Source: Bacteroidales bacterium (lineage in GTDB: Bacteria; Bacteroidota; Bacteroidia; Bacteroidales; UBA932). Taken from it: a stretch of 62,436 nucleotides of DNA. The position numbers were made by a program, and so were the translations under genes. Of the stretch, positions 1 to 62,436 are shown piece by piece. The notes beneath the pieces were generated by a model that searched no databases, was not told where the DNA came from, and saw only the letters and a list, made by a program, of their open reading frames with translations. How positions within the stretch are numbered: position 1 is the first letter of the stretch; every line of letters starts with the position of its first letter. The stretch lies in contig JAFYYM010000100.1 in NCBI GenBank assembly GCA_017557535.1, forward strand, positions 1 through 62,436. The letters are read 5' to 3'.

Positions 1-454
<454 letters not shown>

Positions 455-503
455 TTAAACATTTCTTGTCTTTAGGCAGCCATTTCTCACTGCAAAAGTG
501 ATG

Positions 504-511
504 CAAATTTA
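504..511 (-). promoter_or_regulatory. Promoter -7 box for gap
   Basis: On the minus strand this reads TAAATTTG, an exact match to the Bacteroidota primary sigma factor -7 element TAnnTTTG. It lies about 74 bases upstream of the gap start codon. The T-rich stretch just upstream may supply the loosely conserved -33 element. Confidence 0.6.
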
Positions 512-532
512 CCAAAAAAAAGGGGAATTCAG

Positions 533-540
533 TATATTTG
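533..540 (+). promoter_or_regulatory. Promoter -7 box for surE-lpxB
   Basis: TATATTTG, an exact TAnnTTTG box, ends 19 bases before the surE ATG at 560. It forms a divergent pair with the gap promoter in the same 129-base intergenic region. Confidence 0.65.
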
Positions 541-559
541 TAAACTAAAAACGATTGAT

Positions 560-1369
560 ATGCCATCAAATCTGAACATATTGATAACAAACGACGATGG
601 ATACAGCTCAAAGGGCATCCATGAGCTTGTTTCTATGATGCGCCAATTTGGCAGGATTACGGTTGTGGCGCCCAGAACTCATCAATCCGGAATGTCAGTC
701 GCCGTGTCTTTGGGTAATCGCCCTTGCGCCTATAAATATCTTGGGGAGGAGGATGGAGTCTCCTGGTCTTGGTTGGATGCCACCCCCGCGAGTTGTGTAA
801 AGTTCGCGCTGGATAAGATATTCCCGGAAAGGAAGTGCGATGTGGTTATCTGCGGCATCAATCATGGTTCCAACGCTTCAGTGGCAACTAATTATTCGGG
901 TACTATGGGGGCGGCTGAAGAGGCTGCGATCAATGGGATTCCGGCGATAGGGGTTTCTCTCTGCGAGTTCGGAGAAGATGCTGATTTCTCGTCGGTCACC
1001 GAGCGTTTCCCGGCGTTATTCTCTAAGCTGATGGACAACTGGCCGACAGGAAGAGGAATGTCATACAACATTAATTTCCCACCCTCGGCTGTGCCTCTTA
1101 AAGGTATCCGTGTCTGCCATCAGGGTTACGGTTACTGGATCGAGGAGTTCGAGCCATGGGATGGAGCGGTTCCTCCTGAAGTGAATGAGAGGGTAGACGG
1201 GTTGTATATCATGCGTGGACGGTTCCTTGACGGAAGCCCGGGAGGGGACGGATTCGCTGATCACCATGCTCTTGATGATGGCTATATATCCATAACTCCA
1301 CAGACTATTGACAGAACGGATCATGAGGAGGAAAGGCGTCTTTGGGGGATTATGAACGAAGAGTTTTGA
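560..1369 (+). CDS. surE: 5'/3'-nucleotidase SurE
   Basis: Survival protein SurE, a divalent-metal-dependent phosphatase acting on nucleoside 5'- and 3'-monophosphates in the cytoplasm. The N-terminus shows LITNDDGYSSKGI, with the metal-binding Asp pair NDD of the family, then the conserved INHGSNASVATNYSGTMGAA segment (N and S ligand residues and the AAxEA helix). Length 269 aa is normal for the family. It starts 19 bases after an exact promoter box, and its stop TGA shares one base with the start ATG of lpxB, so the two are probably translated together. This surE-lpxB pairing is often seen in Bacteroidales. Confidence 0.95.
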   Translation: MPSNLNILITNDDGYSSKGIHELVSMMRQFGRITVVAPRTHQSGMSVAVSLGNRPCAYKYLGEEDGVSWSWLDATPASCVKFALDKIFPERKCDVVICGINHGSNASVATNYSGTMGAAEEAAINGIPAIGVSLCEFGEDADFSSVTERFPALFSKLMDNWPTGRGMSYNINFPPSAVPLKGIRVCHQGYGYWIEEFEPWDGAVPPEVNERVDGLYIMRGRFLDGSPGGDGFADHHALDDGYISITPQTIDRTDHEEERRLWGIMNEEF

Positions 1370-2517
1370 TGGGGAGGTATTATCTCATAGCCGGAGAGGC
1401 ATCGGGAGATCTCCATGGATCTAATTTGATCCGGGGACTTCTCGTTGCAGATCCAAGCGCCAAGATCCGCTGTTGGGGAGGAGCACTGATGGCCGCTGCC
1501 GGCGGGGAGCTTGTGAGTGACTACAGGGAAGGGGCTGTCATAGGGTTCTCGCAGGTCCTTCTCCATCCGGGAAAATTCGCCAAAAGACTGGAATCATGTA
1601 AAAAAGACATACTCTCATGGGAACCGGACGCTGTTATCCTCATCGATTATCCAGGCTTCAATTTCAAGATAGCGGAATTCGCCCATAAGGCAGGTTTCAG
1701 GGTGTTTTATTACATCGCCCCGAAGGTATGGGCTTCCAGGGAAAGCCGTGTGAGGAAACTGAAGGAATTTGTCGACAAATTATTCATAGTGTTCCCGTTC
1801 GAGATCCCGTATTTCACATCCAAAGGAGTTGATTTCATATACAAGGGTAATCCACTTGTGGACGCTGTCGATGATTCATCGGCCATGACAAAGACAAGAA
1901 AGGACTTCTTGGATGAGACCGGATTACCGGACAAGCCTATAATCGCCCTTCTGCCCGGCTCAAGGTCGGGGGAGATATCTTCGATGATGCCTGTTTACAT
2001 GGAATTCGCAGATAGGCTTCATGATCTTGAGGAATATTCTGACTATCAGTTTGTTATCGCGGGAGCACCCTCCCGTTCGGAGGAAGATTACTCTGAGTAC
2101 ATGGGAGGAAGGGATCATGTGAGGGTGGTTTTCGGAAACAGCTATGGCGTCATGCGCCATGCTTCAGCCGCGGTTGTGAATTCCGGTACCGCGTCGCTTG
2201 AGTGCGCGCTCTTGGGAACCCCACAGGTCGTGGCTTATAGGACAGCTACTCTTAATTACCTGATTGCCAGGATTATCATTAAAGTTCGTTACATCAGTCT
2301 CGGAAACTTGATTCTTGATAAGATGTGTTTCAGGGAGCTTCTGCAGGATTATTTCACGGCCGGCAATCTTCTTCATGAGGTGAGGCGCTTGATAGAGGAT
2401 CCTGTGTATAAGGAGAAGATGTTGGAAGATTATGCGGGTATACGGGAATCCCTCGGGGGTGGTGGTGCGTCGGAAGCGGTCGCCAAAGCCATGGTAATGG
2501 AATTGGGAAATAGTTGA
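1369..2517 (+). CDS. lpxB: Lipid-A-disaccharide synthase
   Basis: LpxB is a GT19 glycosyltransferase that joins UDP-2,3-diacylglucosamine and lipid X to form lipid A disaccharide on the inner face of the inner membrane. The start is MGRYYLIAGEASGDLHGSN, where GEASGDLHG is the family signature, followed by LIDYPGFNFKIA, APKVWASRE, LLPGSRSGEI and the nucleotide-sugar motif NSGTASLECALLGTPQVV. About 382 aa from the ATG at 1369, usual for LpxB. An upstream in-frame TTG at 1342 would lengthen it, but the ATG overlapping surE's stop (TGATG) is the better start. Its presence indicates a Gram-negative outer membrane with lipid A. Confidence 0.95.
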   Translation: MGRYYLIAGEASGDLHGSNLIRGLLVADPSAKIRCWGGALMAAAGGELVSDYREGAVIGFSQVLLHPGKFAKRLESCKKDILSWEPDAVILIDYPGFNFKIAEFAHKAGFRVFYYIAPKVWASRESRVRKLKEFVDKLFIVFPFEIPYFTSKGVDFIYKGNPLVDAVDDSSAMTKTRKDFLDETGLPDKPIIALLPGSRSGEISSMMPVYMEFADRLHDLEEYSDYQFVIAGAPSRSEEDYSEYMGGRDHVRVVFGNSYGVMRHASAAVVNSGTASLECALLGTPQVVAYRTATLNYLIARIIIKVRYISLGNLILDKMCFRELLQDYFTAGNLLHEVRRLIEDPVYKEKMLEDYAGIRESLGGGGASEAVAKAMVMELGNS

Positions 2518-2519
2518 AT

Positions 2520-3614
2520 ATGAAAAAGTTGCTTCTAATTGCCCTGTTTTTGGCGGCATTGTTTCCGCTATGCGGGCAGTCTTTGCCTGAAGTCTATGTG
2601 GAAGGGGGAAATCATCATGTCCAGGGTATCGCTTATGACCCTGATGCGGGAAGAATGTATTTCTCTTTCACCGACAGGTTCCTGGTTACTGACATGAAAG
2701 GTGTTGTTCTCGGATCGGTGGAGCATATCCAGGGTCATCTAGGTGCCATGGTCTTCGATCCGGTCCGGCGTAAGGTCTTCGCCTCATTGGAGTGTAAGGA
2801 TGACGTTATAGGCAAGGGTTTGTCTGACTTCGCGAAAGGGAGGTCTATGTTCTATATCGCGGTTATCGATGTTGACAACATATCGGAGATTGGCGAGGAT
2901 TCCGAGGGTAACGACGCTTTCAAGATTGTCTGTGTCAGGGAGGCTACCAAGGACTATCATCTCAAAGGTTTCGGCACCTCAGGAGAGGAGTATGAGCATT
3001 TCTATGGTTGCTCCGGGATTGACGGGGTCGCTATAGCCCCCAAAATAGGGAAAAAGAAAGGTAAGGACTTTCTTTACGTGGCTTACGGTATCTACGGCGA
3101 CACCTCAAGGAGCGACAACGACAGCCAGGTCCTGCTTCGTTACGACATTGATAAACTGCTGCGCTTCGCTGGTACGGTCAAATTCGGTGAGTTTTATTCC
3201 GAGGGCACCGAGAAGCCGCTGGACAAGTATTTCGTGTACACAGGCAATACCAATTGGGGCGTTCAGAACATGGCCTACGACCGTAGCCTGGGAAGATTGT
3301 TCCTTTTTGTTTACAAGGGAGCGAAGGAGCGGTTCAATAATTATCCCGCATTCTCATTCGATGTGTCCCGCAGACCTGTCAAGAGAGGGCTTATCGGAGT
3401 GCCATACGACACATCGAGGCATCCTGTCATCGGTTCATGGGAGAATCCGGTGGAAGGGATATCTTTCAAATGGGGAGGAACAGGGGTTTCTCCTCTGGGC
3501 GACGGGCGTTTCTATTTCTCGGAGCATGGACGTTCTGAGGCTACCGGGAATCAAAACTGCCTGGCCAGGGTATATCGCTGGGATGGGAAGACTTTCGTCA
3601 AGGAATCCGACTAA
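2520..3614 (+). CDS. Secreted protein of unknown function, probable beta-propeller
   Basis: About 364 aa from the ATG at 2520, three bases after lpxB's stop codon, so it belongs to the surE-lpxB operon. A Sec signal peptide is clear (MKKLLLIALFLAALFPLCGQ). The mature part is rich in repeated strand-like patterns such as VQGIAYDPDAGRMYFSF, LGAMVFDPVRRKVFAS and NMAYDRSLGRLFLFVY, which look like blades of a beta-propeller. No catalytic motif is recognised. It is probably a conserved Bacteroidales periplasmic or surface protein. Its stop codon overlaps the stop of the convergent lysozyme gene by four bases. Confidence 0.6.
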   Translation: MKKLLLIALFLAALFPLCGQSLPEVYVEGGNHHVQGIAYDPDAGRMYFSFTDRFLVTDMKGVVLGSVEHIQGHLGAMVFDPVRRKVFASLECKDDVIGKGLSDFAKGRSMFYIAVIDVDNISEIGEDSEGNDAFKIVCVREATKDYHLKGFGTSGEEYEHFYGCSGIDGVAIAPKIGKKKGKDFLYVAYGIYGDTSRSDNDSQVLLRYDIDKLLRFAGTVKFGEFYSEGTEKPLDKYFVYTGNTNWGVQNMAYDRSLGRLFLFVYKGAKERFNNYPAFSFDVSRRPVKRGLIGVPYDTSRHPVIGSWENPVEGISFKWGGTGVSPLGDGRFYFSEHGRSEATGNQNCLARVYRWDGKTFVKESD

Positions 3615-4396
3615 TTCACTTCCATAACGCTCAGATCCACGGTTCCTGGGACTCCCTTCACGACAGCCCTGTCAGTGAACTGCCACCAGATCCAACCCTC
3701 GTGAGCCGGCCTAGGCTTTCCGTAATGAGCCACCCATATAGGGTAATTGTCGGTAATATCCTTTGACAAGTGGTCTTTAATGAAGGAAGAACTGGCGTAT
3801 ACAGCCGGTTTTTTGCCGTAGTGAGCCTCGACTGTCCGCAGCCATGTCAATGCCCTGCGATTCAGAAGCTCGTCAGAGCAGCCAAGGTGGATGGTCTCAA
3901 TATCGAGAACGGGAGGGAGATCCTTGATCCGCATGTCCCCGACAGTCGAGATGAAATTCTTAGCTTGCGTCTCACCATCTTTCGAGCTTCTGAAGAAGTG
4001 ATACGCCCCTCTCCTTATGGTTGTTTTCCCAGCTTCTCTCCAGTTGTCCTTGAAGTCAGGATCCTTGAAAGAGGCACCTTCCGTGGCTTTGATGAACACG
4101 AAACTCACAGGCTTTATCTCCTTGGCGGAGTAGGGATCCCTGACAGTCCTTCTCTTGTTGTCTGTCATGACGTATAGGGAGTCCCAGGCAATTTTGCCGG
4201 CGTTGTTGTGCGATATGTCAATTCCGAATCTCCAAGTGCCGGCAGGGACTTTGGCTCCTCTCTCCGCTCCGGCACCACCGTTCCATCTATGTGAGATGAG
4301 GAAAATGGCTAGAAGAAGCCCAACTGCGACACAGATAGCTGCCCAGGGGCTTAATCGCAGATTCCGTTTCTTCCTCTTTCTCTTGGGTGAAGGCAT
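3611..4396 (-). CDS. Glycoside hydrolase family 25 lysozyme, membrane-anchored
   Basis: 261 aa muramidase that would cleave the N-acetylmuramic acid to N-acetylglucosamine bond of peptidoglycan. A basic N-terminus (PSPKRKRKKRNLR) is followed by one hydrophobic segment at about residues 18-38, so it is probably an inner-membrane-anchored periplasmic enzyme. The GH25 fold follows: FGIDISHNNAGKI (catalytic Asp in DIS), FVFIKATEGASFKD, RRGAYHFFRS, LPPVLDIET (acidic catalytic pair), YPIWVAHYGKPRP and WIWWQFTD. All active-site blocks are present. A TAATTTTG promoter box lies 19 bases upstream (4423 to 4416). It is convergent with the upstream propeller gene. Confidence 0.88.
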   Translation of the reverse strand: MPSPKRKRKKRNLRLSPWAAICVAVGLLLAIFLISHRWNGGAGAERGAKVPAGTWRFGIDISHNNAGKIAWDSLYVMTDNKRRTVRDPYSAKEIKPVSFVFIKATEGASFKDPDFKDNWREAGKTTIRRGAYHFFRSSKDGETQAKNFISTVGDMRIKDLPPVLDIETIHLGCSDELLNRRALTWLRTVEAHYGKKPAVYASSSFIKDHLSKDITDNYPIWVAHYGKPRPAHEGWIWWQFTDRAVVKGVPGTVDLSVMEVN

Positions 4397-4415
4397 AATA
4401 TTCCCGAATTATCGT

Positions 4416-4423
4416 CAAAATTA
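4416..4423 (-). promoter_or_regulatory. Promoter -7 box for GH25 lysozyme
   Basis: Minus-strand TAATTTTG matches TAnnTTTG and ends 19 bases before the lysozyme start at 4396. Confidence 0.5.
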
Positions 4424-4435
4424 GTTATTTTTTGT

Positions 4436-4476
4436 TAGATTTGCGTTTAGCGCTTTCCGCTGACCATTTATATTTG
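4436..4476 (+). promoter_or_regulatory. Two candidate promoter boxes for rubrerythrin
   Basis: TAGATTTG at 4436-4443 and TATATTTG at 4469-4476 both match TAnnTTTG. The second ends only six bases before the ATG at 4483 and would give an almost leaderless mRNA; the first would give a leader of about 35 bases. Dual start sites are possible. Confidence 0.5.
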
Positions 4477-4482
4477 ATAATC

Positions 4483-5022
4483 ATGGAACTCAAAGGATCA
4501 AAAACCGAACAGAACCTGCAGACCGCTTTCGCCGGCGAGAGTCAGGCTCACACCAAGTATCTCTATTACGCCTCCAGGGCAAAGAAAGATGGATATGTCC
4601 AGATAAGCAAAATCTTCGAGGAGACCGCCAAGAACGAGAAGGAGCATGCCAAGATTTGGTTCAAGTTCCTGCATGGCGGATCAGTCCCCGCTACAGATGT
4701 CAATCTCGCTGACGCCGCTGCCGGTGAGAATTACGAGTGGACTGATATGTATGATGGCTTCGCGAAGACAGCCAAGGAGGAAGGCTTTGATGAGATCGCC
4801 GATCTCTTCGAGAAGGTGGGGGCCATTGAGAAAACCCACGAGGAGCGTTATCGCAAACTGCTTGGTAAGGTCAAGGAGGCCGTTGTTTTCTCCCGTGACG
4901 AGGACGCCATCTGGGAGTGCTCTAATTGCGGCCATATTGTGATCGGAAAGAAGGCGCCTGAGGTCTGCCCTGTCTGCAACCACCCCCAGAGCTATTTCCA
5001 GGTTAAAGCGGAGAATTATTAA
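4483..5022 (+). CDS. rbr: Rubrerythrin
   Basis: Rubrerythrin reduces hydrogen peroxide with electrons from rubredoxin or NADH systems, protecting anaerobes from oxygen. The 179 aa protein has the ferritin-like di-iron domain (ExxH-type helices: [43 protein letters not shown]) and a C-terminal rubredoxin-like iron site with two Cys pairs ([25 protein letters not shown]). Length is normal. The ATG at 4483 is chosen over an upstream TTG because the family begins near MxLKGSKTExNL. Its presence supports a strictly anaerobic lifestyle. Confidence 0.96.
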
Positions 5023-5043
5023 TCCATTAATATCTAAAGATTC

Positions 5044-6246
5044 ATGAGAACGAACGTTTTTGTTTTCGCTGCCATCGCGGCCGCGGTCATCCCCTCCGCG
5101 CTTTTCGCCCAGCAGCCTAGGCCCCAGATGCCCCAGGCTGACTATAAGTTCACCGTGGTCAAGGAGAACCCTATCACCTCAATTAAGAATCAGGCCAGCT
5201 CCAGCACCTGCTGGTGCTTCTCCACCATCGCTTTCCTCGAGTCCGAGGTCATCAGGATCAAGGGTATCAAGGATGCGGCTGATTACCCGGATCTCTCTGA
5301 GATGTTCGTTATCTCCCAGTCCTATAAGGACAGGGCTGACAAGTACGTCCGTCTGGACGGCGACCTCCGCTTCGGTCCTGGATCTGAGGCTGATGATGTC
5401 TTCCATGTTATCGAGGACTACGGTATCGTGCCCCAGGAAGTGATGCCCGGAAAGCAGGATCTTCCCAAGCATGGTGAGATTGACGCCGTGACAAAAGCTT
5501 ATGTCGAGGCGATCGTCAAGACTTCCGGCCGTGGAGGTCTTTCCACAACTTGGAAGGGCGGTTTCGACGCTATGTGCGACAACTTCTTCGGCACTGCTCC
5601 CGCGACCTTCGAGTACAAAGGCAAGACCTACACACCCGCTTCCTACAGGGATGAGCTTGGCATCGTTCCTTCCGATTATGTGAACCTCACCTCCTTTACC
5701 CATCATCCGTTCTACACCAAATTCGCTCTGGAGATTGGTGACAACTGGAGAGGAGATACCTCATACAACGTGCCCCTCAACGAGTTCATGGACGCTCTCA
5801 AGAACGCTGTCGAGAAGGGTTACACAGTGGCTTGGGGATCTGATGTGAGTGAGATAGGCTTCACCAGGAATGGTGTCGGTGTGCTCGTGGACGCTAAAGC
5901 CATGGCTCCCGGCAGCGACCAGGCTCGTTGGGTCGGAGCTGATCCCTCACAGGCCCAGAAGGCCCCTGTGGAGATTCCCAAGGAGCTGGTTCCCACCCAG
6001 GAATCACGTCAGGAAGGCTTTGACAACAAGACCACCACTGACGACCACGGCATGCAGATCTACGGAATCGCCAAGGATCAGAACGGCACCACTTACTACA
6101 TGGTAAAGAACTCATGGGGTGAGACCGGCAAGTATAAGGGAATTTGGTACGTGTCCGAGAACTTCATCGCCGCCAAGTCAATGGACCTTGTCATGCATAA
6201 GGACGCCCTCCCTAAGGATCTTAAGAAAAAGCTCGGTATCAAATAA
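5044..6246 (+). CDS. Secreted C1 family cysteine peptidase (aminopeptidase C / bleomycin hydrolase type)
   Basis: 400 aa papain-fold peptidase of the C1B (PepC/bleomycin hydrolase) group. A signal peptide (RTNVFVFAAIAAAVIPSALFAQ) indicates export, unlike cytoplasmic PepC. The catalytic Cys lies in KNQASSSTCWCFSTIAFLES, the His in TTDDHGMQIYGIA and the Asn in YYMVKNSWGETG. All three catalytic residues are present in the expected order. It probably trims peptides in the periplasm or at the surface. It follows rubrerythrin by 21 bases and its stop abuts the ATG of pssA with no gap. Confidence 0.88.
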   Translation: MRTNVFVFAAIAAAVIPSALFAQQPRPQMPQADYKFTVVKENPITSIKNQASSSTCWCFSTIAFLESEVIRIKGIKDAADYPDLSEMFVISQSYKDRADKYVRLDGDLRFGPGSEADDVFHVIEDYGIVPQEVMPGKQDLPKHGEIDAVTKAYVEAIVKTSGRGGLSTTWKGGFDAMCDNFFGTAPATFEYKGKTYTPASYRDELGIVPSDYVNLTSFTHHPFYTKFALEIGDNWRGDTSYNVPLNEFMDALKNAVEKGYTVAWGSDVSEIGFTRNGVGVLVDAKAMAPGSDQARWVGADPSQAQKAPVEIPKELVPTQESRQEGFDNKTTTDDHGMQIYGIAKDQNGTTYYMVKNSWGETGKYKGIWYVSENFIAAKSMDLVMHKDALPKDLKKKLGIK

Positions 6247-6975
6247 ATGAATATCCGGAAGCATATTCCAGACTCTATCACCTCCATGAACCTCCTATGT
6301 GGGGTCGTGGGGGTGATTCTGACTTTGGCCGGACGCCCGGATCTGGGTTTTATTTGCATGATCCTGGGCGCTGTTTTTGACTTTTTCGACGGCTTCGCCG
6401 CCAGGATGCTTAATGCCTCGTCCGGAATAGGGAAAGAACTGGATTCTCTGGCCGACATGGTCACCTTTGGCGTCCTTCCATCAGTGATGCTTTTCTTGGC
6501 TGGTGGCACGAATATCCTCATTCTCAAATATTTCCCTATCATCCTCGCGGCTTTTTCCGCCCTCAGGCTGGCGAAGTTCAACCTCGATGAGAGGCAGCAT
6601 TCCAGTTTTCTGGGGCTCCCTACACCGGCCGCGGCTATGATTTGCGGCTCACTGGCATGCTTCGCTTATAAAGTTCCTGACAGCCTCTTGGCCTCATGGT
6701 GCTCAGGTCCTGTGTTGCTCCCTGTGCTGGCTCTTGCCCTCAGTTTTTTGCTGGTCAGCGAGGTGCCGATGTTCTCGATGAAATTCGGCGGCGGGAACAA
6801 GGCTTCCAGAATTGAGAATATCAAGAGGATAGTTTTTCTGGTCTTGTCGGTGGCTGCAGTTGTGGTGACCCTGATCACCGGACTGCATTGGTCCTTCGCC
6901 TTCCTTGCTGCTTTCACCGGATATATCATCATCAACCTCGCTTCCGTTTTCTGTCATTCTGGGCGAAGTGAATAA
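6247..6975 (+). CDS. pssA: CDP-diacylglycerol-serine O-phosphatidyltransferase
   Basis: Membrane enzyme that makes phosphatidylserine from CDP-diacylglycerol and serine, the first step to phosphatidylethanolamine. The CDP-alcohol phosphatidyltransferase signature is complete: DGFAARMLNASSGIGKELD followed by SLAD, giving the DG..AR........G...D...D pattern at about residues 48-70. Several hydrophobic helices span the rest; 242 aa is typical. The ATG follows the stop of the preceding peptidase gene directly. The end overlaps the next gene by eight bases if that gene uses the GTG at 6968. Confidence 0.92.
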   Translation: MNIRKHIPDSITSMNLLCGVVGVILTLAGRPDLGFICMILGAVFDFFDGFAARMLNASSGIGKELDSLADMVTFGVLPSVMLFLAGGTNILILKYFPIILAAFSALRLAKFNLDERQHSSFLGLPTPAAAMICGSLACFAYKVPDSLLASWCSGPVLLPVLALALSFLLVSEVPMFSMKFGGGNKASRIENIKRIVFLVLSVAAVVVTLITGLHWSFAFLAAFTGYIIINLASVFCHSGRSE

Positions 6976-7603
6976 TCCTAAAACCATCCTCTATGTCCAT
7001 GGCATGGGAGGCGGTGGCGACAGTCGCATCCCTTCAATCCTCAGGGACCTTCTCGGACCGGGATATTCCATATTCATAAAGACTTATGACTTCGATCCTG
7101 AGATAGCCACCGAGCAACTGGCATCTTGGGCATCGGAAGTCAAACCGGATCTGGTGATAGGGGAGAGCATGGGCGCCATACATGCTGTCGCCTTAAGAGG
7201 ATATCCTCATCTCTTCGTATCTCCTTCCCTCAATGCTCCACTGTTTTTCAGGGTATTGGCAGGAATAGCCTGGATCCCTGGCGTGACCAGGTTCTTCGAT
7301 TGGTACTATCATCCTAAGGAGGGAGACAGGCAACCTCTTCATTTCGCCCGGCGGACCCTGATCAAATGGCCGGCGATCAGGAAAGCTGCGTTGAGGAACA
7401 CTCCTTTGTGCGGGAGCGGGGATTATTTCCATGCTTTCTTTGGCACTCGTGACAAATTCCGCCGCAGCGGGGTGGTTATGATCCGGACGTGGCGCAAGTA
7501 TTTTGGAGAAGGGACATGGACAGTGTATGAGGGGACTCATTTCATGGAGGAGGAGCACATCCGGGCTTTGCTGGTCCCAAAGATTCTTTCATTGTTGGAT
7601 TGA
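6968..7603 (+). CDS. Alpha/beta-hydrolase, YqiA-like esterase
   Basis: About 211 aa. It opens with PKTILYVHGMGGGGDSRIPS, a strand plus HGxGG oxyanion turn, and continues with PDLVIGESMGAIHAVALRG, where GESMG is the nucleophile elbow (Ser). A late Asp (FFGTRDKFRRSG) and His (VYEGTHFMEEEH) complete a plausible Ser-Asp-His triad. This layout fits the small YqiA/UPF0227 esterase group. Substrate unknown. No ATG sits at the expected place: the GTG at 6968, overlapping the end of pssA, is the most natural start, though a TTG at 6905 is also in frame. Confidence 0.7.
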   Translation: MNNPKTILYVHGMGGGGDSRIPSILRDLLGPGYSIFIKTYDFDPEIATEQLASWASEVKPDLVIGESMGAIHAVALRGYPHLFVSPSLNAPLFFRVLAGIAWIPGVTRFFDWYYHPKEGDRQPLHFARRTLIKWPAIRKAALRNTPLCGSGDYFHAFFGTRDKFRRSGVVMIRTWRKYFGEGTWTVYEGTHFMEEEHIRALLVPKILSLLD

Positions 7604-7639
7604 TTTTATTAAATTCGCGGATAATCAATCTATTTCGCC

Positions 7640-8416
7640 TTGAGACTCAAGTACCCGTTGTTTATCCTTGCCGCACTGGCGCTGCTCTCATCATGCGTCA
7701 GGCGCATTGAGGCTGGATATGACTCGATTCCCCTTGTCGACCGGCTCGTTACTGACTCCCTTCCGTCGCTTCAACACATGGCCTCTCTGGCCGGAAAGCT
7801 TTCCGGTGCGATTGTTCTGGTGGGAGAGCCGCTTCAGTGCCTGGCTATGAGCGAGAAGATGATGAGTGGTGACGAGTTCGATAATGTTGACGCTCGTCCT
7901 GTCCAGGATGGCCTTCCTGATTTCTCGGGCGAGACCATCGTGTCCCTGCTCAATTTCACGGTCCCTCCATACGATTCCCTGTCCGTGTCGGGGAAGGATT
8001 CACTTGCTCTGCGCGAGATAGCGGTATGCAGCGCTTTGGCGGCCTTGGATTCAACTGTAGGTTGTAAGGTCCTGGTGATCTGCTCCAACGCTCTGGCGCC
8101 CGAGGGTGGCGAGGATGTCGTTGATTTCTATGGAAAGATAGGATGCGATGTGCCCGTGATATTTTCAGCGGACACCTCGTTCTCTTTCACTAAAGCATGC
8201 TATAAAGTACTGAGGGAAAGGAACTTGTTTACCCACAATATAGCCTACCCAGTGGCCAGGCTGATGATGATTACCGGAGGGGATAGCTCCCGCCACCCCT
8301 TGATGTTTGATGATAATAAGGTTCCCGAGTCTTTCGCGGATACTGTCGGCGTGTTCGCGCCGAACACCTACGTCTCACATGTACAAAATAAGTATAACTC
8401 CGGAAGAGATAGATAA
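7640..8416 (+). CDS. Lipoprotein of unknown function
   Basis: 258 aa with a short basic N-terminus, a hydrophobic stretch and the lipobox LLSSC, so it is a predicted lipoprotein (RLKYPLFILAALALLSSCV). The mature part shows alternating strand/helix patterns (SGAIVLVGEPLQCLAMSEKM, CKVLVICSNALAPE, DVPVIFSAD) but no family is recognised. No ATG exists near the start, so the TTG at 7640 is used. A TAAATTCG box (7610-7617), a variant of TAnnTTTG, lies 22 bases upstream. Its last 38 bases overlap the start of the exonuclease gene. Confidence 0.6.
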   Translation: MRLKYPLFILAALALLSSCVRRIEAGYDSIPLVDRLVTDSLPSLQHMASLAGKLSGAIVLVGEPLQCLAMSEKMMSGDEFDNVDARPVQDGLPDFSGETIVSLLNFTVPPYDSLSVSGKDSLALREIAVCSALAALDSTVGCKVLVICSNALAPEGGEDVVDFYGKIGCDVPVIFSADTSFSFTKACYKVLRERNLFTHNIAYPVARLMMITGGDSSRHPLMFDDNKVPESFADTVGVFAPNTYVSHVQNKYNSGRDR

Positions 8417-9053
8417 ACTGGAGCTGGTGAGCTTCCCTGGCAAAATCAAGGTGATTGACGGTGCGGGTTTGGAATTCCTCAGCGCTGTCCGCTACTTGAA
8501 AAGGCAGAGGATCATCGGATTCGACACAGAGTCACGTCCTACTTTTTCCCCTGACCAACCCCACTATGGGGTCTCCTTGTTGCAGCTTTCGGGAGCCGAG
8601 AAGGCGTTCTTGTTCAGGATAAAGTTGATGGGGGGAATTCCAAAGCCTTTGAGATCAATCCTTTCCAATGAGAGTATCATCAAAGTCGGAGCTGCTGTCA
8701 ACGATGATGTGCGTGGACTTGAGAGGCATCATGATTTTACTCCCAGGGGCTTTATCGATCTCCAGAAAATCGTATGGGAATATGGGATAAGGGATAAGGC
8801 GGTTAAGAAAATGGCCGCTATCATCCTGGGCATAAAGATATCCAAGACCCAGCAGCTCTCAAATTGGGAGGCGGATACCCTTTCCGACGCTCAACAAGCA
8901 TACGCCGCCACAGACGCCTGGGTCTGCAGGGAGATGTATCTCAAACTGAAAAGCTCGAAAAAGCATCCTCTCACTCCGGAGCAGATGATGCCAAACCCTC
9001 CAAAGAATCAAGCTAGAAATGACAAAGATAATACTCAAGAAGGGCAGGGATGA
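8379..9053 (+). CDS. 3'-5' exonuclease, RNase D-like (DEDDy)
   Basis: About 224 aa nuclease of the DnaQ/RNase D superfamily, expected to trim RNA or DNA from the 3' end using two metal ions. The DEDDy acidic motifs are visible: IIGFDTESRP (Exo I, D and E), VGAAVNDDVRGLE (Exo II, D), and QAYAATDAWVCREMY (Exo III, Y and D). There is no HRDC domain, unlike full RNase D, which matches the short single-domain exonucleases common in Bacteroidales. The ATG at 8379 overlaps the preceding lipoprotein gene by 38 bases, and its own end overlaps rlmI by 35 bases, so the three genes form an operon. Confidence 0.88.
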   Translation: MYKISITPEEIDKLELVSFPGKIKVIDGAGLEFLSAVRYLKRQRIIGFDTESRPTFSPDQPHYGVSLLQLSGAEKAFLFRIKLMGGIPKPLRSILSNESIIKVGAAVNDDVRGLERHHDFTPRGFIDLQKIVWEYGIRDKAVKKMAAIILGIKISKTQQLSNWEADTLSDAQQAYAATDAWVCREMYLKLKSSKKHPLTPEQMMPNPPKNQARNDKDNTQEGQG

Positions 9054-10215
9054 GTCCTTGCGCCGTTTCCACCCTTGGGTGTTCTCAGGAGCTGTAGCGC
9101 AGATAGTGGGGCAGCCCTCTGAAGGCGATGTGGTGGGAGTTTTCGATCATGAAGGCGGCTTCCTCGCTTATGGCCATTACCAGATCGGTTCCATAGCTGT
9201 CAGGATTCTTAGTTTCTCTGGAGAAGATGTCCTGGGCCCTCGTTTTTGGGTGAATATGATTGGGAAAGCCCTCAGGGTAAGAGAGGCGGCAGGACTTGCG
9301 AACGGATTGGAAACCAATTGCTTCCGTCTTATTCATGGAGAAGGTGACGGCCTTCCCGGTTTGATTGTGGATTGGTATGACGGCGTTTGCGTGATGCAGG
9401 CCCATTCCGTCGGGATGTTCCGGGCCAAAGGGGCGATTTGTGAGGCGTTAAAGACTGTTTTCGGGGATAAACTCAAGGCTGTTTATGACAAGAGTTCAGG
9501 TACGGCGCCTTTCAAGGCGGGTCTGGATCTGATCGATGGTTATTTGTTCAAAGCCGATGGTTTCTCCGATGACGAGCAGATTGTCCTTGAGAATGGCAAT
9601 AAGTTCCTTGTGAACTGGACCGAAGGCCAGAAGACGGGTTTCTTCCTCGACCAGAGGGAGAACAGGGCTCTGGTAGGCCGTTATTCCAAAGGTCGTAACG
9701 TTCTCAATCTTTTCTGTTACACGGGAGGCTTCTCGATCTACGCCCTTCATGGCGGAGCGGTTCATGTGGACTCGGTCGACAGTTCGAAAAAGGCTGTCGA
9801 CATGGTTGGTAAGAATATGGTCCTCAATGGTTATGGGGATAACACGCATAATGACATATGCGCGGATGCGATTGATTTTCTTCGAGATGTTCCTGAGGAC
9901 AAATATGATTTGGTGGTTGTCGACCCTCCGGCATTCGCTAAGCACAGGGGCGCTCTGAGCAATGCGTTGAGGGCATATCAGAGGCTTAACGCCGCCGCTA
10001 TCTCAAAAGTGGCTCCTGGAGGATTGGTCTTCACCTTCAGTTGCTCCCAGGTGGTTGACAAGGAGGCTTTCGCTCTGGCTGTTTTCTCCGCCGCGGCTCA
10101 GACCGGTCGGTCAGTCCGTATCCTGGATCGACTGAACCAGCCCGCTGATCATTCAGTCAATATCTATCACCCAGAAGGAGAGTATCTCAAAGGGCTTCTG
10201 CTATACGTGGAGTAG
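9019..10215 (+). CDS. rlmI: 23S rRNA (cytosine-C5)-methyltransferase, RlmI type
   Basis: 398 aa class I SAM-dependent methyltransferase with an N-terminal PUA domain (LKKGRDESLRRFHPWVFSGAV), a central EEHEE-like domain, and a Rossmann domain with NLFCYTGGFSIYALHGGA (motif I), VVDPPAFAKHRGAL (motif IV, DPPxF) and FTFSCSQVVDKEAF (motif VI with the catalytic Cys). RlmI methylates C1962 of 23S rRNA in E. coli; the same target is inferred here. The start overlaps the exonuclease gene. It is the last protein gene before tRNA-Cys. Confidence 0.88.
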   Translation: MTKIILKKGRDESLRRFHPWVFSGAVAQIVGQPSEGDVVGVFDHEGGFLAYGHYQIGSIAVRILSFSGEDVLGPRFWVNMIGKALRVREAAGLANGLETNCFRLIHGEGDGLPGLIVDWYDGVCVMQAHSVGMFRAKGAICEALKTVFGDKLKAVYDKSSGTAPFKAGLDLIDGYLFKADGFSDDEQIVLENGNKFLVNWTEGQKTGFFLDQRENRALVGRYSKGRNVLNLFCYTGGFSIYALHGGAVHVDSVDSSKKAVDMVGKNMVLNGYGDNTHNDICADAIDFLRDVPEDKYDLVVVDPPAFAKHRGALSNALRAYQRLNAAAISKVAPGGLVFTFSCSQVVDKEAFALAVFSAAAQTGRSVRILDRLNQPADHSVNIYHPEGEYLKGLLLYVE

Positions 10216-10245
10216 AAAAGGATTTTGAATATTAAATTAAATTCG

Positions 10246-10253
10246 TATATTTG
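10246..10253 (+). promoter_or_regulatory. Promoter -7 box for tRNA-Cys
   Basis: TATATTTG at the -7 position, with a TTG of a -33 element at 10224-10226 and 19 bases between them, which is the textbook Bacteroidota spacing. It ends 10 bases before the tRNA. Confidence 0.75.
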
Positions 10254-10263
10254 CAATCCATCT

Positions 10264-10334
10264 GGTGCTTTGGCCGAGCGGTTAGGCACAGGTCTGCAAA
10301 ACCTGGGACAGCGGTTCGATTCCGCTAGGCACCT
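10264..10334 (+). tRNA. tRNA-Cys (GCA)
   Basis: Cloverleaf is complete: acceptor GGTGCTT paired with AGGCACC (one G-T), D-arm, anticodon stem CAGGT/ACCTG with loop CTGCAAA giving anticodon GCA, and T-arm GCGG TTCGATT CCGC. No CCA is encoded. It has its own promoter box and is immediately followed by a long perfect inverted repeat that reuses its last three bases. Confidence 0.97.
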
Positions 10335-10377
10335 CAAACCAGAAGAGCTCCCTTGCGGGAGCTCTTCTGGTTTGAGG
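10332..10377. terminator. Long perfect hairpin after tRNA-Cys
   Basis: A 21-bp perfect inverted repeat: 10332-10352 pairs with 10357-10377 around a TTGC loop. The stem contains AGAAGAGCTCCC and its complement. It lies between the tRNA and the convergent glycosidase gene, so it probably ends transcription from both sides, although no T-tract follows on the plus strand. The left arm starts inside the 3' end of the tRNA. Confidence 0.6.
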
Positions 10378-10429
10378 GCCCTCCGGCCCTATAATTCAAA
10401 AGAGAGCGTCGACCTTGCCCGGAAAAGGT

Positions 10430-12427
10430 CTACAATTTGACCGAAACAGTGGCGTCGGAGGCGAGCTTGTAGTTTTTGGTGGTACCGGTGAGATGGTTGG
10501 TGAGTCGTAGCTCCAGTTTGTCTCCAACCGAGCGGGTGACTTCCAGGTCGAAGTCGCCTCCGAAAGCCCGTATGTGCCTGAGTGCCATCTGGTTCCAATC
10601 TTCCGCAAGACGGGGCGTGACAGAGAACGAGCGGAACCCTGTCGGGCGTATTCCGAACATTCCCTCGGTAATGACCCTGCAATAAAGGCCGCTCTCGGCG
10701 GAAAGATGCCTTTGGGAACCCTCCGGCCATGCCTCAATCGGATAGGGGACATGATCTCCGAGCAGTCTGCGGGAAGAGTAGTACTGGAGGAAGTCTCCGG
10801 CTGTCCTCGTGTCTCCGGCTATGTACATTCCCCTCAATGAATAAAGTGTGGAACGATCCCAGAATGTCTCGCTTCCCTGTTGGGTCAGGAGTCCGTCCTT
10901 CGTCATGAGCTTGTCGGAAGTCAATGCGGCGATTGTGCCCTCGGCCCTGTTCAGGATTCCAACTATCAGTGGCATACATATCCATGAGCGGAGAACATCG
11001 TTACCGTCATAATAACGGTAAGTGTGGTAGCCTTGAACATCTGCCCCGAAATAGCTCTCGATAGCCTTCTCCAACTTGTCGGCACGTGTGTTATAAAGCT
11101 TTGAGACAGATGATTTTAGCCCGAGTTCTTTGGCAAGGAAAGCCGCTGATCGGAGCCCGTCATAATATAGGGTTGATGTGCACAAGTTCGCATCGCCTGA
11201 GGGGAATCGCCCCTCAAGCTCATCCGAGTCGGAAAGGACAACCCCGTCAGGGCTGAGTTTCCTATGACAATACTCCAAGCACCACTCGATGAGCGGCCAG
11301 AGTTTCAAAGCCTCAGCCTTGTCACCCTTCTCAAGGGCGTAACGAGAGGCTCCGTGAGCGATCATCGCGGCATCACCTCGGTCTCCCGCACCGTCCCATA
11401 TGTCAATGCCCTCAGCGATAATGGAGCTTGGAATAGGCTTGTATTCCGTGTTCATGAAGCGGGCGAAATGCATGTATGAATTCAAAGCCGAGTCGTCGCC
11501 TTTCCAATAGCCCAGGAAAGGGAAAAACGGGTTGACATACTCCGCTTGGTCATTTGCCCAAATGGCAGCATAGTATGACTCACCGCCCGGGCCGTGCATA
11601 TAACCTCCCGCTGTCTTGAAAATGCTTTCGGACGCCCTGATTTTAGCGAAACGGAACTCTCTGTCTATCACGTCGTCAGGGGTGTCAAGCACGAGATAAC
11701 TGTCAATTGTCCGGAGGTAATCCAGACGGGACGCCAACTCAGCCTCGAGATCAGGCTCGATCATTCTCTCTCCGACACGGTACGCTTGGAAACATGCTCC
11801 AAAGCGAAGCTTCTCTCCGGCCCCCAGCCTGAATGTGCCATCTCCGAGAATGTCTCCCCGAATAATGTACGACCCGGTCACTCCTTTCTCCGAGGGAGTG
11901 GTGAAGACCTGAGAGAATGTGGGAATATATACTATAATATCCCTATCAGTAATATTCTCAAGCTCATATACTTCCCCCATCAACGGCTTGTCTGTCGACG
12001 GGAAAATCTTGCGGGTGAGCCTTACTGTTGGCGCTGGCGTGACTCCCGGACGTGTCCTGCTGGCCGTGAACGAGCTGATGACCTCCATATAGCCGTTTAG
12101 TGAGACCTCCTCCACTTTCTCCGCCGTCAATGAATAACCGTTGACGCTCACTAAAGACGGAATATTCACTCCCATCCTGTGCATCAGGCTGGCGTGGGTG
12201 TTGTTCGGGATAGTACGGAGCATTGGGAACACAAGTGAGCGCTCACTATGGAAACTAAGGTCGGATCCTACTCCCCAGCGCAGCACGAAGGCCATTTGTT
12301 CACCACTCATCTCGATGTGATCATCGTAGGGGAGCGTACTGTCGGATAGATTGAGAGATATGCCGTTGCCGTCAGGTGACAGGACCCAGCAAAGCGAGGA
12401 AATCAGGGTAGCGATAAGGATTCTCAT
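10430..12427 (-). CDS. Six-hairpin (alpha/alpha)6 glycosidase-like secreted protein
   Basis: 665 aa with a signal peptide (MRILIATLISSLCWVLS). The N-terminal half looks like a beta-sandwich; from about residue 250 helices typical of an (alpha/alpha)6 barrel follow, with YYAAIWANDQAEYVNPFFPF, IIAEGIDIWDGAGDRGDAAM, SDSDELEGRFPSGDANL and WDRSTLYSLRGMYIAGD. These resemble six-hairpin glycosidases distantly related to GH63/GH78/GH95-type enzymes. Acidic residues in IWANDQAE and GAGDRGDA are catalytic candidates. Exact family and substrate are not determined. It is divergent from the GH2 gene and shares its regulatory region, suggesting a joint role in glycan breakdown. Confidence 0.72.
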   Translation of the reverse strand: MRILIATLISSLCWVLSPDGNGISLNLSDSTLPYDDHIEMSGEQMAFVLRWGVGSDLSFHSERSLVFPMLRTIPNNTHASLMHRMGVNIPSLVSVNGYSLTAEKVEEVSLNGYMEVISSFTASRTRPGVTPAPTVRLTRKIFPSTDKPLMGEVYELENITDRDIIVYIPTFSQVFTTPSEKGVTGSYIIRGDILGDGTFRLGAGEKLRFGACFQAYRVGERMIEPDLEAELASRLDYLRTIDSYLVLDTPDDVIDREFRFAKIRASESIFKTAGGYMHGPGGESYYAAIWANDQAEYVNPFFPFLGYWKGDDSALNSYMHFARFMNTEYKPIPSSIIAEGIDIWDGAGDRGDAAMIAHGASRYALEKGDKAEALKLWPLIEWCLEYCHRKLSPDGVVLSDSDELEGRFPSGDANLCTSTLYYDGLRSAAFLAKELGLKSSVSKLYNTRADKLEKAIESYFGADVQGYHTYRYYDGNDVLRSWICMPLIVGILNRAEGTIAALTSDKLMTKDGLLTQQGSETFWDRSTLYSLRGMYIAGDTRTAGDFLQYYSSRRLLGDHVPYPIEAWPEGSQRHLSAESGLYCRVITEGMFGIRPTGFRSFSVTPRLAEDWNQMALRHIRAFGGDFDLEVTRSVGDKLELRLTNHLTGTTKNYKLASDATVSVKL

Positions 12428-12456
12428 CGGTTTTTGTTTTTATGAGTATACTTTTA

Positions 12457-12464
12457 CAAATATA
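12457..12464 (-). promoter_or_regulatory. Promoter -7 box for six-hairpin glycosidase
   Basis: Minus-strand TATATTTG, an exact TAnnTTTG, about 30 bases before the gene start at 12427. Confidence 0.65.
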
Positions 12465-12486
12465 TGAAATATATCATCCTTTTTGT

Positions 12487-12494
12487 TAAATTTG
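12487..12494 (+). promoter_or_regulatory. Promoter -7 box for GH2 gene
   Basis: TAAATTTG, exact TAnnTTTG, 52 bases upstream of the ATG at 12547. It is 22 bases from the opposing box, so the two divergent promoters probably share regulator sites. Confidence 0.6.
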
Positions 12495-12528
12495 CCTTAT
12501 AGGCTCATTACCTTGAAACCCTGATTAA

Positions 12529-15711
<3,183 letters not shown>

Positions 15712-15712
15712 C

Positions 15713-15825
15713 CGACAGAAGCCCTTCGTTTTCGTAACCACTGCCACCCTCGGCACGTTAAGAGGGAGGGGCCCTTTAGGGAAGGGCCGCGAAGCGGCGG
15801 TTACGGAAGCGAAGGGCTTCTGTCG
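15713..15825. repeat. Structured intergenic element, copy 1
   Basis: Outer arms 15713-15728 and 15810-15825 are a perfect 16-bp inverted repeat (CGACAGAAGCCCTTCG) that extends imperfectly inward. Inside are two blocks identical to the element at 34816-34939: 25 bases at 15742-15766 and 20 bases at 15784-15803. In the first block TGCC pairs with GGCA and the loop CCCTC can pair with GAGGG downstream, an H-type pseudoknot. The second block holds the hairpin GCCGC-GAA-GCGGC. A copy-specific hairpin (GGCCCTT...AAGGGCC) separates them. It begins two bases after the GH2 stop codon and lies between convergent genes, so bidirectional termination is one likely role. Confidence 0.8.
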
Positions 15826-15836
15826 CTTAGTTAATA

Positions 15837-17165
15837 TTAATACCGGTTTAAGGGACGACCTGCGGTCATATAGTGGACCTTCTGGCGTACATTGGCAAGG
15901 ATTGCCTCATACTCTGCCTTGCCATCCTCGGATACACCATTGACCACATCCGCGTACTTGGCCACTGCGTTAAGCACGGTGTCGATCAGTTCGACAATAT
16001 CTACCATATCCTTCTCTACAAAACCTCTTGAGGTGATGGCAGGTGTGCCTATTCTGACTCCGGATGTCTTGAACGGGCTGCGGGAGTCAAAGGGGACCAT
16101 ATTCTTGTTGAGAGTGATCTCGGCCCTCTCCAGCTCTTTTTCGGCCATGCGGCCGGTAACATCCGCGAACTTGGTGCGCAAATCAATGAGCATAAGATGG
16201 TTATCAGTGCCTCCGGAGACAACTTTATATCCCCTGGAAACGAACTCCTCAGCCATCTTTTTGGCGTTGGCCATCACCTGCTTCTGGTAATCCACGAACT
16301 CGGGTTGCATCGCCTCGTAGAAAGCCACGGCCTTGGCGGCGATGACGTGCTCGAGGGGGCCTCCCTGGACTCCGGGGAAAACGCTGGAATTCAGGATGGC
16401 GCTCATTTTTTTGATCTCGCCCTTCGGGGTGGTGAGTCCCCATGGATTGTCGAAGTCCTTGCCCATCAAGATAATACCGCCACGGGGACCGCGAAGGGTC
16501 TTGTGTGTGGTGGAGGTCACGATGTGGGCATATTCCACAGGATTCTTCAGCAAGCCGGCAGCGATAAGTCCGGCTGTGTGGGCCATGTCTATCCAAAGAA
16601 GGGCGCCGACCTTGTCCGCTATCGCGCGCATTCTCTCATAGTCCCATTCACGGGAATATGCCGAAGCACCGCCGATGATGAGCTTTGGCTTGGTCTCGAG
16701 CGCGGTTTCCTCCATCTTGTCGTAGTCCACCATGCCTGTCTCCTCGTTCAAGCCGTAAGCGACGGCGTGGTACAAAATGCCGGAAGCGTTGACGGGGGAG
16801 CCGTGGGTCAGGTGACCTCCTTGTGAGAGATCAAGTCCCATGAAGGTGTCACCCGGCTTCAGGCAAGCCATGATCACCGCCATGTTGGCCTGAGCCCCGG
16901 AGTGGGGCTGGACATTGGCGTACTCAGCGTTGTATATCTTGCGGAGACGCTCAATGGCGAGGTTCTCTATCTGGTCAACTATTTGGCAACCACCATAATA
17001 CCTCTTTCCGGGATATCCCTCGGCGTATTTGTTCGTGCAGATGGAGCCCATCGCCTCGAGGACGTGGTCGCTGACATAATTTTCTGACGCAATCAGTTCC
17101 AGTCCGGAAGATTGCCTTTCCTTCTCATTTCTGATCAGATCGAAAACCTGAAGATCCTGTTTCAT
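15837..17165 (-). CDS. glyA: Serine hydroxymethyltransferase
   Basis: PLP enzyme that interconverts serine and glycine while charging tetrahydrofolate with a one-carbon unit. 442 aa from the ATG at 17165. Family blocks include [55 protein letters not shown] and the PLP-binding lysine in [15 protein letters not shown]. The C-terminus has [14 protein letters not shown]. An in-frame TTG further upstream is ignored because [11 protein letters not shown] is a normal family start and a TATATTTG box lies 40 bases before it. Divergent from the methyltransferase gene. Confidence 0.97.
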
Positions 17166-17205
17166 AAAAGATGTGTTAAAATAGTTTTCAGTGGTCTCTA
17201 AAAAG

Positions 17206-17213
17206 CAAATATA
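17206..17213 (-). promoter_or_regulatory. Promoter -7 box for glyA
   Basis: Minus-strand TATATTTG, exact, 40 bases upstream of the glyA start at 17165. Confidence 0.65.
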
Positions 17214-17234
17214 CAATTAAAATCCCATTTTCGC

Positions 17235-17242
17235 TATATTTG
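17235..17242 (+). promoter_or_regulatory. Promoter -7 box for SpoU-family methyltransferase
   Basis: TATATTTG, exact, 21 bases before the ATG at 17264; divergent partner of the glyA box. Confidence 0.65.
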
Positions 17243-17263
17243 CGGAGCATATTCTTGATTAAA

Positions 17264-17851
17264 ATGAGAGACAGAAAACTGCTCAACATAGAATTGGGAC
17301 GCCTCAGTCCCGAGGAATACAGGAATTCAGGCGAGATCGGCCTGGTGGTTGTCCTGGACAACATAAGGAGCGCTCACAATGTGGGGTCAGTGTTCCGGTC
17401 GTGCGACTCGTTTAAAGTTGACAAGTTGTGGCTGTGTGGAATATGCGCTGTCCCACCCTCTGCTGAGATACGTAAGTCCGCTCTTGGAGCCGAGGAAAGC
17501 GTGCCATGGGAGTATTCTGAGAGCACACTGGATGCCGTGAAGCGGCTTGGAGAGCAGGGTTATACGATAATCAGCGTTGAGCAGACTGTCGGAGCAGTCA
17601 GCCTGGAGGATTTCTTCCCGGAGTTCGATCAGGCAGAGCATCATAAGTACGCCGTTGTGTTCGGCAATGAGGTTGACGGAGTAAGTCAAGATGTTGTCGA
17701 CGCCTCGGATTCATGCTTGGAGATTCCTCAGTTCGGCACAAAGCACTCGCTGAATGTCTCTGTCGCTGTTGGTGTGATACTCTGGCATTTCACTAATGCC
17801 CGGCTCACTTCTCCAGCCAAGCCAGGAAATCCTCAGTCCTTGAGCGACTGA
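17264..17851 (+). CDS. SpoU/TrmH-family RNA 2'-O-methyltransferase
   Basis: 195 aa knotted (SPOUT) methyltransferase that transfers a methyl group from SAM to ribose of tRNA or rRNA. The three family motifs are present: motif 1 VVVLDNIRSAHNVGSVFRSC (Asn and Arg), motif 2 YAVVFGNEVDGVSQDVVD, motif 3 LEIPQFGTKHSLNVSVAVGVILW. The target base is not decidable from sequence. The start is the ATG at 17264. Its last 47 bases overlap the 3' end of the convergent response-regulator gene, and the tail residues after about 180 are unlikely to be structural. Confidence 0.88.
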   Translation: MRDRKLLNIELGRLSPEEYRNSGEIGLVVVLDNIRSAHNVGSVFRSCDSFKVDKLWLCGICAVPPSAEIRKSALGAEESVPWEYSESTLDAVKRLGEQGYTIISVEQTVGAVSLEDFFPEFDQAEHHKYAVVFGNEVDGVSQDVVDASDSCLEIPQFGTKHSLNVSVAVGVILWHFTNARLTSPAKPGNPQSLSD

Positions 17852-18578
17852 CCGTAAGGTCGGGAGAAGGCCCCAGACTAGCGGGAAAGGATGTCTTGGG
17901 AAAAACTCTCAACCTGCCTCCAATGAGTTTAGTGACACTTTGAACAGCCTCTTTCGAGAATATGCAACTTCTGGAGATCTTGAAGAAACGCTCAGGATCC
18001 AGGCTTGTCATGATAGTGTCCAAAGTCGAGTCGACAATGAACACGGAGCCCTCATGGGTCACCACGTGGTTGTTCTTATCCTCAGAGAAGAAATACGCTA
18101 TGTCCCCGGTTTTCACAGGAACGATCCTGTCGTTGAGATGAACAAGGAAACGCTCCTTGTATTCTTTCGCCCTCCTCCCTTCAGACAAAGCTCCAAGAAT
18201 CTTATCCACGTCCAGCGATGGTGTGGAATGCCTGCACCTGTCCACGGCCCTGGTGAGAGCGGCGAGATCGATCGGCTTCAGGAGGTAGTCCACGGAGCCG
18301 GCCTCGAAGGCTTTGACAGCATAATTGTCATAAGCCGTCGTCATCACCACATGAGCCTTTACCTCCGCTTGACGGAATATCTCAAAGCACTCTCCATCAG
18401 ATAGTTCCACATCCATGAATATGGTCTCGGCAGTGTCCGGATGAGCATTGAGCCATTCCACCGACTCCCTTACCGACCCGAGTTCCGCGACTATCTCGAT
18501 GTCTGGGAAGTTGCTCGCCAAGGTCCTCTCCAGGCTTCTCCTGGCCATTATCTCGTCTTCGATAATCAGCACTCTCAT
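17805..18578 (-). CDS. LytTR-type response regulator
   Basis: 257 aa. The N-terminal receiver domain shows MRVLIIEDEIMARRSLER (acidic pair), TIFMDVELSDGE (phospho-acceptor Asp) and HVVMTTAYDNYAVKAFEAGSVDYLLKPI (conserved Thr and Lys). The C-terminal LytTR DNA-binding domain carries RFLVHLNDRIVPVKTGDIAYFFSEDKNNHVV and FFKISRSCIFSKEAVQSV. It overlaps the sensor kinase gene by four bases, so the pair is a two-component system. It sits divergently next to the starch operon and may or may not regulate it. Its 3' end overlaps the methyltransferase gene. Confidence 0.92.
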   Translation of the reverse strand: MRVLIIEDEIMARRSLERTLASNFPDIEIVAELGSVRESVEWLNAHPDTAETIFMDVELSDGECFEIFRQAEVKAHVVMTTAYDNYAVKAFEAGSVDYLLKPIDLAALTRAVDRCRHSTPSLDVDKILGALSEGRRAKEYKERFLVHLNDRIVPVKTGDIAYFFSEDKNNHVVTHEGSVFIVDSTLDTIMTSLDPERFFKISRSCIFSKEAVQSVTKLIGGRLRVFPKTSFPASLGPSPDLTVSRSRTEDFLAWLEK

Positions 18579-19717
18579 AGTAAAGGTAGTTTTACTGTGT
18601 AGTCGTCCTCTGTCTTGGTCACCTCAATCCCACCAGAGGATCTCGCATTATACTGCCCCCTTATATAGTTCAGCCCCAGACCGCTGGATTGGGATGGAGT
18701 CAGTCTCGGGATCAGGTTGTTTGTCACAGTCAGATTCTGTCCGTCAGAAGTGATCTTGACCTTCAACGGTCTGTCGGGATTCACCGCGTTGTGCTTGGTC
18801 GCGTTCTCAAGGAGCAGTTGCACTGAGCAAGGAATCACACTCTTACGCATGTCCTCCTCGGGAATCTCCACCTCCACGTCCAGGCCTTCCTGGAATCGCA
18901 CTTTAAGGAGATCCTTGTACATATCCACATAGGTCATCTCGTCTCTCAGGGTGACGGTGCTCTCTTCCTCGTTTTTAAGCATATATCGGTATATTCCGGC
19001 GAGCTTGTGGATGTACACGCTGGCTTCCTCTACCTTCCCGTCGAGCACAAGAGCGTCGAGGATATTCAAGGAGTTGAAAAGGAAGTGGGGGTTAACCTGT
19101 TGTTTGAGATTGAGGTACTGGAACTTGGCGAGATCTGCCCTGTCCTTTTCCTTCTCGGCTTGGCGTTTGGCTGAGATGGCATATTCAACCATGTAGATAA
19201 CCGAGTATATCAGGATAGCGGCCATCAGGGCGACCGAACCAAGAAGGAATTCCCCGCTGAATATGGTGGAGCTGAACAACCGTATGACGAATCTCAAGGC
19301 CAGAACAACGGCGATCGCTATAATCAGCCATGTTATCTCTTTGGGAGTCACTTCTTGCTTTGAGCTGGAGTGACTGGAATACTGCTTAAGGAAAAGGGCA
19401 AGCGCCCAGCCGATGGTCTCGGTCGTGATGAAGGTGGCAATGGCGTGGGACAGGAGAGGGTGACTCACGAGAAGATTCACCAGTGCCGCTATTCCGTTGC
19501 CCATCAGGAAACCTACTATATTGGCGATGATGATCACTATGGCGCTGAACTCTACGCTCTGGCGATACCTGAGACAAAGGATTACCGTCAGGAATATGGT
19601 CAGGGAGGTCAAAATGAGGTCGTCGCTGATTCCATATATGCGGCACAAAACAGCTCCGGCCGCATGCAGAAGCGCGAAGCCGTGGATAATCGCGTAAGTG
19701 TTAAGCCTCGATTTCAT
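18575..19717 (-). CDS. LytS/YehU-type membrane histidine kinase
   Basis: About 380 aa. Roughly six hydrophobic segments fill the first 200 residues, then a coiled linker (SAKRQAEKEKDRADLAKFQYLNL) leads to the His_kinase domain with the phospho-acceptor in LKQQVNPHFLFNSLNILDAL and the ATPase N-box/G-box regions CSVQLLLENATKHNAV and SSGLGLNYIRGQY. This is the LytS/YehU layout, matched to a LytTR regulator. The ATG at 19717 (MKSRLNTYAIIHG) is preferred; one at 19762 is in frame and adds 15 residues. The signal sensed is unknown; the neighbouring sugar operon makes a nutrient cue plausible. Confidence 0.88.
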   Translation of the reverse strand: MKSRLNTYAIIHGFALLHAAGAVLCRIYGISDDLILTSLTIFLTVILCLRYRQSVEFSAIVIIIANIVGFLMGNGIAALVNLLVSHPLLSHAIATFITTETIGWALALFLKQYSSHSSSKQEVTPKEITWLIIAIAVVLALRFVIRLFSSTIFSGEFLLGSVALMAAILIYSVIYMVEYAISAKRQAEKEKDRADLAKFQYLNLKQQVNPHFLFNSLNILDALVLDGKVEEASVYIHKLAGIYRYMLKNEEESTVTLRDEMTYVDMYKDLLKVRFQEGLDVEVEIPEEDMRKSVIPCSVQLLLENATKHNAVNPDRPLKVKITSDGQNLTVTNNLIPRLTPSQSSGLGLNYIRGQYNARSSGGIEVTKTEDDYTVKLPLL

Positions 19718-19805
19718 AAACGAGCGTTCTCCGCAATTTAAACAAAAATCGCCATACTTCATCCATGAATTCTTTCAATTCATCCTCTTTTTTCTGACAA
19801 TTCAT
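19701..19805 (-). CDS. Possible 34-residue leader peptide overlapping the kinase start
   Basis: An ATG at 19805 opens a 34-codon frame, beginning MNCQKKEDELKEFMDEVW and ending YEIEA, which stops 14 bases inside the kinase gene. The product would be a charged amphipathic helix. The kinase ATG lies within it in another frame, an arrangement that could couple translation. No promoter is assigned and conservation is unknown, so this is only a candidate. Confidence 0.2.
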   Translation of the reverse strand: MNCQKKEDELKEFMDEVWRFLFKLRRTLVYEIEA

Positions 19806-19812
19806 CGTTTAT

Positions 19813-19846
19813 TTATTTATAAATAAGTAAAGAAAAACTAAATTTG
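19813..19846 (+). promoter_or_regulatory. Starch operon promoter with AT-rich palindrome
   Basis: TAAATTTG at 19839-19846 matches TAnnTTTG and ends 26 bases before the MFS transporter ATG. Overlapping its -33 region is a perfect 14-bp palindrome, TTATTTATAAATAA (19813-19826), a possible operator for a dimeric regulator such as the adjacent LytTR protein. The rest of the operon has no comparable promoter between genes. Confidence 0.5.
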
Positions 19847-19872
19847 ATGGATTAATAACGTGAAACGATAAC

Positions 19873-21204
19873 ATGTCAAACAAGCGTCAATTATCTTTCT
19901 GGGATATGTGGAACCTGAGTTTCGGGTTCTTCGGTGTCCAGATAGCGTACGCTCTTCAGAGCGCTAATATCAGTCGTATTTTCGCGACTTTGGGAGCTGA
20001 CCCTCACCAGTTGAGTTTCTTCTGGATACTTCCCCCGCTTATGGGAATGATTGTCCAGCCCCTCATCGGCAAGTATTCAGACAGGACGTGGTGCAAGATG
20101 GGCCGCAGGAAGCCATATCTTCTGGTCGGAGCTCTTGTCGCCGTGCTTGTCATGGCTTTCCTGCCCAACGCGGGTAGCCTCAATTTCTCCACCAAGTTGC
20201 TTCTCGGCCTTAACGGGGCTATGTGGTTCGGCCTCTTCTCTTTGATATTTCTCGACACTTCCATCAACGTGGCTATGCAGCCATTCAAGATGATGGTCGG
20301 GGATATGGTCACTGAGGAGCAGAAAACACAGGCATACTCTATCCAGTCGCTGCTCTGCAACGCCGGAAGCCTGGTGGGATACCTATTCCCGATTTTCTTC
20401 ACATGGATAGGCATAGCCAATACCGCCCCGAAGGGACAGATACCTCAGTCGGTAATCTGGAGTTTCTATTGCGGAGCCGCCATCCTGATCGCCTGCGTTT
20501 TGTACACCTTCTTGAAAGTCAAGGAGATGAATCCTCAGGAATATGCTGAGTTCCACGGGATGGATCCTGCCAAGGCATCTGACGATTCCGCAAGCAAGGA
20601 GGGTCTTTTCAAACTCCTTCTCCACGCTCCGAAGACATTCTGGACTGTTGGACTTGTCCAATTCTTCTGCTGGGCAGCGTTCATGTACATGTGGACATAT
20701 TCCAACGGCACAATAGCCGCCAACTGCTGGCAGGCTACTGACACCGCTTCCGAGGGCTACCAGGCCGCTGGCAACTGGGTGGGTGTCGTCTTCGCCATCC
20801 AGGCGGTCGGATCTATCCTCTGGGCCATCGTGATTCCTAAGTTCAAATCCTTGAAGCTCGCTTATGTCGTGAGCCTCCTGATCGGAGCCGCCGGCTTCAT
20901 CTCAGTGGCCTTTGTCCACAACCAGTATGTGCTGTTCCTGTCGTATTTCCTGATCGGAGCAGCTTGGGCGGCGATGCTTGCCCTGCCGTTCACCCTGCTG
21001 ACCAATTCTCTTCATGGAGAGCATATGGGCAACTACCTCGGCCTTTTCAACTGCACCATCTGTCTGCCCCAGATTGTGGCCGCCGCTCTCGGTGGAGTTG
21101 TCCTCAAGCTTTGCGGCGGAATACAGGCGAACATGATGATTATCGCCGGTGTTCTTCTGATCTTGGGAGCCATCAGCGTCAGGTTCGTTACTGAGAAGAA
21201 ATAA
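19873..21204 (+). CDS. MFS sugar (maltose/maltodextrin) transporter
   Basis: 443 aa, about 12 membrane helices. Blocks typical of the GPH/SLC45-like sugar transporters are visible: SFWDMWNLSFGFFGVQIAYALQ, PPLMGMIVQPLIGKYSDRTW and KMGRRKPYLLVGAL (the loop 2-3 motif DRTWCKMGRRKPY), and a central charged loop. It probably moves maltose or short maltodextrins from periplasm to cytoplasm, judged by being the first gene of a Sus-type operon. The classical B. thetaiotaomicron sus locus lacks such a gene, but related maltodextrin loci in other Bacteroidota carry one. The gap to susC is 41 bases with no promoter. Confidence 0.85.
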   Translation: MSNKRQLSFWDMWNLSFGFFGVQIAYALQSANISRIFATLGADPHQLSFFWILPPLMGMIVQPLIGKYSDRTWCKMGRRKPYLLVGALVAVLVMAFLPNAGSLNFSTKLLLGLNGAMWFGLFSLIFLDTSINVAMQPFKMMVGDMVTEEQKTQAYSIQSLLCNAGSLVGYLFPIFFTWIGIANTAPKGQIPQSVIWSFYCGAAILIACVLYTFLKVKEMNPQEYAEFHGMDPAKASDDSASKEGLFKLLLHAPKTFWTVGLVQFFCWAAFMYMWTYSNGTIAANCWQATDTASEGYQAAGNWVGVVFAIQAVGSILWAIVIPKFKSLKLAYVVSLLIGAAGFISVAFVHNQYVLFLSYFLIGAAWAAMLALPFTLLTNSLHGEHMGNYLGLFNCTICLPQIVAAALGGVVLKLCGGIQANMMIIAGVLLILGAISVRFVTEKK

Positions 21205-21245
21205 TTCACATACAAATGATTATACTCAACAATACACACAAAAGA

Positions 21246-24215
21246 ATGAAAAGGATTATGACTGCCGTGACGGTGGCGCTTCTCTGCCTCACCGCCACAA
21301 CCGTATCCGCCCAGGGCGGGTATCAGGTCAAGGGAGTCGTAGTCGACGCCTTAGGCCCGGTGATCGGAGCCACTGTCTTGGAACAGGGCACGACTAACGG
21401 AACGTCCACGGGCCTGGACGGAGATTACACACTCCTTGTCAAGGGTCCCGACGCTGTTGTGGTCTTCAGCTGCATCGGCTATGCGACCCAGACTTTCAAG
21501 GCATCCGAAGTCCCTTCCACAGTCACCTTCACCGAGGACGGCGAGTTCCTCGATGAGGTCGTGGTCATCGGCTACGGTACCGTGAAGAAGAGTGACATGA
21601 CCGGATCGGTCTCGACCGTGAAGGCGGACGAGATCAACAAGGGTGTTATCACTACTCCCGCTGACCTCTTGAGAGGTAAGAGCGCTGGTGTCGTCGTCAC
21701 CCAGGGAAGCGGTATGCCAGGTTCCGGAGCGACCATCCGTATCCGCGGTGGCGCTTCCATCAACGCTTCCAACGACCCTCTTATCGTCATCGATGGCTTG
21801 CCTGTCTCCAATGACGGTATCTCCGGAATGTCCGACCCCTTGTCCTCGATCAACCCTGAGGACATCGAGAGTTTCTCTGTGCTGAAGGACGCCTCTGCTA
21901 CCGCCATCTATGGTTCCAGAGCTTCCAACGGTGTCATCGTGATTACGACCAAGAAGGGTTCAAAGACCGCTTCCAAGATTCCCAACATCGCTGTTGACTT
22001 CACTACTTCCGTCAACACCATCGCGAAGTACAACGACTTGCTGGACGCCGATGGCATCCGCAACCTTATCCGTGAGCATTTCGGTGAGAACTCAGCGGCG
22101 GAGGCCGCCCTCGGCAATGACAACACCGATTGGCAGAAGGAAATCTATCACACGTCCAACACCTACGACGGCAACATCAGCGTCAACGGTCGATTGGGCT
22201 CATATCTGCCTTACCGTGTTTCCGGTGGCTACACCAGCCAGGATGGTACACTCAAGGGATCTAAGATGGACCGCGGGACCTTGTCCCTCAACCTGACACC
22301 TTCCTTCCTCGACAACCATCTTACTGTCAATGTCAACGGAAAGGGAACTTACGCCAAGAACGTTTACGCCAACCAGGCCGCCATCGGATCCGCCAATCAC
22401 TTCGATCCAACTAAGCCTGTGTACAGCAACAACGGTCTTAACGGCTATACCACATGGTACGACGCCGCCGGCAATGTCAACTCCATGGCCACTTTGAACC
22501 CTGTGGCTGCCCTTGACGCCTACAAAGACTTCGCGGACTCCTACCGTTTCATTGGCAATACCCAGTTCGACTATAAGGTCCATGGCTTCGAGGACCTGAG
22601 ACTCAATCTCAACCTCGGTATCGACTGGGCGAAGTCTGAAGGGACGAAAGAGGTCGCGCAAGGCTCCGAGATTTCAATCCACGACAAGACAGAGTCTGGT
22701 GGTGGATCGCACACGGACTACGACTATACACGCCGTAACACAACCCTTGAGTTCTACGCTGACTACAACAAGACCTTCGCTAAGAAGCACAACGTGGACC
22801 TTATGGCTGGTTATTCTTGGCAGCATTTCTGGAACAACACCCATAACTACAAGTACAGGATCGCTGACAAGTTCGAGATGGACAACAAGGAGGGTAAAGG
22901 TGAGCTCTACCTGATCTCTTTCTTCGGCCGTGCCAATTACGGTTTCGCCGACAGGTATCTCCTCACAGCCACCCTTCGCGCTGACGGTACATCCCGCTTC
23001 CAGAACCACAAGTGGGGTATATTCCCTTCCGTGGCCTTCGCCTGGAATGTCAAGAACGAGCCGTTCATGAAGGGTGTTGAGAAACTCTCCACACTCAAGT
23101 TCCGTTTAAGCTGGGGCGAGACCGGACAGCAGGAAGTCGGCGGTTACTACGACACCTTCGCCAAGTTCCTGGTAATCAATACTCCGGGCTCATATTATTT
23201 CGTGAACGGTGGTGACTACTCGGCTCCCATCGTGGCCCTCGAATACAGCGCCGACCTCAAGTGGGAGACCACCACTACCTACAATGCCGGTGTCGACCTC
23301 GGATTCTGGGGCGACCGCGTGAGGCTGAGTGCCGACGTGTACCAGAGGGACACCAGGGACATCCTTAACTATATTCCGGTTCCCGGTCTTTCCAACCTTT
23401 CCAACTATCTCAATACCAATATCGGTTCCATGACCAACAAGGGTGTTGAGATCGATCTCAACACAGTACTTGTTGAGACCAGGGACATGAGTTGGACCGC
23501 TGGAGTGAACATGGCCTACAACCAGAATAAGGTCACCAAACTGACCGCTTCCGACGAGAACGCCACAGGTATCGAGAAGGGAGGTATCTCAGGAGGTACC
23601 GGAAACAACGTCCAGATGATTCAGGTGGGTTATCCGATGCTTTCCTACTACCTGTATCAGCAGGTATATGACACTGAAGGTAATCCTATCAACGGAGTGT
23701 ATGTGGATCGCAACAATGACGGTCAGATCACAGCTGACGACAAGTACCTGACCCGCAAACCGGACGCTGACTTCACATTCGGATTCAATACCAATTTATC
23801 CTGGAAGAACTGGACCGCGGCCCTTTCCGGGCACGCCGCCCTTGGCAACTGGGTCTACAACAACGTGGCTTCCGACACCGAGATGCTCGCCGACCTCTGG
23901 ACAAACCAGTTCGTCAGCAACAGGGTGTCCTCGGCGACCAAGTCGATGTTCTCCCAGGCCCAGTACCATTCTGACTACTATCTGGAGGACGGATCATTCC
24001 TGAAGCTCGACAACTTCACTCTCGGGTACACCTTCCCGAAACTGTTCAAGCTGAACGCTGACAGGACCGCTTCCCTCAACATCTTCGGTACCGTGCAGAA
24101 CATCTGCACCTTCACCAAGTACTCCGGCATCGACCCTGAGGTCTTCGGCGGAATTGACGGCACAGTCTATCCCCGTCCGAGAACTTATGTCGCAGGTATC
24201 AAACTCAACTTCTAA
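21246..24215 (+). CDS. susC: SusC-like TonB-dependent outer-membrane glycan transporter
   Basis: 989 aa. A signal peptide (KRIMTAVTVALLCLTATTVSAQ) is followed by a carboxypeptidase-regulatory-like domain (VKGVVVDALGPVIGATVLE), the TonB-box/plug region (EVVVIGYGTVKKSDMTGSV, GSGATIRIRGGASINASNDP, DASATAIYGSRASNGVIVIT) and a 22-strand beta-barrel ending in F (YVAGIKLNF). It imports oligosaccharides across the outer membrane with SusD as lid, powered by TonB. Position next to two alpha-amylases suggests a starch-like substrate. The ATG at 21246 is preferred to one at 21216 because it directly precedes the signal peptide. Confidence 0.95.
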   Translation: MKRIMTAVTVALLCLTATTVSAQGGYQVKGVVVDALGPVIGATVLEQGTTNGTSTGLDGDYTLLVKGPDAVVVFSCIGYATQTFKASEVPSTVTFTEDGEFLDEVVVIGYGTVKKSDMTGSVSTVKADEINKGVITTPADLLRGKSAGVVVTQGSGMPGSGATIRIRGGASINASNDPLIVIDGLPVSNDGISGMSDPLSSINPEDIESFSVLKDASATAIYGSRASNGVIVITTKKGSKTASKIPNIAVDFTTSVNTIAKYNDLLDADGIRNLIREHFGENSAAEAALGNDNTDWQKEIYHTSNTYDGNISVNGRLGSYLPYRVSGGYTSQDGTLKGSKMDRGTLSLNLTPSFLDNHLTVNVNGKGTYAKNVYANQAAIGSANHFDPTKPVYSNNGLNGYTTWYDAAGNVNSMATLNPVAALDAYKDFADSYRFIGNTQFDYKVHGFEDLRLNLNLGIDWAKSEGTKEVAQGSEISIHDKTESGGGSHTDYDYTRRNTTLEFYADYNKTFAKKHNVDLMAGYSWQHFWNNTHNYKYRIADKFEMDNKEGKGELYLISFFGRANYGFADRYLLTATLRADGTSRFQNHKWGIFPSVAFAWNVKNEPFMKGVEKLSTLKFRLSWGETGQQEVGGYYDTFAKFLVINTPGSYYFVNGGDYSAPIVALEYSADLKWETTTTYNAGVDLGFWGDRVRLSADVYQRDTRDILNYIPVPGLSNLSNYLNTNIGSMTNKGVEIDLNTVLVETRDMSWTAGVNMAYNQNKVTKLTASDENATGIEKGGISGGTGNNVQMIQVGYPMLSYYLYQQVYDTEGNPINGVYVDRNNDGQITADDKYLTRKPDADFTFGFNTNLSWKNWTAALSGHAALGNWVYNNVASDTEMLADLWTNQFVSNRVSSATKSMFSQAQYHSDYYLEDGSFLKLDNFTLGYTFPKLFKLNADRTASLNIFGTVQNICTFTKYSGIDPEVFGGIDGTVYPRPRTYVAGIKLNF

Positions 24216-24227
24216 AAGGGCTGGAAT

Positions 24228-25934
24228 ATGAAAAAGATATACAACATACTTGGAACCATAGCGGCTGCCGCCGTGATGTCTTCCTGCGTGGGTGACCTCA
24301 ACGTGACCCCGATCGACCCCAGCACCGACACCGCTGAAAGAGTCTTGACAAGCCAGAAGGCGATGGATTCCTACATCGCTGGTGTCTATCTGGGATTCGC
24401 CACTTCCGGTTATTACGGCCCCAACGGGGATCCTTCCATATCCGGTCTGGATGGAGGTGCCTCCCAGTACATCCGTGGTCTGTACCATCACAACGAGCTC
24501 ACTACCGATGAGAGCGTATGCGGATGGAATGACCAGACAATCAAGAACTTCCACTATATGAACTGGACGACGGACGACACCTTTATTTACGCTTTCTATT
24601 CGCGTATCCTTATGCAGGTGTCCGCTGCCAACGAGTTTATCCGTGAGGCGATGAAGTTTGAAGGTTTCGACACCGCCCGTTATATCGACGAGGCCCGTGT
24701 GCTTCGCGCTATCGCGTACTTCCACGGAATCGACAATTTCGGCAAGATGCCTTTCGCTGACGAGAACTCGCAGGTGGGTATTACCCCTGAGGAAATCTCG
24801 AGGACAGACCTGTTCAACTACGTCGAGTCCGAGCTTAAGGATGTCATAGCCAACGGAAAACTTCCCGAGAAGAATGCTGTGGCTTACGGCCATGTCGGAA
24901 TGGGTGCCGCCAAGTTCCTTCTTGCCAAGCTTTACCTTGGCGCCCAGGTCTATACTGGAACTGCCAAGTGGAACGAGTGCGCCGATCTGTTGAAGGACCT
25001 TATGGATGATGGATATAGTCTCCACGACAATTATCAGGAGTTGTTCCTCGCCGACAATGACAAGTGTACTGACGAGATCATTTTCGCTGTCCAGCAGGAC
25101 GGTCTCTACACACAGAGCTATGGTGTCACGAACTATCTCGTGTTCGCCTCCACAGGTGGTACGATGAATGTTAACGATCTTGGAATATCCTCCGGTTGGG
25201 GAGGTCTCCGCACCACTCCGGAATTCGCCGACAAGTTCACCGCCGGCGATGCCCGCTACCTCCTTTATGATACGGCGAAATCCACGGCTGATGTGGATGC
25301 TATGCCCGAGACACCTGAGCAAAGGGGTGACTCCGAGGAGGCTATAGCCAAACTCAAGGAGGCGGGTAAATACAATGATGAGTGCAAGGCTCTCCGCGAT
25401 GCTAAGGACGCTGCCCGCAAGGACAATATCCAGGAGAAGAGCATTGACGACATCGGTAACTTCAAGTATGGTTACGGTTTCCAGAAGTTCCGCAACGTGA
25501 CCAGTTCCGGAGATATTCCCAACATGGTTTATGACAAGGACAACGACACCTGGAGCAATCCCAGTTTCGTCAATACCGATTTCCCGATGATGCGCTATGC
25601 CGACGTCCTGCTGATGGCGGCTGAGTGCCAGGCCAGGGGAGCCTCCATCGACGGGTATAATGCTTTCAACCAGGTCCGTGCACGTGCCGGTGTCTCTGAG
25701 ATTCCTAATCCTACACTTGATCAGATTCTTGACGAACGCGCCCGTGAGCTCTATCAGGAGTGCTGGCGCCGCAGCGATCTTATCCGTTTCGGTAAATTCA
25801 CTTCCGGCTACAATTGGCAGTGGAAGGGTGAGACCAAGGACGGAAAGGATGTGGAGGCGTACAGGACTGTGTTCCCGATCCCGGACAGCGAGCGTCTGGC
25901 TAACTCCAATCTTGGACAGAATGAAGGCTATTAA
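24228..25934 (+). CDS. susD: SusD/RagB-family glycan-binding lipoprotein
   Basis: 568 aa surface lipoprotein with lipobox VMSSCVGD. It has the SusD pattern: N-terminal DLNVTPIDPSTDT, helical TPR-like stretches (RYIDEARVLRAIAYFHGIDNFGKMP, GAAKFLLAKLYLGAQVY), and the conserved C-terminal FNQVRARAGV, LDERARELYQECWRRSDLIRFGKF and VFPIPDSERLANSNLGQNEGY. It caps the SusC barrel and binds the incoming oligosaccharide. It starts 12 bases after susC and is followed by the SusE-like gene 12 bases later. Confidence 0.95.
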   Translation: MKKIYNILGTIAAAAVMSSCVGDLNVTPIDPSTDTAERVLTSQKAMDSYIAGVYLGFATSGYYGPNGDPSISGLDGGASQYIRGLYHHNELTTDESVCGWNDQTIKNFHYMNWTTDDTFIYAFYSRILMQVSAANEFIREAMKFEGFDTARYIDEARVLRAIAYFHGIDNFGKMPFADENSQVGITPEEISRTDLFNYVESELKDVIANGKLPEKNAVAYGHVGMGAAKFLLAKLYLGAQVYTGTAKWNECADLLKDLMDDGYSLHDNYQELFLADNDKCTDEIIFAVQQDGLYTQSYGVTNYLVFASTGGTMNVNDLGISSGWGGLRTTPEFADKFTAGDARYLLYDTAKSTADVDAMPETPEQRGDSEEAIAKLKEAGKYNDECKALRDAKDAARKDNIQEKSIDDIGNFKYGYGFQKFRNVTSSGDIPNMVYDKDNDTWSNPSFVNTDFPMMRYADVLLMAAECQARGASIDGYNAFNQVRARAGVSEIPNPTLDQILDERARELYQECWRRSDLIRFGKFTSGYNWQWKGETKDGKDVEAYRTVFPIPDSERLANSNLGQNEGY

Positions 25935-25946
25935 CAGACGATGACA

Positions 25947-28900
25947 ATGAAAAAGTTTTTATCTATACTATCAGTCGGCCTGCTCGCTTTGGTGACCTTC
26001 TCCTGCGTGAAGGAGGATTTCGTCACATTCGACGAGACCAAGGCCACGGCACCTGTGCTGGGAAGCTATGAACTTGGTGAGAAATCACTTACCGCTTCCT
26101 TCACTCCCGGTGCCTTCAACACGGACTTCAACCAGAAAATGCCCGTGAATCACAGTCTGATTCTGGCCTCCGTGGACGGGAAGACCGTTAACAAGGCTTT
26201 GAGCGCATCCGTCAAGGACGGTCAGATAACCATTTCCGTCACCAACCTCGCTAAGGCCCTTGTGGCTCTTGGCTATCAGGAGGGTGCCGTAGTCTCTTTG
26301 GACATGTTCATCCGCGCCTCTATGCAGGCTACCAATCAGGACAACGGCCGCAACGGCCATGTCGACTCACAAGGCCACATCACTATCAGCGGCTTCGAGG
26401 TCGTTATCCCTGTCGTACAGGGTAATCCTTGGGTTGATTTCACTGAGAAGAGTCCTCTCGGACTGATCGGTTCCATCGCCAGCACCGGCAACGATTGGAA
26501 CAAGGATGAGCCGATGTACATGACCGAGGATGGAACCAAGCACGTCGCGAAGAATATAGTCCTTACAACGGGTGACGCGTTCAAGGTCAGGACCATCAAT
26601 TCCTGGAGCGATGTCGATCTCGGAGGACCTGGCGAGGAGAAACTTTACGTCGTCGAGATCGGATCCTCCTTTGAGGCTACGGCCAAGGGCAAGGATATGT
26701 CAGTTCCCGCTGACGGAGCTTACGACATTCTCTATGACTCCACGGACGGTACCTTCACCATCACCGAGGCATACCAGACCTATCCCGGCTATGTCCAGCA
26801 GACTGACTGGGGCATCACAGGATCGGTAACCAGCCGCAAGCTCAACTGGGACAAGGATATCTCCATGATTACAGACGGTGAGTGGTATGTCGCCGAAGGC
26901 GTTGAACTTACCACTGCCGACGCATTCAAGTTCCGTACCCCCGGTGTATGGGACAAGGGCGATTTCGGTGGTCCCGGCGATGATAAACCGTACATTGCCA
27001 ACATCGATGACGAGATTACCGGCGCTGAGAAAGGAAAGGATATCTCTGTCGCTGAGGACGGTGTGTATGACATTCTCTTCAACCCTGGTACCGGCGTGTT
27101 CAAGATCACTCCGACCCTCGGCGGCTTCAGCCCGCTCGTGGGTGAGGGTGGCGGTGAGCCCGGCGGAGATGACAAACCTAAAGTCTGGTCTGTTATCGGG
27201 CATATCGGCGATACGGCTTGGGATAAGGATTTCGATATGACCAACACCTCCGGTGACATCTGGGTCCTTAAGAACCAGCCATTCGCTGCCGGTGATGAGT
27301 TCAAGATTCGTCATGACCACGATTGGGGCGGTGACGTTGGTGGCCCTGAGGAGAATGCGCAAAGCACCATCAACCCTGACGATGTTTACGGAGTTTACGC
27401 TCCTGAGATCGGTACCGCTTTCGAGGCTGGAGGCAAGAACGTCCAGATTATTGAGGCTGGCAATTATGACATCACATTTGACTACGCCGCAAATACCATC
27501 AAGGTTGATGTGAGCGTGCGAGCTGACTGGTATTACCATGGCCAGAGCGAGCTTACTCCAGATTGGGGTGAGCTTCCGTTCGAGAAGGTTTCGGATGAGG
27601 AATATGTTCTCACTCTCACGACTGTTTCCGAGAACTCCGGCTTTGTTCTCAAGAATGGTGACGCCTCTTCTTGGATCGGTCCTGATAACACTCAGGAACT
27701 CACTGACGGCAAGTTCGTTGTTACGATCGGTGAGGAGTTCAAGATATCTGGAGACAAGGTTGACGGTGTCATCGCCGCTCCTGGTAAATATGTCTTCACA
27801 TTCAATCCTGTGAAGATGACAGCTGTCATCTCTGCCCTCCGCGCTGACTGGTACTACCATGGCCAGAGCGAGCAGACTCCTGATTGGGGTGAGCTTCCTT
27901 TCGAGAAAGTCTCCGACGAGGAATATGTCCTTACCTTCAAGACCGTCTCCGAGAATTCAGGTTTCGTGCTGAAGAATGGCGATGAGAGCATGTGGATTGG
28001 TCCTGATAACACTCAGGAACTCACAGACGGTAAATTCGTTGTCACAGTTGGCAAGGAGTTCAAGATCTCCGACCAGAAGGTGGACGGCGTGATTCCTCAG
28101 CCTGGCGAGTACAAGTTGATCTTCAACCCCGTCGCCATGACCGCGGTGCTTAAGAGCACCAAGGTGGACTGGTACTATCACGGCCAGAGCGAGCTGACTC
28201 CCGACTGGGGCGCCCTTCCTTTCGATAAGATCTCCGACGAGGAGTATGTCCTCAAGTTCAAGACAATCTCCGAGAATTCCGGCTTTGTCCTGAAGAACAC
28301 CGATGAGACTCAGTGGATTGGACCTGATAACACCCAGGAACTCACTGACGGCAAATTTGTTGTGATAATTGGACAAGAGTTCAAGATCTCTGACCAGAAG
28401 GTGGACGGCGTGATCGCCAAGCCAGGAGAGTACATCTTCACCTTCAACCCTGTGGCGATGACCGCTGTCATCTCAAGTGTGAGGGCTGACTGGTATTATC
28501 ACGGCCAGAGCGAGGAGAATCCCAATTGGGGCGAGCTTCCTCTTGTGAAGGTCTCTGACACCGAGTATACTCTCAATCTCAAGACTGTCTCCGAGAATTC
28601 CGGCTTCGTGCTGAAGAATGGTGATGAGTCTTCCTGGATCGGTCCTGACAATTCTCAGGAACTCACTGACGGCAAGTTCGTCGTGACCATCGGCAAAGAG
28701 TTCAAGATCTCCGGTGACAAGGTTGACGGCATCATCGCCACTCCTGGCGAGTACGTCCTCACCTTCAATCCTGTCGCGATGACCGCTATAATCTCCTCCG
28801 CTGTTCCTCAGCGTGCCGACTGGTACTATCACGGCCAGAGCAAGGAGACTCCCGACTGGGGTGAGACTCCTTTCGTGAAGGTTTCCGATGATGAGTACTA

Positions 28901-29450
28901 TGTCATCCTTGATGTGAACGACAACTCCGGTTTCGTCCTCAAGAACGGTGATGAGTCTCAGTGGATTGGCGCCGCATCTTCCCTGAAGGGTGAGGATGGC
29001 AAGTATCACATCATTCCCGGCATGGAGTTCGAGATCTCTGGTGACAAGGTTGATGGTGTGATCGAGAAAGGTGGTAAGTATAAACTCACCTTCTATCCTA
29101 ACGAGATGAAGGCTGTATTCGCTACCGCTGAGCCTGAGTATTGCTATCACGGCCAGAGCAAGAGGACTCCCAACTGGGGAACCGTCCCGTTCGAGAAGGT
29201 CTCCGACGAGGAGTACTACGTGATCCTTGAGGTTGAGGCTGGCTACGGTTTCGTTCTCAAGACCGCCGACGAGAGCTCCTGGTTCGGTGCAGCCGCATCT
29301 GGAAAGGGTGAGGATGGCAAGTTCCACGTTGTCCTTGGCACCGAGTTCAGTATCGACGGAGACAAGGTCGACGGTGTGTTCGATGCCGCCGGTCGCGTCA
29401 AGATGACCTACAATCCCAAGACCCAGAAAGCTGTCGTGACAGCTCTCTAG
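25947..29450 (+). CDS. Giant SusE-like outer-membrane starch-binding lipoprotein with tandem modules
   Basis: 1167 aa, roughly three times the length of SusE. It has a lipoprotein signal (SVGLLALVTFSCVKED) and an N-terminal SusE-type immunoglobulin-like region to about residue 155. Three SusE/SusF-like carbohydrate-binding modules follow, each with IGS/TGS/IGH...W-KD, FK-R, FGGPG/VGGPE blocks. After these come six tandem modules of about 107 residues starting with DWYYHGQS..TPDWG (residues 526, 633, 740, 847, 957 and 1064). It is expected to sit on the cell surface and hold alpha-glucan for the amylases. The binding residues are not proven; the repeated Trp/Tyr (DWYYHGQS, WIGPDN) are candidates for stacking on sugar. 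Confidence 0.85.
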   Translation: MKKFLSILSVGLLALVTFSCVKEDFVTFDETKATAPVLGSYELGEKSLTASFTPGAFNTDFNQKMPVNHSLILASVDGKTVNKALSASVKDGQITISVTNLAKALVALGYQEGAVVSLDMFIRASMQATNQDNGRNGHVDSQGHITISGFEVVIPVVQGNPWVDFTEKSPLGLIGSIASTGNDWNKDEPMYMTEDGTKHVAKNIVLTTGDAFKVRTINSWSDVDLGGPGEEKLYVVEIGSSFEATAKGKDMSVPADGAYDILYDSTDGTFTITEAYQTYPGYVQQTDWGITGSVTSRKLNWDKDISMITDGEWYVAEGVELTTADAFKFRTPGVWDKGDFGGPGDDKPYIANIDDEITGAEKGKDISVAEDGVYDILFNPGTGVFKITPTLGGFSPLVGEGGGEPGGDDKPKVWSVIGHIGDTAWDKDFDMTNTSGDIWVLKNQPFAAGDEFKIRHDHDWGGDVGGPEENAQSTINPDDVYGVYAPEIGTAFEAGGKNVQIIEAGNYDITFDYAANTIKVDVSVRADWYYHGQSELTPDWGELPFEKVSDEEYVLTLTTVSENSGFVLKNGDASSWIGPDNTQELTDGKFVVTIGEEFKISGDKVDGVIAAPGKYVFTFNPVKMTAVISALRADWYYHGQSEQTPDWGELPFEKVSDEEYVLTFKTVSENSGFVLKNGDESMWIGPDNTQELTDGKFVVTVGKEFKISDQKVDGVIPQPGEYKLIFNPVAMTAVLKSTKVDWYYHGQSELTPDWGALPFDKISDEEYVLKFKTISENSGFVLKNTDETQWIGPDNTQELTDGKFVVIIGQEFKISDQKVDGVIAKPGEYIFTFNPVAMTAVISSVRADWYYHGQSEENPNWGELPLVKVSDTEYTLNLKTVSENSGFVLKNGDESSWIGPDNSQELTDGKFVVTIGKEFKISGDKVDGIIATPGEYVLTFNPVAMTAIISSAVPQRADWYYHGQSKETPDWGETPFVKVSDDEYYVILDVNDNSGFVLKNGDESQWIGAASSLKGEDGKYHIIPGMEFEISGDKVDGVIEKGGKYKLTFYPNEMKAVFATAEPEYCYHGQSKRTPNWGTVPFEKVSDEEYYVILEVEAGYGFVLKTADESSWFGAAASGKGEDGKFHVVLGTEFSIDGDKVDGVFDAAGRVKMTYNPKTQKAVVTAL
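27522..29447 (+). repeat. Six tandem in-frame DNA repeats within the SusE-like gene
   Basis: Repeat units begin at 27522, 27843, 28164, 28485, 28815 and 29136: 321 bp each for units 1-3 and 5, 330 bp for unit 4 and about 312 bp for the last. Units 1-4 are very similar at both protein and DNA level; units 5 and 6 are diverged (the GPDNTQELTDG block becomes GAASSLKGEDG-like). This gradient suggests recent duplication of the upstream units and makes copy-number change by recombination likely. Confidence 0.9.
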
Positions 29451-29461
29451 GCTTTTAACGG

Positions 29462-29487
29462 GCCGGAGTCCCTGACCGGACTCCGGC
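29462..29487 (+). terminator. Intra-operon hairpin between SusE-like and amylase genes
   Basis: Perfect 10-bp stem: GCCGGAGTCC (29462-29471), loop CTGACC, GGACTCCGGC (29478-29487). It lacks a T-tract, so it is more likely to act as a partial terminator or an mRNA-stabilising barrier that keeps binding-protein transcripts more abundant than the downstream enzymes. Confidence 0.5.
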
Positions 29488-29508
29488 TTGCCAATTATAT
29501 CTGTTGTT

Positions 29509-31761
29509 ATGAGAAGAGCCATATTCCCGTTGGCTTGCCTGCTCTTTGTGGCCTCGCAAGCATTCTCGTGCAAGGAAAAGGAACCGGAGATAGTCCAGCA
29601 GACGCTTTCAGTCTCTCCGACATCGCTGTCTTTCGAGCCGGAGGACGCTTCAGCCAAGATGCTCAACGTCTCTTCAAACGCGGCATGGGGAGTAGCTGTT
29701 TCCGACTCCTGGATCAAGATCGACAAGAACTCGGGTGACGGCAATTCTTCCATCGCCGTTACCGTCCAGCCCAATACCGGCAAGGACCGCGCGGGAACCA
29801 TTACGGTCAAGGGAGTGAGCTCATCCAATGTCAAGGCCGCTTCCGACGTCACAGTCTCTGTCAGCCAGAAGGGCAGGAACATCGTGGAAGTCAAGCCTTC
29901 GCCGGCATCCTTTGACGGAAACAAAAGGTCTTCAACGACTTACCAGCTCCTGATATATTCATTCGCCGACAGTGACGGTGACGGAATAGGTGATTTCAAG
30001 GGTATTCAGAATAAACTGGATTATCTCGACGGACTTGGAGTCACTGGCATATGGCTGTCCCCGGCGCACCCGTCAGACAGCTACCATGCCTATGACGTGA
30101 CGGATTATTATGCCGTGAATCCGCTTTATGGAACGGAGCAGGACTTTAAGAACCTGATTGATGCCGCGCACGCCAAAGGAATCAAGATCTACATGGACTA
30201 TGTCCTGAATCATTCCGGCAAGGGTAATGAGTGGTTCAAACAGGCTTTGGCCGATCCTTCTTCCAAGTACCGTGACTACTATTTCTTCTCGTCTAACCCT
30301 AAGGCGGACTATTCCAAGTTCCCGATGCTCAAGGGAACGACCTACCAGGCCGGCGAGTGGAAGCAGGCGACTTCCGGTTCACCCAAGCTGAAGGTTTCCA
30401 AGACCGATGAAGCCGTAACCAAAGGAACGGCCACTTGGAACCTGTATATGTGGCAGGATGGCGTAGGGGACAAGACGGTCAAGTTCGTGGACAAGGGCGA
30501 TGGCACTTACTATTTGGTGATGGATATCACCGGTAAGTGGGGAGTCCTGGTGCGCAAGTATGCGGACTGGCAGGCAGGGTCCAAGTTCGGCGCCTCAGGA
30601 AACGGTACGCTGACGGAGGGACAGGCTATGAGTTTGGTGGCTGATGGTGCCGACATGTGGTTCTCCGGAACCGGCCGTTATAAGATCGAGCTTTCGGACG
30701 TGTCCACGGAAACCCTGTACTACATGGGCTGCTTCAGCGACTGGATGCCGGACCTGAATTATGGTGATGTCTCGCAGGCGGAAAACAACGCCTGTTTCCA
30801 GGACCTCGCCGCATCGGCGGACAAATGGATCAACCTGGGTGTGGACGGATTCCGCCTGGATGCGGTCAAGCATATTTGCGGCGGCATCAACTCCTTCAGC
30901 CATTCGTCCAACCAGACCCTGCTGAAGAAGTGGTATGACCACTGTAATGCGACTTACCATACAGCCGGACACAGCGATAACATCTTCATGGTTGCGGAAG
31001 AGTGGGATGGCCACAATACCGAGAAGAACTACTACAAGAGCCTGACCTCCTGCTTCGAGTTCGAATATTTCGGAGCCCTGACCAATGCCCTTAACGGAAG
31101 TGCCTCAGGATATGCGACTTCCGTCAGTACCTGGATAAATGACCACAATTCCCAGAGGGGAGATGCGATCACCTCGATATTCATGACAAACCATGACCAG
31201 GACAGGGCGGCCGAGTCTCTCGGAAAGAGCCCGGCCAAGGAAAAGCAGGCTGCCGCGATGATGCTGACCACTTCCGGTAAACCTTTCATCTATCAGGGTG
31301 AGGAACTCGGCTACTGGGGCAAGAAAGACGGAGGTGACGAATATGTCCGTACGCCAATCATGTGGGACAAGGCAGGGAATGATTGTGCCAGAAAGGGCGT
31401 CAACAACAAGGTAAACTCCTCGATGCTCACTTCCTCAATCTCGGTCGAGGCCCAGTCCGCTGACAACGGCTCATTACTCAACGTCTATAAGACATTCTCC
31501 AAGTTACGTAACACGTATCCCGCTCTCGCTGACGGCGTTATGACTAACGCTGGTCTTTCTGGCTCGTCAATCGCATCCTGGTACATGACTTCTTCTGATG
31601 GGCAGAAGCTTCTGGTCATCCACAATGTATCCGGGACTTCCAAGACCACCTCGGTCTCCGATGACATGTCCAAGCCGATAGCGCTTCTCGGAACCGCTTC
31701 CTACGATGGTACAAACCTTACCCTTGGAGCCAATTCCTCCGTTGTATTCCAGTTGAAATAA
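29509..31761 (+). CDS. susG: SusG-like surface alpha-amylase (GH13) with BACON domain
   Basis: 750 aa lipoprotein (signal LACLLFVASQAFSCKEK). A BACON domain (TLSVSPTSLSFEPEDA, AWGVAVSDSWIKID) spans about residues 28-125. The GH13 barrel follows: TYQLLIYSFADSDGDGIGDF, MDYVLNHSGKGNEWF, nucleophile Asp451 in GVDGFRLDAVKH, acid/base Glu497 in MVAEEWDG and Asp563 in MTNHDQDR. An insertion of about 110 residues in domain B (from GTTYQAGEWKQATSG to YMGCFSDW) sits where SusG carries its CBM58 starch-binding module. It should cut starch at the cell surface. The BACON domain is not part of classical SusG and may act as spacer. Confidence 0.92.
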   Translation: MRRAIFPLACLLFVASQAFSCKEKEPEIVQQTLSVSPTSLSFEPEDASAKMLNVSSNAAWGVAVSDSWIKIDKNSGDGNSSIAVTVQPNTGKDRAGTITVKGVSSSNVKAASDVTVSVSQKGRNIVEVKPSPASFDGNKRSSTTYQLLIYSFADSDGDGIGDFKGIQNKLDYLDGLGVTGIWLSPAHPSDSYHAYDVTDYYAVNPLYGTEQDFKNLIDAAHAKGIKIYMDYVLNHSGKGNEWFKQALADPSSKYRDYYFFSSNPKADYSKFPMLKGTTYQAGEWKQATSGSPKLKVSKTDEAVTKGTATWNLYMWQDGVGDKTVKFVDKGDGTYYLVMDITGKWGVLVRKYADWQAGSKFGASGNGTLTEGQAMSLVADGADMWFSGTGRYKIELSDVSTETLYYMGCFSDWMPDLNYGDVSQAENNACFQDLAASADKWINLGVDGFRLDAVKHICGGINSFSHSSNQTLLKKWYDHCNATYHTAGHSDNIFMVAEEWDGHNTEKNYYKSLTSCFEFEYFGALTNALNGSASGYATSVSTWINDHNSQRGDAITSIFMTNHDQDRAAESLGKSPAKEKQAAAMMLTTSGKPFIYQGEELGYWGKKDGGDEYVRTPIMWDKAGNDCARKGVNNKVNSSMLTSSISVEAQSADNGSLLNVYKTFSKLRNTYPALADGVMTNAGLSGSSIASWYMTSSDGQKLLVIHNVSGTSKTTSVSDDMSKPIALLGTASYDGTNLTLGANSSVVFQLK

Positions 31762-31798
31762 ATTGATAGCGGCATTACGCTCGAATAGTATAGTCAAA

Positions 31799-34700
31799 AT
31801 GAAAAGAATAGTATCAATACTGACGGTTGTCGCTGTCGCCTTGATTGGTTGCGACAAGAATAAGAAGGCCGTTGTAGAGTCCGGAGACTGGACCGGAAAT
31901 GCGGTCATTTATGAGCTTAACGTACGTCAGGCGACGGCTGAAGGCACCTTTGCCTCGGCAGAGACGAGACTTCCTGAGCTAAAGGAACTGGGAGTGGATG
32001 TCCTCTGGATAATGCCTCCTTATCCCATTGGTGTCGAGGGACGCAAGGGAACCCTTGGCTCTTATTACGCCATCAAGGACTATTGCGATGTGAATCCTGA
32101 GTTCGGGACGCTCGCCGATTTTGATCATTTCTTGGAAGTTGCTCATAATCAGGGATTCAAGGTTATTCTTGACTGGGTCGCGAACCATACTTCTCCGGAT
32201 CATCCGTGGGTCACGGGGAAGGATCCTTCATGGTATGTCCGTGACGCCGAGGGGAAAACCATTGTCGAATATGATTGGACGGATATAGCCAAGCTGAACT
32301 ATACCAATCAGGACATGCGCTCTGAGATGGAGAAGTGCATGCGCTTCTGGCTTGATAGAGGCATTGACGGATTCCGTTGCGATGTCGCTTTCCAGGTTCC
32401 CCAGGACTTCTGGACTGACGTGTTCGCCAAGTTCAGAAACGACTATTCAAGGAGGCTTTTCTTCCTTGCGGAAGGGGAGGAGCCGTGGCTAAATGAGGCT
32501 GGTTTTGACTGTACTTACGCCTGGAAACTCCATCACCTCTTGAATGACGTCGCCCAAGGTAAGTCGAACGCCGATAGCCTCCTGGCATATGTCAAATGGA
32601 ATTCCGAGGAATATGGTGATTCGCACCGTCTCATGTTCACATCCAATCACGATGAGAACTCTTGGAACGGAACCGAGTTCGAGAGGATGGGGGACGCTTG
32701 GAAGGCTATGGCCGTCCTTTGCTGGACACTGCCAGGTTCCCAGCCCTTGATCTACACCGGCCAGGAAGTCGGATATAACCATCGTTTCGAGTTCTTCGAG
32801 AAAGACCCTATGCCGGATTGGCACCATAATGCCGCGACAGATTTCTATGCTGGCTTGAACGCTATCCGTCATGCCCATCCGGCCCTCTGGAGTGACAATC
32901 CCAATTTTGAGATTGTTTCTAAAACTGACACAAGTCTTTCTTTCAAAAGGACTTACGGTGATGACCAGGTCACAGTCAGCGTTCTTCTTAAAGCCCCTTG
33001 GACTTGGAGTATTGACACTCCTGAGTCTCTCGTGTCCAAGGTTGAACCTCCGTGCTGGTGGACGGGGATGAAGACGGATCTCCAGTTGATGATTCATGGG
33101 GATGATATCGCCTCATGGAATGTGTCTATAGATGGTGCGGATCTACAGGTCACTGATGTCCACAAGGCTGACAGCCCGAACTACCTGTTCGTGGATGTTA
33201 AGGTGGGCCCCGGTGCGAAACCCGGAACGTATGACCTCGTTTTCAAGAAGGGAGACGAGTCTTTCCGTAAACCATATGAGATTCTCGCGAGGGAGGCGGG
33301 CTCTGCCGAAAGGACCAGTTTCACGACCTCAGACTTCATCTATCTCATCAATCCTGACCGTTTCGCGAACGCCGATCCTGGTAATGACAACACTGATGAT
33401 ACCTTTGAGAAAGCCAACCGGGATGAGCCTTTCGGCCGTCATGGAGGTGACCTGCAAGGTATTATTGATCATCTGGACTATATCGCTGACTTGGGTGCGA
33501 CAGCCATCTGGTGCACCCCTCTGCTGATGGACAACCAGACCTGGGAGTCTTATCACGGTTACGCCTGCGGAGATTACTACAGGATTGACCCCAGATTTGG
33601 AAGCAATGCCCAGTATAAGGAATATGTCTCGAAAGCTCATGAGAAGGGCATGAAGGTTATCATGGACATTGTGACCAACCATTGTGGCACAGATCATTGG
33701 TGGATGAGCGACCTGCCTTTCAAGGATTGGGTTCATCAGTTCCCGGAGTATACCAACACAAACTACATTTTCCCGTCCGCCATGGATCCCAACGCATCCA
33801 AGTACGACTCGGATCTTCTGGTGAGCGGATGGTTCGTGCCTATGATGCCGGATATGAACCTTGATAATCCATTCTTGCTGAAGTATTTCCAGCAATGGGC
33901 AATTTGGTGGACAGAGTATTCCGGCCAGGACGGCCTCAGGGTCGACACCTATCCATACAATGAGAAAGTTCCGATGAGCAAGTGGTGCGATGCCGTGCTC
34001 AATGAATATCCGAACCTGAACATAGTTGGAGAGTGCTGGGATTCAAATTTCGACCAGCTGGCATATTGGCAGGCTGGCAACAACAACGCCGACGGCTTCA
34101 ATTCCCATCTTCCTTCCATAATGGATTTCCCGCTTCAGGAGGCGATCAACGCAGCTTTAGCGGAGAACAATCCTGGTTGGAACCAGGGAATGTTCAGGGT
34201 TTATCACGCGCTTGCTCACGACGCCACATATCATGATCTGTCGAAGATGATGATTTTCCTTTCGAATCACGATCATTATCGTATCGCTGACGCATGGCAT
34301 CAAGACCCTGACAAGATGAAGATCGGTTATACGCTGCTCGCGACTGTGCGTGGTATTCCTCAGCTTTTTTACGGAGATGAGATGATGTTCGCCACGGGAA
34401 AGAATTATAAGAGCGACGGAGAACTGAGAATGGATTTCCCGGGCGGCTGGGCTGGAGACTCAAAAGACTTATTCTCGGCTGAGGACCGTACCGGAACCGA
34501 TGCTGAGCTTCATGACTATGTCAAGACTCTCTTCCAGTGGCGTAAAGGGAAGGATGTTATCCACAATGGGAAGACTCTTCATTTCATGTCCAGGGACAAT
34601 ACGTACGCTTATTTCAGATATAACGACACTGATAAAGTGTTCGTGTACGTGAATAATTCCCCAGAGGAGAAGACCATACCTTGGTCCCATTACTCTGAGA

Positions 34701-34807
34701 TCACCTCAGGCCTCGGAGCGGGCACTAATGTGCTCTCAGGGGAGAAAGTCACCATTTCCGACTCCACTGTCGTCCCGCCCTGCACAGCCATTGTCGTTGA
34801 ATACTGA
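31799..34807 (+). CDS. Fused double GH13 lipoprotein: alpha-amylase plus SusA-like neopullulanase
   Basis: 1002 aa with lipobox (VAVALIGCDKN). Module 1 (about residues 20-400) is a GH13 barrel with nucleophile Asp195 in GIDGFRCDVAF, acid/base Glu225 in FFLAEGEEP and Asp285 in TSNHDENSW. A cyclomaltodextrinase N-terminal-type domain (VEPPCWWTGMKTDLQLMIHG) follows at about residue 416. Module 2 (about residues 510-1002) is a second GH13 with Asp716 in DGLRVDTYPY, Glu745 in IVGECWDS and Asp825 in LSNHDHYR. Both active sites look intact. The second half resembles SusA neopullulanase, normally a separate periplasmic enzyme. The fusion may channel maltodextrins. It ends the operon and is followed by the structured repeat, copy 2. 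Confidence 0.9.
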   Translation: MKRIVSILTVVAVALIGCDKNKKAVVESGDWTGNAVIYELNVRQATAEGTFASAETRLPELKELGVDVLWIMPPYPIGVEGRKGTLGSYYAIKDYCDVNPEFGTLADFDHFLEVAHNQGFKVILDWVANHTSPDHPWVTGKDPSWYVRDAEGKTIVEYDWTDIAKLNYTNQDMRSEMEKCMRFWLDRGIDGFRCDVAFQVPQDFWTDVFAKFRNDYSRRLFFLAEGEEPWLNEAGFDCTYAWKLHHLLNDVAQGKSNADSLLAYVKWNSEEYGDSHRLMFTSNHDENSWNGTEFERMGDAWKAMAVLCWTLPGSQPLIYTGQEVGYNHRFEFFEKDPMPDWHHNAATDFYAGLNAIRHAHPALWSDNPNFEIVSKTDTSLSFKRTYGDDQVTVSVLLKAPWTWSIDTPESLVSKVEPPCWWTGMKTDLQLMIHGDDIASWNVSIDGADLQVTDVHKADSPNYLFVDVKVGPGAKPGTYDLVFKKGDESFRKPYEILAREAGSAERTSFTTSDFIYLINPDRFANADPGNDNTDDTFEKANRDEPFGRHGGDLQGIIDHLDYIADLGATAIWCTPLLMDNQTWESYHGYACGDYYRIDPRFGSNAQYKEYVSKAHEKGMKVIMDIVTNHCGTDHWWMSDLPFKDWVHQFPEYTNTNYIFPSAMDPNASKYDSDLLVSGWFVPMMPDMNLDNPFLLKYFQQWAIWWTEYSGQDGLRVDTYPYNEKVPMSKWCDAVLNEYPNLNIVGECWDSNFDQLAYWQAGNNNADGFNSHLPSIMDFPLQEAINAALAENNPGWNQGMFRVYHALAHDATYHDLSKMMIFLSNHDHYRIADAWHQDPDKMKIGYTLLATVRGIPQLFYGDEMMFATGKNYKSDGELRMDFPGGWAGDSKDLFSAEDRTGTDAELHDYVKTLFQWRKGKDVIHNGKTLHFMSRDNTYAYFRYNDTDKVFVYVNNSPEEKTIPWSHYSEITSGLGAGTNVLSGEKVTISDSTVVPPCTAIVVEY

Positions 34808-34815
34808 TATCGCTG

Positions 34816-34939
34816 GCTGAAGGAGCCTGTCACCACCAGGAACCAATGCCACCCTCGGCACGTTAAGAGGGGGGACCGGAGCGAAGCGAGCGGTGGGGCC
34901 GCGAAGCGGCGGTTATCGGTGGTGACAGGCTCCTTCAGC
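34816..34939. repeat. Structured intergenic element, copy 2
   Basis: Outer arms 34816-34837 and 34918-34939 form a perfect 22-bp inverted repeat (starts GCTGAAGGAGCC) unrelated in sequence to the arms of copy 1. The two inner blocks at 34847-34871 and 34896-34915 are identical to copy 1, including the TGCC/GGCA stem with CCCTC-GAGGG pseudoknot potential and the GCCGC-GAA-GCGGC hairpin. The spacer between blocks differs. It lies in the 139 bases between the convergent double-GH13 and polyprenyl synthase genes and contains no other feature. Confidence 0.8.
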
Positions 34940-34946
34940 GAAGGCA

Positions 34947-35930
34947 TTATTTCGTGCGACCGATGAGCTTGTCGGCGAAGCGGCGGAGGCGCTCGAAACG
35001 GACTCCTTTGCAGACTTTGGCAGCAGCCTCAAGAGCCTTGGAATTAAGTTCCAAGATGGTGTACTGGGCATCTTCAGCCACACCGAGAACGGAGTACAAT
35101 TCCTTGACCCTCGCTATCTTGGAGGCTTTCTCACTGTCAGTGCCAGAAGGCATTGACATGGCGCTCATGAGTTCCTCGGCTTGCTCCGGGGTGGCTTTCT
35201 CATATGCCCGGATCGTAAGCCAGCTCTTCTTGGAATTCACGATGTCCCCTCCGATAGGTTTCCCGAAGACCTTCTCGTCTCCAAAAGCGTCTAGATAGTC
35301 ATCTGCTACCTGGAAAGCGAGTCCAAGGTTGAAACCATAGCCATATAACAGGTCACAATCCCGTTTGGAGGCACCACCGATAATCGCACCCATTTTTGAG
35401 GCACAAGCTATCAAGACACCGGTCTTGAGTCCGATCATATTCATGTACTCCTCCATGGTAACGTCATTCCTTGACTCGAACTCCATGTCGTATTGCTGGC
35501 CCTCGCAGACTTGGGCAGCTGTCCGTGAGAAAAGGGACAGAACCTCTCCCTGAACCTTCCTTGGAGCCTTCATGATTCTTGAATAGCTGTCAATGCACAT
35601 CACGTCTCCCGAGAGGATGGCGGTGTCCGGAGACCATTTCTTCCAGACAGTGTCGACACCTCTCCGCAGAGGGGAACGGTCCATGATGTCATCGTGGATG
35701 AGAGTGAAGCTATGGAAAACCTCCAGTCCAGCGGCAGGCTCAAGGATACCTGTTCCTATCCTGTCTTTGTAGAGGGAGTAAGTTGTCAGGCATAGCCTTG
35801 GCCTCAAGCGCTTGCCTCCTATCTCAATCATGTATCTCAAGGGATCGTAGAGACCGGATGGTTCATTAGTGAAAGAAATATTATTGAATAAAGACTCAAT
35901 GGCCTCGTCGATGGTTTTCTGCCTTATCAT
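34947..35930 (-). CDS. Polyprenyl diphosphate synthase (farnesyl/geranylgeranyl type)
   Basis: 327 aa trans-prenyltransferase that condenses isopentenyl diphosphate with an allylic diphosphate. The first Asp-rich motif is in FTLIHDDIMDRSPLRRG and the second in QVADDYLDAFGD. GGKRLRPRL (substrate diphosphate-binding) and the lysine/threonine region LKTGVLIACASKMGA are also present. Two small residues, not bulky aromatics, precede the first Asp motif, which does not by itself fix the chain length. The product feeds quinone, undecaprenyl or other isoprenoid synthesis. A weak promoter-like TAACTTTA lies upstream, divergent from the transporter gene. Confidence 0.92.
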   Translation of the reverse strand: MIRQKTIDEAIESLFNNISFTNEPSGLYDPLRYMIEIGGKRLRPRLCLTTYSLYKDRIGTGILEPAAGLEVFHSFTLIHDDIMDRSPLRRGVDTVWKKWSPDTAILSGDVMCIDSYSRIMKAPRKVQGEVLSLFSRTAAQVCEGQQYDMEFESRNDVTMEEYMNMIGLKTGVLIACASKMGAIIGGASKRDCDLLYGYGFNLGLAFQVADDYLDAFGDEKVFGKPIGGDIVNSKKSWLTIRAYEKATPEQAEELMSAMSMPSGTDSEKASKIARVKELYSVLGVAEDAQYTILELNSKALEAAAKVCKGVRFERLRRFADKLIGRTK

Positions 35931-35995
35931 ATCGTGGAAATGGTGTAAATGGCCTGTTATTTCGCGTAAAGTTAGTCAAAAACCCCGGAAATAGC

Positions 35996-36003
35996 TATTT
36001 TTG
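35996..36003 (+). promoter_or_regulatory. Promoter -7 box close to the sugar-phosphate transporter start
   Basis: TATTTTTG matches TAnnTTTG and ends seven bases before the ATG at 36011, so transcription would start almost at the start codon. Confidence 0.55.
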
Positions 36004-36010
36004 TGCCCTA

Positions 36011-37363
36011 ATGAGCCTTTATTCATATTACAGGATATCTAAACCGGCGTCTGTAAAAGTGCCGCCGGAGGAGGCGCCAGGAGAGTACCGCCGCCTGCGA
36101 AACCGTACATTCTGGGGAGTGACAGCGGCGTATGCCCTCTATTATGTCTGCCGGATGGCGATGGCGGTAGTGAAACAGCCTCTCATAGACGGAGATATCC
36201 TCAACGCCGCTCAACTTGGAATCATAGGTTCAGCCTTCTACTTTGTATATGCCGCCGGCAAGTTCGCCAATGGTTTTATAGCCGACTATTGCAACATCCG
36301 ACGTTTCATGGCGACGGGGCTTCTCATCTCTACAGTCGTGAACCTGATCATGGGTGTTCTAGGCCTCGCTCATGGTTCATGGGGCTTCTCGTCGGCGATC
36401 TTGTTTTTCGTGTTCGCTGTTGTCTGGGGAGTTAATGGCTATTGCCAGTCTATGGGTGCGCCTCCTGGTGTGATCAGTCTCTCCAGGTGGTTCCCGCTCA
36501 ACCGCAGGGGAACATTTTACAGCATCCTGAGCGCGACCCCATACCTTGGCAAATCCATCTCTGTTTATGCCCTTGGATTGGTTGTGGCGGTCATCGGGTG
36601 GGAATATGGGTTCATTTTCTCCGCGATAGCTGGAGTCATCGGTTCCGCTATCATTTTGGTTTTCGTTTCTGACACTCCTGAAAGCAAAGGGCTTCCATCT
36701 GTCCAGGAACTTTCCGGTGAAGAGGTTCTAAAGACCGACACACTGCCTACAAAAGAGATTCAGAAGATGGTGGTGAGGCATCCGGGAATATGGATAATAG
36801 CCCTTTCCAGCGCCTTCGTCTACATCACCCAACATGCGGTCAGTGAGTGGGGCGTTCTTTTTCTGCAAAAGGGGAAGGATTATTCACTGGTCTCAGCCAC
36901 AGAGATTATCGCTTTCTCGGAAGCTTTCGGGATAGCCGGCACAGTCTTGGCTGGTTGGCTATCTGACCGGGTCTTCAGAGGCAACCGCCTTATACCAGTG
37001 CTTTTGTCTGGAATTATCTGCTTCCTCTCGCTTGGGGGATTCCTGCTGACCAAGGGAAGCTATGCCATGAATATCGTATATGTGTCAGCTTTCAGTCTGT
37101 CCATTGGCGTCGTTTATTGCACCGTCGCCGGACTTATGGCTCTGGACATTGTCCCGCGTAAGGCGACAGGATCGGCTCTCGGAATGGTGGGCTTGGCGAG
37201 CTACGGAGCTGCCGGTATTCAAAATGTCGTGAGTGGTTTCATGATCGGAGCGGGGGATTTCAATTTCCTGCCCGTCTCCGTGTTCTGGATGGCGGCCTGC
37301 TTGCTGTCTTTCATGATCCCGGTGTTGTCGTGGCGTCTACTTAAAATACAATCAATCAGATAG
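36011..37363 (+). CDS. Organophosphate:phosphate antiporter (GlpT/UhpC-like MFS)
   Basis: 450 aa, 12 predicted membrane helices. The N-terminal RISKPASVKVPPEEAPGEYRRLRNRTFWG and YALYYVCRMAMAVVKQPLI, the loop FANGFIADYCNIRRFMATG, and GYCQSMGAPPGVISLSRWF match the OPA family that exchanges glycerol-3-phosphate or hexose phosphates for phosphate. The exact substrate, and a possible sensor role like UhpC, cannot be told. It is divergent from the polyprenyl synthase gene and followed two bases later by a DUF486 gene. Confidence 0.88.
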   Translation: MSLYSYYRISKPASVKVPPEEAPGEYRRLRNRTFWGVTAAYALYYVCRMAMAVVKQPLIDGDILNAAQLGIIGSAFYFVYAAGKFANGFIADYCNIRRFMATGLLISTVVNLIMGVLGLAHGSWGFSSAILFFVFAVVWGVNGYCQSMGAPPGVISLSRWFPLNRRGTFYSILSATPYLGKSISVYALGLVVAVIGWEYGFIFSAIAGVIGSAIILVFVSDTPESKGLPSVQELSGEEVLKTDTLPTKEIQKMVVRHPGIWIIALSSAFVYITQHAVSEWGVLFLQKGKDYSLVSATEIIAFSEAFGIAGTVLAGWLSDRVFRGNRLIPVLLSGIICFLSLGGFLLTKGSYAMNIVYVSAFSLSIGVVYCTVAGLMALDIVPRKATGSALGMVGLASYGAAGIQNVVSGFMIGAGDFNFLPVSVFWMAACLLSFMIPVLSWRLLKIQSIR

Positions 37364-37365
37364 AG

Positions 37366-37734
37366 ATGCGTGGTTTTTGGACTGTCCTGATGCTTGTTTT
37401 CTCAAATGTCTTCATGACATTCGCCTGGTATGGCCATTTGAAGCTGAGTGAGATGAAAATAACAACGAGCTGGCCTCTGATCCTGATTATCCTGTTCTCA
37501 TGGGGAATCGCCTTTTTCGAGTATTGCCTTACGGTGCCCGCTAACAGGATAGGATTCCAAGTCAACGGAGGCCCATTCAACCTTCTTCAGCTGAAAGTCA
37601 TCCAGGAAGTCATATCGCTCACTATCTTCACTATAATAGTGATGTTTGTCTTCAAGGGACAGACAATCCAGTGGAATCACATTGTCGCCTTCATCTGCCT
37701 TGTTCTCGCAGTGTTTTTCGTATTCCTGAAATAG
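37366..37734 (+). CDS. DUF486 family small membrane protein (DMT-like)
   Basis: 122 aa with four hydrophobic helices (FWTVLMLVFSNVFMTFAWYGHL, WPLILIILFSWGIAFFEY, VISLTIFTIIVMFVFKGQ, HIVAFICLVLAVFFVFLK). The segment CLTVPANRIGFQVNGGPFNLLQLKVIQEV is the recognisable core of DUF486, a family related to small drug/metabolite transporters. Function unknown. It lies two bases after the OPA transporter and is probably co-transcribed. Confidence 0.85.
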   Translation: MRGFWTVLMLVFSNVFMTFAWYGHLKLSEMKITTSWPLILIILFSWGIAFFEYCLTVPANRIGFQVNGGPFNLLQLKVIQEVISLTIFTIIVMFVFKGQTIQWNHIVAFICLVLAVFFVFLK

Positions 37735-37752
37735 TTTTTCCAAAATATTGTC

Positions 37753-37760
37753 TATATTTG
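37753..37760 (+). promoter_or_regulatory. Promoter -7 box upstream of the unknown 182-aa gene and RT locus
   Basis: TATATTTG, exact TAnnTTTG, 28 bases before the ATG at 37789. No other promoter box is evident before the reverse transcriptase, so this one may drive the whole set. Confidence 0.6.
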
Positions 37761-37788
37761 GGGAAATACTTGATACACAATTACTACC

Positions 37789-38337
37789 ATGGGACTTTTC
37801 AAAGACCTCTTAAAAGGCGTTGCCGGAGACCTGGTATCGAAGGTCCAGCAGGCCGCTAATGCCGCCATGTCCGGTGCGGTGAACACCTCCAGCTCATCCC
37901 AGCCCCATTCGGGCGGAAGAGGCAATTTCGTGGATTATGATGATGACGCTCCCGTCAGGAGCGATGCTGAGAGCCTGACCTATTTTGCCGGGATTCTCGC
38001 TACCCGTTTCCCTCAGTACACTGTCCAGCGTAACGTCCCCGTCACTGACCTGGCCGGAAACGCCTCGGATTCGTTCCAGCTCTATAAGACACGTCCCACA
38101 CAGGCTTACAAGGCGGAGTGGGGCCAGCCTTACACCTTCGTTCTTTCCGAAGGCGGAGCTCCGAAGGGAATTGTCATGCTTGGCTCCGGCCATAGCCATG
38201 ATGCCAAAGTGAAGTATTTGATTTCCAGGATGTACGCCAAGAAACTTGGCCTTCCTTACATCAACTTCTACAATCAGATGCCCAACAAAGAGGACTACGT
38301 TGTCGGGCGTATCAACAAATTCATGGCAAATATCTGA
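37789..38337 (+). CDS. Protein of unknown function
   Basis: 182 aa, no signal peptide. It starts with an amphipathic helix (GLFKDLLKGVAGDLVSKVQQ), a Ser/Gly-rich linker, then a compact C-terminal domain of about 125 residues with FPQYTVQRNVPVTDL, EWGQPYTFVLSEGG, MLGSGHSHDAKVKYLISRMYAKKLGLPYINF. The last part resembles restriction-endonuclease-like alternation of strands and helices, but no catalytic motif can be assigned. It precedes the structured non-coding segment and the reverse transcriptase, separated from the RT start by 147 bases. Confidence 0.65.
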   Translation: MGLFKDLLKGVAGDLVSKVQQAANAAMSGAVNTSSSSQPHSGGRGNFVDYDDDAPVRSDAESLTYFAGILATRFPQYTVQRNVPVTDLAGNASDSFQLYKTRPTQAYKAEWGQPYTFVLSEGGAPKGIVMLGSGHSHDAKVKYLISRMYAKKLGLPYINFYNQMPNKEDYVVGRINKFMANI

Positions 38338-38342
38338 TCCAG

Positions 38343-38474
38343 GAAAAAGGGGATGCGGCTTGAGCCGCGCCCGTGAAGGATCCAGCTTCGCCCATTTATG
38401 GCATTACGGGCTGCCGGGCGTTGTACGGTCTCGTGATCGGCAATTTTGCCGATTCAAAATCATTCCCCTTTTTC
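38343..38474 (+). ncRNA. Predicted structured RNA upstream of the reverse transcriptase
   Basis: The segment is closed by complementary ends: GAAAAAGGGG (38343-38352) pairs with CCCCTTTTTC (38465-38474), extended by ATG/CAT across one bulged base. Inside, in order: hairpin GCGGC-TTGA-GCCGC; a GCCCGT/ACGGGC stem enclosing smaller hairpins (GAAG/CTTC and CCAT/ATGG); and ATCGGCA-ATTT-TGCCGAT, a perfect 7-bp hairpin just before the closing stem. The layout (terminal inverted repeats around several stem-loops directly before an RT) resembles the RNA templates of retrons and of defence-associated RTs. A T-rich run follows, so an attenuator role is an alternative. Confidence 0.5.
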
Positions 38475-38484
38475 TTTTTTCCGG

Positions 38485-39684
38485 ATGGAAAGTATAATGA
38501 GGCAGATCATGCGTCAGGAAGTCTGGGATGACTTCCTGGCGCATCGTTTGCGAAAGGGCCGCTTCACGTGGCATTCTTTCGAGGAGGCGGATGACTTCGT
38601 GGACTCGGAGTCTTATTTGCCTGTTGTCTCACGTCTATCGCGGGGAGAGGGACTTGGAATCCCTTTCAAAACCACAATCAACAAGATGGGCTCTGGGAAA
38701 AAGAGGGTGGTCTACCATTTCAGGGATCCTGAGATGGCTGTCCTCAAACTCATTTCCCATCTACTTTACAGGTACGATGGCCTCTTCGCTCCAAACTGCT
38801 ATGCGTTTCGCCGGGGCAAGAGGGCCTCAGATGCGGTATTCCGTCTTAAAAAAGAGATTGGAGGGAAAAGTATGTGGGCATATAAGGTGGACATACACAA
38901 CTACTTCAACTCTATTTCCATATCGGGTCTAATGCCTATTCTTTCCAGGATTCTTGGAGATGATCCGGAGTTGTATTCCTTCTTTGAGACCCTTTTGTCG
39001 GATGACCGGGCATTGTCCGGGGACGATGTGATAAGGGAGGAAAGGGGAGTGATGGCTGGAACCCCTACAGCCCCGTTCCTCGCCAACGTATATCTGATGG
39101 ATGTTGATCATCATTTCACGAGAGAGGGTGTAATATATGCGAGATACTCGGATGATATTATTATTCTCGCTGAGGATCAGGAAGAGTTGTCCAGGAGAAA
39201 GAATGAGTTACTGGACTTTTTCCGGGAATATCATTTGGAAGTCAATCCCTCGAAGGAACATGTTTACGCTCCAGGAGAGCCTATAGAGTTCTTGGGTTTC
39301 AGCGTGGAAGGGAACAATATAGATGTCTCTACAGCTACCAGGCAAAAGATGAAAGGAAAAATCCGCCGGAAAGCGCTTTCTCTTCATCGCTGGGTGTCCA
39401 AGACAGGGAAGAATCCCGTTTTCGCTATGAAAGCCCTCGTCAATTGTTTCAACAGGAAGTTCTTTGAGGAAGGAGACCCCGATTCCCTGTCTTGGTCCAG
39501 GTGGTTCTTCCCGGTTATCAATCGTACTGAGGGATTGGCGGAAATAGATCATTATCTGCAAGATAACATCCGCTTTCTGTCCACGGGACGCCATAACAAG
39601 AGCAACTATCGAGTACGGTACGAGGATTTGAAAGCCTTGGGCTACCGAAGTCTTGTCCACGAGTACCATAAATGGATGAAATAA
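38485..39684 (+). CDS. Free-standing reverse transcriptase (YSDD), class undetermined
   Basis: 399 aa RNA-directed DNA polymerase. RT blocks: GIPFKTTINKMGSGKKRVVYHF (motif 1-2), catalytic Asp136 in YKVDIHNYFNSI, GVMAGTPTAPFLANVYL (motif B, residues 188-204), catalytic YSDD at 221-224 in IYARYSDDIIILAE, and EFLGFSV (motif D/E, 268-274), followed by a basic thumb-like stretch. There is no maturase/HNH domain and no group II intron domain V nearby. The retron VTG motif and the DGR SQ motif are absent. It is therefore a group-II-like or unknown-group/defence-type RT. ATGs at 38497 and 38509 are alternative starts. Its stop overlaps the HAD gene by one base. Confidence 0.9.
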   Translation: MESIMRQIMRQEVWDDFLAHRLRKGRFTWHSFEEADDFVDSESYLPVVSRLSRGEGLGIPFKTTINKMGSGKKRVVYHFRDPEMAVLKLISHLLYRYDGLFAPNCYAFRRGKRASDAVFRLKKEIGGKSMWAYKVDIHNYFNSISISGLMPILSRILGDDPELYSFFETLLSDDRALSGDDVIREERGVMAGTPTAPFLANVYLMDVDHHFTREGVIYARYSDDIIILAEDQEELSRRKNELLDFFREYHLEVNPSKEHVYAPGEPIEFLGFSVEGNNIDVSTATRQKMKGKIRRKALSLHRWVSKTGKNPVFAMKALVNCFNRKFFEEGDPDSLSWSRWFFPVINRTEGLAEIDHYLQDNIRFLSTGRHNKSNYRVRYEDLKALGYRSLVHEYHKWMK

Positions 39685-40343
39685 TGGGACTTGTGATTTT
39701 GGATTTTGACGGCACCCTCGGGGACACAAGGGCTAACATCGTCCTCACTATGCGCCAGACTCTGGAGAGGAAAGGATACCCGGTGGCTTCTGAGGAAGAG
39801 ATTGCCTCAACTATCGGTCTCCCTCTCGAGGAAGGGTTCCGCCAGCTCGTTCCCGGAATCACTGAGCATGAGGTGATCTCCTGCGCCCTGACTTACAGGG
39901 ATATTTTCGAGGCAAACCGGAAGTTGTTGGTTCCTAAGCTTTTCCCCGGTGTGGCGGAGACTCTCGCAGCTCTTGTTAGTGAGGGATATGTCCTAACTGT
40001 CGCTTCGTCCAGGTCTTCACGTTCCTTGAAAGGTTTCCTGGCTGATATGGATATTGACGGATACATTTCCTATGTGCTTGGGGCGGATAATGTTTTTAAG
40101 GCCAAACCCGATCCGGAACCTGTGCTGAAGACTCTGTCTGATCTCGGATTCGCCCCGGAAGAGACCATCGTTGTCGGGGATATGCCAGTCGATATCATCA
40201 TGGGAAAAGGTGCGGGGACGAAAACCTGTGGCGTGACTTACGGTAATTCCTGTCTGGAGGATCTGGCCGCCGCCGGAGCGGATATGATTATCGATAGCTT
40301 CCCTGAGTTGCCAGGCGTGTTGCTCAAAATGTGCTCTAGATGA
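39684..40343 (+). CDS. HAD-superfamily phosphatase, phosphoglycolate phosphatase-like
   Basis: 219 aa. HAD motif I is LVILDFDGTLGDT (nucleophile and acid Asp), motif II Ser in LTVASSRSS, motif III Lys in FKAKPDPEPV, motif IV in IVVGDMPVDI. The cap domain between motifs I and II is helical (C1 type). The family includes Gph phosphoglycolate phosphatase, pyrophosphatase PpaX and nucleotidases; the substrate here is unknown. The ATG at 39684 shares its first base with the stop of the RT gene, indicating translational coupling; an alternative ATG at 39672 gives four extra residues. Confidence 0.85.
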   Translation: MGLVILDFDGTLGDTRANIVLTMRQTLERKGYPVASEEEIASTIGLPLEEGFRQLVPGITEHEVISCALTYRDIFEANRKLLVPKLFPGVAETLAALVSEGYVLTVASSRSSRSLKGFLADMDIDGYISYVLGADNVFKAKPDPEPVLKTLSDLGFAPEETIVVGDMPVDIIMGKGAGTKTCGVTYGNSCLEDLAAAGADMIIDSFPELPGVLLKMCSR

Positions 40344-40432
40344 AACGAAGCTATCCTGACCAATCAGGTTGCCTTTTGGCCATAGCTGGCGCTTATATCA
40401 TTTTCGGGCTATTATCTTCCGCGAGGAAATAG
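40340..40432 (+). CDS. Candidate 30-residue single-span membrane peptide
   Basis: An ATG overlaps the HAD gene's stop codon as ATGA and opens a 30-codon frame: basic start (MKRSYPDQSG), hydrophobic helix (CLLAIAGAYIIFGLLSS) and basic end (ARK). The start-stop overlap and the topology are typical of real small membrane proteins, but no homology is known to me. It ends 12 bases before the stop of the convergent CoA-transferase gene. Without it, the 101-base gap would hold only a weak hairpin (GGCTATT/AATAGCC at about 40407-40434). Confidence 0.35.
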   Translation: MKRSYPDQSGCLLAIAGAYIIFGLLSSARK

Positions 40433-40444
40433 CCAGTGCCCTAA

Positions 40445-41746
40445 TTAGATTCTCACCGTATTCCAATGAGGACCGAAGCGGTCGAAAGCCGCGCGGTCCA
40501 GGCTTTCCCTGTCATCGGGGTGGGCTATTGAGATCAATAGTTTAGCCCTTTCCTGGAGTGACTTGCCCCGGAGATTCACAGCTCCATATTCAGTGACAAT
40601 CCAGTGGACATCTGCTCTTGGGGTCACTACGCCTGCACCTGGAGCCAAGGTGGGGACGATCTTGGACTTTCCTTTCTTTGTCCTTGAAGCTAATGCTATC
40701 ATGGATACACCTTCCTCCGACATCGCGGCGCCCCTGACGAAATCAAGCTGGCCACCTGTGCCGGAGAATATCCTGGTCCCTATGGAGTCGGCGCATACCT
40801 GGCCGGTAAGATCCACTTCTGTGGCCGAGTTGATGGATGTCACCCGAGGGTTGCGGGAAATATTCCAAGGATCGTTTACATAACCGATTTCCCTCATAAG
40901 GACATCCGGATTCCGGTCTATGAAAGAATATACGTCAGCAGAGCCGAGAAGAAATGAGGCCACGATTTTCCCTTGATCGATCTTCTTGTTGCGGCCGGTA
41001 ATCACTCCACTCTTAATGAGCCCTAGAACACCGTCAGCGAACATCTCGGTGTGAATTCCCAGATCCTTGTGCCCTCCAAGTTGGGCGGCCAGAGCATTGG
41101 GAAGGCTGCCTATACCCATCTGCAGGCAGGCTCCGTCACGGACGAGTTCAGCGCAATTCTTGCCGATAAGGATGTCAGTCTCAGAAGGTTCCGTATACTC
41201 TTTAGTGAAAAGAGGGGTGTCGTTACTGACAAGATAGTCGAAAGCGCTCAAAGGGATCAGATCCCCGTAAGCGAAAGGCACGTTGGGGTTGACTACGGCG
41301 ATCTTGACTCTGGCTGTCTCAATTGCCGCCGGGGAACAGTCCACAGAAGTCCCTAGCGAGACCATGCCGTTCTCATCTGGAGGCGAGACTTGGACCAAGG
41401 CTGCTCCCAGTTTGATGTCTCCCGTCCTGTACATCCTTTGTGTGTCCACCAGGTGTGCGGGGAGGTAATCAGCGAAGCCGGCGTCAACATTCGCCCGGAC
41501 ATTAGGTCCCACGAAGAAGCCTTGCTCGAAGAATATCCCCGAATACTTGGGGTCTGAGTAAGGAGCGGCTCCTTCAGTGTGAAAGTGGTGGAAATGAAGG
41601 TCCTCAACCTCTCCGGCGTCAGCTCTCCTGACCAAAGCGTTGATCAGGACATGAGGCACACTCGCCACACTCCCGAGATGGATATGGTCACCAGATTTGA
41701 TCGCGCTGACGGCCTCGTCGGCCGAGACATAATGGATTCCTTTCAT
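40445..41746 (-). CDS. Acetyl-CoA hydrolase/transferase family, 4-hydroxybutyrate CoA-transferase-like
   Basis: 433 aa CoA-transferase that would move CoA between acetyl-CoA and a carboxylic acid such as 4-hydroxybutyrate, butyrate or succinate. Blocks include IKSGDHIHLGSVASVPHVL, LVQVSPPDENGMVSLGTSVD, LQMGIGSLPNALAAQL, the catalytic Glu in LGIHTEMFADG, GTGGQLDFVRGA and VVTPRADVHWIVTEYGAVNLRG. Length fits the Cat2/AbfT group. It probably takes part in acid fermentation. It is convergent with the RT-HAD operon and divergent from mazG. Confidence 0.9.
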   Translation of the reverse strand: MKGIHYVSADEAVSAIKSGDHIHLGSVASVPHVLINALVRRADAGEVEDLHFHHFHTEGAAPYSDPKYSGIFFEQGFFVGPNVRANVDAGFADYLPAHLVDTQRMYRTGDIKLGAALVQVSPPDENGMVSLGTSVDCSPAAIETARVKIAVVNPNVPFAYGDLIPLSAFDYLVSNDTPLFTKEYTEPSETDILIGKNCAELVRDGACLQMGIGSLPNALAAQLGGHKDLGIHTEMFADGVLGLIKSGVITGRNKKIDQGKIVASFLLGSADVYSFIDRNPDVLMREIGYVNDPWNISRNPRVTSINSATEVDLTGQVCADSIGTRIFSGTGGQLDFVRGAAMSEEGVSMIALASRTKKGKSKIVPTLAPGAGVVTPRADVHWIVTEYGAVNLRGKSLQERAKLLISIAHPDDRESLDRAAFDRFGPHWNTVRI

Positions 41747-41787
41747 TCAAGTCCGTTTATCTTGGCAAAGATAAAAAGAAAAATCTC

Positions 41788-41795
41788 TAAATTCG
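41788..41795 (+). promoter_or_regulatory. Promoter-like TAAATTCG just before mazG
   Basis: TAAATTCG is a TAnnTTyG variant of the -7 box. It ends five bases before the ATG at 41801, implying a leaderless message. Confidence 0.45.
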
Positions 41796-41800
41796 CGCTT

Positions 41801-42619
41801 ATGCTTAATAAAGAAAAGAAACTGGAGGCGTTCGAGAGGGCGCTTGATGTCATGGACCGGCTTAGGGCTCAATGCCCATGGAACCATGCGCAGACGATAG
41901 ACACTCTGAGACCGATGACCATCGAAGAGGTTTATGAGCTTAGTGACGCTGTCCTTAAAAAAGATGAGAAAGCCCTTGAGAAAGAGCTCGGAGACGTGTT
42001 CCTCCATGTGATCTTCTATGCCAAGATAGCTGAGGAGGAAGGGCGTTACGACATTGCCGACGTGCTGAATAAGTTATGCGAGAAGATGATCTACCGCCAC
42101 CCTCATGTGTTCTCCACGACAAAGGTCGCGGATGCCGCTGAGGTTTCGACCAACTGGGAGATGCTCAAGGCAAAGGAGAAAGGTGGCAACAAGAGAATCC
42201 TCTCGGGTATTCCAGACTCATTGCCTCCGATCTTGAAAGCTTTCTCAATGCAGGATAAAGCCAGAGGAGTTGGTTTCGATTGGGAGGAGAAAGAACAGGT
42301 ATGGGATAAGGTCAAAGAGGAACAAGGAGAGCTGGAGGCCGAGTTTAAGTCTATGGAAGCCGCTGTGACGCAAGAAGATAAGCAGGCCGCTTACGAGAGG
42401 GCTGAGGAAGAGCTGGGGGATTTCATGTTTGCCACGGTCAATGCCGCCAGGCTATATGGAATCGATCCCGACACGGCTTTGAACAAGGCATGCGACAAGT
42501 TCCGCCGCCGTTTCACCTACCTGGAAGAGAACACTATACGCCAAGGCCGGGATCTGCACGATATGACTCTCTCCGAGATGGATGCGATATGGGATGAGGG
42601 GAAAGCTAAAGGTCTGTGA
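41801..42619 (+). CDS. mazG: Nucleoside triphosphate pyrophosphohydrolase
   Basis: MazG hydrolyses NTPs to NMP and pyrophosphate and cleans the nucleotide pool. About 272 aa with two MazG domains: the first with CPWNHAQTIDTLRPMTIEEVYEL and EKELGDVFLHVIFYAKI (ExxE and ExxD metal ligands), the second with KVKEEQGELEAEF and AEEELGDFMFATVNAARL. The ATG at 41801 is chosen because family members start just before KLEAFERALDVMDRLR; longer upstream frames overlap the divergent CoA-transferase gene. Confidence 0.94.
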   Translation: MLNKEKKLEAFERALDVMDRLRAQCPWNHAQTIDTLRPMTIEEVYELSDAVLKKDEKALEKELGDVFLHVIFYAKIAEEEGRYDIADVLNKLCEKMIYRHPHVFSTTKVADAAEVSTNWEMLKAKEKGGNKRILSGIPDSLPPILKAFSMQDKARGVGFDWEEKEQVWDKVKEEQGELEAEFKSMEAAVTQEDKQAAYERAEEELGDFMFATVNAARLYGIDPDTALNKACDKFRRRFTYLEENTIRQGRDLHDMTLSEMDAIWDEGKAKGL

Positions 42620-42654
42620 ATCCAATAGCTATTGCCAATTAACCGCTAAATTCC

Positions 42655-42662
42655 TATATTCG
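42655..42662 (+). promoter_or_regulatory. Promoter-like TATATTCG just before the GNAT-like gene
   Basis: TATATTCG ends four bases before the ATG at 42667. A TTG at 42632-42634 with 20 bases of spacing fits a -33 element. The implied message is leaderless. Confidence 0.5.
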
Positions 42663-42666
42663 CGGG

Positions 42667-43785
42667 ATGCCGGATTATAAAGTAGTTGAGGTTTTGGGTA
42701 AAAGGAACTTGAAGCGTTTCATCAAGTTCCCTGACAAACTGTATAAAGGATGTCCCCAATATGTCCCGGCTCTTCATTCCGATCAAGTACATTCTCTCAC
42801 GAAGGTGTCCACCCTATCATATTGCAAGCGCAAGATGTGGATGGTCCTTGATGGTGACAAGGTTGTCGGAAGAATCTGTGGGATGATCAACCCCCGCTAC
42901 AACGCTCTTTTCTCCAAGAAGAGGGCCCGTTTCGGTTGGTTCGATACAATTGACGACATTGAAGTCGCCCGCCTTCTCCTTAATACCGCTGAGGACTGGG
43001 CACGGGAGAACGGGATGACTGAGATCCATGGCCCTTTATACTACAATACCCTTGGCAAGCAGGGAATGTTGATCGAGGGTTTCCAGAACATTCCTCCTTT
43101 CAACTGCATCTACAACTATCCGTACTACGTCGGGTTCATGGATGCCTTGGGGTACGTCAAAGAATTTGACTGGGTCCAGTACAAGGTTCCCGCTGATGAG
43201 CCTCCACATGAGAAGATCAGGCGTATCTCAAGTCTCTTGAAGGAAAGATACAATCTTCATGAGGGTAGTATTGAGAAACTGAAGAAGGACAAAGCGAAGG
43301 TGCGCTACTTTTTCGATGTTTACAATGAGAGTTTCGCCAAATCCGTGGCTAACTTCATTCCCTTCACCAAGGAGGAGATTGAGGAGGAAGCCTCTTCAGT
43401 CATGATGTTCCTGTCGGATAAGACCAGCAGTATAATCCTGGATGAGAACGAGGAATTGGTGGGATTCGGAATAACCTTCCCAAGCATCTCCAAGGCCCTA
43501 CAGAAAGCTAAGGGCCACTTGTTCCCCTTCGGGTGGTGGCATCTTATGAAAGCATTACGCCATTATGACACTGTGGACCTGATGATCAACGGGGCTGTGC
43601 CCAGATGGCAGAACACAGGTGTGTCTTCGATTTACCATTGTGCCATGTCGGAGAAGTACATCGCCGCTGGAACCAAGATAGCGATCACCAATCCCCAGAT
43701 CGAGTCTAATGGACCTGCGAATGTTTGGGCGAAATATGATAGTGAGCTTTTCATGAGGCGCAGATGTTTCGTGAAAGAATTGTAA
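42667..43785 (+). CDS. GNAT-fold acyltransferase-like protein
   Basis: 372 aa. Two acetyltransferase-like halves are suggested: a first with VVGRICGMINPRYNAL, FGWFDTIDDIEVARLLLNTAEDWARENGM and IHGPLYYNTLGKQGMLIEGF, and a second with SSIILDENEELVGFGITFPSISKAL, GAVPRWQNTGVSSIYHCAM and ITNPQIESNGPANVWAKYD. This matches uncharacterised Bacteroidales proteins usually called N-acetyltransferases; the substrate is unknown. It is followed nine bases later by prfA. Confidence 0.75.
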   Translation: MPDYKVVEVLGKRNLKRFIKFPDKLYKGCPQYVPALHSDQVHSLTKVSTLSYCKRKMWMVLDGDKVVGRICGMINPRYNALFSKKRARFGWFDTIDDIEVARLLLNTAEDWARENGMTEIHGPLYYNTLGKQGMLIEGFQNIPPFNCIYNYPYYVGFMDALGYVKEFDWVQYKVPADEPPHEKIRRISSLLKERYNLHEGSIEKLKKDKAKVRYFFDVYNESFAKSVANFIPFTKEEIEEEASSVMMFLSDKTSSIILDENEELVGFGITFPSISKALQKAKGHLFPFGWWHLMKALRHYDTVDLMINGAVPRWQNTGVSSIYHCAMSEKYIAAGTKIAITNPQIESNGPANVWAKYDSELFMRRRCFVKEL

Positions 43786-43794
43786 GGAAAGAAT

Positions 43795-44886
43795 ATGGCG
43801 GAGAACACGTTGATAGATAAGATCCTGGCTCTCCAGGACAAGTATAACTCGCTGCAGGCTCAGTTGTCTGATCCCGCGGTGATCGCTGACATGAAGAAAT
43901 ATGTCCAGCTCAACAAGGACTACAAGCAGCTGGAGCCTATAGTTAAGACAGGACTTGACTATAAGAGAAAAGTCGAGGAGCTGGCGGACGCGAAAGATAT
44001 TCTCATCAATGAGAAGGATGATGATCTTCGTGAGATGGCACGAGCGGAAATAGCTGAGATTGAGCCGCTTATTCCTCAGCTTGAGGAGCAGATAAAGATA
44101 TTGCTGATCCCCGCTGACCCTGATGATGCGAAGAACGCCATAGTTGAGATCCGTGGTGGCACAGGCGGTGACGAGGCCGCCATTTTCGCCGGAGACCTCT
44201 TCAGGATGTACTCGAAGTTCGCCGAGAAGAAAGGTTGGAAACTTGAGGTAAACGACTCGACTCCCGGAACTTCCGGAGGTTTCAAGATGATTGTCTTCAA
44301 GCTTTCCTCCAATGACGAGGGTGTCTATGGTATAATGAAATATGAGTCAGGAGTCCACCGCGTGCAGAGGGTTCCCCAAACTGAGACTCAGGGCAGGATA
44401 CAGACTTCCGCCGCTTCCGTGGCCGTTTTCCCTGAGGCTGGAGAGTTCGACGTCGATCTCCGCTGGGAGGACATCCGTCTCGATCTCTTCTGCGCTTCCG
44501 GTCCTGGAGGACAGGGAGTGAACACGACCTATTCCGCCGTCCGTCTGACCCACCTTCCCACCGGGCTTGTTGTTCAGTGCCAGGAAGAGCGCTCCCAGCT
44601 TAAGAATAAAGACCGTGCTTTCGAGGAGCTGCGTACCCGTCTATACAACCTCGAGCATCAGAAATATCTTGACGAGATCGGAGCTAAGCGCAAGACCATG
44701 GTTTCCACAGGTGACCGTTCGGCGAAGATCCGTACCTACAACTACCCTCAGGGGCGTGTTACCGACCACAGGATCAACTGGTCTATGTATAACCTGCCTG
44801 TCTTCATGGACGGGGACATCCAGGAGTGCATCAATCAGCTCCAGATTGCTGAGAACGCCGAGCGCCTGAAGGAGGCTGGTGATTGA
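43795..44886 (+). CDS. prfA: Peptide chain release factor 1
   Basis: 363 aa, normal for RF1. It recognises UAA and UAG and triggers peptide release. The GGQ motif is in FCASGPGGQGVNTTYSAVR and the stop-codon-reading PxT tripeptide is PQT in VHRVQRVPQTETQGRIQTSA, which marks RF1 rather than RF2 (SPF). The N-terminal coiled helices (YNSLQAQLSDPAVIADM) and the end REGRVTDHRIN-like PQGRVTDHRINWSMYNL are typical. Confidence 0.96.
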   Translation: MAENTLIDKILALQDKYNSLQAQLSDPAVIADMKKYVQLNKDYKQLEPIVKTGLDYKRKVEELADAKDILINEKDDDLREMARAEIAEIEPLIPQLEEQIKILLIPADPDDAKNAIVEIRGGTGGDEAAIFAGDLFRMYSKFAEKKGWKLEVNDSTPGTSGGFKMIVFKLSSNDEGVYGIMKYESGVHRVQRVPQTETQGRIQTSAASVAVFPEAGEFDVDLRWEDIRLDLFCASGPGGQGVNTTYSAVRLTHLPTGLVVQCQEERSQLKNKDRAFEELRTRLYNLEHQKYLDEIGAKRKTMVSTGDRSAKIRTYNYPQGRVTDHRINWSMYNLPVFMDGDIQECINQLQIAENAERLKEAGD

Positions 44887-44889
44887 TAG

Positions 44890-44910
44890 ATTGCCGGTCA
44901 GGCCGGCAAT
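44890..44910 (+). terminator. Hairpin after prfA
   Basis: ATTGCCGG (44890-44897), loop TCAGG, CCGGCAAT (44903-44910): 8-bp perfect stem directly after the prfA stop. There is no T-tract; it may mark the 3' end of prfA or insulate the riboswitch that follows. Confidence 0.4.
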
Positions 44911-44914
44911 GACC

Positions 44915-44948
44915 ACAGTGTACTAGGAAACCACTTAAAAAACTAGGA
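44915..44948 (+). promoter_or_regulatory. Probable preQ1-I riboswitch
   Basis: A short P1 stem AGTG/CACT (44917-44920 with 44932-44935) closes loop TACTAGGAAAC, followed by the A-rich tail TAAAAAACTAGGA that runs into the ATG at 44949. The loop CTAG (44923-44926) can pair with the tail CTAG (44943-44946) to form the P2 pseudoknot that would hide the ribosome site. Size, A-rich tail and loop composition closely follow the preQ1 class I aptamer, and the two downstream genes belong to queuosine/preQ1 metabolism. P1 is only 4 bp, so folding should be confirmed. Confidence 0.65.
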
Positions 44949-45626
44949 ATGACAAAAAGAAGTTTTTCTCCAGCGTTCACGCTGATGGCCGTGATGTTCA
45001 CGGTATGCCTTATCACCTCTAATTTATTCGCCGCCAAGATTTTCGCCATAGGGAAGCTCGCTCTTCCTTGTGCGGTGTTGATCTTCCCGATCTCATATAT
45101 TCTCAACGACTGTTTCACTGAGGTTTGGGGATATAGGAAAGCCCGCCTGGTCATCTGGATCGGTTTCGCCATGAATCTATTCGTCGCGGTCATGGCCCAG
45201 ATAGCGGTGCTTCTTCCCGCAGCGTTTTTCTGGACGGGTGGAGAGCATTTCGACTTCGTGTTCAAGATGGCCCCCAGGGTGCTTCTGGCCTCGCTTCTCG
45301 CTTTCCTTGCCGGCTCCACATTCAACGCCTATGTGCTGAGCAAGATGAAGGTGGCCCAGGGTGGAAAGGGCTTCTCTCTCAGAGCGATAGTGTCTTCTCT
45401 AGCGGGAGAGTTCCTTGATTCTCTGATATTCATGCCCATAGCCTTCTGGGGCACGCCGATAAGGAACCTCGGGTGGATGATGCTTTGCCAGGTGTCCTTC
45501 AAGGTTCTTTACGAGATACTTATCCTTCCTGTGACCGCGGCTGTCGTCAAGAAGCTCAAGGCGGTGGAGGAGGATGCCTATGACAATGACGTCCGTTATA
45601 ACCCTTTCAAGATTCTAGATTTTTAA
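44949..45626 (+). CDS. yhhQ: Queuosine precursor transporter (YhhQ/VUT family)
   Basis: 225 aa with about six membrane helices. The family pattern is clear: FTVCLITSNLFAAKIFAIG, LIFPISYILNDCFTEVWGYRKAR and SLAGEFLDSLIFMPIAFWG. YhhQ imports preQ0 or preQ1 so that cells can make queuosine tRNA without full de novo synthesis. The gene is preceded by a probable preQ1 riboswitch and followed six bases later by queF, which turns preQ0 into preQ1; the operon is therefore a small queuosine salvage unit. Confidence 0.92.
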   Translation: MTKRSFSPAFTLMAVMFTVCLITSNLFAAKIFAIGKLALPCAVLIFPISYILNDCFTEVWGYRKARLVIWIGFAMNLFVAVMAQIAVLLPAAFFWTGGEHFDFVFKMAPRVLLASLLAFLAGSTFNAYVLSKMKVAQGGKGFSLRAIVSSLAGEFLDSLIFMPIAFWGTPIRNLGWMMLCQVSFKVLYEILILPVTAAVVKKLKAVEEDAYDNDVRYNPFKILDF

Positions 45627-45632
45627 TATTAT

Positions 45633-46091
45633 ATGGAAGACAGGAAAAAAGAAGGTTTGGAGGCCCTGGGCCACGAGACCAGATACAAGATGGATTATGC
45701 TCCGGAAGTCCTTGAGACTTTCGAGAATATGCATCCGGGCAGGGACTACTGGGTAAGGTTCAACTGTCCTGAGTTCACGACTTTATGCCCGATCACCGGA
45801 CAGCCGGATTTCGCCGAGATCCGCATCAGTTATATCCCTGACGTGAGGATGGTCGAGAGCAAGAGCCTCAAGCTATATTTGTTCAGTTTCCGCAACCACG
45901 GCGGTTTCCATGAGGATTGCGTGATTATAATCCTCAATGATCTTGTGCGCCTGATGGATCCGAAGTACATCGAGGTACTTGGACTGTTCACTCCCAGAGG
46001 TGGCATATCCATCCATCCTTATGTCAATTATGGACGTCCCGGGACTGACTATGAGACATTAGCCAGGCAGAGATTCTCCACCCACGAGTGA
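45633..46091 (+). CDS. queF: NADPH-dependent 7-cyano-7-deazaguanine reductase
   Basis: 152 aa unimodular QueF, which reduces the nitrile preQ0 to the amine preQ1. The catalytic Cys is in [17 protein letters not shown], followed by [21 protein letters not shown] (the QueF NADPH-binding ESKS motif) and [16 protein letters not shown]. It is paired with the transporter gene under the same riboswitch. Confidence 0.96.
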
Positions 46092-46097
46092 CAATTT

Positions 46098-46196
46098 GTC
46101 AGCCTTCGAGGCTTGGCACAACATTGGTTATTTGATCCGAGGCTGACCATGGTGTCAGTCCCGGATTAATTTGTAAACAATAAAGGAGAAAAGAAT
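46098..46196 (+). promoter_or_regulatory. dnaK leader with alternative hairpins and a strong ribosome site
   Basis: GTCAGCCT (46098-46105) can pair with AGGCTGAC (46140-46147), while GCCT-TCG-AGGC is a competing local hairpin. AAGGAG at 46183-46188, 8 bases before the ATG, is the only consensus Shine-Dalgarno noticed in this window. No exact TAnnTTTG box is present, so a different promoter class or read-through from queF is possible. Confidence 0.4.
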
Positions 46197-48080
46197 ATGG
46201 GAAAAATCATCGGAATCGACCTTGGAACCACCAATTCGTGCGTTTCGGTCATGGAAGGCAACCAGCCTACCGTCATAATCAATAATGAGGGTGAAAGGAC
46301 AACCCCTTCCGTTGTGGCTTTCACTGACGGCGGTGAGAGGAAAATAGGTAACCCAGCTAAGCGTCAGGCTATCACCAACCCTCAGAACACCGTCTTCTCG
46401 ATAAAGAGATTCATGGGAGAGACTTTCGACCAGGTCACCAAAGAGGTCAGCCGTGTTCCTTATAAAGTCGTCAGGGGAGAGAACAACACCCCCCGCGTTG
46501 ACATCAATGGCAAGCTTTACTCGCCGCAGGAGATTTCAGCTATGATTCTCCAGAAGATGAAGAAGACCGCGGAGGATTATCTCCGTCAGGATGTCACTGA
46601 GGCTGTCATCACAGTCCCGGCCTACTTCTCTGACTCACAGCGTCAGGCTACCAAGGAGGCTGGAAAGATCGCCGGTCTGGATGTGAAGAGGATCATCAAC
46701 GAGCCCACCGCCGCCGCTCTCGCATATGGCCTTGACAAGAAGAACAAAGACATGAAGGTCGCTGTCTATGACCTCGGTGGTGGTACATTCGATATCTCCA
46801 TCCTGGAGTTGGGTGGTGGTGTGTTCGAGGTCAAGTCTACCAATGGTGACACCCACCTGGGCGGTGATGACTTCGACCAGGAGATCATCAACTGGCTGGC
46901 CGCGGAGTTCGCCGCCGAGAATGGCGGGATCGACCTCAAGAAGGATCCTATGGCTCTCCAGAGGCTTAAAGAGGCAGCTGAGAAGGCTAAGATCGAGCTT
47001 TCCAACCAGACTTCAACGGAGATTAACCTTCCTTACATCATGCCCGTTGACGGCATTCCCAAGCACCTCATGAAGACCCTTACCAGGGCTAAGTTCGAAC
47101 AGATCTGCGACAACCTCTTCCAGAGGTCGATCGAGCCTTGCCGCATAGCGCTGCGTGATGCCGGCCTGCAGGCTTCCGACATTGACGAGGTCCTTCTCGT
47201 CGGAGGTTCAACTCGTATTCCTAAAGTCCAGCAGCTTGTCAAGGAATTCTTTGGAAAGGAGCCGAACAAGAGTGTCAACCCTGACGAGGTCGTCGCTATA
47301 GGTGCCTCCATTCAGGGTGGTGTCCTGGCCGGCGATGTCAAGGATGTCCTCCTTTTGGATGTCACTCCGCTGTCGCTCGGTATCGAGACCCTCGGTGGTG
47401 TCATGACAAAACTGATCGACGCCAACACGACAATCCCTACACACAAGAGCCAGGTGTTCTCCACGGCCGCAGATAACCAGCCTTCAGTTGAGATTCATGT
47501 TCTTCAGGGTGAGCGTCCCATGGCAAAGGACAACAAGGAGCTTGGTCTCTTCCATCTGGATGGAATCGCCCCCGCTCCCAGAGGAATCCCTCAGATCGAG
47601 GTTACTTTCGATATTGACGCTAATGGTATCCTCAATGTGTCCGCTAAGGACAAGGCTACTGGCAAGGAGCAGAACATCAGGATCGAGGCTTCTTCCGGTC
47701 TTTCCGATGCCGAGATTCAGAGGATGCGTGATGAGGCCAAGGCCAATGAGGCTGCCGACCAGGCCGCCAAGGAGAGGGTTGACAAGATCAACAACGCTGA
47801 CGCCCTCTGCTTCCAGGCTGAGAAGTTCCTCAAGGACAATGGCGATAAGGTTCCCGCTGATGTGAAAGCAGAGGTCGAGAGCAATGTCAACCTCCTGAAA
47901 GAGGCTGTCAAGACTCAGAACCTCTCAGACATCGACAGGTATTCCGAGGCTCTCAGCAAGGCCTTCGAGAAGATGTACCAGGCTCAGCAGGGTGCCGCGG
48001 GCCAGAATCCTTATGGCCCACAGGGTGGCCCTCAAGGCCCTCAGCCCGGCCCTCAGGACCAGGGACCTGACGAGCAGTAG
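46197..48080 (+). CDS. dnaK: Chaperone protein DnaK (Hsp70)
   Basis: 627 aa ATP-driven chaperone. Hsp70 signatures: [58 protein letters not shown], and the substrate domain [20 protein letters not shown]. The C-terminal tail is Gly/Pro/Gln-rich ([21 protein letters not shown]-like), with no EEVD, as in bacteria. No grpE or dnaJ is adjacent here. A strong terminator follows. Confidence 0.98.
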
Positions 48081-48109
48081 GATCAGGAATATATGTCCAG
48101 TAAGAATGG

Positions 48110-48141
48110 AAAGGGCGGCACCGGTAAGTGTCGCCCTTTTT
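48110..48141. terminator. Bidirectional terminator between dnaK and the fimbrillin-like gene
   Basis: GGGCGGCAC (48113-48121) pairs with GTGTCGCCC (48128-48136) with one G-T pair; AAA precedes and TTTTT follows, so it can act as an intrinsic terminator on both strands between the convergent genes. Confidence 0.75.
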
Positions 48142-48156
48142 CGTTATCAGACATTA

Positions 48157-49710
48157 TCAGAACGCCAGCACGGGGCGGACGTAGTAGTTCCAATAATTCC
48201 ATTTAGTAAATCCCGCTATATACAATCCTTGCTGACCACTTGAATTATTCGGATAGACAGCTATTGATGTCGCAAAACCGGCGGTACTCTCTGAACTTGA
48301 CCAGTATACTCTGTTGTCATCAGCCATACCGTCGTAGGCGGTACCTTTATCCCCGGCTTTCTCCATTACGGTCTCCAGGGTATGTATTGAGGTCAGGTCT
48401 GTATCTTTCCATGCCTGCCACACAATGTCTGTCTCGCTCATCCCGCCGAGGGCGGTCAGCATCTTCACCCATTGCTGTATACTGGGCATGAACCAGCCCG
48501 TGGTTGTGGCGGGAGCGGTGAGCGTCGAGTAGTTCCAGGTCTGATAGGCAGCGGGATAGTTCGATTCCGCATCCGCCTTCTCTGCCAGAAACTTCGTGTT
48601 GGCGTAGCCGCTGACGTTGGTAGTGCGCGTCAAGTCACCGCTGTCATCCACTATGGCTTCAGCAGGGAAGTCAATCACATTTGCCGGCCCGCCTTCAGAC
48701 TGACTTTTTCTCAATTTCACGTTTGCGATATTCCTCAGACAGAGCACCAGGCCGTGACTCTGGAGCGTGGTTGTGCCGTCACGCAAGGTGACGCCGTTCT
48801 CGGTGAACGCATCGGTGCCGACGTATGCTATTACGCCGATGGGAGTCTTCCCATCTTCAAGCGTCCAGCTAAAAGTTCCATCGCTGTAATAGAGGTCGCC
48901 CAGCGTCGGGATTCTTGTCATCTTCACGCCGATTGCGTAGTACTTGCCGTTCTCGAAGGTAACACCCGTCTTCTCGTAATCGAAATTGCCGTCGGCACTG
49001 ATGGCCTTGAGTGTCACAGCTTTCTTCGACGCCGCGGGTATGGCGACGAATATCTCGCTTGCCGGAGTGTCGGGACTCACGTCATAGCTTATGCTTCCAA
49101 CCTTCACAGTCAGGCTCGTGGCGGAAACAGGCGTGGTGCCGTCTTGCTTCTTGAGCGTGAACTTCACGATAGCCTGTTGGTTCTCAAACGATGCGGCAGT
49201 GGTGGTAACTTCGCCGTCGGTCACGTCTGTGATAGTCACGTCTGCCTTAGCATAGTCGCAGGTGGAAGCGATGTATTCGAGTGTGCCTTTCTGGTTGTCG
49301 TATTTTGCGGAACAGAATCTGAGCCTCAATTTCGCGCCTTCCATGGGCGTATATCCTTCAAACGAGCCTTTCAGCATGGCTGTCGCCCCGCTGCTCTGGG
49401 CGGTGAGCGTGCCTACGGGGTCGGAAGATTCCGCTTCCTCGGATCCTTCTCCCGTCACGCTATAGACGGCTACCTCTTCGTCAGCCTTCCACGTGGCATT
49501 GAGAGTATTCCCTTCGAGGGTGAGCGCTCGTGTTCCCGCGTCGTTACCGTTTTTGGTCGCCTTGACAGTCAAGGTGTATGCCCTCGGAGTTTCCGTCGTT
49601 ACCGGTGTGGACTCATCGGCGAAAATGTCATCGTTCGAGCAAGCCGTCACGGCGGCTACTGTCAGCAGCAGCGCGGCCACTGTCCGGATGGAAATCATTG
49701 ATCTTTTCAT
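48157..49710 (-). CDS. Fimbrillin-like lipoprotein with C-terminal C-type-lectin-like (DUF1566/Lcl) domain
   Basis: 517 aa lipoprotein (VAALLLTVAAVTACSNDD). The N-terminal two thirds look like Bacteroidota fimbrillin/Mfa-type beta-sandwich domains (TLEGNTLNATWKADEEVAVYS, AMLKGSFEGYTPMEGAKLRL, FENQQAIVKFTLKKQDGTT). The C-terminal 200 residues resemble the Lcl/DUF1566 domain of C-type-lectin fold: GWFMPSIQQWVKML, RVYWSSSESTAGFATSIAVY and YVRPVLAF at the very end. A surface adhesin or minor pilin is likely. It is preceded by a 48-codon peptide gene, a hallmark of such loci. The ATG at 49710 is chosen because it starts the lipoprotein signal. Confidence 0.75.
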   Translation of the reverse strand: MKRSMISIRTVAALLLTVAAVTACSNDDIFADESTPVTTETPRAYTLTVKATKNGNDAGTRALTLEGNTLNATWKADEEVAVYSVTGEGSEEAESSDPVGTLTAQSSGATAMLKGSFEGYTPMEGAKLRLRFCSAKYDNQKGTLEYIASTCDYAKADVTITDVTDGEVTTTAASFENQQAIVKFTLKKQDGTTPVSATSLTVKVGSISYDVSPDTPASEIFVAIPAASKKAVTLKAISADGNFDYEKTGVTFENGKYYAIGVKMTRIPTLGDLYYSDGTFSWTLEDGKTPIGVIAYVGTDAFTENGVTLRDGTTTLQSHGLVLCLRNIANVKLRKSQSEGGPANVIDFPAEAIVDDSGDLTRTTNVSGYANTKFLAEKADAESNYPAAYQTWNYSTLTAPATTTGWFMPSIQQWVKMLTALGGMSETDIVWQAWKDTDLTSIHTLETVMEKAGDKGTAYDGMADDNRVYWSSSESTAGFATSIAVYPNNSSGQQGLYIAGFTKWNYWNYYVRPVLAF

Positions 49711-49729
49711 GCCTTTGCCCTCCTCTTGA

Positions 49730-49876
49730 TTATTCCCAGTATTCTTCATTCGCGGTACCATAGCCACCGCGGCTGGCCTCAATTCCATCGGTACTCTGGC
49801 AGATGACGCCTTCCTGCGCCACCTCGAACACCTGAGTCGAGGGGGCAAGGTATGTTTGTTTGATTTCTTTTCGCAT
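49730..49876 (-). CDS. 48-residue peptide upstream of fimbrillin-like gene
   Basis: The small frame starts MRKEIKQTYLAPSTQVFEV and continues with the EGVICQS block and a Gly/acidic tail ending YWE. Short proteins of pattern M-K..Y.AP....V..EG.(L/I)C.S..G are common just before fimbrillin and lipoprotein genes in Bacteroidales; their function is unknown. It ends 19 bases before the lipoprotein ATG, so they are probably co-transcribed. A TATATTTA box in the region about 30 bases upstream is a plausible promoter. Confidence 0.75.
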   Translation of the reverse strand: MRKEIKQTYLAPSTQVFEVAQEGVICQSTDGIEASRGGYGTANEEYWE

Positions 49877-49985
49877 AATACACAACCGTTAATACATCTA
49901 AATATACATACTTTCAATGAAATAGCCAAAAGATGAAAGATACCCTCATGATTATCAAAATATTGTGCGGAGCGACTTTTTTGCA

Positions 49986-49993
49986 TATATTTG
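49986..49993 (+). promoter_or_regulatory. Promoter -7 box immediately before murB
   Basis: TATATTTG with a TTG at 49963-49965 and 20 bases between them, a good Bacteroidota promoter. It ends five bases before the ATG at 49999, implying a leaderless murB mRNA. Confidence 0.6.
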
Positions 49994-49998
49994 TGAAT

Positions 49999-51030
49999 AT
50001 GAGAACAAGCTTCAACGTCGATCTGGGCGGCATGAACACTTTCAAGATGAATGTGAAGTGCCGCTGTCTCGTTGAATATGATCATGTGGATGAGTTAAGG
50101 GAAGCGGTTTCGGATCCTTCGTTGCCTCGTCCGCTCTTTCCTATCGGTGGAGGCAGCAACCTTCTTCTCACCAAGGATTTTCCCGGTACAATCCTCCACA
50201 GCGCGATTAAAGGTATAGTGAGGCAGGATTCGGGAAGAGTTCATGTCGGTGCTGGCGTTGTTTGGGACGAATTCTGCGAGTGGTGCGCTTCTGAAGGACT
50301 CTGGGGGCCTGAGAACCTCTCATATATTCCCGGAGAGGTGGGAGCCTCGGCGGTTCAGAATATCGGGGCGTACGGCAGGGAGGTTTGTGAGTTGATCTCC
50401 TCGGTCGAATGTGTGGATACCCATGACGCTGTCATGGTGAGAATTCCGGCGGAGGAGTGCGGGTACGCATATCGTGACTCTCGTTTCAAGCATGAATGGA
50501 AGTGGAGATATATCGTGACTGGAGTCATATTCAAGGTCTCCGAGACCCCTGTCCCGATTCTGGATTACGGGCATGTCAGGGAAGCTGTAATTGAGCGTTT
50601 CGGGCAAGATGCCATTGACCATCTTTCCCCAGGAATGATAAGGGAGACAGTGACTTCCATCCGTAAATCCAAGCTTCCTGAAGTGTCGGAGCTTGGGAGT
50701 GCCGGTAGTTTTTTCCGTAATCCTTATGTCACAGCTGAGCATTATGCCAGCATTCAGCAGATAGCTCTTCGAGATGGTCTGGGGCCTGTGCCTCATTTCG
50801 AGGTGGGGGAGGAACTTGTGAAGGTTCCCGCCGCGTGGATGATTGATAAGTGCGGCTGGAAAGGCCGTGGACACGGCGGAGCCGCGGTTTATGAGAAACA
50901 GCCGTTGGTGATCGTCAACGGTTCTGGGAATGCCGCGCCGGAGGATGTCATGGCCTTGGCGGCTGAGATCCAGTCTTCCATCAAGGAAAAGTTCGGGGTT
51001 GACCTCGAGCGTGAAGTTGAATATGTCTAA
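49999..51030 (+). CDS. murB: UDP-N-acetylenolpyruvoylglucosamine reductase
   Basis: MurB uses NADPH and FAD to reduce enolpyruvyl-UDP-GlcNAc to UDP-MurNAc in peptidoglycan synthesis. 343 aa, type I. FAD-binding FPIGGGSNLLLTKDFPG, YIPGEVGASAVQNIGAYGREV, active-site CGYAYRDSRFKHEW and ELGSAGSFFRNPYVT (catalytic Ser) are visible. The start at 49999 (MRTSFNVDLGGMNTFKM) fits the family; upstream codons from 49933 run through the promoter. murA follows 11 bases later, giving two successive cytosolic pathway enzymes in reverse order. Confidence 0.95.
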   Translation: MRTSFNVDLGGMNTFKMNVKCRCLVEYDHVDELREAVSDPSLPRPLFPIGGGSNLLLTKDFPGTILHSAIKGIVRQDSGRVHVGAGVVWDEFCEWCASEGLWGPENLSYIPGEVGASAVQNIGAYGREVCELISSVECVDTHDAVMVRIPAEECGYAYRDSRFKHEWKWRYIVTGVIFKVSETPVPILDYGHVREAVIERFGQDAIDHLSPGMIRETVTSIRKSKLPEVSELGSAGSFFRNPYVTAEHYASIQQIALRDGLGPVPHFEVGEELVKVPAAWMIDKCGWKGRGHGGAAVYEKQPLVIVNGSGNAAPEDVMALAAEIQSSIKEKFGVDLEREVEYV

Positions 51031-51041
51031 TAACCAATACA

Positions 51042-52358
51042 ATGAGTTCATTCATAATTGAGGGAGGCCACAGATTGAGCGGTTCCATAGCTCCACAGGG
51101 AGCCAAGAACGAGGCCCTTGAAGTTATCAGCGCCGTTCTCCTCACCACCGAGGAGGTTCAGATGTCAAACGTCCCGGAAATACTTGATGTAAAGAACCTT
51201 ATCTCTTTGCTTCAGATGATGGGTGTCCAGGTCTGCAGGAAATCAGAGGGAGAATACACATTCAAGGCGGAGAAACTGAACCAGGATTTTATTGAAAGCA
51301 AGGAGTTCGTGCGGATGTGTTCGACTTTGAGAGGTTCCGTTATGGTCGCCGGACCATTGCTCGCGAGAGTCGGACGGGTGTGGTTCCCTAAACCGGGAGG
51401 AGACAAGATAGGTCGCCGAAGGGTGGACACCCACATTTCCGGACTCATGTCTCTTGGCGCCGAGCTTGATTATGACACGACACGGAAGGCTTACAAGCTG
51501 CAGTTGCCGGAAGGGAAACACTTGACAGGCAAATACATGCTACTTGATGAGGCTTCGGTCACCGGAACAGCCAATATCCTTATGGCCGCCTGTCTGGCGG
51601 AAGGCAAGACTGTCATCTATAACGCCGCTTGCGAGCCTTACATCCAGCAACTCTCCAAGATGCTGACGGCCATGGGGGCCAAGATTGATGGGATAGGCTC
51701 CAACTTGTTGACCATCACAGGAGTGCCGAGTCTTCATGGGGCATCACACAAGATATTGCCGGACATGATTGAGGTCGGTAGTTTCATTGGTATGGCCGCG
51801 CTTTGCCAGAGTTCCATCACCATTAAGGACACTTCCTATGACAATCTGGGCATTATTCCAGAGAGTTTCCGCCGCCTAGGTGTAAAACTCGAGCAGAGAG
51901 AGGATGACATATTCGTTCCTGAGCAGGATAGTTATATTATTGAGTCTTTCATGGATGGTTCGATCATGACTATAGCTGACGCTCCTTGGCCGGGACTTAC
52001 TCCTGACCTATTGAGCGTTATCCTGGTCGTGGCCACGCAGTGCCGCGGTAGTGTTCTGATCCATCAGAAGATGTTCGAGAGCAGGCTCTTCTTCGTAGAC
52101 CGTCTCATTGATATGGGGGCGCAGATAATCCTTTGTGATCCTCACAGGGCGGTCGTGATAGGCCACGACCATAAGTTCCAGCTAAGGAGTGGCCGCATGC
52201 TATCTCCTGATATCAGGGCTGGTATAGCCTTGCTCTTGGCGGCGATGTCGGCTAAGGGAACTAGCGAGATCGGGAATATCGAGCAGATTGACCGGGGATA
52301 CCAGGACATCGAGAACCGCTTGAATTCTCTAGGTGCCAGAATCGTCAGGAAAGCCTAA
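51042..52358 (+). CDS. murA: UDP-N-acetylglucosamine 1-carboxyvinyltransferase with Cys-to-Asp active site
   Basis: 438 aa MurA, first committed enzyme of peptidoglycan synthesis, transferring enolpyruvate from PEP to UDP-GlcNAc. Motifs: APQGAKNEALEVISA, RGSVMVAGPLLARVGRV, SVTGTANILMAA and GNIEQIDRGYQDIENRL. The active-site loop reads KPGGDKIGRRRVDTH: Asp121 stands where E. coli has Cys115, the residue that fosfomycin alkylates. The C115D form is catalytically active and known to be fosfomycin-insensitive in other bacteria. It ends with a 4-base overlap with the convergent copper ATPase gene. Confidence 0.95.
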   Translation: MSSFIIEGGHRLSGSIAPQGAKNEALEVISAVLLTTEEVQMSNVPEILDVKNLISLLQMMGVQVCRKSEGEYTFKAEKLNQDFIESKEFVRMCSTLRGSVMVAGPLLARVGRVWFPKPGGDKIGRRRVDTHISGLMSLGAELDYDTTRKAYKLQLPEGKHLTGKYMLLDEASVTGTANILMAACLAEGKTVIYNAACEPYIQQLSKMLTAMGAKIDGIGSNLLTITGVPSLHGASHKILPDMIEVGSFIGMAALCQSSITIKDTSYDNLGIIPESFRRLGVKLEQREDDIFVPEQDSYIIESFMDGSIMTIADAPWPGLTPDLLSVILVVATQCRGSVLIHQKMFESRLFFVDRLIDMGAQIILCDPHRAVVIGHDHKFQLRSGRMLSPDIRAGIALLLAAMSAKGTSEIGNIEQIDRGYQDIENRLNSLGARIVRKA

Positions 52359-54232
52359 CATCTTTTCAGGCGTAGGGAGTTCGTCACCACACAGACAGAG
52401 CTGAGGGCCATACAGGCAGCGGCGATCATCGGGTTCAGAAGGAAGCCGTTGACCGGATATAGAATGCCTGCCGCTATTGGCACAGCCAGAATGTTGTAGA
52501 TGAAGGCCCAGAAGAGATTCTCCTTAATCACTTTGCTGGTCCTTCTTGACATTTTGATCAGCTGGGGGATTGAGTTAAGATCGGAATTGACTATTGTGAC
52601 CATTGAGGCGTTCATGGCTATGTCCGTCCCATTTCCCATTGCCACGCTTAAGTCCGCCAGCGCCAAGGCTGGGCTGTCATTGATGCCGTCACCTACCATT
52701 GCCACCTTTCTCCCTCGCGACTTCAACTCCTTGATATGCTCGTGTTTCCGGTCGGGGAGAACCCCTGATATCACATTCTCAATTCCAACTTTGGCTGCGA
52801 CTTTCCCGGCTCTCTCGGGATTGTCACCGGAGATCATGTATACATCAAGTCCCATCCGCTTCAGTTCCTCCACGGCCGCGGCGGAGGTCTCCTTCACCTC
52901 ATCCACGAAATCCATGTCAGCCGTAGGTACCACATTCGGGGCCAATTCCTTCGTGATGGTTCCGGTTTTGTCGAATACTATAGTGTCTATGTCTTTGGCT
53001 ATTTGCAGGGAGTCGGCGTCTTTAATCAGGATTCCCTTGCTGGCGCAGTTACCGATCCCTGCGGTCAGGGCGGTCGGAGTAGCCAGCCCAAGCGAGCATG
53101 GGCATGCAATAACCAACACGGTGACCATCGAGATAAGCCCCATCGTCACTCCATTGTCTGAATGATCCAGGAATATCCAACAAAGAAGCGTGACTAGTGA
53201 GATTCCTATGATGACAGGCACGAAAACGGCCGCCACCTTGTCTACAGTCTGTTGTATTCTAGCTTTGCTTCCCTGAGCGTCCCGAACCATCCTTATTATG
53301 GAGGAAAGCATTGTGTCTTTGCCGACCTTCTCCGCCCGCATGACGAAAGAACCTCTCTGATTCATGGTTCCTGTGAACACTTTCGTTCCAACTTCCTTGT
53401 GGGTGGGAACAGGCTCTCCAGTGAGCATGCTCTCATCCACAAATGATTCACCTTCAATTACTTCTCCGTCTGCGGGAATCCTCTCACCTGGGTTGACTGT
53501 GTAGGTGTCACCAGAATTGAGCTTGACTGCTTTGGGCTGTAGTCCCGCAAGGCCCCTGATTGCCGAACCGGTACTTCTTTTAGCCTTTTCCTCAAGCACT
53601 CGCCCAATCAGGATAAAGGCTACAATCATTGAGGATGACTCGAAATAGAGGTGTGGCTCCAGACCTCTGCTTGTCCAGATGCCCGGAAACAGGAGATTGA
53701 CAATACTGAATAAATACGAGATGAGAATTGACAGGGCCACTAGAGTGTCCATGCTGGCACTCCTGTGCTTGAGCTGTTTCCAGGCTGTACCGATGAACCT
53801 GCGACCGCACCAGAACACTACGGGTGTCGCCAGAGCCCATAGGACATATCCTTTTCCAGGGAAATCATTGAATCCCATGCCCAAGAGCATTATGAGGATG
53901 GCCAATACCACGGCGATCCTCATGTCCCTTATCAGTAACTGGAGATAATCTTCCTGATATCGTTCAGCTTCCGATTCAGCCTCATCGTCAGAGTCATCTG
54001 AATCGTCACCGTCGACCACGATAAGGTCATAACCAGCGTCTTGGACGGCTTTCTTAATGTCAGCCGCCGTGACCACCTTGGGATCGAAGTCGACCTGGGC
54101 TGAGTTGGAGGACAGGGACACATTGCAATCCTGTACTCCTCCGAGATTCTTTATGGTGCCTTGGACCCGGGCCACGCATGCGGCACAACCCATTCCGGTG
54201 ACCGGGAAATTCCTTCTGACTGTTTTTGCCAT
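52355..54232 (-). CDS. copA: Copper-type P1B ATPase lacking the nucleotide-binding domain
   Basis: 625 aa, about 100-200 shorter than usual CopA. It has an N-terminal heavy-metal-associated domain (GMGCAAC, Cys16 and Cys19), an acidic linker (DGDDSDDSDDEAESEAE), the actuator motif TGEPVP (271-276), CPC at 377-379 in the membrane, phosphorylation motif DKTGT (421-425) and hinge GDGIND (514-519). Only about 22 residues separate DKTGT from KETSAAAVEELKRMG, which normally follows the N-domain. The SEHP-containing ATP-binding domain is missing in frame. It may be non-functional, regulatory, or a deletion in this genome or assembly. The start ATG at 54232 fits; it follows nadD by 11 bases. Confidence 0.88.
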   Translation of the reverse strand: MAKTVRRNFPVTGMGCAACVARVQGTIKNLGGVQDCNVSLSSNSAQVDFDPKVVTAADIKKAVQDAGYDLIVVDGDDSDDSDDEAESEAERYQEDYLQLLIRDMRIAVVLAILIMLLGMGFNDFPGKGYVLWALATPVVFWCGRRFIGTAWKQLKHRSASMDTLVALSILISYLFSIVNLLFPGIWTSRGLEPHLYFESSSMIVAFILIGRVLEEKAKRSTGSAIRGLAGLQPKAVKLNSGDTYTVNPGERIPADGEVIEGESFVDESMLTGEPVPTHKEVGTKVFTGTMNQRGSFVMRAEKVGKDTMLSSIIRMVRDAQGSKARIQQTVDKVAAVFVPVIIGISLVTLLCWIFLDHSDNGVTMGLISMVTVLVIACPCSLGLATPTALTAGIGNCASKGILIKDADSLQIAKDIDTIVFDKTGTITKELAPNVVPTADMDFVDEVKETSAAAVEELKRMGLDVYMISGDNPERAGKVAAKVGIENVISGVLPDRKHEHIKELKSRGRKVAMVGDGINDSPALALADLSVAMGNGTDIAMNASMVTIVNSDLNSIPQLIKMSRRTSKVIKENLFWAFIYNILAVPIAAGILYPVNGFLLNPMIAAACMALSSVCVVTNSLRLKRC

Positions 54233-54243
54233 AATCGTTTGGG

Positions 54244-54882
54244 TTACATCATCCACTCCGACATATCCTTCCCTGCCGCCAATCCCTCCCTGATTTGAGT
54301 CGAGGATATGTCCACGATCGGAGCGTCTATTATCTTGATGTTGTAGGTGTCCCGCAAGGTCTCCTCCAGGCTTCTGCATCCCTCTTCCGCATATTCGTTG
54401 GAGTCGAGGACGTAAGGGGCGGGAAGGTGGCGGCACTCCTCGATCAGTTTGTCTTTGATAGCGGTGAGGTCATACCCTTTTCTGGGATAGACCGCTACCC
54501 CGTAGTCCGCCAGGATTCTTTGGAAGTCCCTCCAGCGGTGGATGTTCTCAAGGTTGTCAGCTCCAACCACAAGTGTGAAATCGTTTTCCGGCTCCCTTTG
54601 CCGCAGGGCATCGAGCGTCTTGATGGTATATTGCGGCGGGGGCATGCGAAGCTCGATGTCATCCACCCACACATGAAGCTCGGGATGGCGCTTGACAGCC
54701 TCTATAGCCGCCTTGTAGCGGTCTTCGGCCGTCTCCGCCTTGACTGACTCCTTGATGGGGTTCTTGGGGGAGACTACGAGATATACCCAATCATATTCCT
54801 CCTCTTTGGTCAGGCGTTCCATGATCGCCTGATGGCCGATGTGGAGGGGATTGAAAGAACCGGAATATACCGCTATTCTCAT
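54244..54882 (-). CDS. nadD: Nicotinate-nucleotide adenylyltransferase
   Basis: 212 aa NadD, making deamido-NAD from nicotinate mononucleotide and ATP. The nucleotidyltransferase motif is AVYSGSFNPLHIGHQAIM (GSFNPxHxGH), with LVVSPKNPIK, LVVGADNLENIHRWRDF and the C-terminal ISSTQIREGL motif. The start ATG overlaps the stop of gmk by one base, forming a gmk-nadD-copA operon. gmk-nadD pairing is usual in Bacteroidales. Confidence 0.96.
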   Translation of the reverse strand: MRIAVYSGSFNPLHIGHQAIMERLTKEEEYDWVYLVVSPKNPIKESVKAETAEDRYKAAIEAVKRHPELHVWVDDIELRMPPPQYTIKTLDALRQREPENDFTLVVGADNLENIHRWRDFQRILADYGVAVYPRKGYDLTAIKDKLIEECRHLPAPYVLDSNEYAEEGCRSLEETLRDTYNIKIIDAPIVDISSTQIREGLAAGKDMSEWMM

Positions 54883-55478
54883 CAGATGAATGTTGAGTAG
54901 TTAAGCCTGCCGTCGTCAAGGAAATCCTCCACTACCTTCTCGGATTCCGCGAAGGCGGTGTTGAGGTCATCGTTTACGAGAATATAGTCAAACTCAGGGG
55001 CATACGCTATCTCCTCCTCAGCCTTGGCGACTCTCTCCTCAATAGCTTCCGGTGAGTCAGTGCCACGCTTGATAAGCCTCTCTCTAAGCACCTCCACTGA
55101 AGGGGCCTTGATGAAAACTGAAAGGGCGGCGTCACCGAAATACTTCTTAAGGTTGATCCCACCTTTAACATCCACATCAAAGACAATCACGTGGCCTGCG
55201 TTCCAAATCCGCTCGCACTCTGACTTCAGGGTACCGTAGAACCGGCCTTCGTAGACCTCCTCAAACTCCACGAACTTGTCCTCTTCTATGAGCTGACGGA
55301 ACTCTTCCACGGAGAGGAAGTAGTACTCCCTGCCGTGCTTCTCTTCGCCTCTGGGTGCCCTCGACGTCGCTGAGACCGAGAATTCCATCGAGTCGGGATA
55401 TATCCCGAGGATATGGTTCACGATTGTGCTTTTTCCGGATCCGGACGGTGCCGAGAAGATCAATACCTTATTGTCCAT
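54882..55478 (-). CDS. gmk: Guanylate kinase
   Basis: 198 aa GMP kinase. P-loop in LIFSAPSGSGKSTIVNHIL, GMP-binding SVSATSRAPRGEEKHGREYYFLS and YGTLKSECERIW, lid region RLIKRGTDSPEAIEERVAKAEEE. The ATG at 55478 is chosen; an upstream GTG/TTG extension of nine codons lies between gene and promoter. The promoter box TATTTTTG (55509 to 55502) is part of a palindrome shared with the divergent small gene. Confidence 0.97.
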   Translation of the reverse strand: MDNKVLIFSAPSGSGKSTIVNHILGIYPDSMEFSVSATSRAPRGEEKHGREYYFLSVEEFRQLIEEDKFVEFEEVYEGRFYGTLKSECERIWNAGHVIVFDVDVKGGINLKKYFGDAALSVFIKAPSVEVLRERLIKRGTDSPEAIEERVAKAEEEIAYAPEFDYILVNDDLNTAFAESEKVVEDFLDDGRLNYSTFI

Positions 55479-55500
55479 GTGGCTATTCGCTTTATTATTC

Positions 55501-55522
55501 CACAAAAATAACTATTTTTGTG
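55501..55522. promoter_or_regulatory. Palindromic divergent promoter
   Basis: CACAAAAATA (55501-55510), spacer AC, TATTTTTGTG (55513-55522): a perfect inverted repeat in which each arm is itself a TAnnTTTG box, TATTTTTG, facing outward. One serves gmk (minus) and the other the small plus-strand gene at 55534. The two -7 boxes are only three bases apart, so polymerase can occupy only one at a time. Confidence 0.6.
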
Positions 55523-55533
55523 ATAATCAGTCA

Positions 55534-55791
55534 ATGATAGTCCTAACACTTCAAGTCTTGGCAAGAAAGAAAAAACTTGTTCCGGCAGTCAACCCGGACA
55601 TATTCCAAAAGAGCAGGGAGGCGCTGCGTCGGCGTCACCGTCAGGTTATCTATTTGAATGACAGTGAGATGGCCGCAGTTAAGGAGTATTGCGACCGTTT
55701 CGGGATCAAAGCCCGCTCGGCCATATTCAGGGAGGCTACCATGGAGACAATCCTGTCTCAGCTCTCTGACAGCCACCCGACGCTTTTCTAA
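55534..55791 (+). CDS. Small protein, possibly ribbon-helix-helix
   Basis: 85 aa, strongly basic in the middle (REALRRRHRQ). The C-terminal half reads RQVIYLNDSEMAAVKEYCD then ARSAIFREATMETILSQL, which has the strand-helix-helix spacing of RHH (MetJ/Arc) DNA-binding proteins. The N-terminal 30 residues (VLARKKKLVPAVNPDIFQKS) are unassigned. Possibly a regulator. It overlaps the convergent peptidase gene by four bases at its end. Confidence 0.6.
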   Translation: MIVLTLQVLARKKKLVPAVNPDIFQKSREALRRRHRQVIYLNDSEMAAVKEYCDRFGIKARSAIFREATMETILSQLSDSHPTLF

Positions 55792-56468
55792 CGGCGGTTG
55801 GCCAAACTCAAGTAGTAAAGAAGCGTGGCGAGAGATCCGATCGCCGCGATGACGTAGGTTAGAGCCGCCCATTTGAGGGCGTCCACAGCCATCGGTTTCG
55901 TCTCATAATTAGTGATCCCGGCGCTCTGAAGCCAAGAGACAGCTCTGCTGCTGGCGTTGAACTCGACGGGGAGGGTTATGAAACTGAAGATAGTGGTCAT
56001 CGCGAACAAGGCTATTCCCAACCAAAGAAGCGCTGGAGTGATTTCGACCAGAAGGACACCTGCTAAAAGGACCCACTGCACCCACTTGCTTGAGAAACTG
56101 ACCACAGGGACGAGCGCTGTGCGCAATTTCAAGGGAGCATATCCTTTAGCGTGCTGGAGCACGTGGCCGCATTCGTGGGCGGCGACCGCGGCAGCCGCGA
56201 TACTCCTCTGGCCATAGACAGACTCGCTGAGATTCACGGTCTTTGTCTGAGGATTGTAGTGGTCGGTCAGCTTGCCGGAGACACATGTCACCTGCACATC
56301 CGTTATCCCATTGTCCGAGAGCATCTTCCTCGCGACCTCGGCGCCTGTCATCCCGTTTGAGGTAGGAACCTTCGAATACTCATCAAACCTGCTGTTGAGC
56401 CTCGCCTGCACGATGTAGCTCAAGATCATCACAAGGCCGGTTATCAGCCAAATCAATCCGTAACTCAT
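55788..56468 (-). CDS. Membrane zinc metallopeptidase (YugP family)
   Basis: 226 aa integral membrane protein with the HExxH-like zinc site AAVAAHECGHVLQHAKGYAPLKLR, an N-terminal membrane helix (LIWLITGLVMILSYIVQ) and three C-terminal helices. SNGMTGAEVARKMLSDNGI and DHYNPQTKTVNLSESVYG are characteristic of the YugP/neutral zinc metallopeptidase family. Role unknown, probably membrane protein quality control. A TATATTTG promoter box lies at 56493 to 56486, 17 bases upstream. Confidence 0.9.
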   Translation of the reverse strand: MSYGLIWLITGLVMILSYIVQARLNSRFDEYSKVPTSNGMTGAEVARKMLSDNGITDVQVTCVSGKLTDHYNPQTKTVNLSESVYGQRSIAAAAVAAHECGHVLQHAKGYAPLKLRTALVPVVSFSSKWVQWVLLAGVLLVEITPALLWLGIALFAMTTIFSFITLPVEFNASSRAVSWLQSAGITNYETKPMAVDALKWAALTYVIAAIGSLATLLYYLSLANRR

Positions 56469-56485
56469 AATAGTCTTTTAGTTCT

Positions 56486-56534
56486 CAAATATAGCTATTT
56501 TCGTACCGATTTTTTCAGAAAAGCAGTAAATTTG
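56486..56534. promoter_or_regulatory. Divergent promoters of peptidase and alr
   Basis: Minus-strand TATATTTG (56493 to 56486) serves the zinc peptidase, and plus-strand TAAATTTG (56527-56534) lies 21 bases before the alr ATG. A weaker TATTTTCG (56496-56503, plus) sits between them. Confidence 0.6.
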
Positions 56535-56555
56535 TAAGAATTATCTCATTACGGG

Positions 56556-57671
56556 ATGTCAAACAAGGAGACAGATTTCTCGAGGCTGGAACTCAATCTT
56601 CCGAATTGCCTTGACAATTACAGGTACTTCAGGTCGAAGCTTCACCGCTCGACAAAGATGCTTGTGCTCGTCAAGGCTAACGCCTATGGACACGGTGCCG
56701 TCGAGTTCGCCCTTATGATGCAAAATGCCGGAGCGGATTATCTTGCCGTCGCCCTTCCTGTCGAGGGAATCGAGCTCAGGCAGGCTGGTATAAGCCTTCC
56801 GATCCTTGTACTCACGGCTGGGACTGACTTCTTTGACGAGATTATCGACAATCATCTCGAGCCCGGAATCCCCAATATGTTCACCCTCAAGGCTCTTGTG
56901 AGGGTTCTCCAGTCGAGGGGCATTAAGGATTTCCCGATTCATCTGAAACTGGACACCGGTATGCACCGGTTAGGTTTCATGACGAGTGAGCTTCCTGATC
57001 TAATGGATTATCTTGAGGATTGCCAGGAGGTTAGGATCAAGTCTATTTATTCCCATCTTTGTGTGGCTGAGGATCCGGCTATGGATGACTTCACTTTGGG
57101 TCAAGCCAGGCTATTTGAGCGTAATGCCGCCTTGATAGAGGACACAATAGGTTATCATCCTCTGTACCATCTTCTTAATTCGGCAGGTATCGAGCGTTTC
57201 CCCCAATTCCAGCATGATATGGTCCGTCTTGGAGTGGGAATATACGGGATCAGCGCCTTGCCGGAGACGAGGCTGAAACCAGTCGCGTCATTAAAGGTGA
57301 AAATACTGCAAATCAAGGAACTGAAGCCAGGTGATGGGGCTATCGGATATGGTCAACATGGAATGATCGCTCCCGCCGGAACCAAGATCGCCACGATTCC
57401 TGTCGGATATGCCGACGGCATAGACCGCCATTTGGGATGCGGGCGCGCGAGTTTCAGCCTGAATGGGCACAGGGTTCCGACCATAGGTAATATCTGTATG
57501 GACATGTGCATGCTTGATGTCACCGGAGTCGAGTGTGAGGTGGGGGATACGGTAACTATATTCGGAGAGGACCCGACGGTCACCGAACTTGCTGATATTC
57601 TTGGGACAATTCCCTATGAGATAATGACTTCCGTGCCTAGGAGGATAGAGCGCGTGATAGTGCGTCGTTAG
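56556..57671 (+). CDS. alr: Alanine racemase
   Basis: 371 aa PLP enzyme making D-alanine for peptidoglycan. The PLP lysine is in MLVLVKANAYGHGAVEFA, and the second catalytic base Tyr is in DGAIGYGQHGMIA. PIHLKLDTGMHRLGF, YSHLCVAED and IGNICMDMCMLDVTG complete the fold. This stand-alone form lacks the MurF fusion found in many Bacteroidetes. It overlaps the convergent DJ-1 gene by four bases. Confidence 0.96.
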   Translation: MSNKETDFSRLELNLPNCLDNYRYFRSKLHRSTKMLVLVKANAYGHGAVEFALMMQNAGADYLAVALPVEGIELRQAGISLPILVLTAGTDFFDEIIDNHLEPGIPNMFTLKALVRVLQSRGIKDFPIHLKLDTGMHRLGFMTSELPDLMDYLEDCQEVRIKSIYSHLCVAEDPAMDDFTLGQARLFERNAALIEDTIGYHPLYHLLNSAGIERFPQFQHDMVRLGVGIYGISALPETRLKPVASLKVKILQIKELKPGDGAIGYGQHGMIAPAGTKIATIPVGYADGIDRHLGCGRASFSLNGHRVPTIGNICMDMCMLDVTGVECEVGDTVTIFGEDPTVTELADILGTIPYEIMTSVPRRIERVIVRR

Positions 57672-58240
57672 GCTAGAAGGCCAGCGAAGACTTTCTCGGC
57701 TACCTCGTTACCCTTAACTTTACGGACAATCTCCAAAGCGAATCGCACCGCGCAACCAGGACCCCGGCCTGTTATCAGGTTGCCGTCAGTCACGGCTGGC
57801 TCTCCGGTGTATTCCGCCCCCTCATTCATGAGGGGCTCCTCGAAGCCATCGTAGCATGTGAACTTCTTTCCTTCGAGATCTGGAAGTTGGGAGGCGACTA
57901 AGCCTGGAGCGGCGCAAATCGCTGCCACTGTACCTCCATTGGTGAAATGCTCCCTCATCTGTTCCATCAGATAGAAGTCCTCCGCGAGATTCTTCGCTCC
58001 GGGCATACCTCCGGGGAATACCATCACATCCTCAGGACCGGATCCCGGGATCTGGCAGCCATCGAACTCATCCCTGGGCCAGTCGGCCACCACCGGGATG
58101 CCATGAGCCCCGCGGACCGTCCTGTCATGGCTGATTGAGACTGTCTTGACATCTATTCCTCCTCTCCGGAGGATGTCCACAGTGGCCAGGGCCTCAATCT
58201 CCTCGAAGCCGTCGGCGAGAAATACGAATACTCCTTTCAT
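57668..58240 (-). CDS. DJ-1/PfpI family protein
   Basis: 190 aa. DJ-1 pattern: GVFVFLADGFEEIEALATVDIL (conserved Glu), VMVFPGGMPGAKNLAED, and the nucleophile elbow Cys in GGTVAAICAAPGLVASQL. This matches the YajL/DJ-1 group associated with protein or nucleotide deglycation and oxidative stress, though the physiological reaction is debated. Normal length. Confidence 0.93.
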   Translation of the reverse strand: MKGVFVFLADGFEEIEALATVDILRRGGIDVKTVSISHDRTVRGAHGIPVVADWPRDEFDGCQIPGSGPEDVMVFPGGMPGAKNLAEDFYLMEQMREHFTNGGTVAAICAAPGLVASQLPDLEGKKFTCYDGFEEPLMNEGAEYTGEPAVTDGNLITGRGPGCAVRFALEIVRKVKGNEVAEKVFAGLLA

Positions 58241-58282
58241 GTCCTATTTGTCATTTGATTTGCTAATTTACTAAAATTACGA

Positions 58283-58290
58283 TAAATTCG
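58283..58290 (+). promoter_or_regulatory. Promoter-like box for tRNA-Gln
   Basis: TAAATTCG, the TAnnTTyG variant, ending 10 bases before the tRNA, the same distance as at tRNA-Cys. Confidence 0.5.
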
Positions 58291-58300
58291 CGACACGAAT

Positions 58301-58371
58301 TGAGGTATGGTGTAATGGTAGCACTAGGGATTTTGGTTCCCTCAGTAGAGGTTCGAACCCTCTTACCTCAA
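58301..58371 (+). tRNA. tRNA-Gln (TTG)
   Basis: Acceptor TGAGGTA/TACCTCA, D-arm with GTGTAATGGTAGCAC, anticodon stem AGGGA/TCCCT with loop TTTTGGT giving anticodon TTG, T-arm GAGG TTCGAAC CCTC, discriminator A. No CCA encoded. Confidence 0.96.
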
Positions 58372-58393
58372 CTTCCTGTTAATAACACTCATC

Positions 58394-59506
58394 ATGGAAC
58401 CCGGTAAAAGACTTTTATCCCTTGACGCGCTCAGGGGATTCGATATGATATTCATCATGGGCTTCGCCGCCATCGTCAGTTATTTATGCCGTTTATTTCC
58501 AGGGGGGGAGTCGTGTTGGCTTGAGTCGCAGATGCATCACGTCGCATGGGATGGATTCCGCCATCATGACACGATATTCCCTCTATTCCTTTTCATAGCT
58601 GGAGTGTCGTGGCCCTTCTCCTATGCCAAAAGGATGTCTAAAGGCGCGAGCCGACGTAGTGTTTATTTGAAAATATTCCAGAGAGGGATCGTGCTTTTCC
58701 TGATAGGGTTGGTCTACAATGGCTTTTTCAATCTCCACCTGTCCACGCTCCGCTTCTATAGCGTCCTGGGAAGAATCGGTTTCGCATGGATGTTCGCCGC
58801 CCTTTTGTACATCAATTTCAAGCCCAAGGCCAGGGTGGTGATAGCCGCCTGCATCCTTGTCGGGTATTGGCTGCTTTTGAGGTTCGTTCCCGCTCCTGAC
58901 GCCCCTGCCGGGGCGGGCCCGTTCTCGCTCGAGGGCAACCTTGTGGGATATATTGACAGGATATTGATACCGAATCATATCTACCAGAAAGGACTTTTTG
59001 ACCCCGAGGGACTTCTGAGTCTGCTTCCCGCCATAGTTACCGCTATGCTGGGTATGTTCACAGGAGAATTCGTGAAGGTGGATGACAGCAAGATATCCGG
59101 ATCCAGGAAGTCACTGTATATGGCTGTCGCGGCGGTTGTGATGCTTGGTGTCGGTCTTCTTTGGAGCCTCGATTTCCCGATCAATAAGAAGTTGTGGTCC
59201 AGTACCTTCGTGCTTGTCGTCGGGGCATATTCACTAGGACTCTTCGCCCTGTTTTATTATATCATTGACGTGAAGGGTTGGAAAGGATGGACCAAATTCT
59301 TTGAGGTGGTGGGACTCAACTCCATCACCATCTATATGGCCCAGAGGATCTTTGATTTCTCGTCTATCAGTGATTTCTTCCTCAAAGGCTTCTCTAATCT
59401 CTGTCCTGAGCCGCTCGGGAAACTCATTCTCGCCATCGGCTACTTCGCCGTGTCCTGGCTCTTCCTTTGGTTCCTATATAAGAAGAAGATTTTCTTGAAG
59501 GTTTAA
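58394..59506 (+). CDS. Multi-pass acyltransferase, heparan-alpha-glucosaminide N-acetyltransferase-like (NagX/DUF5009)
   Basis: 370 aa with about 10 membrane helices. The start RLLSLDALRGFDMIFIMGFAA and WDGFRHHDTIFPLFLFIAGVSWPFSYAKR (conserved His and Asp) are the NagX/HGSNAT signature, and GLNSITIYMAQRIFDF closes the domain. These proteins move acetyl groups across the membrane to amino sugars. The next gene, 16 bases downstream, is a sulfatase, suggesting that the pair works on a sulfated amino-sugar glycan. No promoter is evident between tRNA-Gln and this gene, so they may be co-transcribed. Confidence 0.82.
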   Translation: MEPGKRLLSLDALRGFDMIFIMGFAAIVSYLCRLFPGGESCWLESQMHHVAWDGFRHHDTIFPLFLFIAGVSWPFSYAKRMSKGASRRSVYLKIFQRGIVLFLIGLVYNGFFNLHLSTLRFYSVLGRIGFAWMFAALLYINFKPKARVVIAACILVGYWLLLRFVPAPDAPAGAGPFSLEGNLVGYIDRILIPNHIYQKGLFDPEGLLSLLPAIVTAMLGMFTGEFVKVDDSKISGSRKSLYMAVAAVVMLGVGLLWSLDFPINKKLWSSTFVLVVGAYSLGLFALFYYIIDVKGWKGWTKFFEVVGLNSITIYMAQRIFDFSSISDFFLKGFSNLCPEPLGKLILAIGYFAVSWLFLWFLYKKKIFLKV

Positions 59507-59522
59507 TCAGTATTCCGATATA

Positions 59523-61046
59523 ATGAGAAAGTCAATCATATTGGGCACAGCTGTACTGTCATCGGCTGTCGCTTGTGTCGACAATAAAGACCCCAAGCCG
59601 AATGTAATAGTCATTCTGATGGATGACATGGGATACGGTGACATTGGTTGTTATGGTCAGGAAAAGATAGAGACCCCCAACATTGACAATCTCTGCAAGC
59701 AGGGGATTCACTTTACCCAAAGTTATTCAGGATCACCTGTTTCCGCTCCTGCCAGATGTGTCATGATGACAGGGCTTCATACCGGACATTCCCAGATCAG
59801 GAGGAATGAGGAGATGGCATTTCGCGGGGCGACCAGTGATCACGACTCGATGTATGTCCATCCCTCATTGGAAGGTCAGGCTCCACTCGGGAAAGGCACT
59901 TTCACCATAGGTCAGTTGATGCGTAACGCCGGATATACAACGGGATTATTCGGGAAATGGGGGCTGGGGTATCCTGGTTCCGAAGGGACTCCCAACAAAC
60001 AGGGATTTGACGAGTTTTATGGATATAACTGCCAGCGGCAGGCCCACACTTTTTATCCCGCCTTCCTTTACCACAACGAAGAGCGTGAGTATTTGAATAA
60101 CAAGGTCATCAACCCTCATTTGGTGAAACTTGCGGAAGGGGAGGACCCTTATGATCCTGAAAACTACTACAAGCATTATCAGAATGACTACGCCAATGAT
60201 AAGATATTCGATCATCTGATGTCTTTTGTCGACGACAATTCCGGCAAGCCATTCTTTCTGATGTTCACAACGCCGTTGCCACACGTCTCCCTGATGGCTC
60301 CTCAGCGCTGGGTGGATTATTATGTGGAAAAGTTCGGCGATGAGGAACCATACACCGGGGCGAGGGGCTATCAGATTTGCCGTTATCCTCATGCCACGTA
60401 TGCCGCGATGATAAGCTATTTCGACGAACAGGTCGGTCAGCTTGTCGACAAGCTCAAGGATAAAGGAATCTACGATAACACAATAATCATATTCACTTCA
60501 GACAACGGACCCTCGTTTAATGGCGGAACGGATTCTCCTTGGTTCAATAGTGGCGGGCCGTTCAAGTCGGAATATGGTTGGGGCAAATGCTTTGTTCACG
60601 AAGGCGGCATCCGTGTGCCCATGATCGCTGTCTGGAATGGCCACATAGCGGCTGAAAGCGTGTCAGACCATATGACTTCTTTCCAGGATTTCATGCCTAC
60701 ACTGGCTGAGCTTACCGGTCAGGAATGTCCTGAAACCGATGGAATCAGCTTCCTTCCGACTCTTCTTGGCGAGCCTCGGAAACAAGCTGTGCACGAATAC
60801 CTTTATTGGGAATATCCGGACAAGGCTGTTGGAAATAAAGCTATCCGAAAAGGACCTTGGAAGGGAATAATAACGAATATCAGTAAAGGAAACACCCGGA
60901 TGGAACTATACAATCTGGACACGGATCCGCAAGAGCTCATCGACGTGTCTTCAGATCATCCCGAGATTGTGGAAGAGTTCTATCGTCTGATGGATGAGTC
61001 GCATACGCCCCCGAAATCATTTGATAAGTTCGGGGATATTCAATAA
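59523..61046 (+). CDS. Lipoprotein sulfatase, Ser-type (arylsulfatase family S1)
   Basis: 507 aa lipoprotein (LGTAVLSSAVACVDN). The sulfatase signature is SAPARCVMMTGLHTGHS: the residue converted to formylglycine is Ser (S-x-P-x-R), so activation needs an anSME radical-SAM enzyme encoded elsewhere. Metal-binding NVIVILMDDMGYGDIG, YTTGLFGKWGLGYPG and IIIFTSDNGPSFNGG are present. It cleaves sulfate esters, likely from host or algal glycans, at the cell surface or periplasm. Four bases separate it from the convergent gene's stop. Confidence 0.93.
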   Translation: MRKSIILGTAVLSSAVACVDNKDPKPNVIVILMDDMGYGDIGCYGQEKIETPNIDNLCKQGIHFTQSYSGSPVSAPARCVMMTGLHTGHSQIRRNEEMAFRGATSDHDSMYVHPSLEGQAPLGKGTFTIGQLMRNAGYTTGLFGKWGLGYPGSEGTPNKQGFDEFYGYNCQRQAHTFYPAFLYHNEEREYLNNKVINPHLVKLAEGEDPYDPENYYKHYQNDYANDKIFDHLMSFVDDNSGKPFFLMFTTPLPHVSLMAPQRWVDYYVEKFGDEEPYTGARGYQICRYPHATYAAMISYFDEQVGQLVDKLKDKGIYDNTIIIFTSDNGPSFNGGTDSPWFNSGGPFKSEYGWGKCFVHEGGIRVPMIAVWNGHIAAESVSDHMTSFQDFMPTLAELTGQECPETDGISFLPTLLGEPRKQAVHEYLYWEYPDKAVGNKAIRKGPWKGIITNISKGNTRMELYNLDTDPQELIDVSSDHPEIVEEFYRLMDESHTPPKSFDKFGDIQ

Positions 61047-61049
61047 CGA

Positions 61050-61625
61050 CTAGAACCTCAGGGCCAGTCCTATTCCGTTTTCAGTGGGTCCGAAGCCCAA
61101 CTTGACGTTTGGCTGTCTGCCGTTATTATAGCCGTTGACTATCTCGTTAAGCGTCCTGTTATTCTTCACGATCATAGGTATGCCTATACCAGTGGTGACT
61201 AAACCCAGTCCTGACGTTATCAAACCCCCGATCGTCAGGGAATTTCCCGCTTTGGCACCTTCTTCCGCCCCGTGTTGGGCACTCTCTTGACCTCCGACAC
61301 TGCCAACGGCGCCACCCACCGCGGCGCCTATTACACTTGTAGCCAGTCCAAGAAGTGTTACCACACTTCCTCCGATGGTGGCTACACTACCGCCGATAAC
61401 AAGCCCGAGTCCAGTGTTTCTGCCCTTTCTGGCCAAATCCCAGGCTGAATTATAGTCCAGTCCTCCAATATCGGCCAAAAGGGCTTCCTGTGCCTCAGGA
61501 GAAAGGCGTTCTCCATCCATCACAATGTGGGTCCCCGCCCTTTTAATGGTGCCGGTTCCGGCATACTGAGCCCATGCGCAAAGGGATAGGGACATAAGGA
61601 TTATCACAAAGATGAATCTTCTCAT
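61050..61625 (-). CDS. Secreted or membrane protein of unknown function, glycine-rich helices
   Basis: About 191 aa from the ATG at 61625. Signal peptide FVIILMSLSLCAWAQ, then a short polar region (GTHIVMDGERLSPEAQEAL), and several Gly/Ala-rich hydrophobic segments (GLVIGGSVATIGGSVVTLLGLATSVIGAAVGGAVGSVGG and LTIGGLITSGLGLVTTGIGIP), with a polar tail. The Gly-rich hydrophobic stretches resemble Gly-zipper surface proteins. Similar proteins are common in Bacteroidales; function unknown. Confidence 0.65.
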   Translation of the reverse strand: MRRFIFVIILMSLSLCAWAQYAGTGTIKRAGTHIVMDGERLSPEAQEALLADIGGLDYNSAWDLARKGRNTGLGLVIGGSVATIGGSVVTLLGLATSVIGAAVGGAVGSVGGQESAQHGAEEGAKAGNSLTIGGLITSGLGLVTTGIGIPMIVKNNRTLNEIVNGYNNGRQPNVKLGFGPTENGIGLALRF

Positions 61626-61692
61626 GATTAAAAGAGTTATTGGACTACAAATACAAACACCCACATTGCTGCGGGTGTCTGTTTCTGAGGAG

Positions 61693-61767
61693 TGAGGACT
61701 GGCAGATTTGAACTGCCGACCTCTTGCCTGTCAAGCAAGCGCTCTAAACCAACTGAGCTAAGCCCTC
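61693..61767 (-). tRNA. tRNA-Val (GAC)
   Basis: Reverse strand: acceptor GAGGGCT/AGTCCTC with discriminator A, D-arm AGCTCAGTTGGTTTAGAGC, anticodon stem CTTGC/GCAAG with loop TTGACAG giving anticodon GAC, T-arm GGCAG TTCAAAT CTGCC. The anticodon was checked against tRNA-Asp (GTC), which it is not. Confidence 0.94.
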
Positions 61768-61839
61768 GTTTGTTTGGGATTGCAAAGATAGGAATCTTTT
61801 TCGATAATCCAAGTTTTTCTGGCCGAAAATGGTGGCAAG

Positions 61840-62274
61840 TTATCTTTTTGACTTGAAAAAGTCTGTCATCAAAGCCGCACATTCCTCCGCCAGAACCCCT
61901 GCGCTGACTTCCGTCTTGGGGTGGAGAAGGGAAGGGGTGAACATTGTGTAGCCTCTCCTCGGATCTATCGCTCCGTAGACGACTTTGCCTATTTGCGCCC
62001 AATTAAGTCCTCCCGCACACATCGGACACGGCTCAACAGTGACATACAATGTACAGTCGTTCAGGTATTTCCCTCCCATCGCCTCAGTCGCCGCCGTGAT
62101 GGCGATCATCTCGGCGTGGGCAGTCGGGTCATGAAGCCTCTCGGTCATGTTGTGACCCTTGCCGATGATCCTGCCCTTGAACACGACGACTGCCCCGATT
62201 GGGATTTCTCCCTCATCAAGGGCGACATAGGCCTCACGTAAGGCTTCAGTCATGTATTTCTCGTCGATGTCCAT
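61840..62274 (-). CDS. tadA: tRNA-specific adenosine deaminase
   Basis: 144 aa cytidine-deaminase-fold enzyme that converts A34 to inosine in tRNA-Arg(ACG). The zinc and catalytic motifs are PTAHAEMIAI (HAE) and TVEPCPMCAGGL (PCxxC). Length is normal. A strong terminator separates it from rpmH upstream on the same strand. Confidence 0.94.
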   Translation of the reverse strand: MDIDEKYMTEALREAYVALDEGEIPIGAVVVFKGRIIGKGHNMTERLHDPTAHAEMIAITAATEAMGGKYLNDCTLYVTVEPCPMCAGGLNWAQIGKVVYGAIDPRRGYTMFTPSLLHPKTEVSAGVLAEECAALMTDFFKSKR

Positions 62275-62288
62275 AATTATCCGGATAC

Positions 62289-62316
62289 AAAAAAGGCAGG
62301 CCTTGATGGACCTGCC
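62289..62316 (-). terminator. Intrinsic terminator after rpmH
   Basis: On the minus strand GGCAGG-T-CC pairs with GG-CCTGCC around ATCAA, followed by TTTTTT (plus-strand A-run 62289-62294). This is a canonical intrinsic terminator 18 bases after the rpmH stop. Confidence 0.8.
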
Positions 62317-62334
62317 GTAAGAGTCAATTGACGA

Positions 62335-62436
62335 TTACCACCTGTCCTCAGATGATACGGTCAGTTTCTTGCGGCCATGACGGCGACGGGAAGCGAGAAC
62401 GCGGCGTCCGTTGGCGGTGGACATCCTCTCGCGGAA
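62335..62436 (-). CDS. rpmH: Ribosomal protein L34, C-terminal part (cut by window edge)
   Basis: Reverse-strand translation gives 33 residues including [20 protein letters not shown] and [12 protein letters not shown] then stop, the conserved C-terminal part of L34 (the start lies beyond the right edge). It is part of the 50S subunit. Confidence 0.95.

Follow-up and report, generated by a model that had tools for sequence, protein, structure and literature searches.

The stretch of DNA analyzed here, hereafter the window (62,436 nucleotides of a Bacteroidales genome), carries a partner gene, a structured non-coding RNA (ncRNA) and a reverse transcriptase (RT) of class UG26, all in one row and on one strand (Table 1). 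With a probability of roughly 60%, we read them as a three-part cassette that constitutes an uncharacterized ncRNA-dependent defense RT; judging from its kin, the system probably makes DNA and serves gut bacteria against viruses. This reading is favored by the match of the RT to UG26, with UG27, UG17, and Drt9 as its nearest other classes, by the presence of the RNA next to close relatives and to most of the distant ones, by the covariation of its helices and by the constancy of the partner gene. The partner homolog found at another locus (L199), a related extension on the helicase SngC, the patchy presence of the RT and the precedents of DRT9 and DRT10 point in the same direction.

Table 1. 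Positions in the window of the elements of the putative cassette and of selected parts of its RNA.
Feature	Position	Strand	Evidence or pairing
Partner protein, 182 aa: amphipathic stretch at the N-terminus, then a flexible linker and a C-terminal domain (about residues 58–180)	37789–38337	+	Predicted model
UG26-associated ncRNA, full length: P1, P2, pseudoknot, P3a/b/c, P4, UCAAA loop	38343–38474	+	Rfam RT-5 core, model R1, covariation
P1, 5′ strand	38343–38353	+	Pairs with 38464–38474
Pseudoknot, 5′ strand GCCCGU	38369–38374	+	Pairs with ACGGGC at 38406–38411 in P3c loop
Candidate template: P4–P1 loop UCAAAAUCAU	38454–38463	+	Invariance of UCAAA
UG26 reverse transcriptase, 399 aa (ATG to stop)	38485–39684	+	PADLOC RT_UG26, 517 bits

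The UG26 Reverse Transcriptase

An earlier note, made from the letters of this DNA, had described the RT with its motifs YSDD, GTPTAPFLANVYL, and FLGF and had remarked that it lacks VTG, a motif of retron RTs; both observations were confirmed. Among the PADLOC models, RT_UG26 is by far the best match (517.4 bits, 5e-156, model positions 2–396 of 398), followed by a generic RT model (115 bits), UG27 (102), UG17, the class of DRT10 (100), and Drt9 (97). On the strength of this match, the RT belongs to class UG26. The same model came out best for every RT whose PADLOC class was checked, i.e., those of the window and of loci L010, L185, L188, and L199–L203.

Sequence sets were thinned at 85% identity, and the RT alignment (A3) holds the window and 75 of the 80 RTs left after thinning from 98 usable ones, five without a reached end being omitted. 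The two aspartates of YSDD are kept in 76/76 sequences. In 73 of them, residue 393 or 394 (numbered on the translated frame) is a tyrosine, which is a candidate priming residue; L084, L127, and L131 lack it.

A Covarying RNA Upstream of the RT

The earlier note had also proposed that the RT is preceded by a 132-base segment with pairing ends, and such an RNA, bounded by the complementary stretches GAAAAAGGGG and CCCCUUUUUC, indeed stops 10 bases before the start codon. Its fold consists, in order, of a closing helix (P1), a hairpin (P2), a three-part P3 and a hairpin (P4), to which is added a pseudoknot of 6 bp joining the strand after P2 to the P3c loop; the “at least three” stem-loops seen previously are thus real but undercounted. 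The core of the RNA (38365–38466) matches the Rfam family RT-5 (RF03026) with 77.3 bits, for a gathering threshold of 45.7, and by this match is a member of that family. As the RT is a PADLOC class and the RNA core an Rfam family, neither part is undescribed, and the earlier suggestion of an undescribed system fails on this point. The RT-5 match begins within P2 and stops at the foot of P1, so that the closing helix and P2 lie outside the Rfam model, and the pseudoknot is missing from the RT-5 structure line printed by cmscan. The full extent of 132 nucleotides, the closing helix, the extra hairpin, and the 6-bp pseudoknot, supported by covariation, are therefore new relative to the RT-5 model.

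Covariation was scored on 43 RNAs (alignment A5) out of the 88 rows of alignment A4, which excludes L115 as well as three near-duplicates (L033, L052, and L135), and on 21 diverse, hand-picked RNAs (alignment A6). Over the 43 sequences, 94.7% of the cells of the whole structure are paired and 34/49 pairs are changed on both sides; the covariation score is 0.366, a value that neither slid controls (0.103 at the highest) nor any of 500 shuffles attained. Because the structure was drawn on these very sequences and on the Rfam line, the comparison with slid versions is somewhat biased toward it. Over the 21 sequences, the corresponding values are 87.9% of the cells and 40/46 pairs, with a score of 0.532 vs. 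at most 0.178 when partners were slid. The covariation that the earlier note had suggested looking for upstream of homologs is thus present. The closing helix that it had predicted is borne out as well, P1 being paired in 97.6% of the cells of the 43 distinct relatives with changes on both sides in 5 of 11 pairs. P4 pairs less consistently in the set of 21 (73.7%). The pseudoknot is 100% paired in both alignments, with changes on both sides in three of its six pairs among the 43 sequences and in all six among the 21, and occurs in variants such as GCCUGC/GCAGGC, GCCCGU/ACGGGC, and GCUUUC/GAAAGC. A covariance model built from the 43 RNAs with the pseudoknot omitted (R1) scores the window RNA, which belongs to its training set, at 132.4 bits over 38343–38474.

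The RNA accompanies UG26 genes closely. Among 125 loci whose RT start showed an identity of 35% or more, 101 upstream regions were distinct, and the RNA was found at all of these: 91 by alignment, nine more by R1 and the last as a piece cut by a contig end. Eight RNAs passed over at the alignment step were later recovered by R1. Homologs devoid of upstream structure, which the earlier note had envisaged, were hence not seen among the 101 loci. Among five distant UG26 genes of other families (30–38% identical to the RT of L185), four are accompanied by the RNA (E-values 7e-14 to 8e-9), and the fifth, G960, gave no RNA match. A conserved ncRNA beside the RT, as found at these loci, is a feature of the ncRNA-using (Class 2) defense-associated RTs (DRTs), and the DRT-like unit put forward earlier is thereby supported, with an RT of class UG26 and an RNA that is conserved and covarying. 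The distance between RNA and RT is not fixed: it reaches about 180 nt in L010 and L115, and at L120 (1228–6191) the partner gene and the RNA are still together, the RT lying 3 kb off behind two genes. By eye, these two intervening genes resemble TrkA and TrkH. A search with the Rfam RT-5 model across 395 genomes of the phylum, under stricter filters, gave a match in this genome only.

A Candidate Template Loop

The loop between P4 and P1 contains UCAAA in 88/88 rows of A4 and 21/21 rows of A6; this stretch remains constant while the surrounding helices vary. This conservation makes the UCAAA loop, adjacent to the closing helix, the strongest candidate for a template. It is placed between the last stem-loop and the closing helix, apparently where DRT9 and DRT10 have their template loops. 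When the A-B-A′ repeat pattern of the DRT10 template loop was looked for, 29 of the 44 distinct loops contained a repeat of at least three bases, in excess over shuffled loops (p 0.009) yet not over permuted columns (p 0.82), so that templating by the loop is a property that we infer.

The Partner Protein

The conserved neighbor of the RNA and RT is the gene for a protein of 182 amino acids located upstream, found in 79 of 80 named loci, and not the HAD phosphatase gene located downstream; the earlier note had overlooked it. The alignment of its products (A2) comprises the window protein and 69 of 87 usable partners. The window protein matches no Pfam family, no SLATT model is among the Pfam matches of the 70 proteins, and none of them (0/70) has a transmembrane-like stretch. 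By eye, a second partner copy in the same genome (L189) has a hydrophobic start.

In the predicted model, the C-terminal domain resembles a PD-(D/E)XK fold, other folds being conceivable, as the VIA-align list for this model contains many unrelated proteins among its lower-Z rows. The sequences of the core strands are YTFVLSE and a GIVMLG run, and T or S stands in 67/70 proteins where a D is expected (residues placed by eye); the partner would thus apparently lack the usual PD-(D/E)XK catalytic residues. The main clade also conserves a loop reading GHSHD.

A partner homolog also lies beside the RT of another family at L199 (hhalign 97.4%). On the other hand, no partner was found upstream of four distant UG26 genes, nor was a partner match obtained in G011 and G797; the upstream gene of G011 encodes a kinase with an FGE-sulfatase domain and is devoid of the partner domain. 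At L188 (5115–8348), a Ser/Thr kinase with an FGE-sulfatase domain stands in the place of the partner, ahead of the UG26 RNA and RT.

A Link to Shango

At L185, the genes upstream of the RNA and RT match SngC (1e-227), SngB (7e-164), and SngA (9e-21, over the last third of the model only), which we take to be the genes of Shango. The upstream genes of L185–L187 are alike in size and ends, the helicase gene directly preceding the RNA and RT, and this helicase is SngC by model in G049 and G602. The SngC proteins of this clade are 854–874 aa long and have a C-terminal extension that matches the partner (hhalign 92.1%, E 6e-7), whereas the SngC of G499, from the same genus, has 743 aa, lacks the extension and compares to the partner with an E-value of 0.38. 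G499 has no UG26 match in a genome that is 71% complete. Since SngC was found in just 3 of 200 genomes, the contrast amounts to two proteins vs. one. As judged from profile comparison, a partner-related domain thus ends the SngC of Shango in three genomes forming one small clade. The genome of the window yielded no SngC at 1e-120 and does not present the sngABC set of Shango.

Distribution and Surroundings

Of 400 genomes from the genus, 45 carry the RT (E up to 1e-40), a patchy presence. A scan of GTDB contigs retrieved 554 relatives at E up to 1e-3, not necessarily all UG26, and the best 80 of these all bear Bacteroidota names, many from ruminant guts. In a tree restricted to rows of UG26 and group II, a clade of 14 partner-linked RTs (100/99) is recovered, from which L199, partner-linked too, stands apart with weaker support (94/81); the four partner-less RTs (100/99) and the three SngC-linked ones (100/100) make up one clade each. 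A second, divergent cassette of partner, RNA and RT, the latter cut by the contig end, is present in the genome of the window (L146, G000:C96, 14755–15514).

A single-protein scan of viral contigs gave no UG26, and an alignment scan gave 16 loci with 28% identity at best; viral contigs therefore held no close UG26 at that sensitivity. One study reports UG26 from viruses of cold seeps (PMC10504277). Among the matches listed for phage and plasmid records, all are distant RTs with less than 60% identity. Models of related classes were also searched: UG17 matched in 19 of 149 genomes, and Drt9 and UG27 in none of 198 genomes each, a blank result that does not imply absence.

By eye, the neighbors of the cassette in the window resemble housekeeping genes and not a defense island. 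ARAGORN places a tRNA-Leu (caa) at 37186–37279, inside an MFS transporter gene; it was not called by Rfam and is probably false. The open reading frame of 30 aa named in the earlier note (40341–40433) follows the HAD gene.

Alternative Explanations

Several observations weigh against the reading as a defense cassette, namely the housekeeping-like neighbors, the p of 0.82 for loop repeats against permuted columns, the three RTs of 76 devoid of the candidate tyrosine, the partner-less cases (the four distant genes, G011, and G797) and the RNA-less G960; moreover, the link to Shango concerns one clade of three genomes, in which the SngA match covers the last third of the model. The RNA could instead act in cis on the RT message, as a leader or attenuator to which the RT or another factor binds to set RT expression, or in which P1 and the U-run that follows it terminate transcription. 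Although its location so close to the RT start codon and this U-run would suit such a role, the RNA of L120 resides with the partner gene far from the RT, the gap is wide at L010 and L115, and the pseudoknot and the invariant UCAAA go beyond what a terminator needs, and we consider a leader unlikely. A terminator scan did not report P1 either, but it says little on this helix because it is limited to loops of 3–8. It is similarly improbable, in our opinion, that the RNA acts as a scaffold only for an RT making untemplated, protein-primed DNA in the manner of AbiK-type enzymes. Such a role would accord with the conjectural nature of loop templating and with the divided outcome of the repeat comparison; however, the nearest UG classes (UG27, UG17, and Drt9) include RNA-templated systems, and UCAAA stays unchanged while the helices around it change.

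Three proposals of the earlier note did not survive. A retron, in which an msr/msd-like RNA with a1/a2 ends would yield branched cDNA, was suggested by the succession of a complementary-ended RNA and an RT, but the St85 retron model reaches 57 bits for a cut-off of 235, far below the UG26 score, and VTG is absent; the retron was rejected as very improbable. That the RT comes from a group II intron, in domesticated or degenerate form, may be suggested by a TIGR04416 match of 110 bits and by group II RTs of about 25% identity among the best rows listed by tblastn in plasmids. Yet the cut-off of TIGR04416 is 300, UG26 and group II rows split at 100/100 in the tree and the window contains no group II intron RNA, whereas the 12 RT loci fetched from the UG17 search (12/12) carry one, and we dismissed this origin as scarcely tenable. 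Remote shared ancestry of UG26 and group II RTs is possible. Finally, the HAD phosphatase was proposed as the effector, and its start does overlap the RT stop by one base as described, but it occurs in only 4 of 80 loci, two of these at a distance from the RT, despite at least 750 nt being available after the RT in 74/80; it was rejected and has almost no chance of being the effector.

Proposed Mechanism and Relation to Known Systems

Under the preferred reading as an ncRNA-dependent defense cassette, the RNA would be transcribed together with the operon or cut out of it, and would bind the RT. The RT may then make single-stranded DNA by copying the P4–P1 loop (UCAAA and a few variable bases) over and over, in the way that DRT9 and DRT10 copy theirs. 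Priming would probably rely on a residue of the RT itself, the tyrosine near the C-terminus being the candidate. The partner may then bind the complex or its DNA and relay a signal, the outcome of which would be antiphage defense; in the L185–L187 clade, the signal might be handed over straight to the helicase SngC.

According to the corresponding reports, DRT9 copies a U-rich loop into poly-dA and is protein-primed by RT tyrosines (PMC12483538), and DRT10, made of an RT, a small partner gene and a 137-nt ncRNA built around a large central stem, copies a loop located after a stem-loop into repeats through realignment (PMC12632851). As far as these descriptions go, the window shares with DRT10 an RT, an ncRNA of similar size, a small partner and a candidate loop placed like the DRT10 template, which follows a stable stem-loop. 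It differs from DRT10 by its RT (517 bits for UG26, 100 for the UG17 model), by a partner that is not SLATT and has neither Pfam match nor transmembrane stretch, by the invariance of UCAAA, whereas DRT10 loops vary (the DRT10 RNA being compared by description), and by the position of the RNA, between partner and RT here and before the SLATT gene in DRT10. Like DRT9 (UG28), it combines an RT with an upstream ncRNA holding an invariant stretch, which in DRT9 is reported to be the template; unlike DRT9, the UG26 loop has no universal poly-U, the partner is different and the RT falls short of the 488 positions of the Drt9 model by about 90 aa. With Shango, the common ground is the RNA and RT of L185–L187 behind an SngC-type helicase with a partner-related extension, SngC being absent from the genome of the window.

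More tentatively, and with rather more doubt than confidence, UG26 could be a telomerase-like repeat writer, with a partner domain that reads its DNA or the complex, this same domain being grafted on the Shango helicase. The UUCAAA loop and its variable bases would be copied with realignment on the foot of P1 (UC or UUC). The resulting repeats of single-stranded DNA would measure about 6–10 nt, have a TTTGA core and be held covalently by the RT. Telomerase RNAs too present stem-loops or pseudoknots beside the template, as mentioned in the report on DRT10 (PMC12632851). If this were true, RT-made DNA would be an alarm signal transferable between otherwise separate defense systems.

A 2026 overview tabulates DRT1–9, and its accessible part does not mention UG26 (PMC13213688). 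The literature searched, which comprised neither the source of RT-5 nor the UG/Abi survey, holds no description of a mechanism, partner or RNA for UG26, nor of the three-part cassette and its link to Shango. The parts are known, as RT-5 and UG26, and it is their assembly that is new, as a three-part and probably antiviral RT system that has a covarying RNA and an unexpected connection to Shango. An orphan RNA family and an orphan RT class would thereby be joined in a single system, whose parts and limits are defined and open to synthesis and testing. The full RNA structure, including its pseudoknot, is provided, as well as a type of partner other than SLATT for an RNA-using defense RT, and the extension of SngC is a pointer to how the products of RTs may signal to effectors in DRTs.
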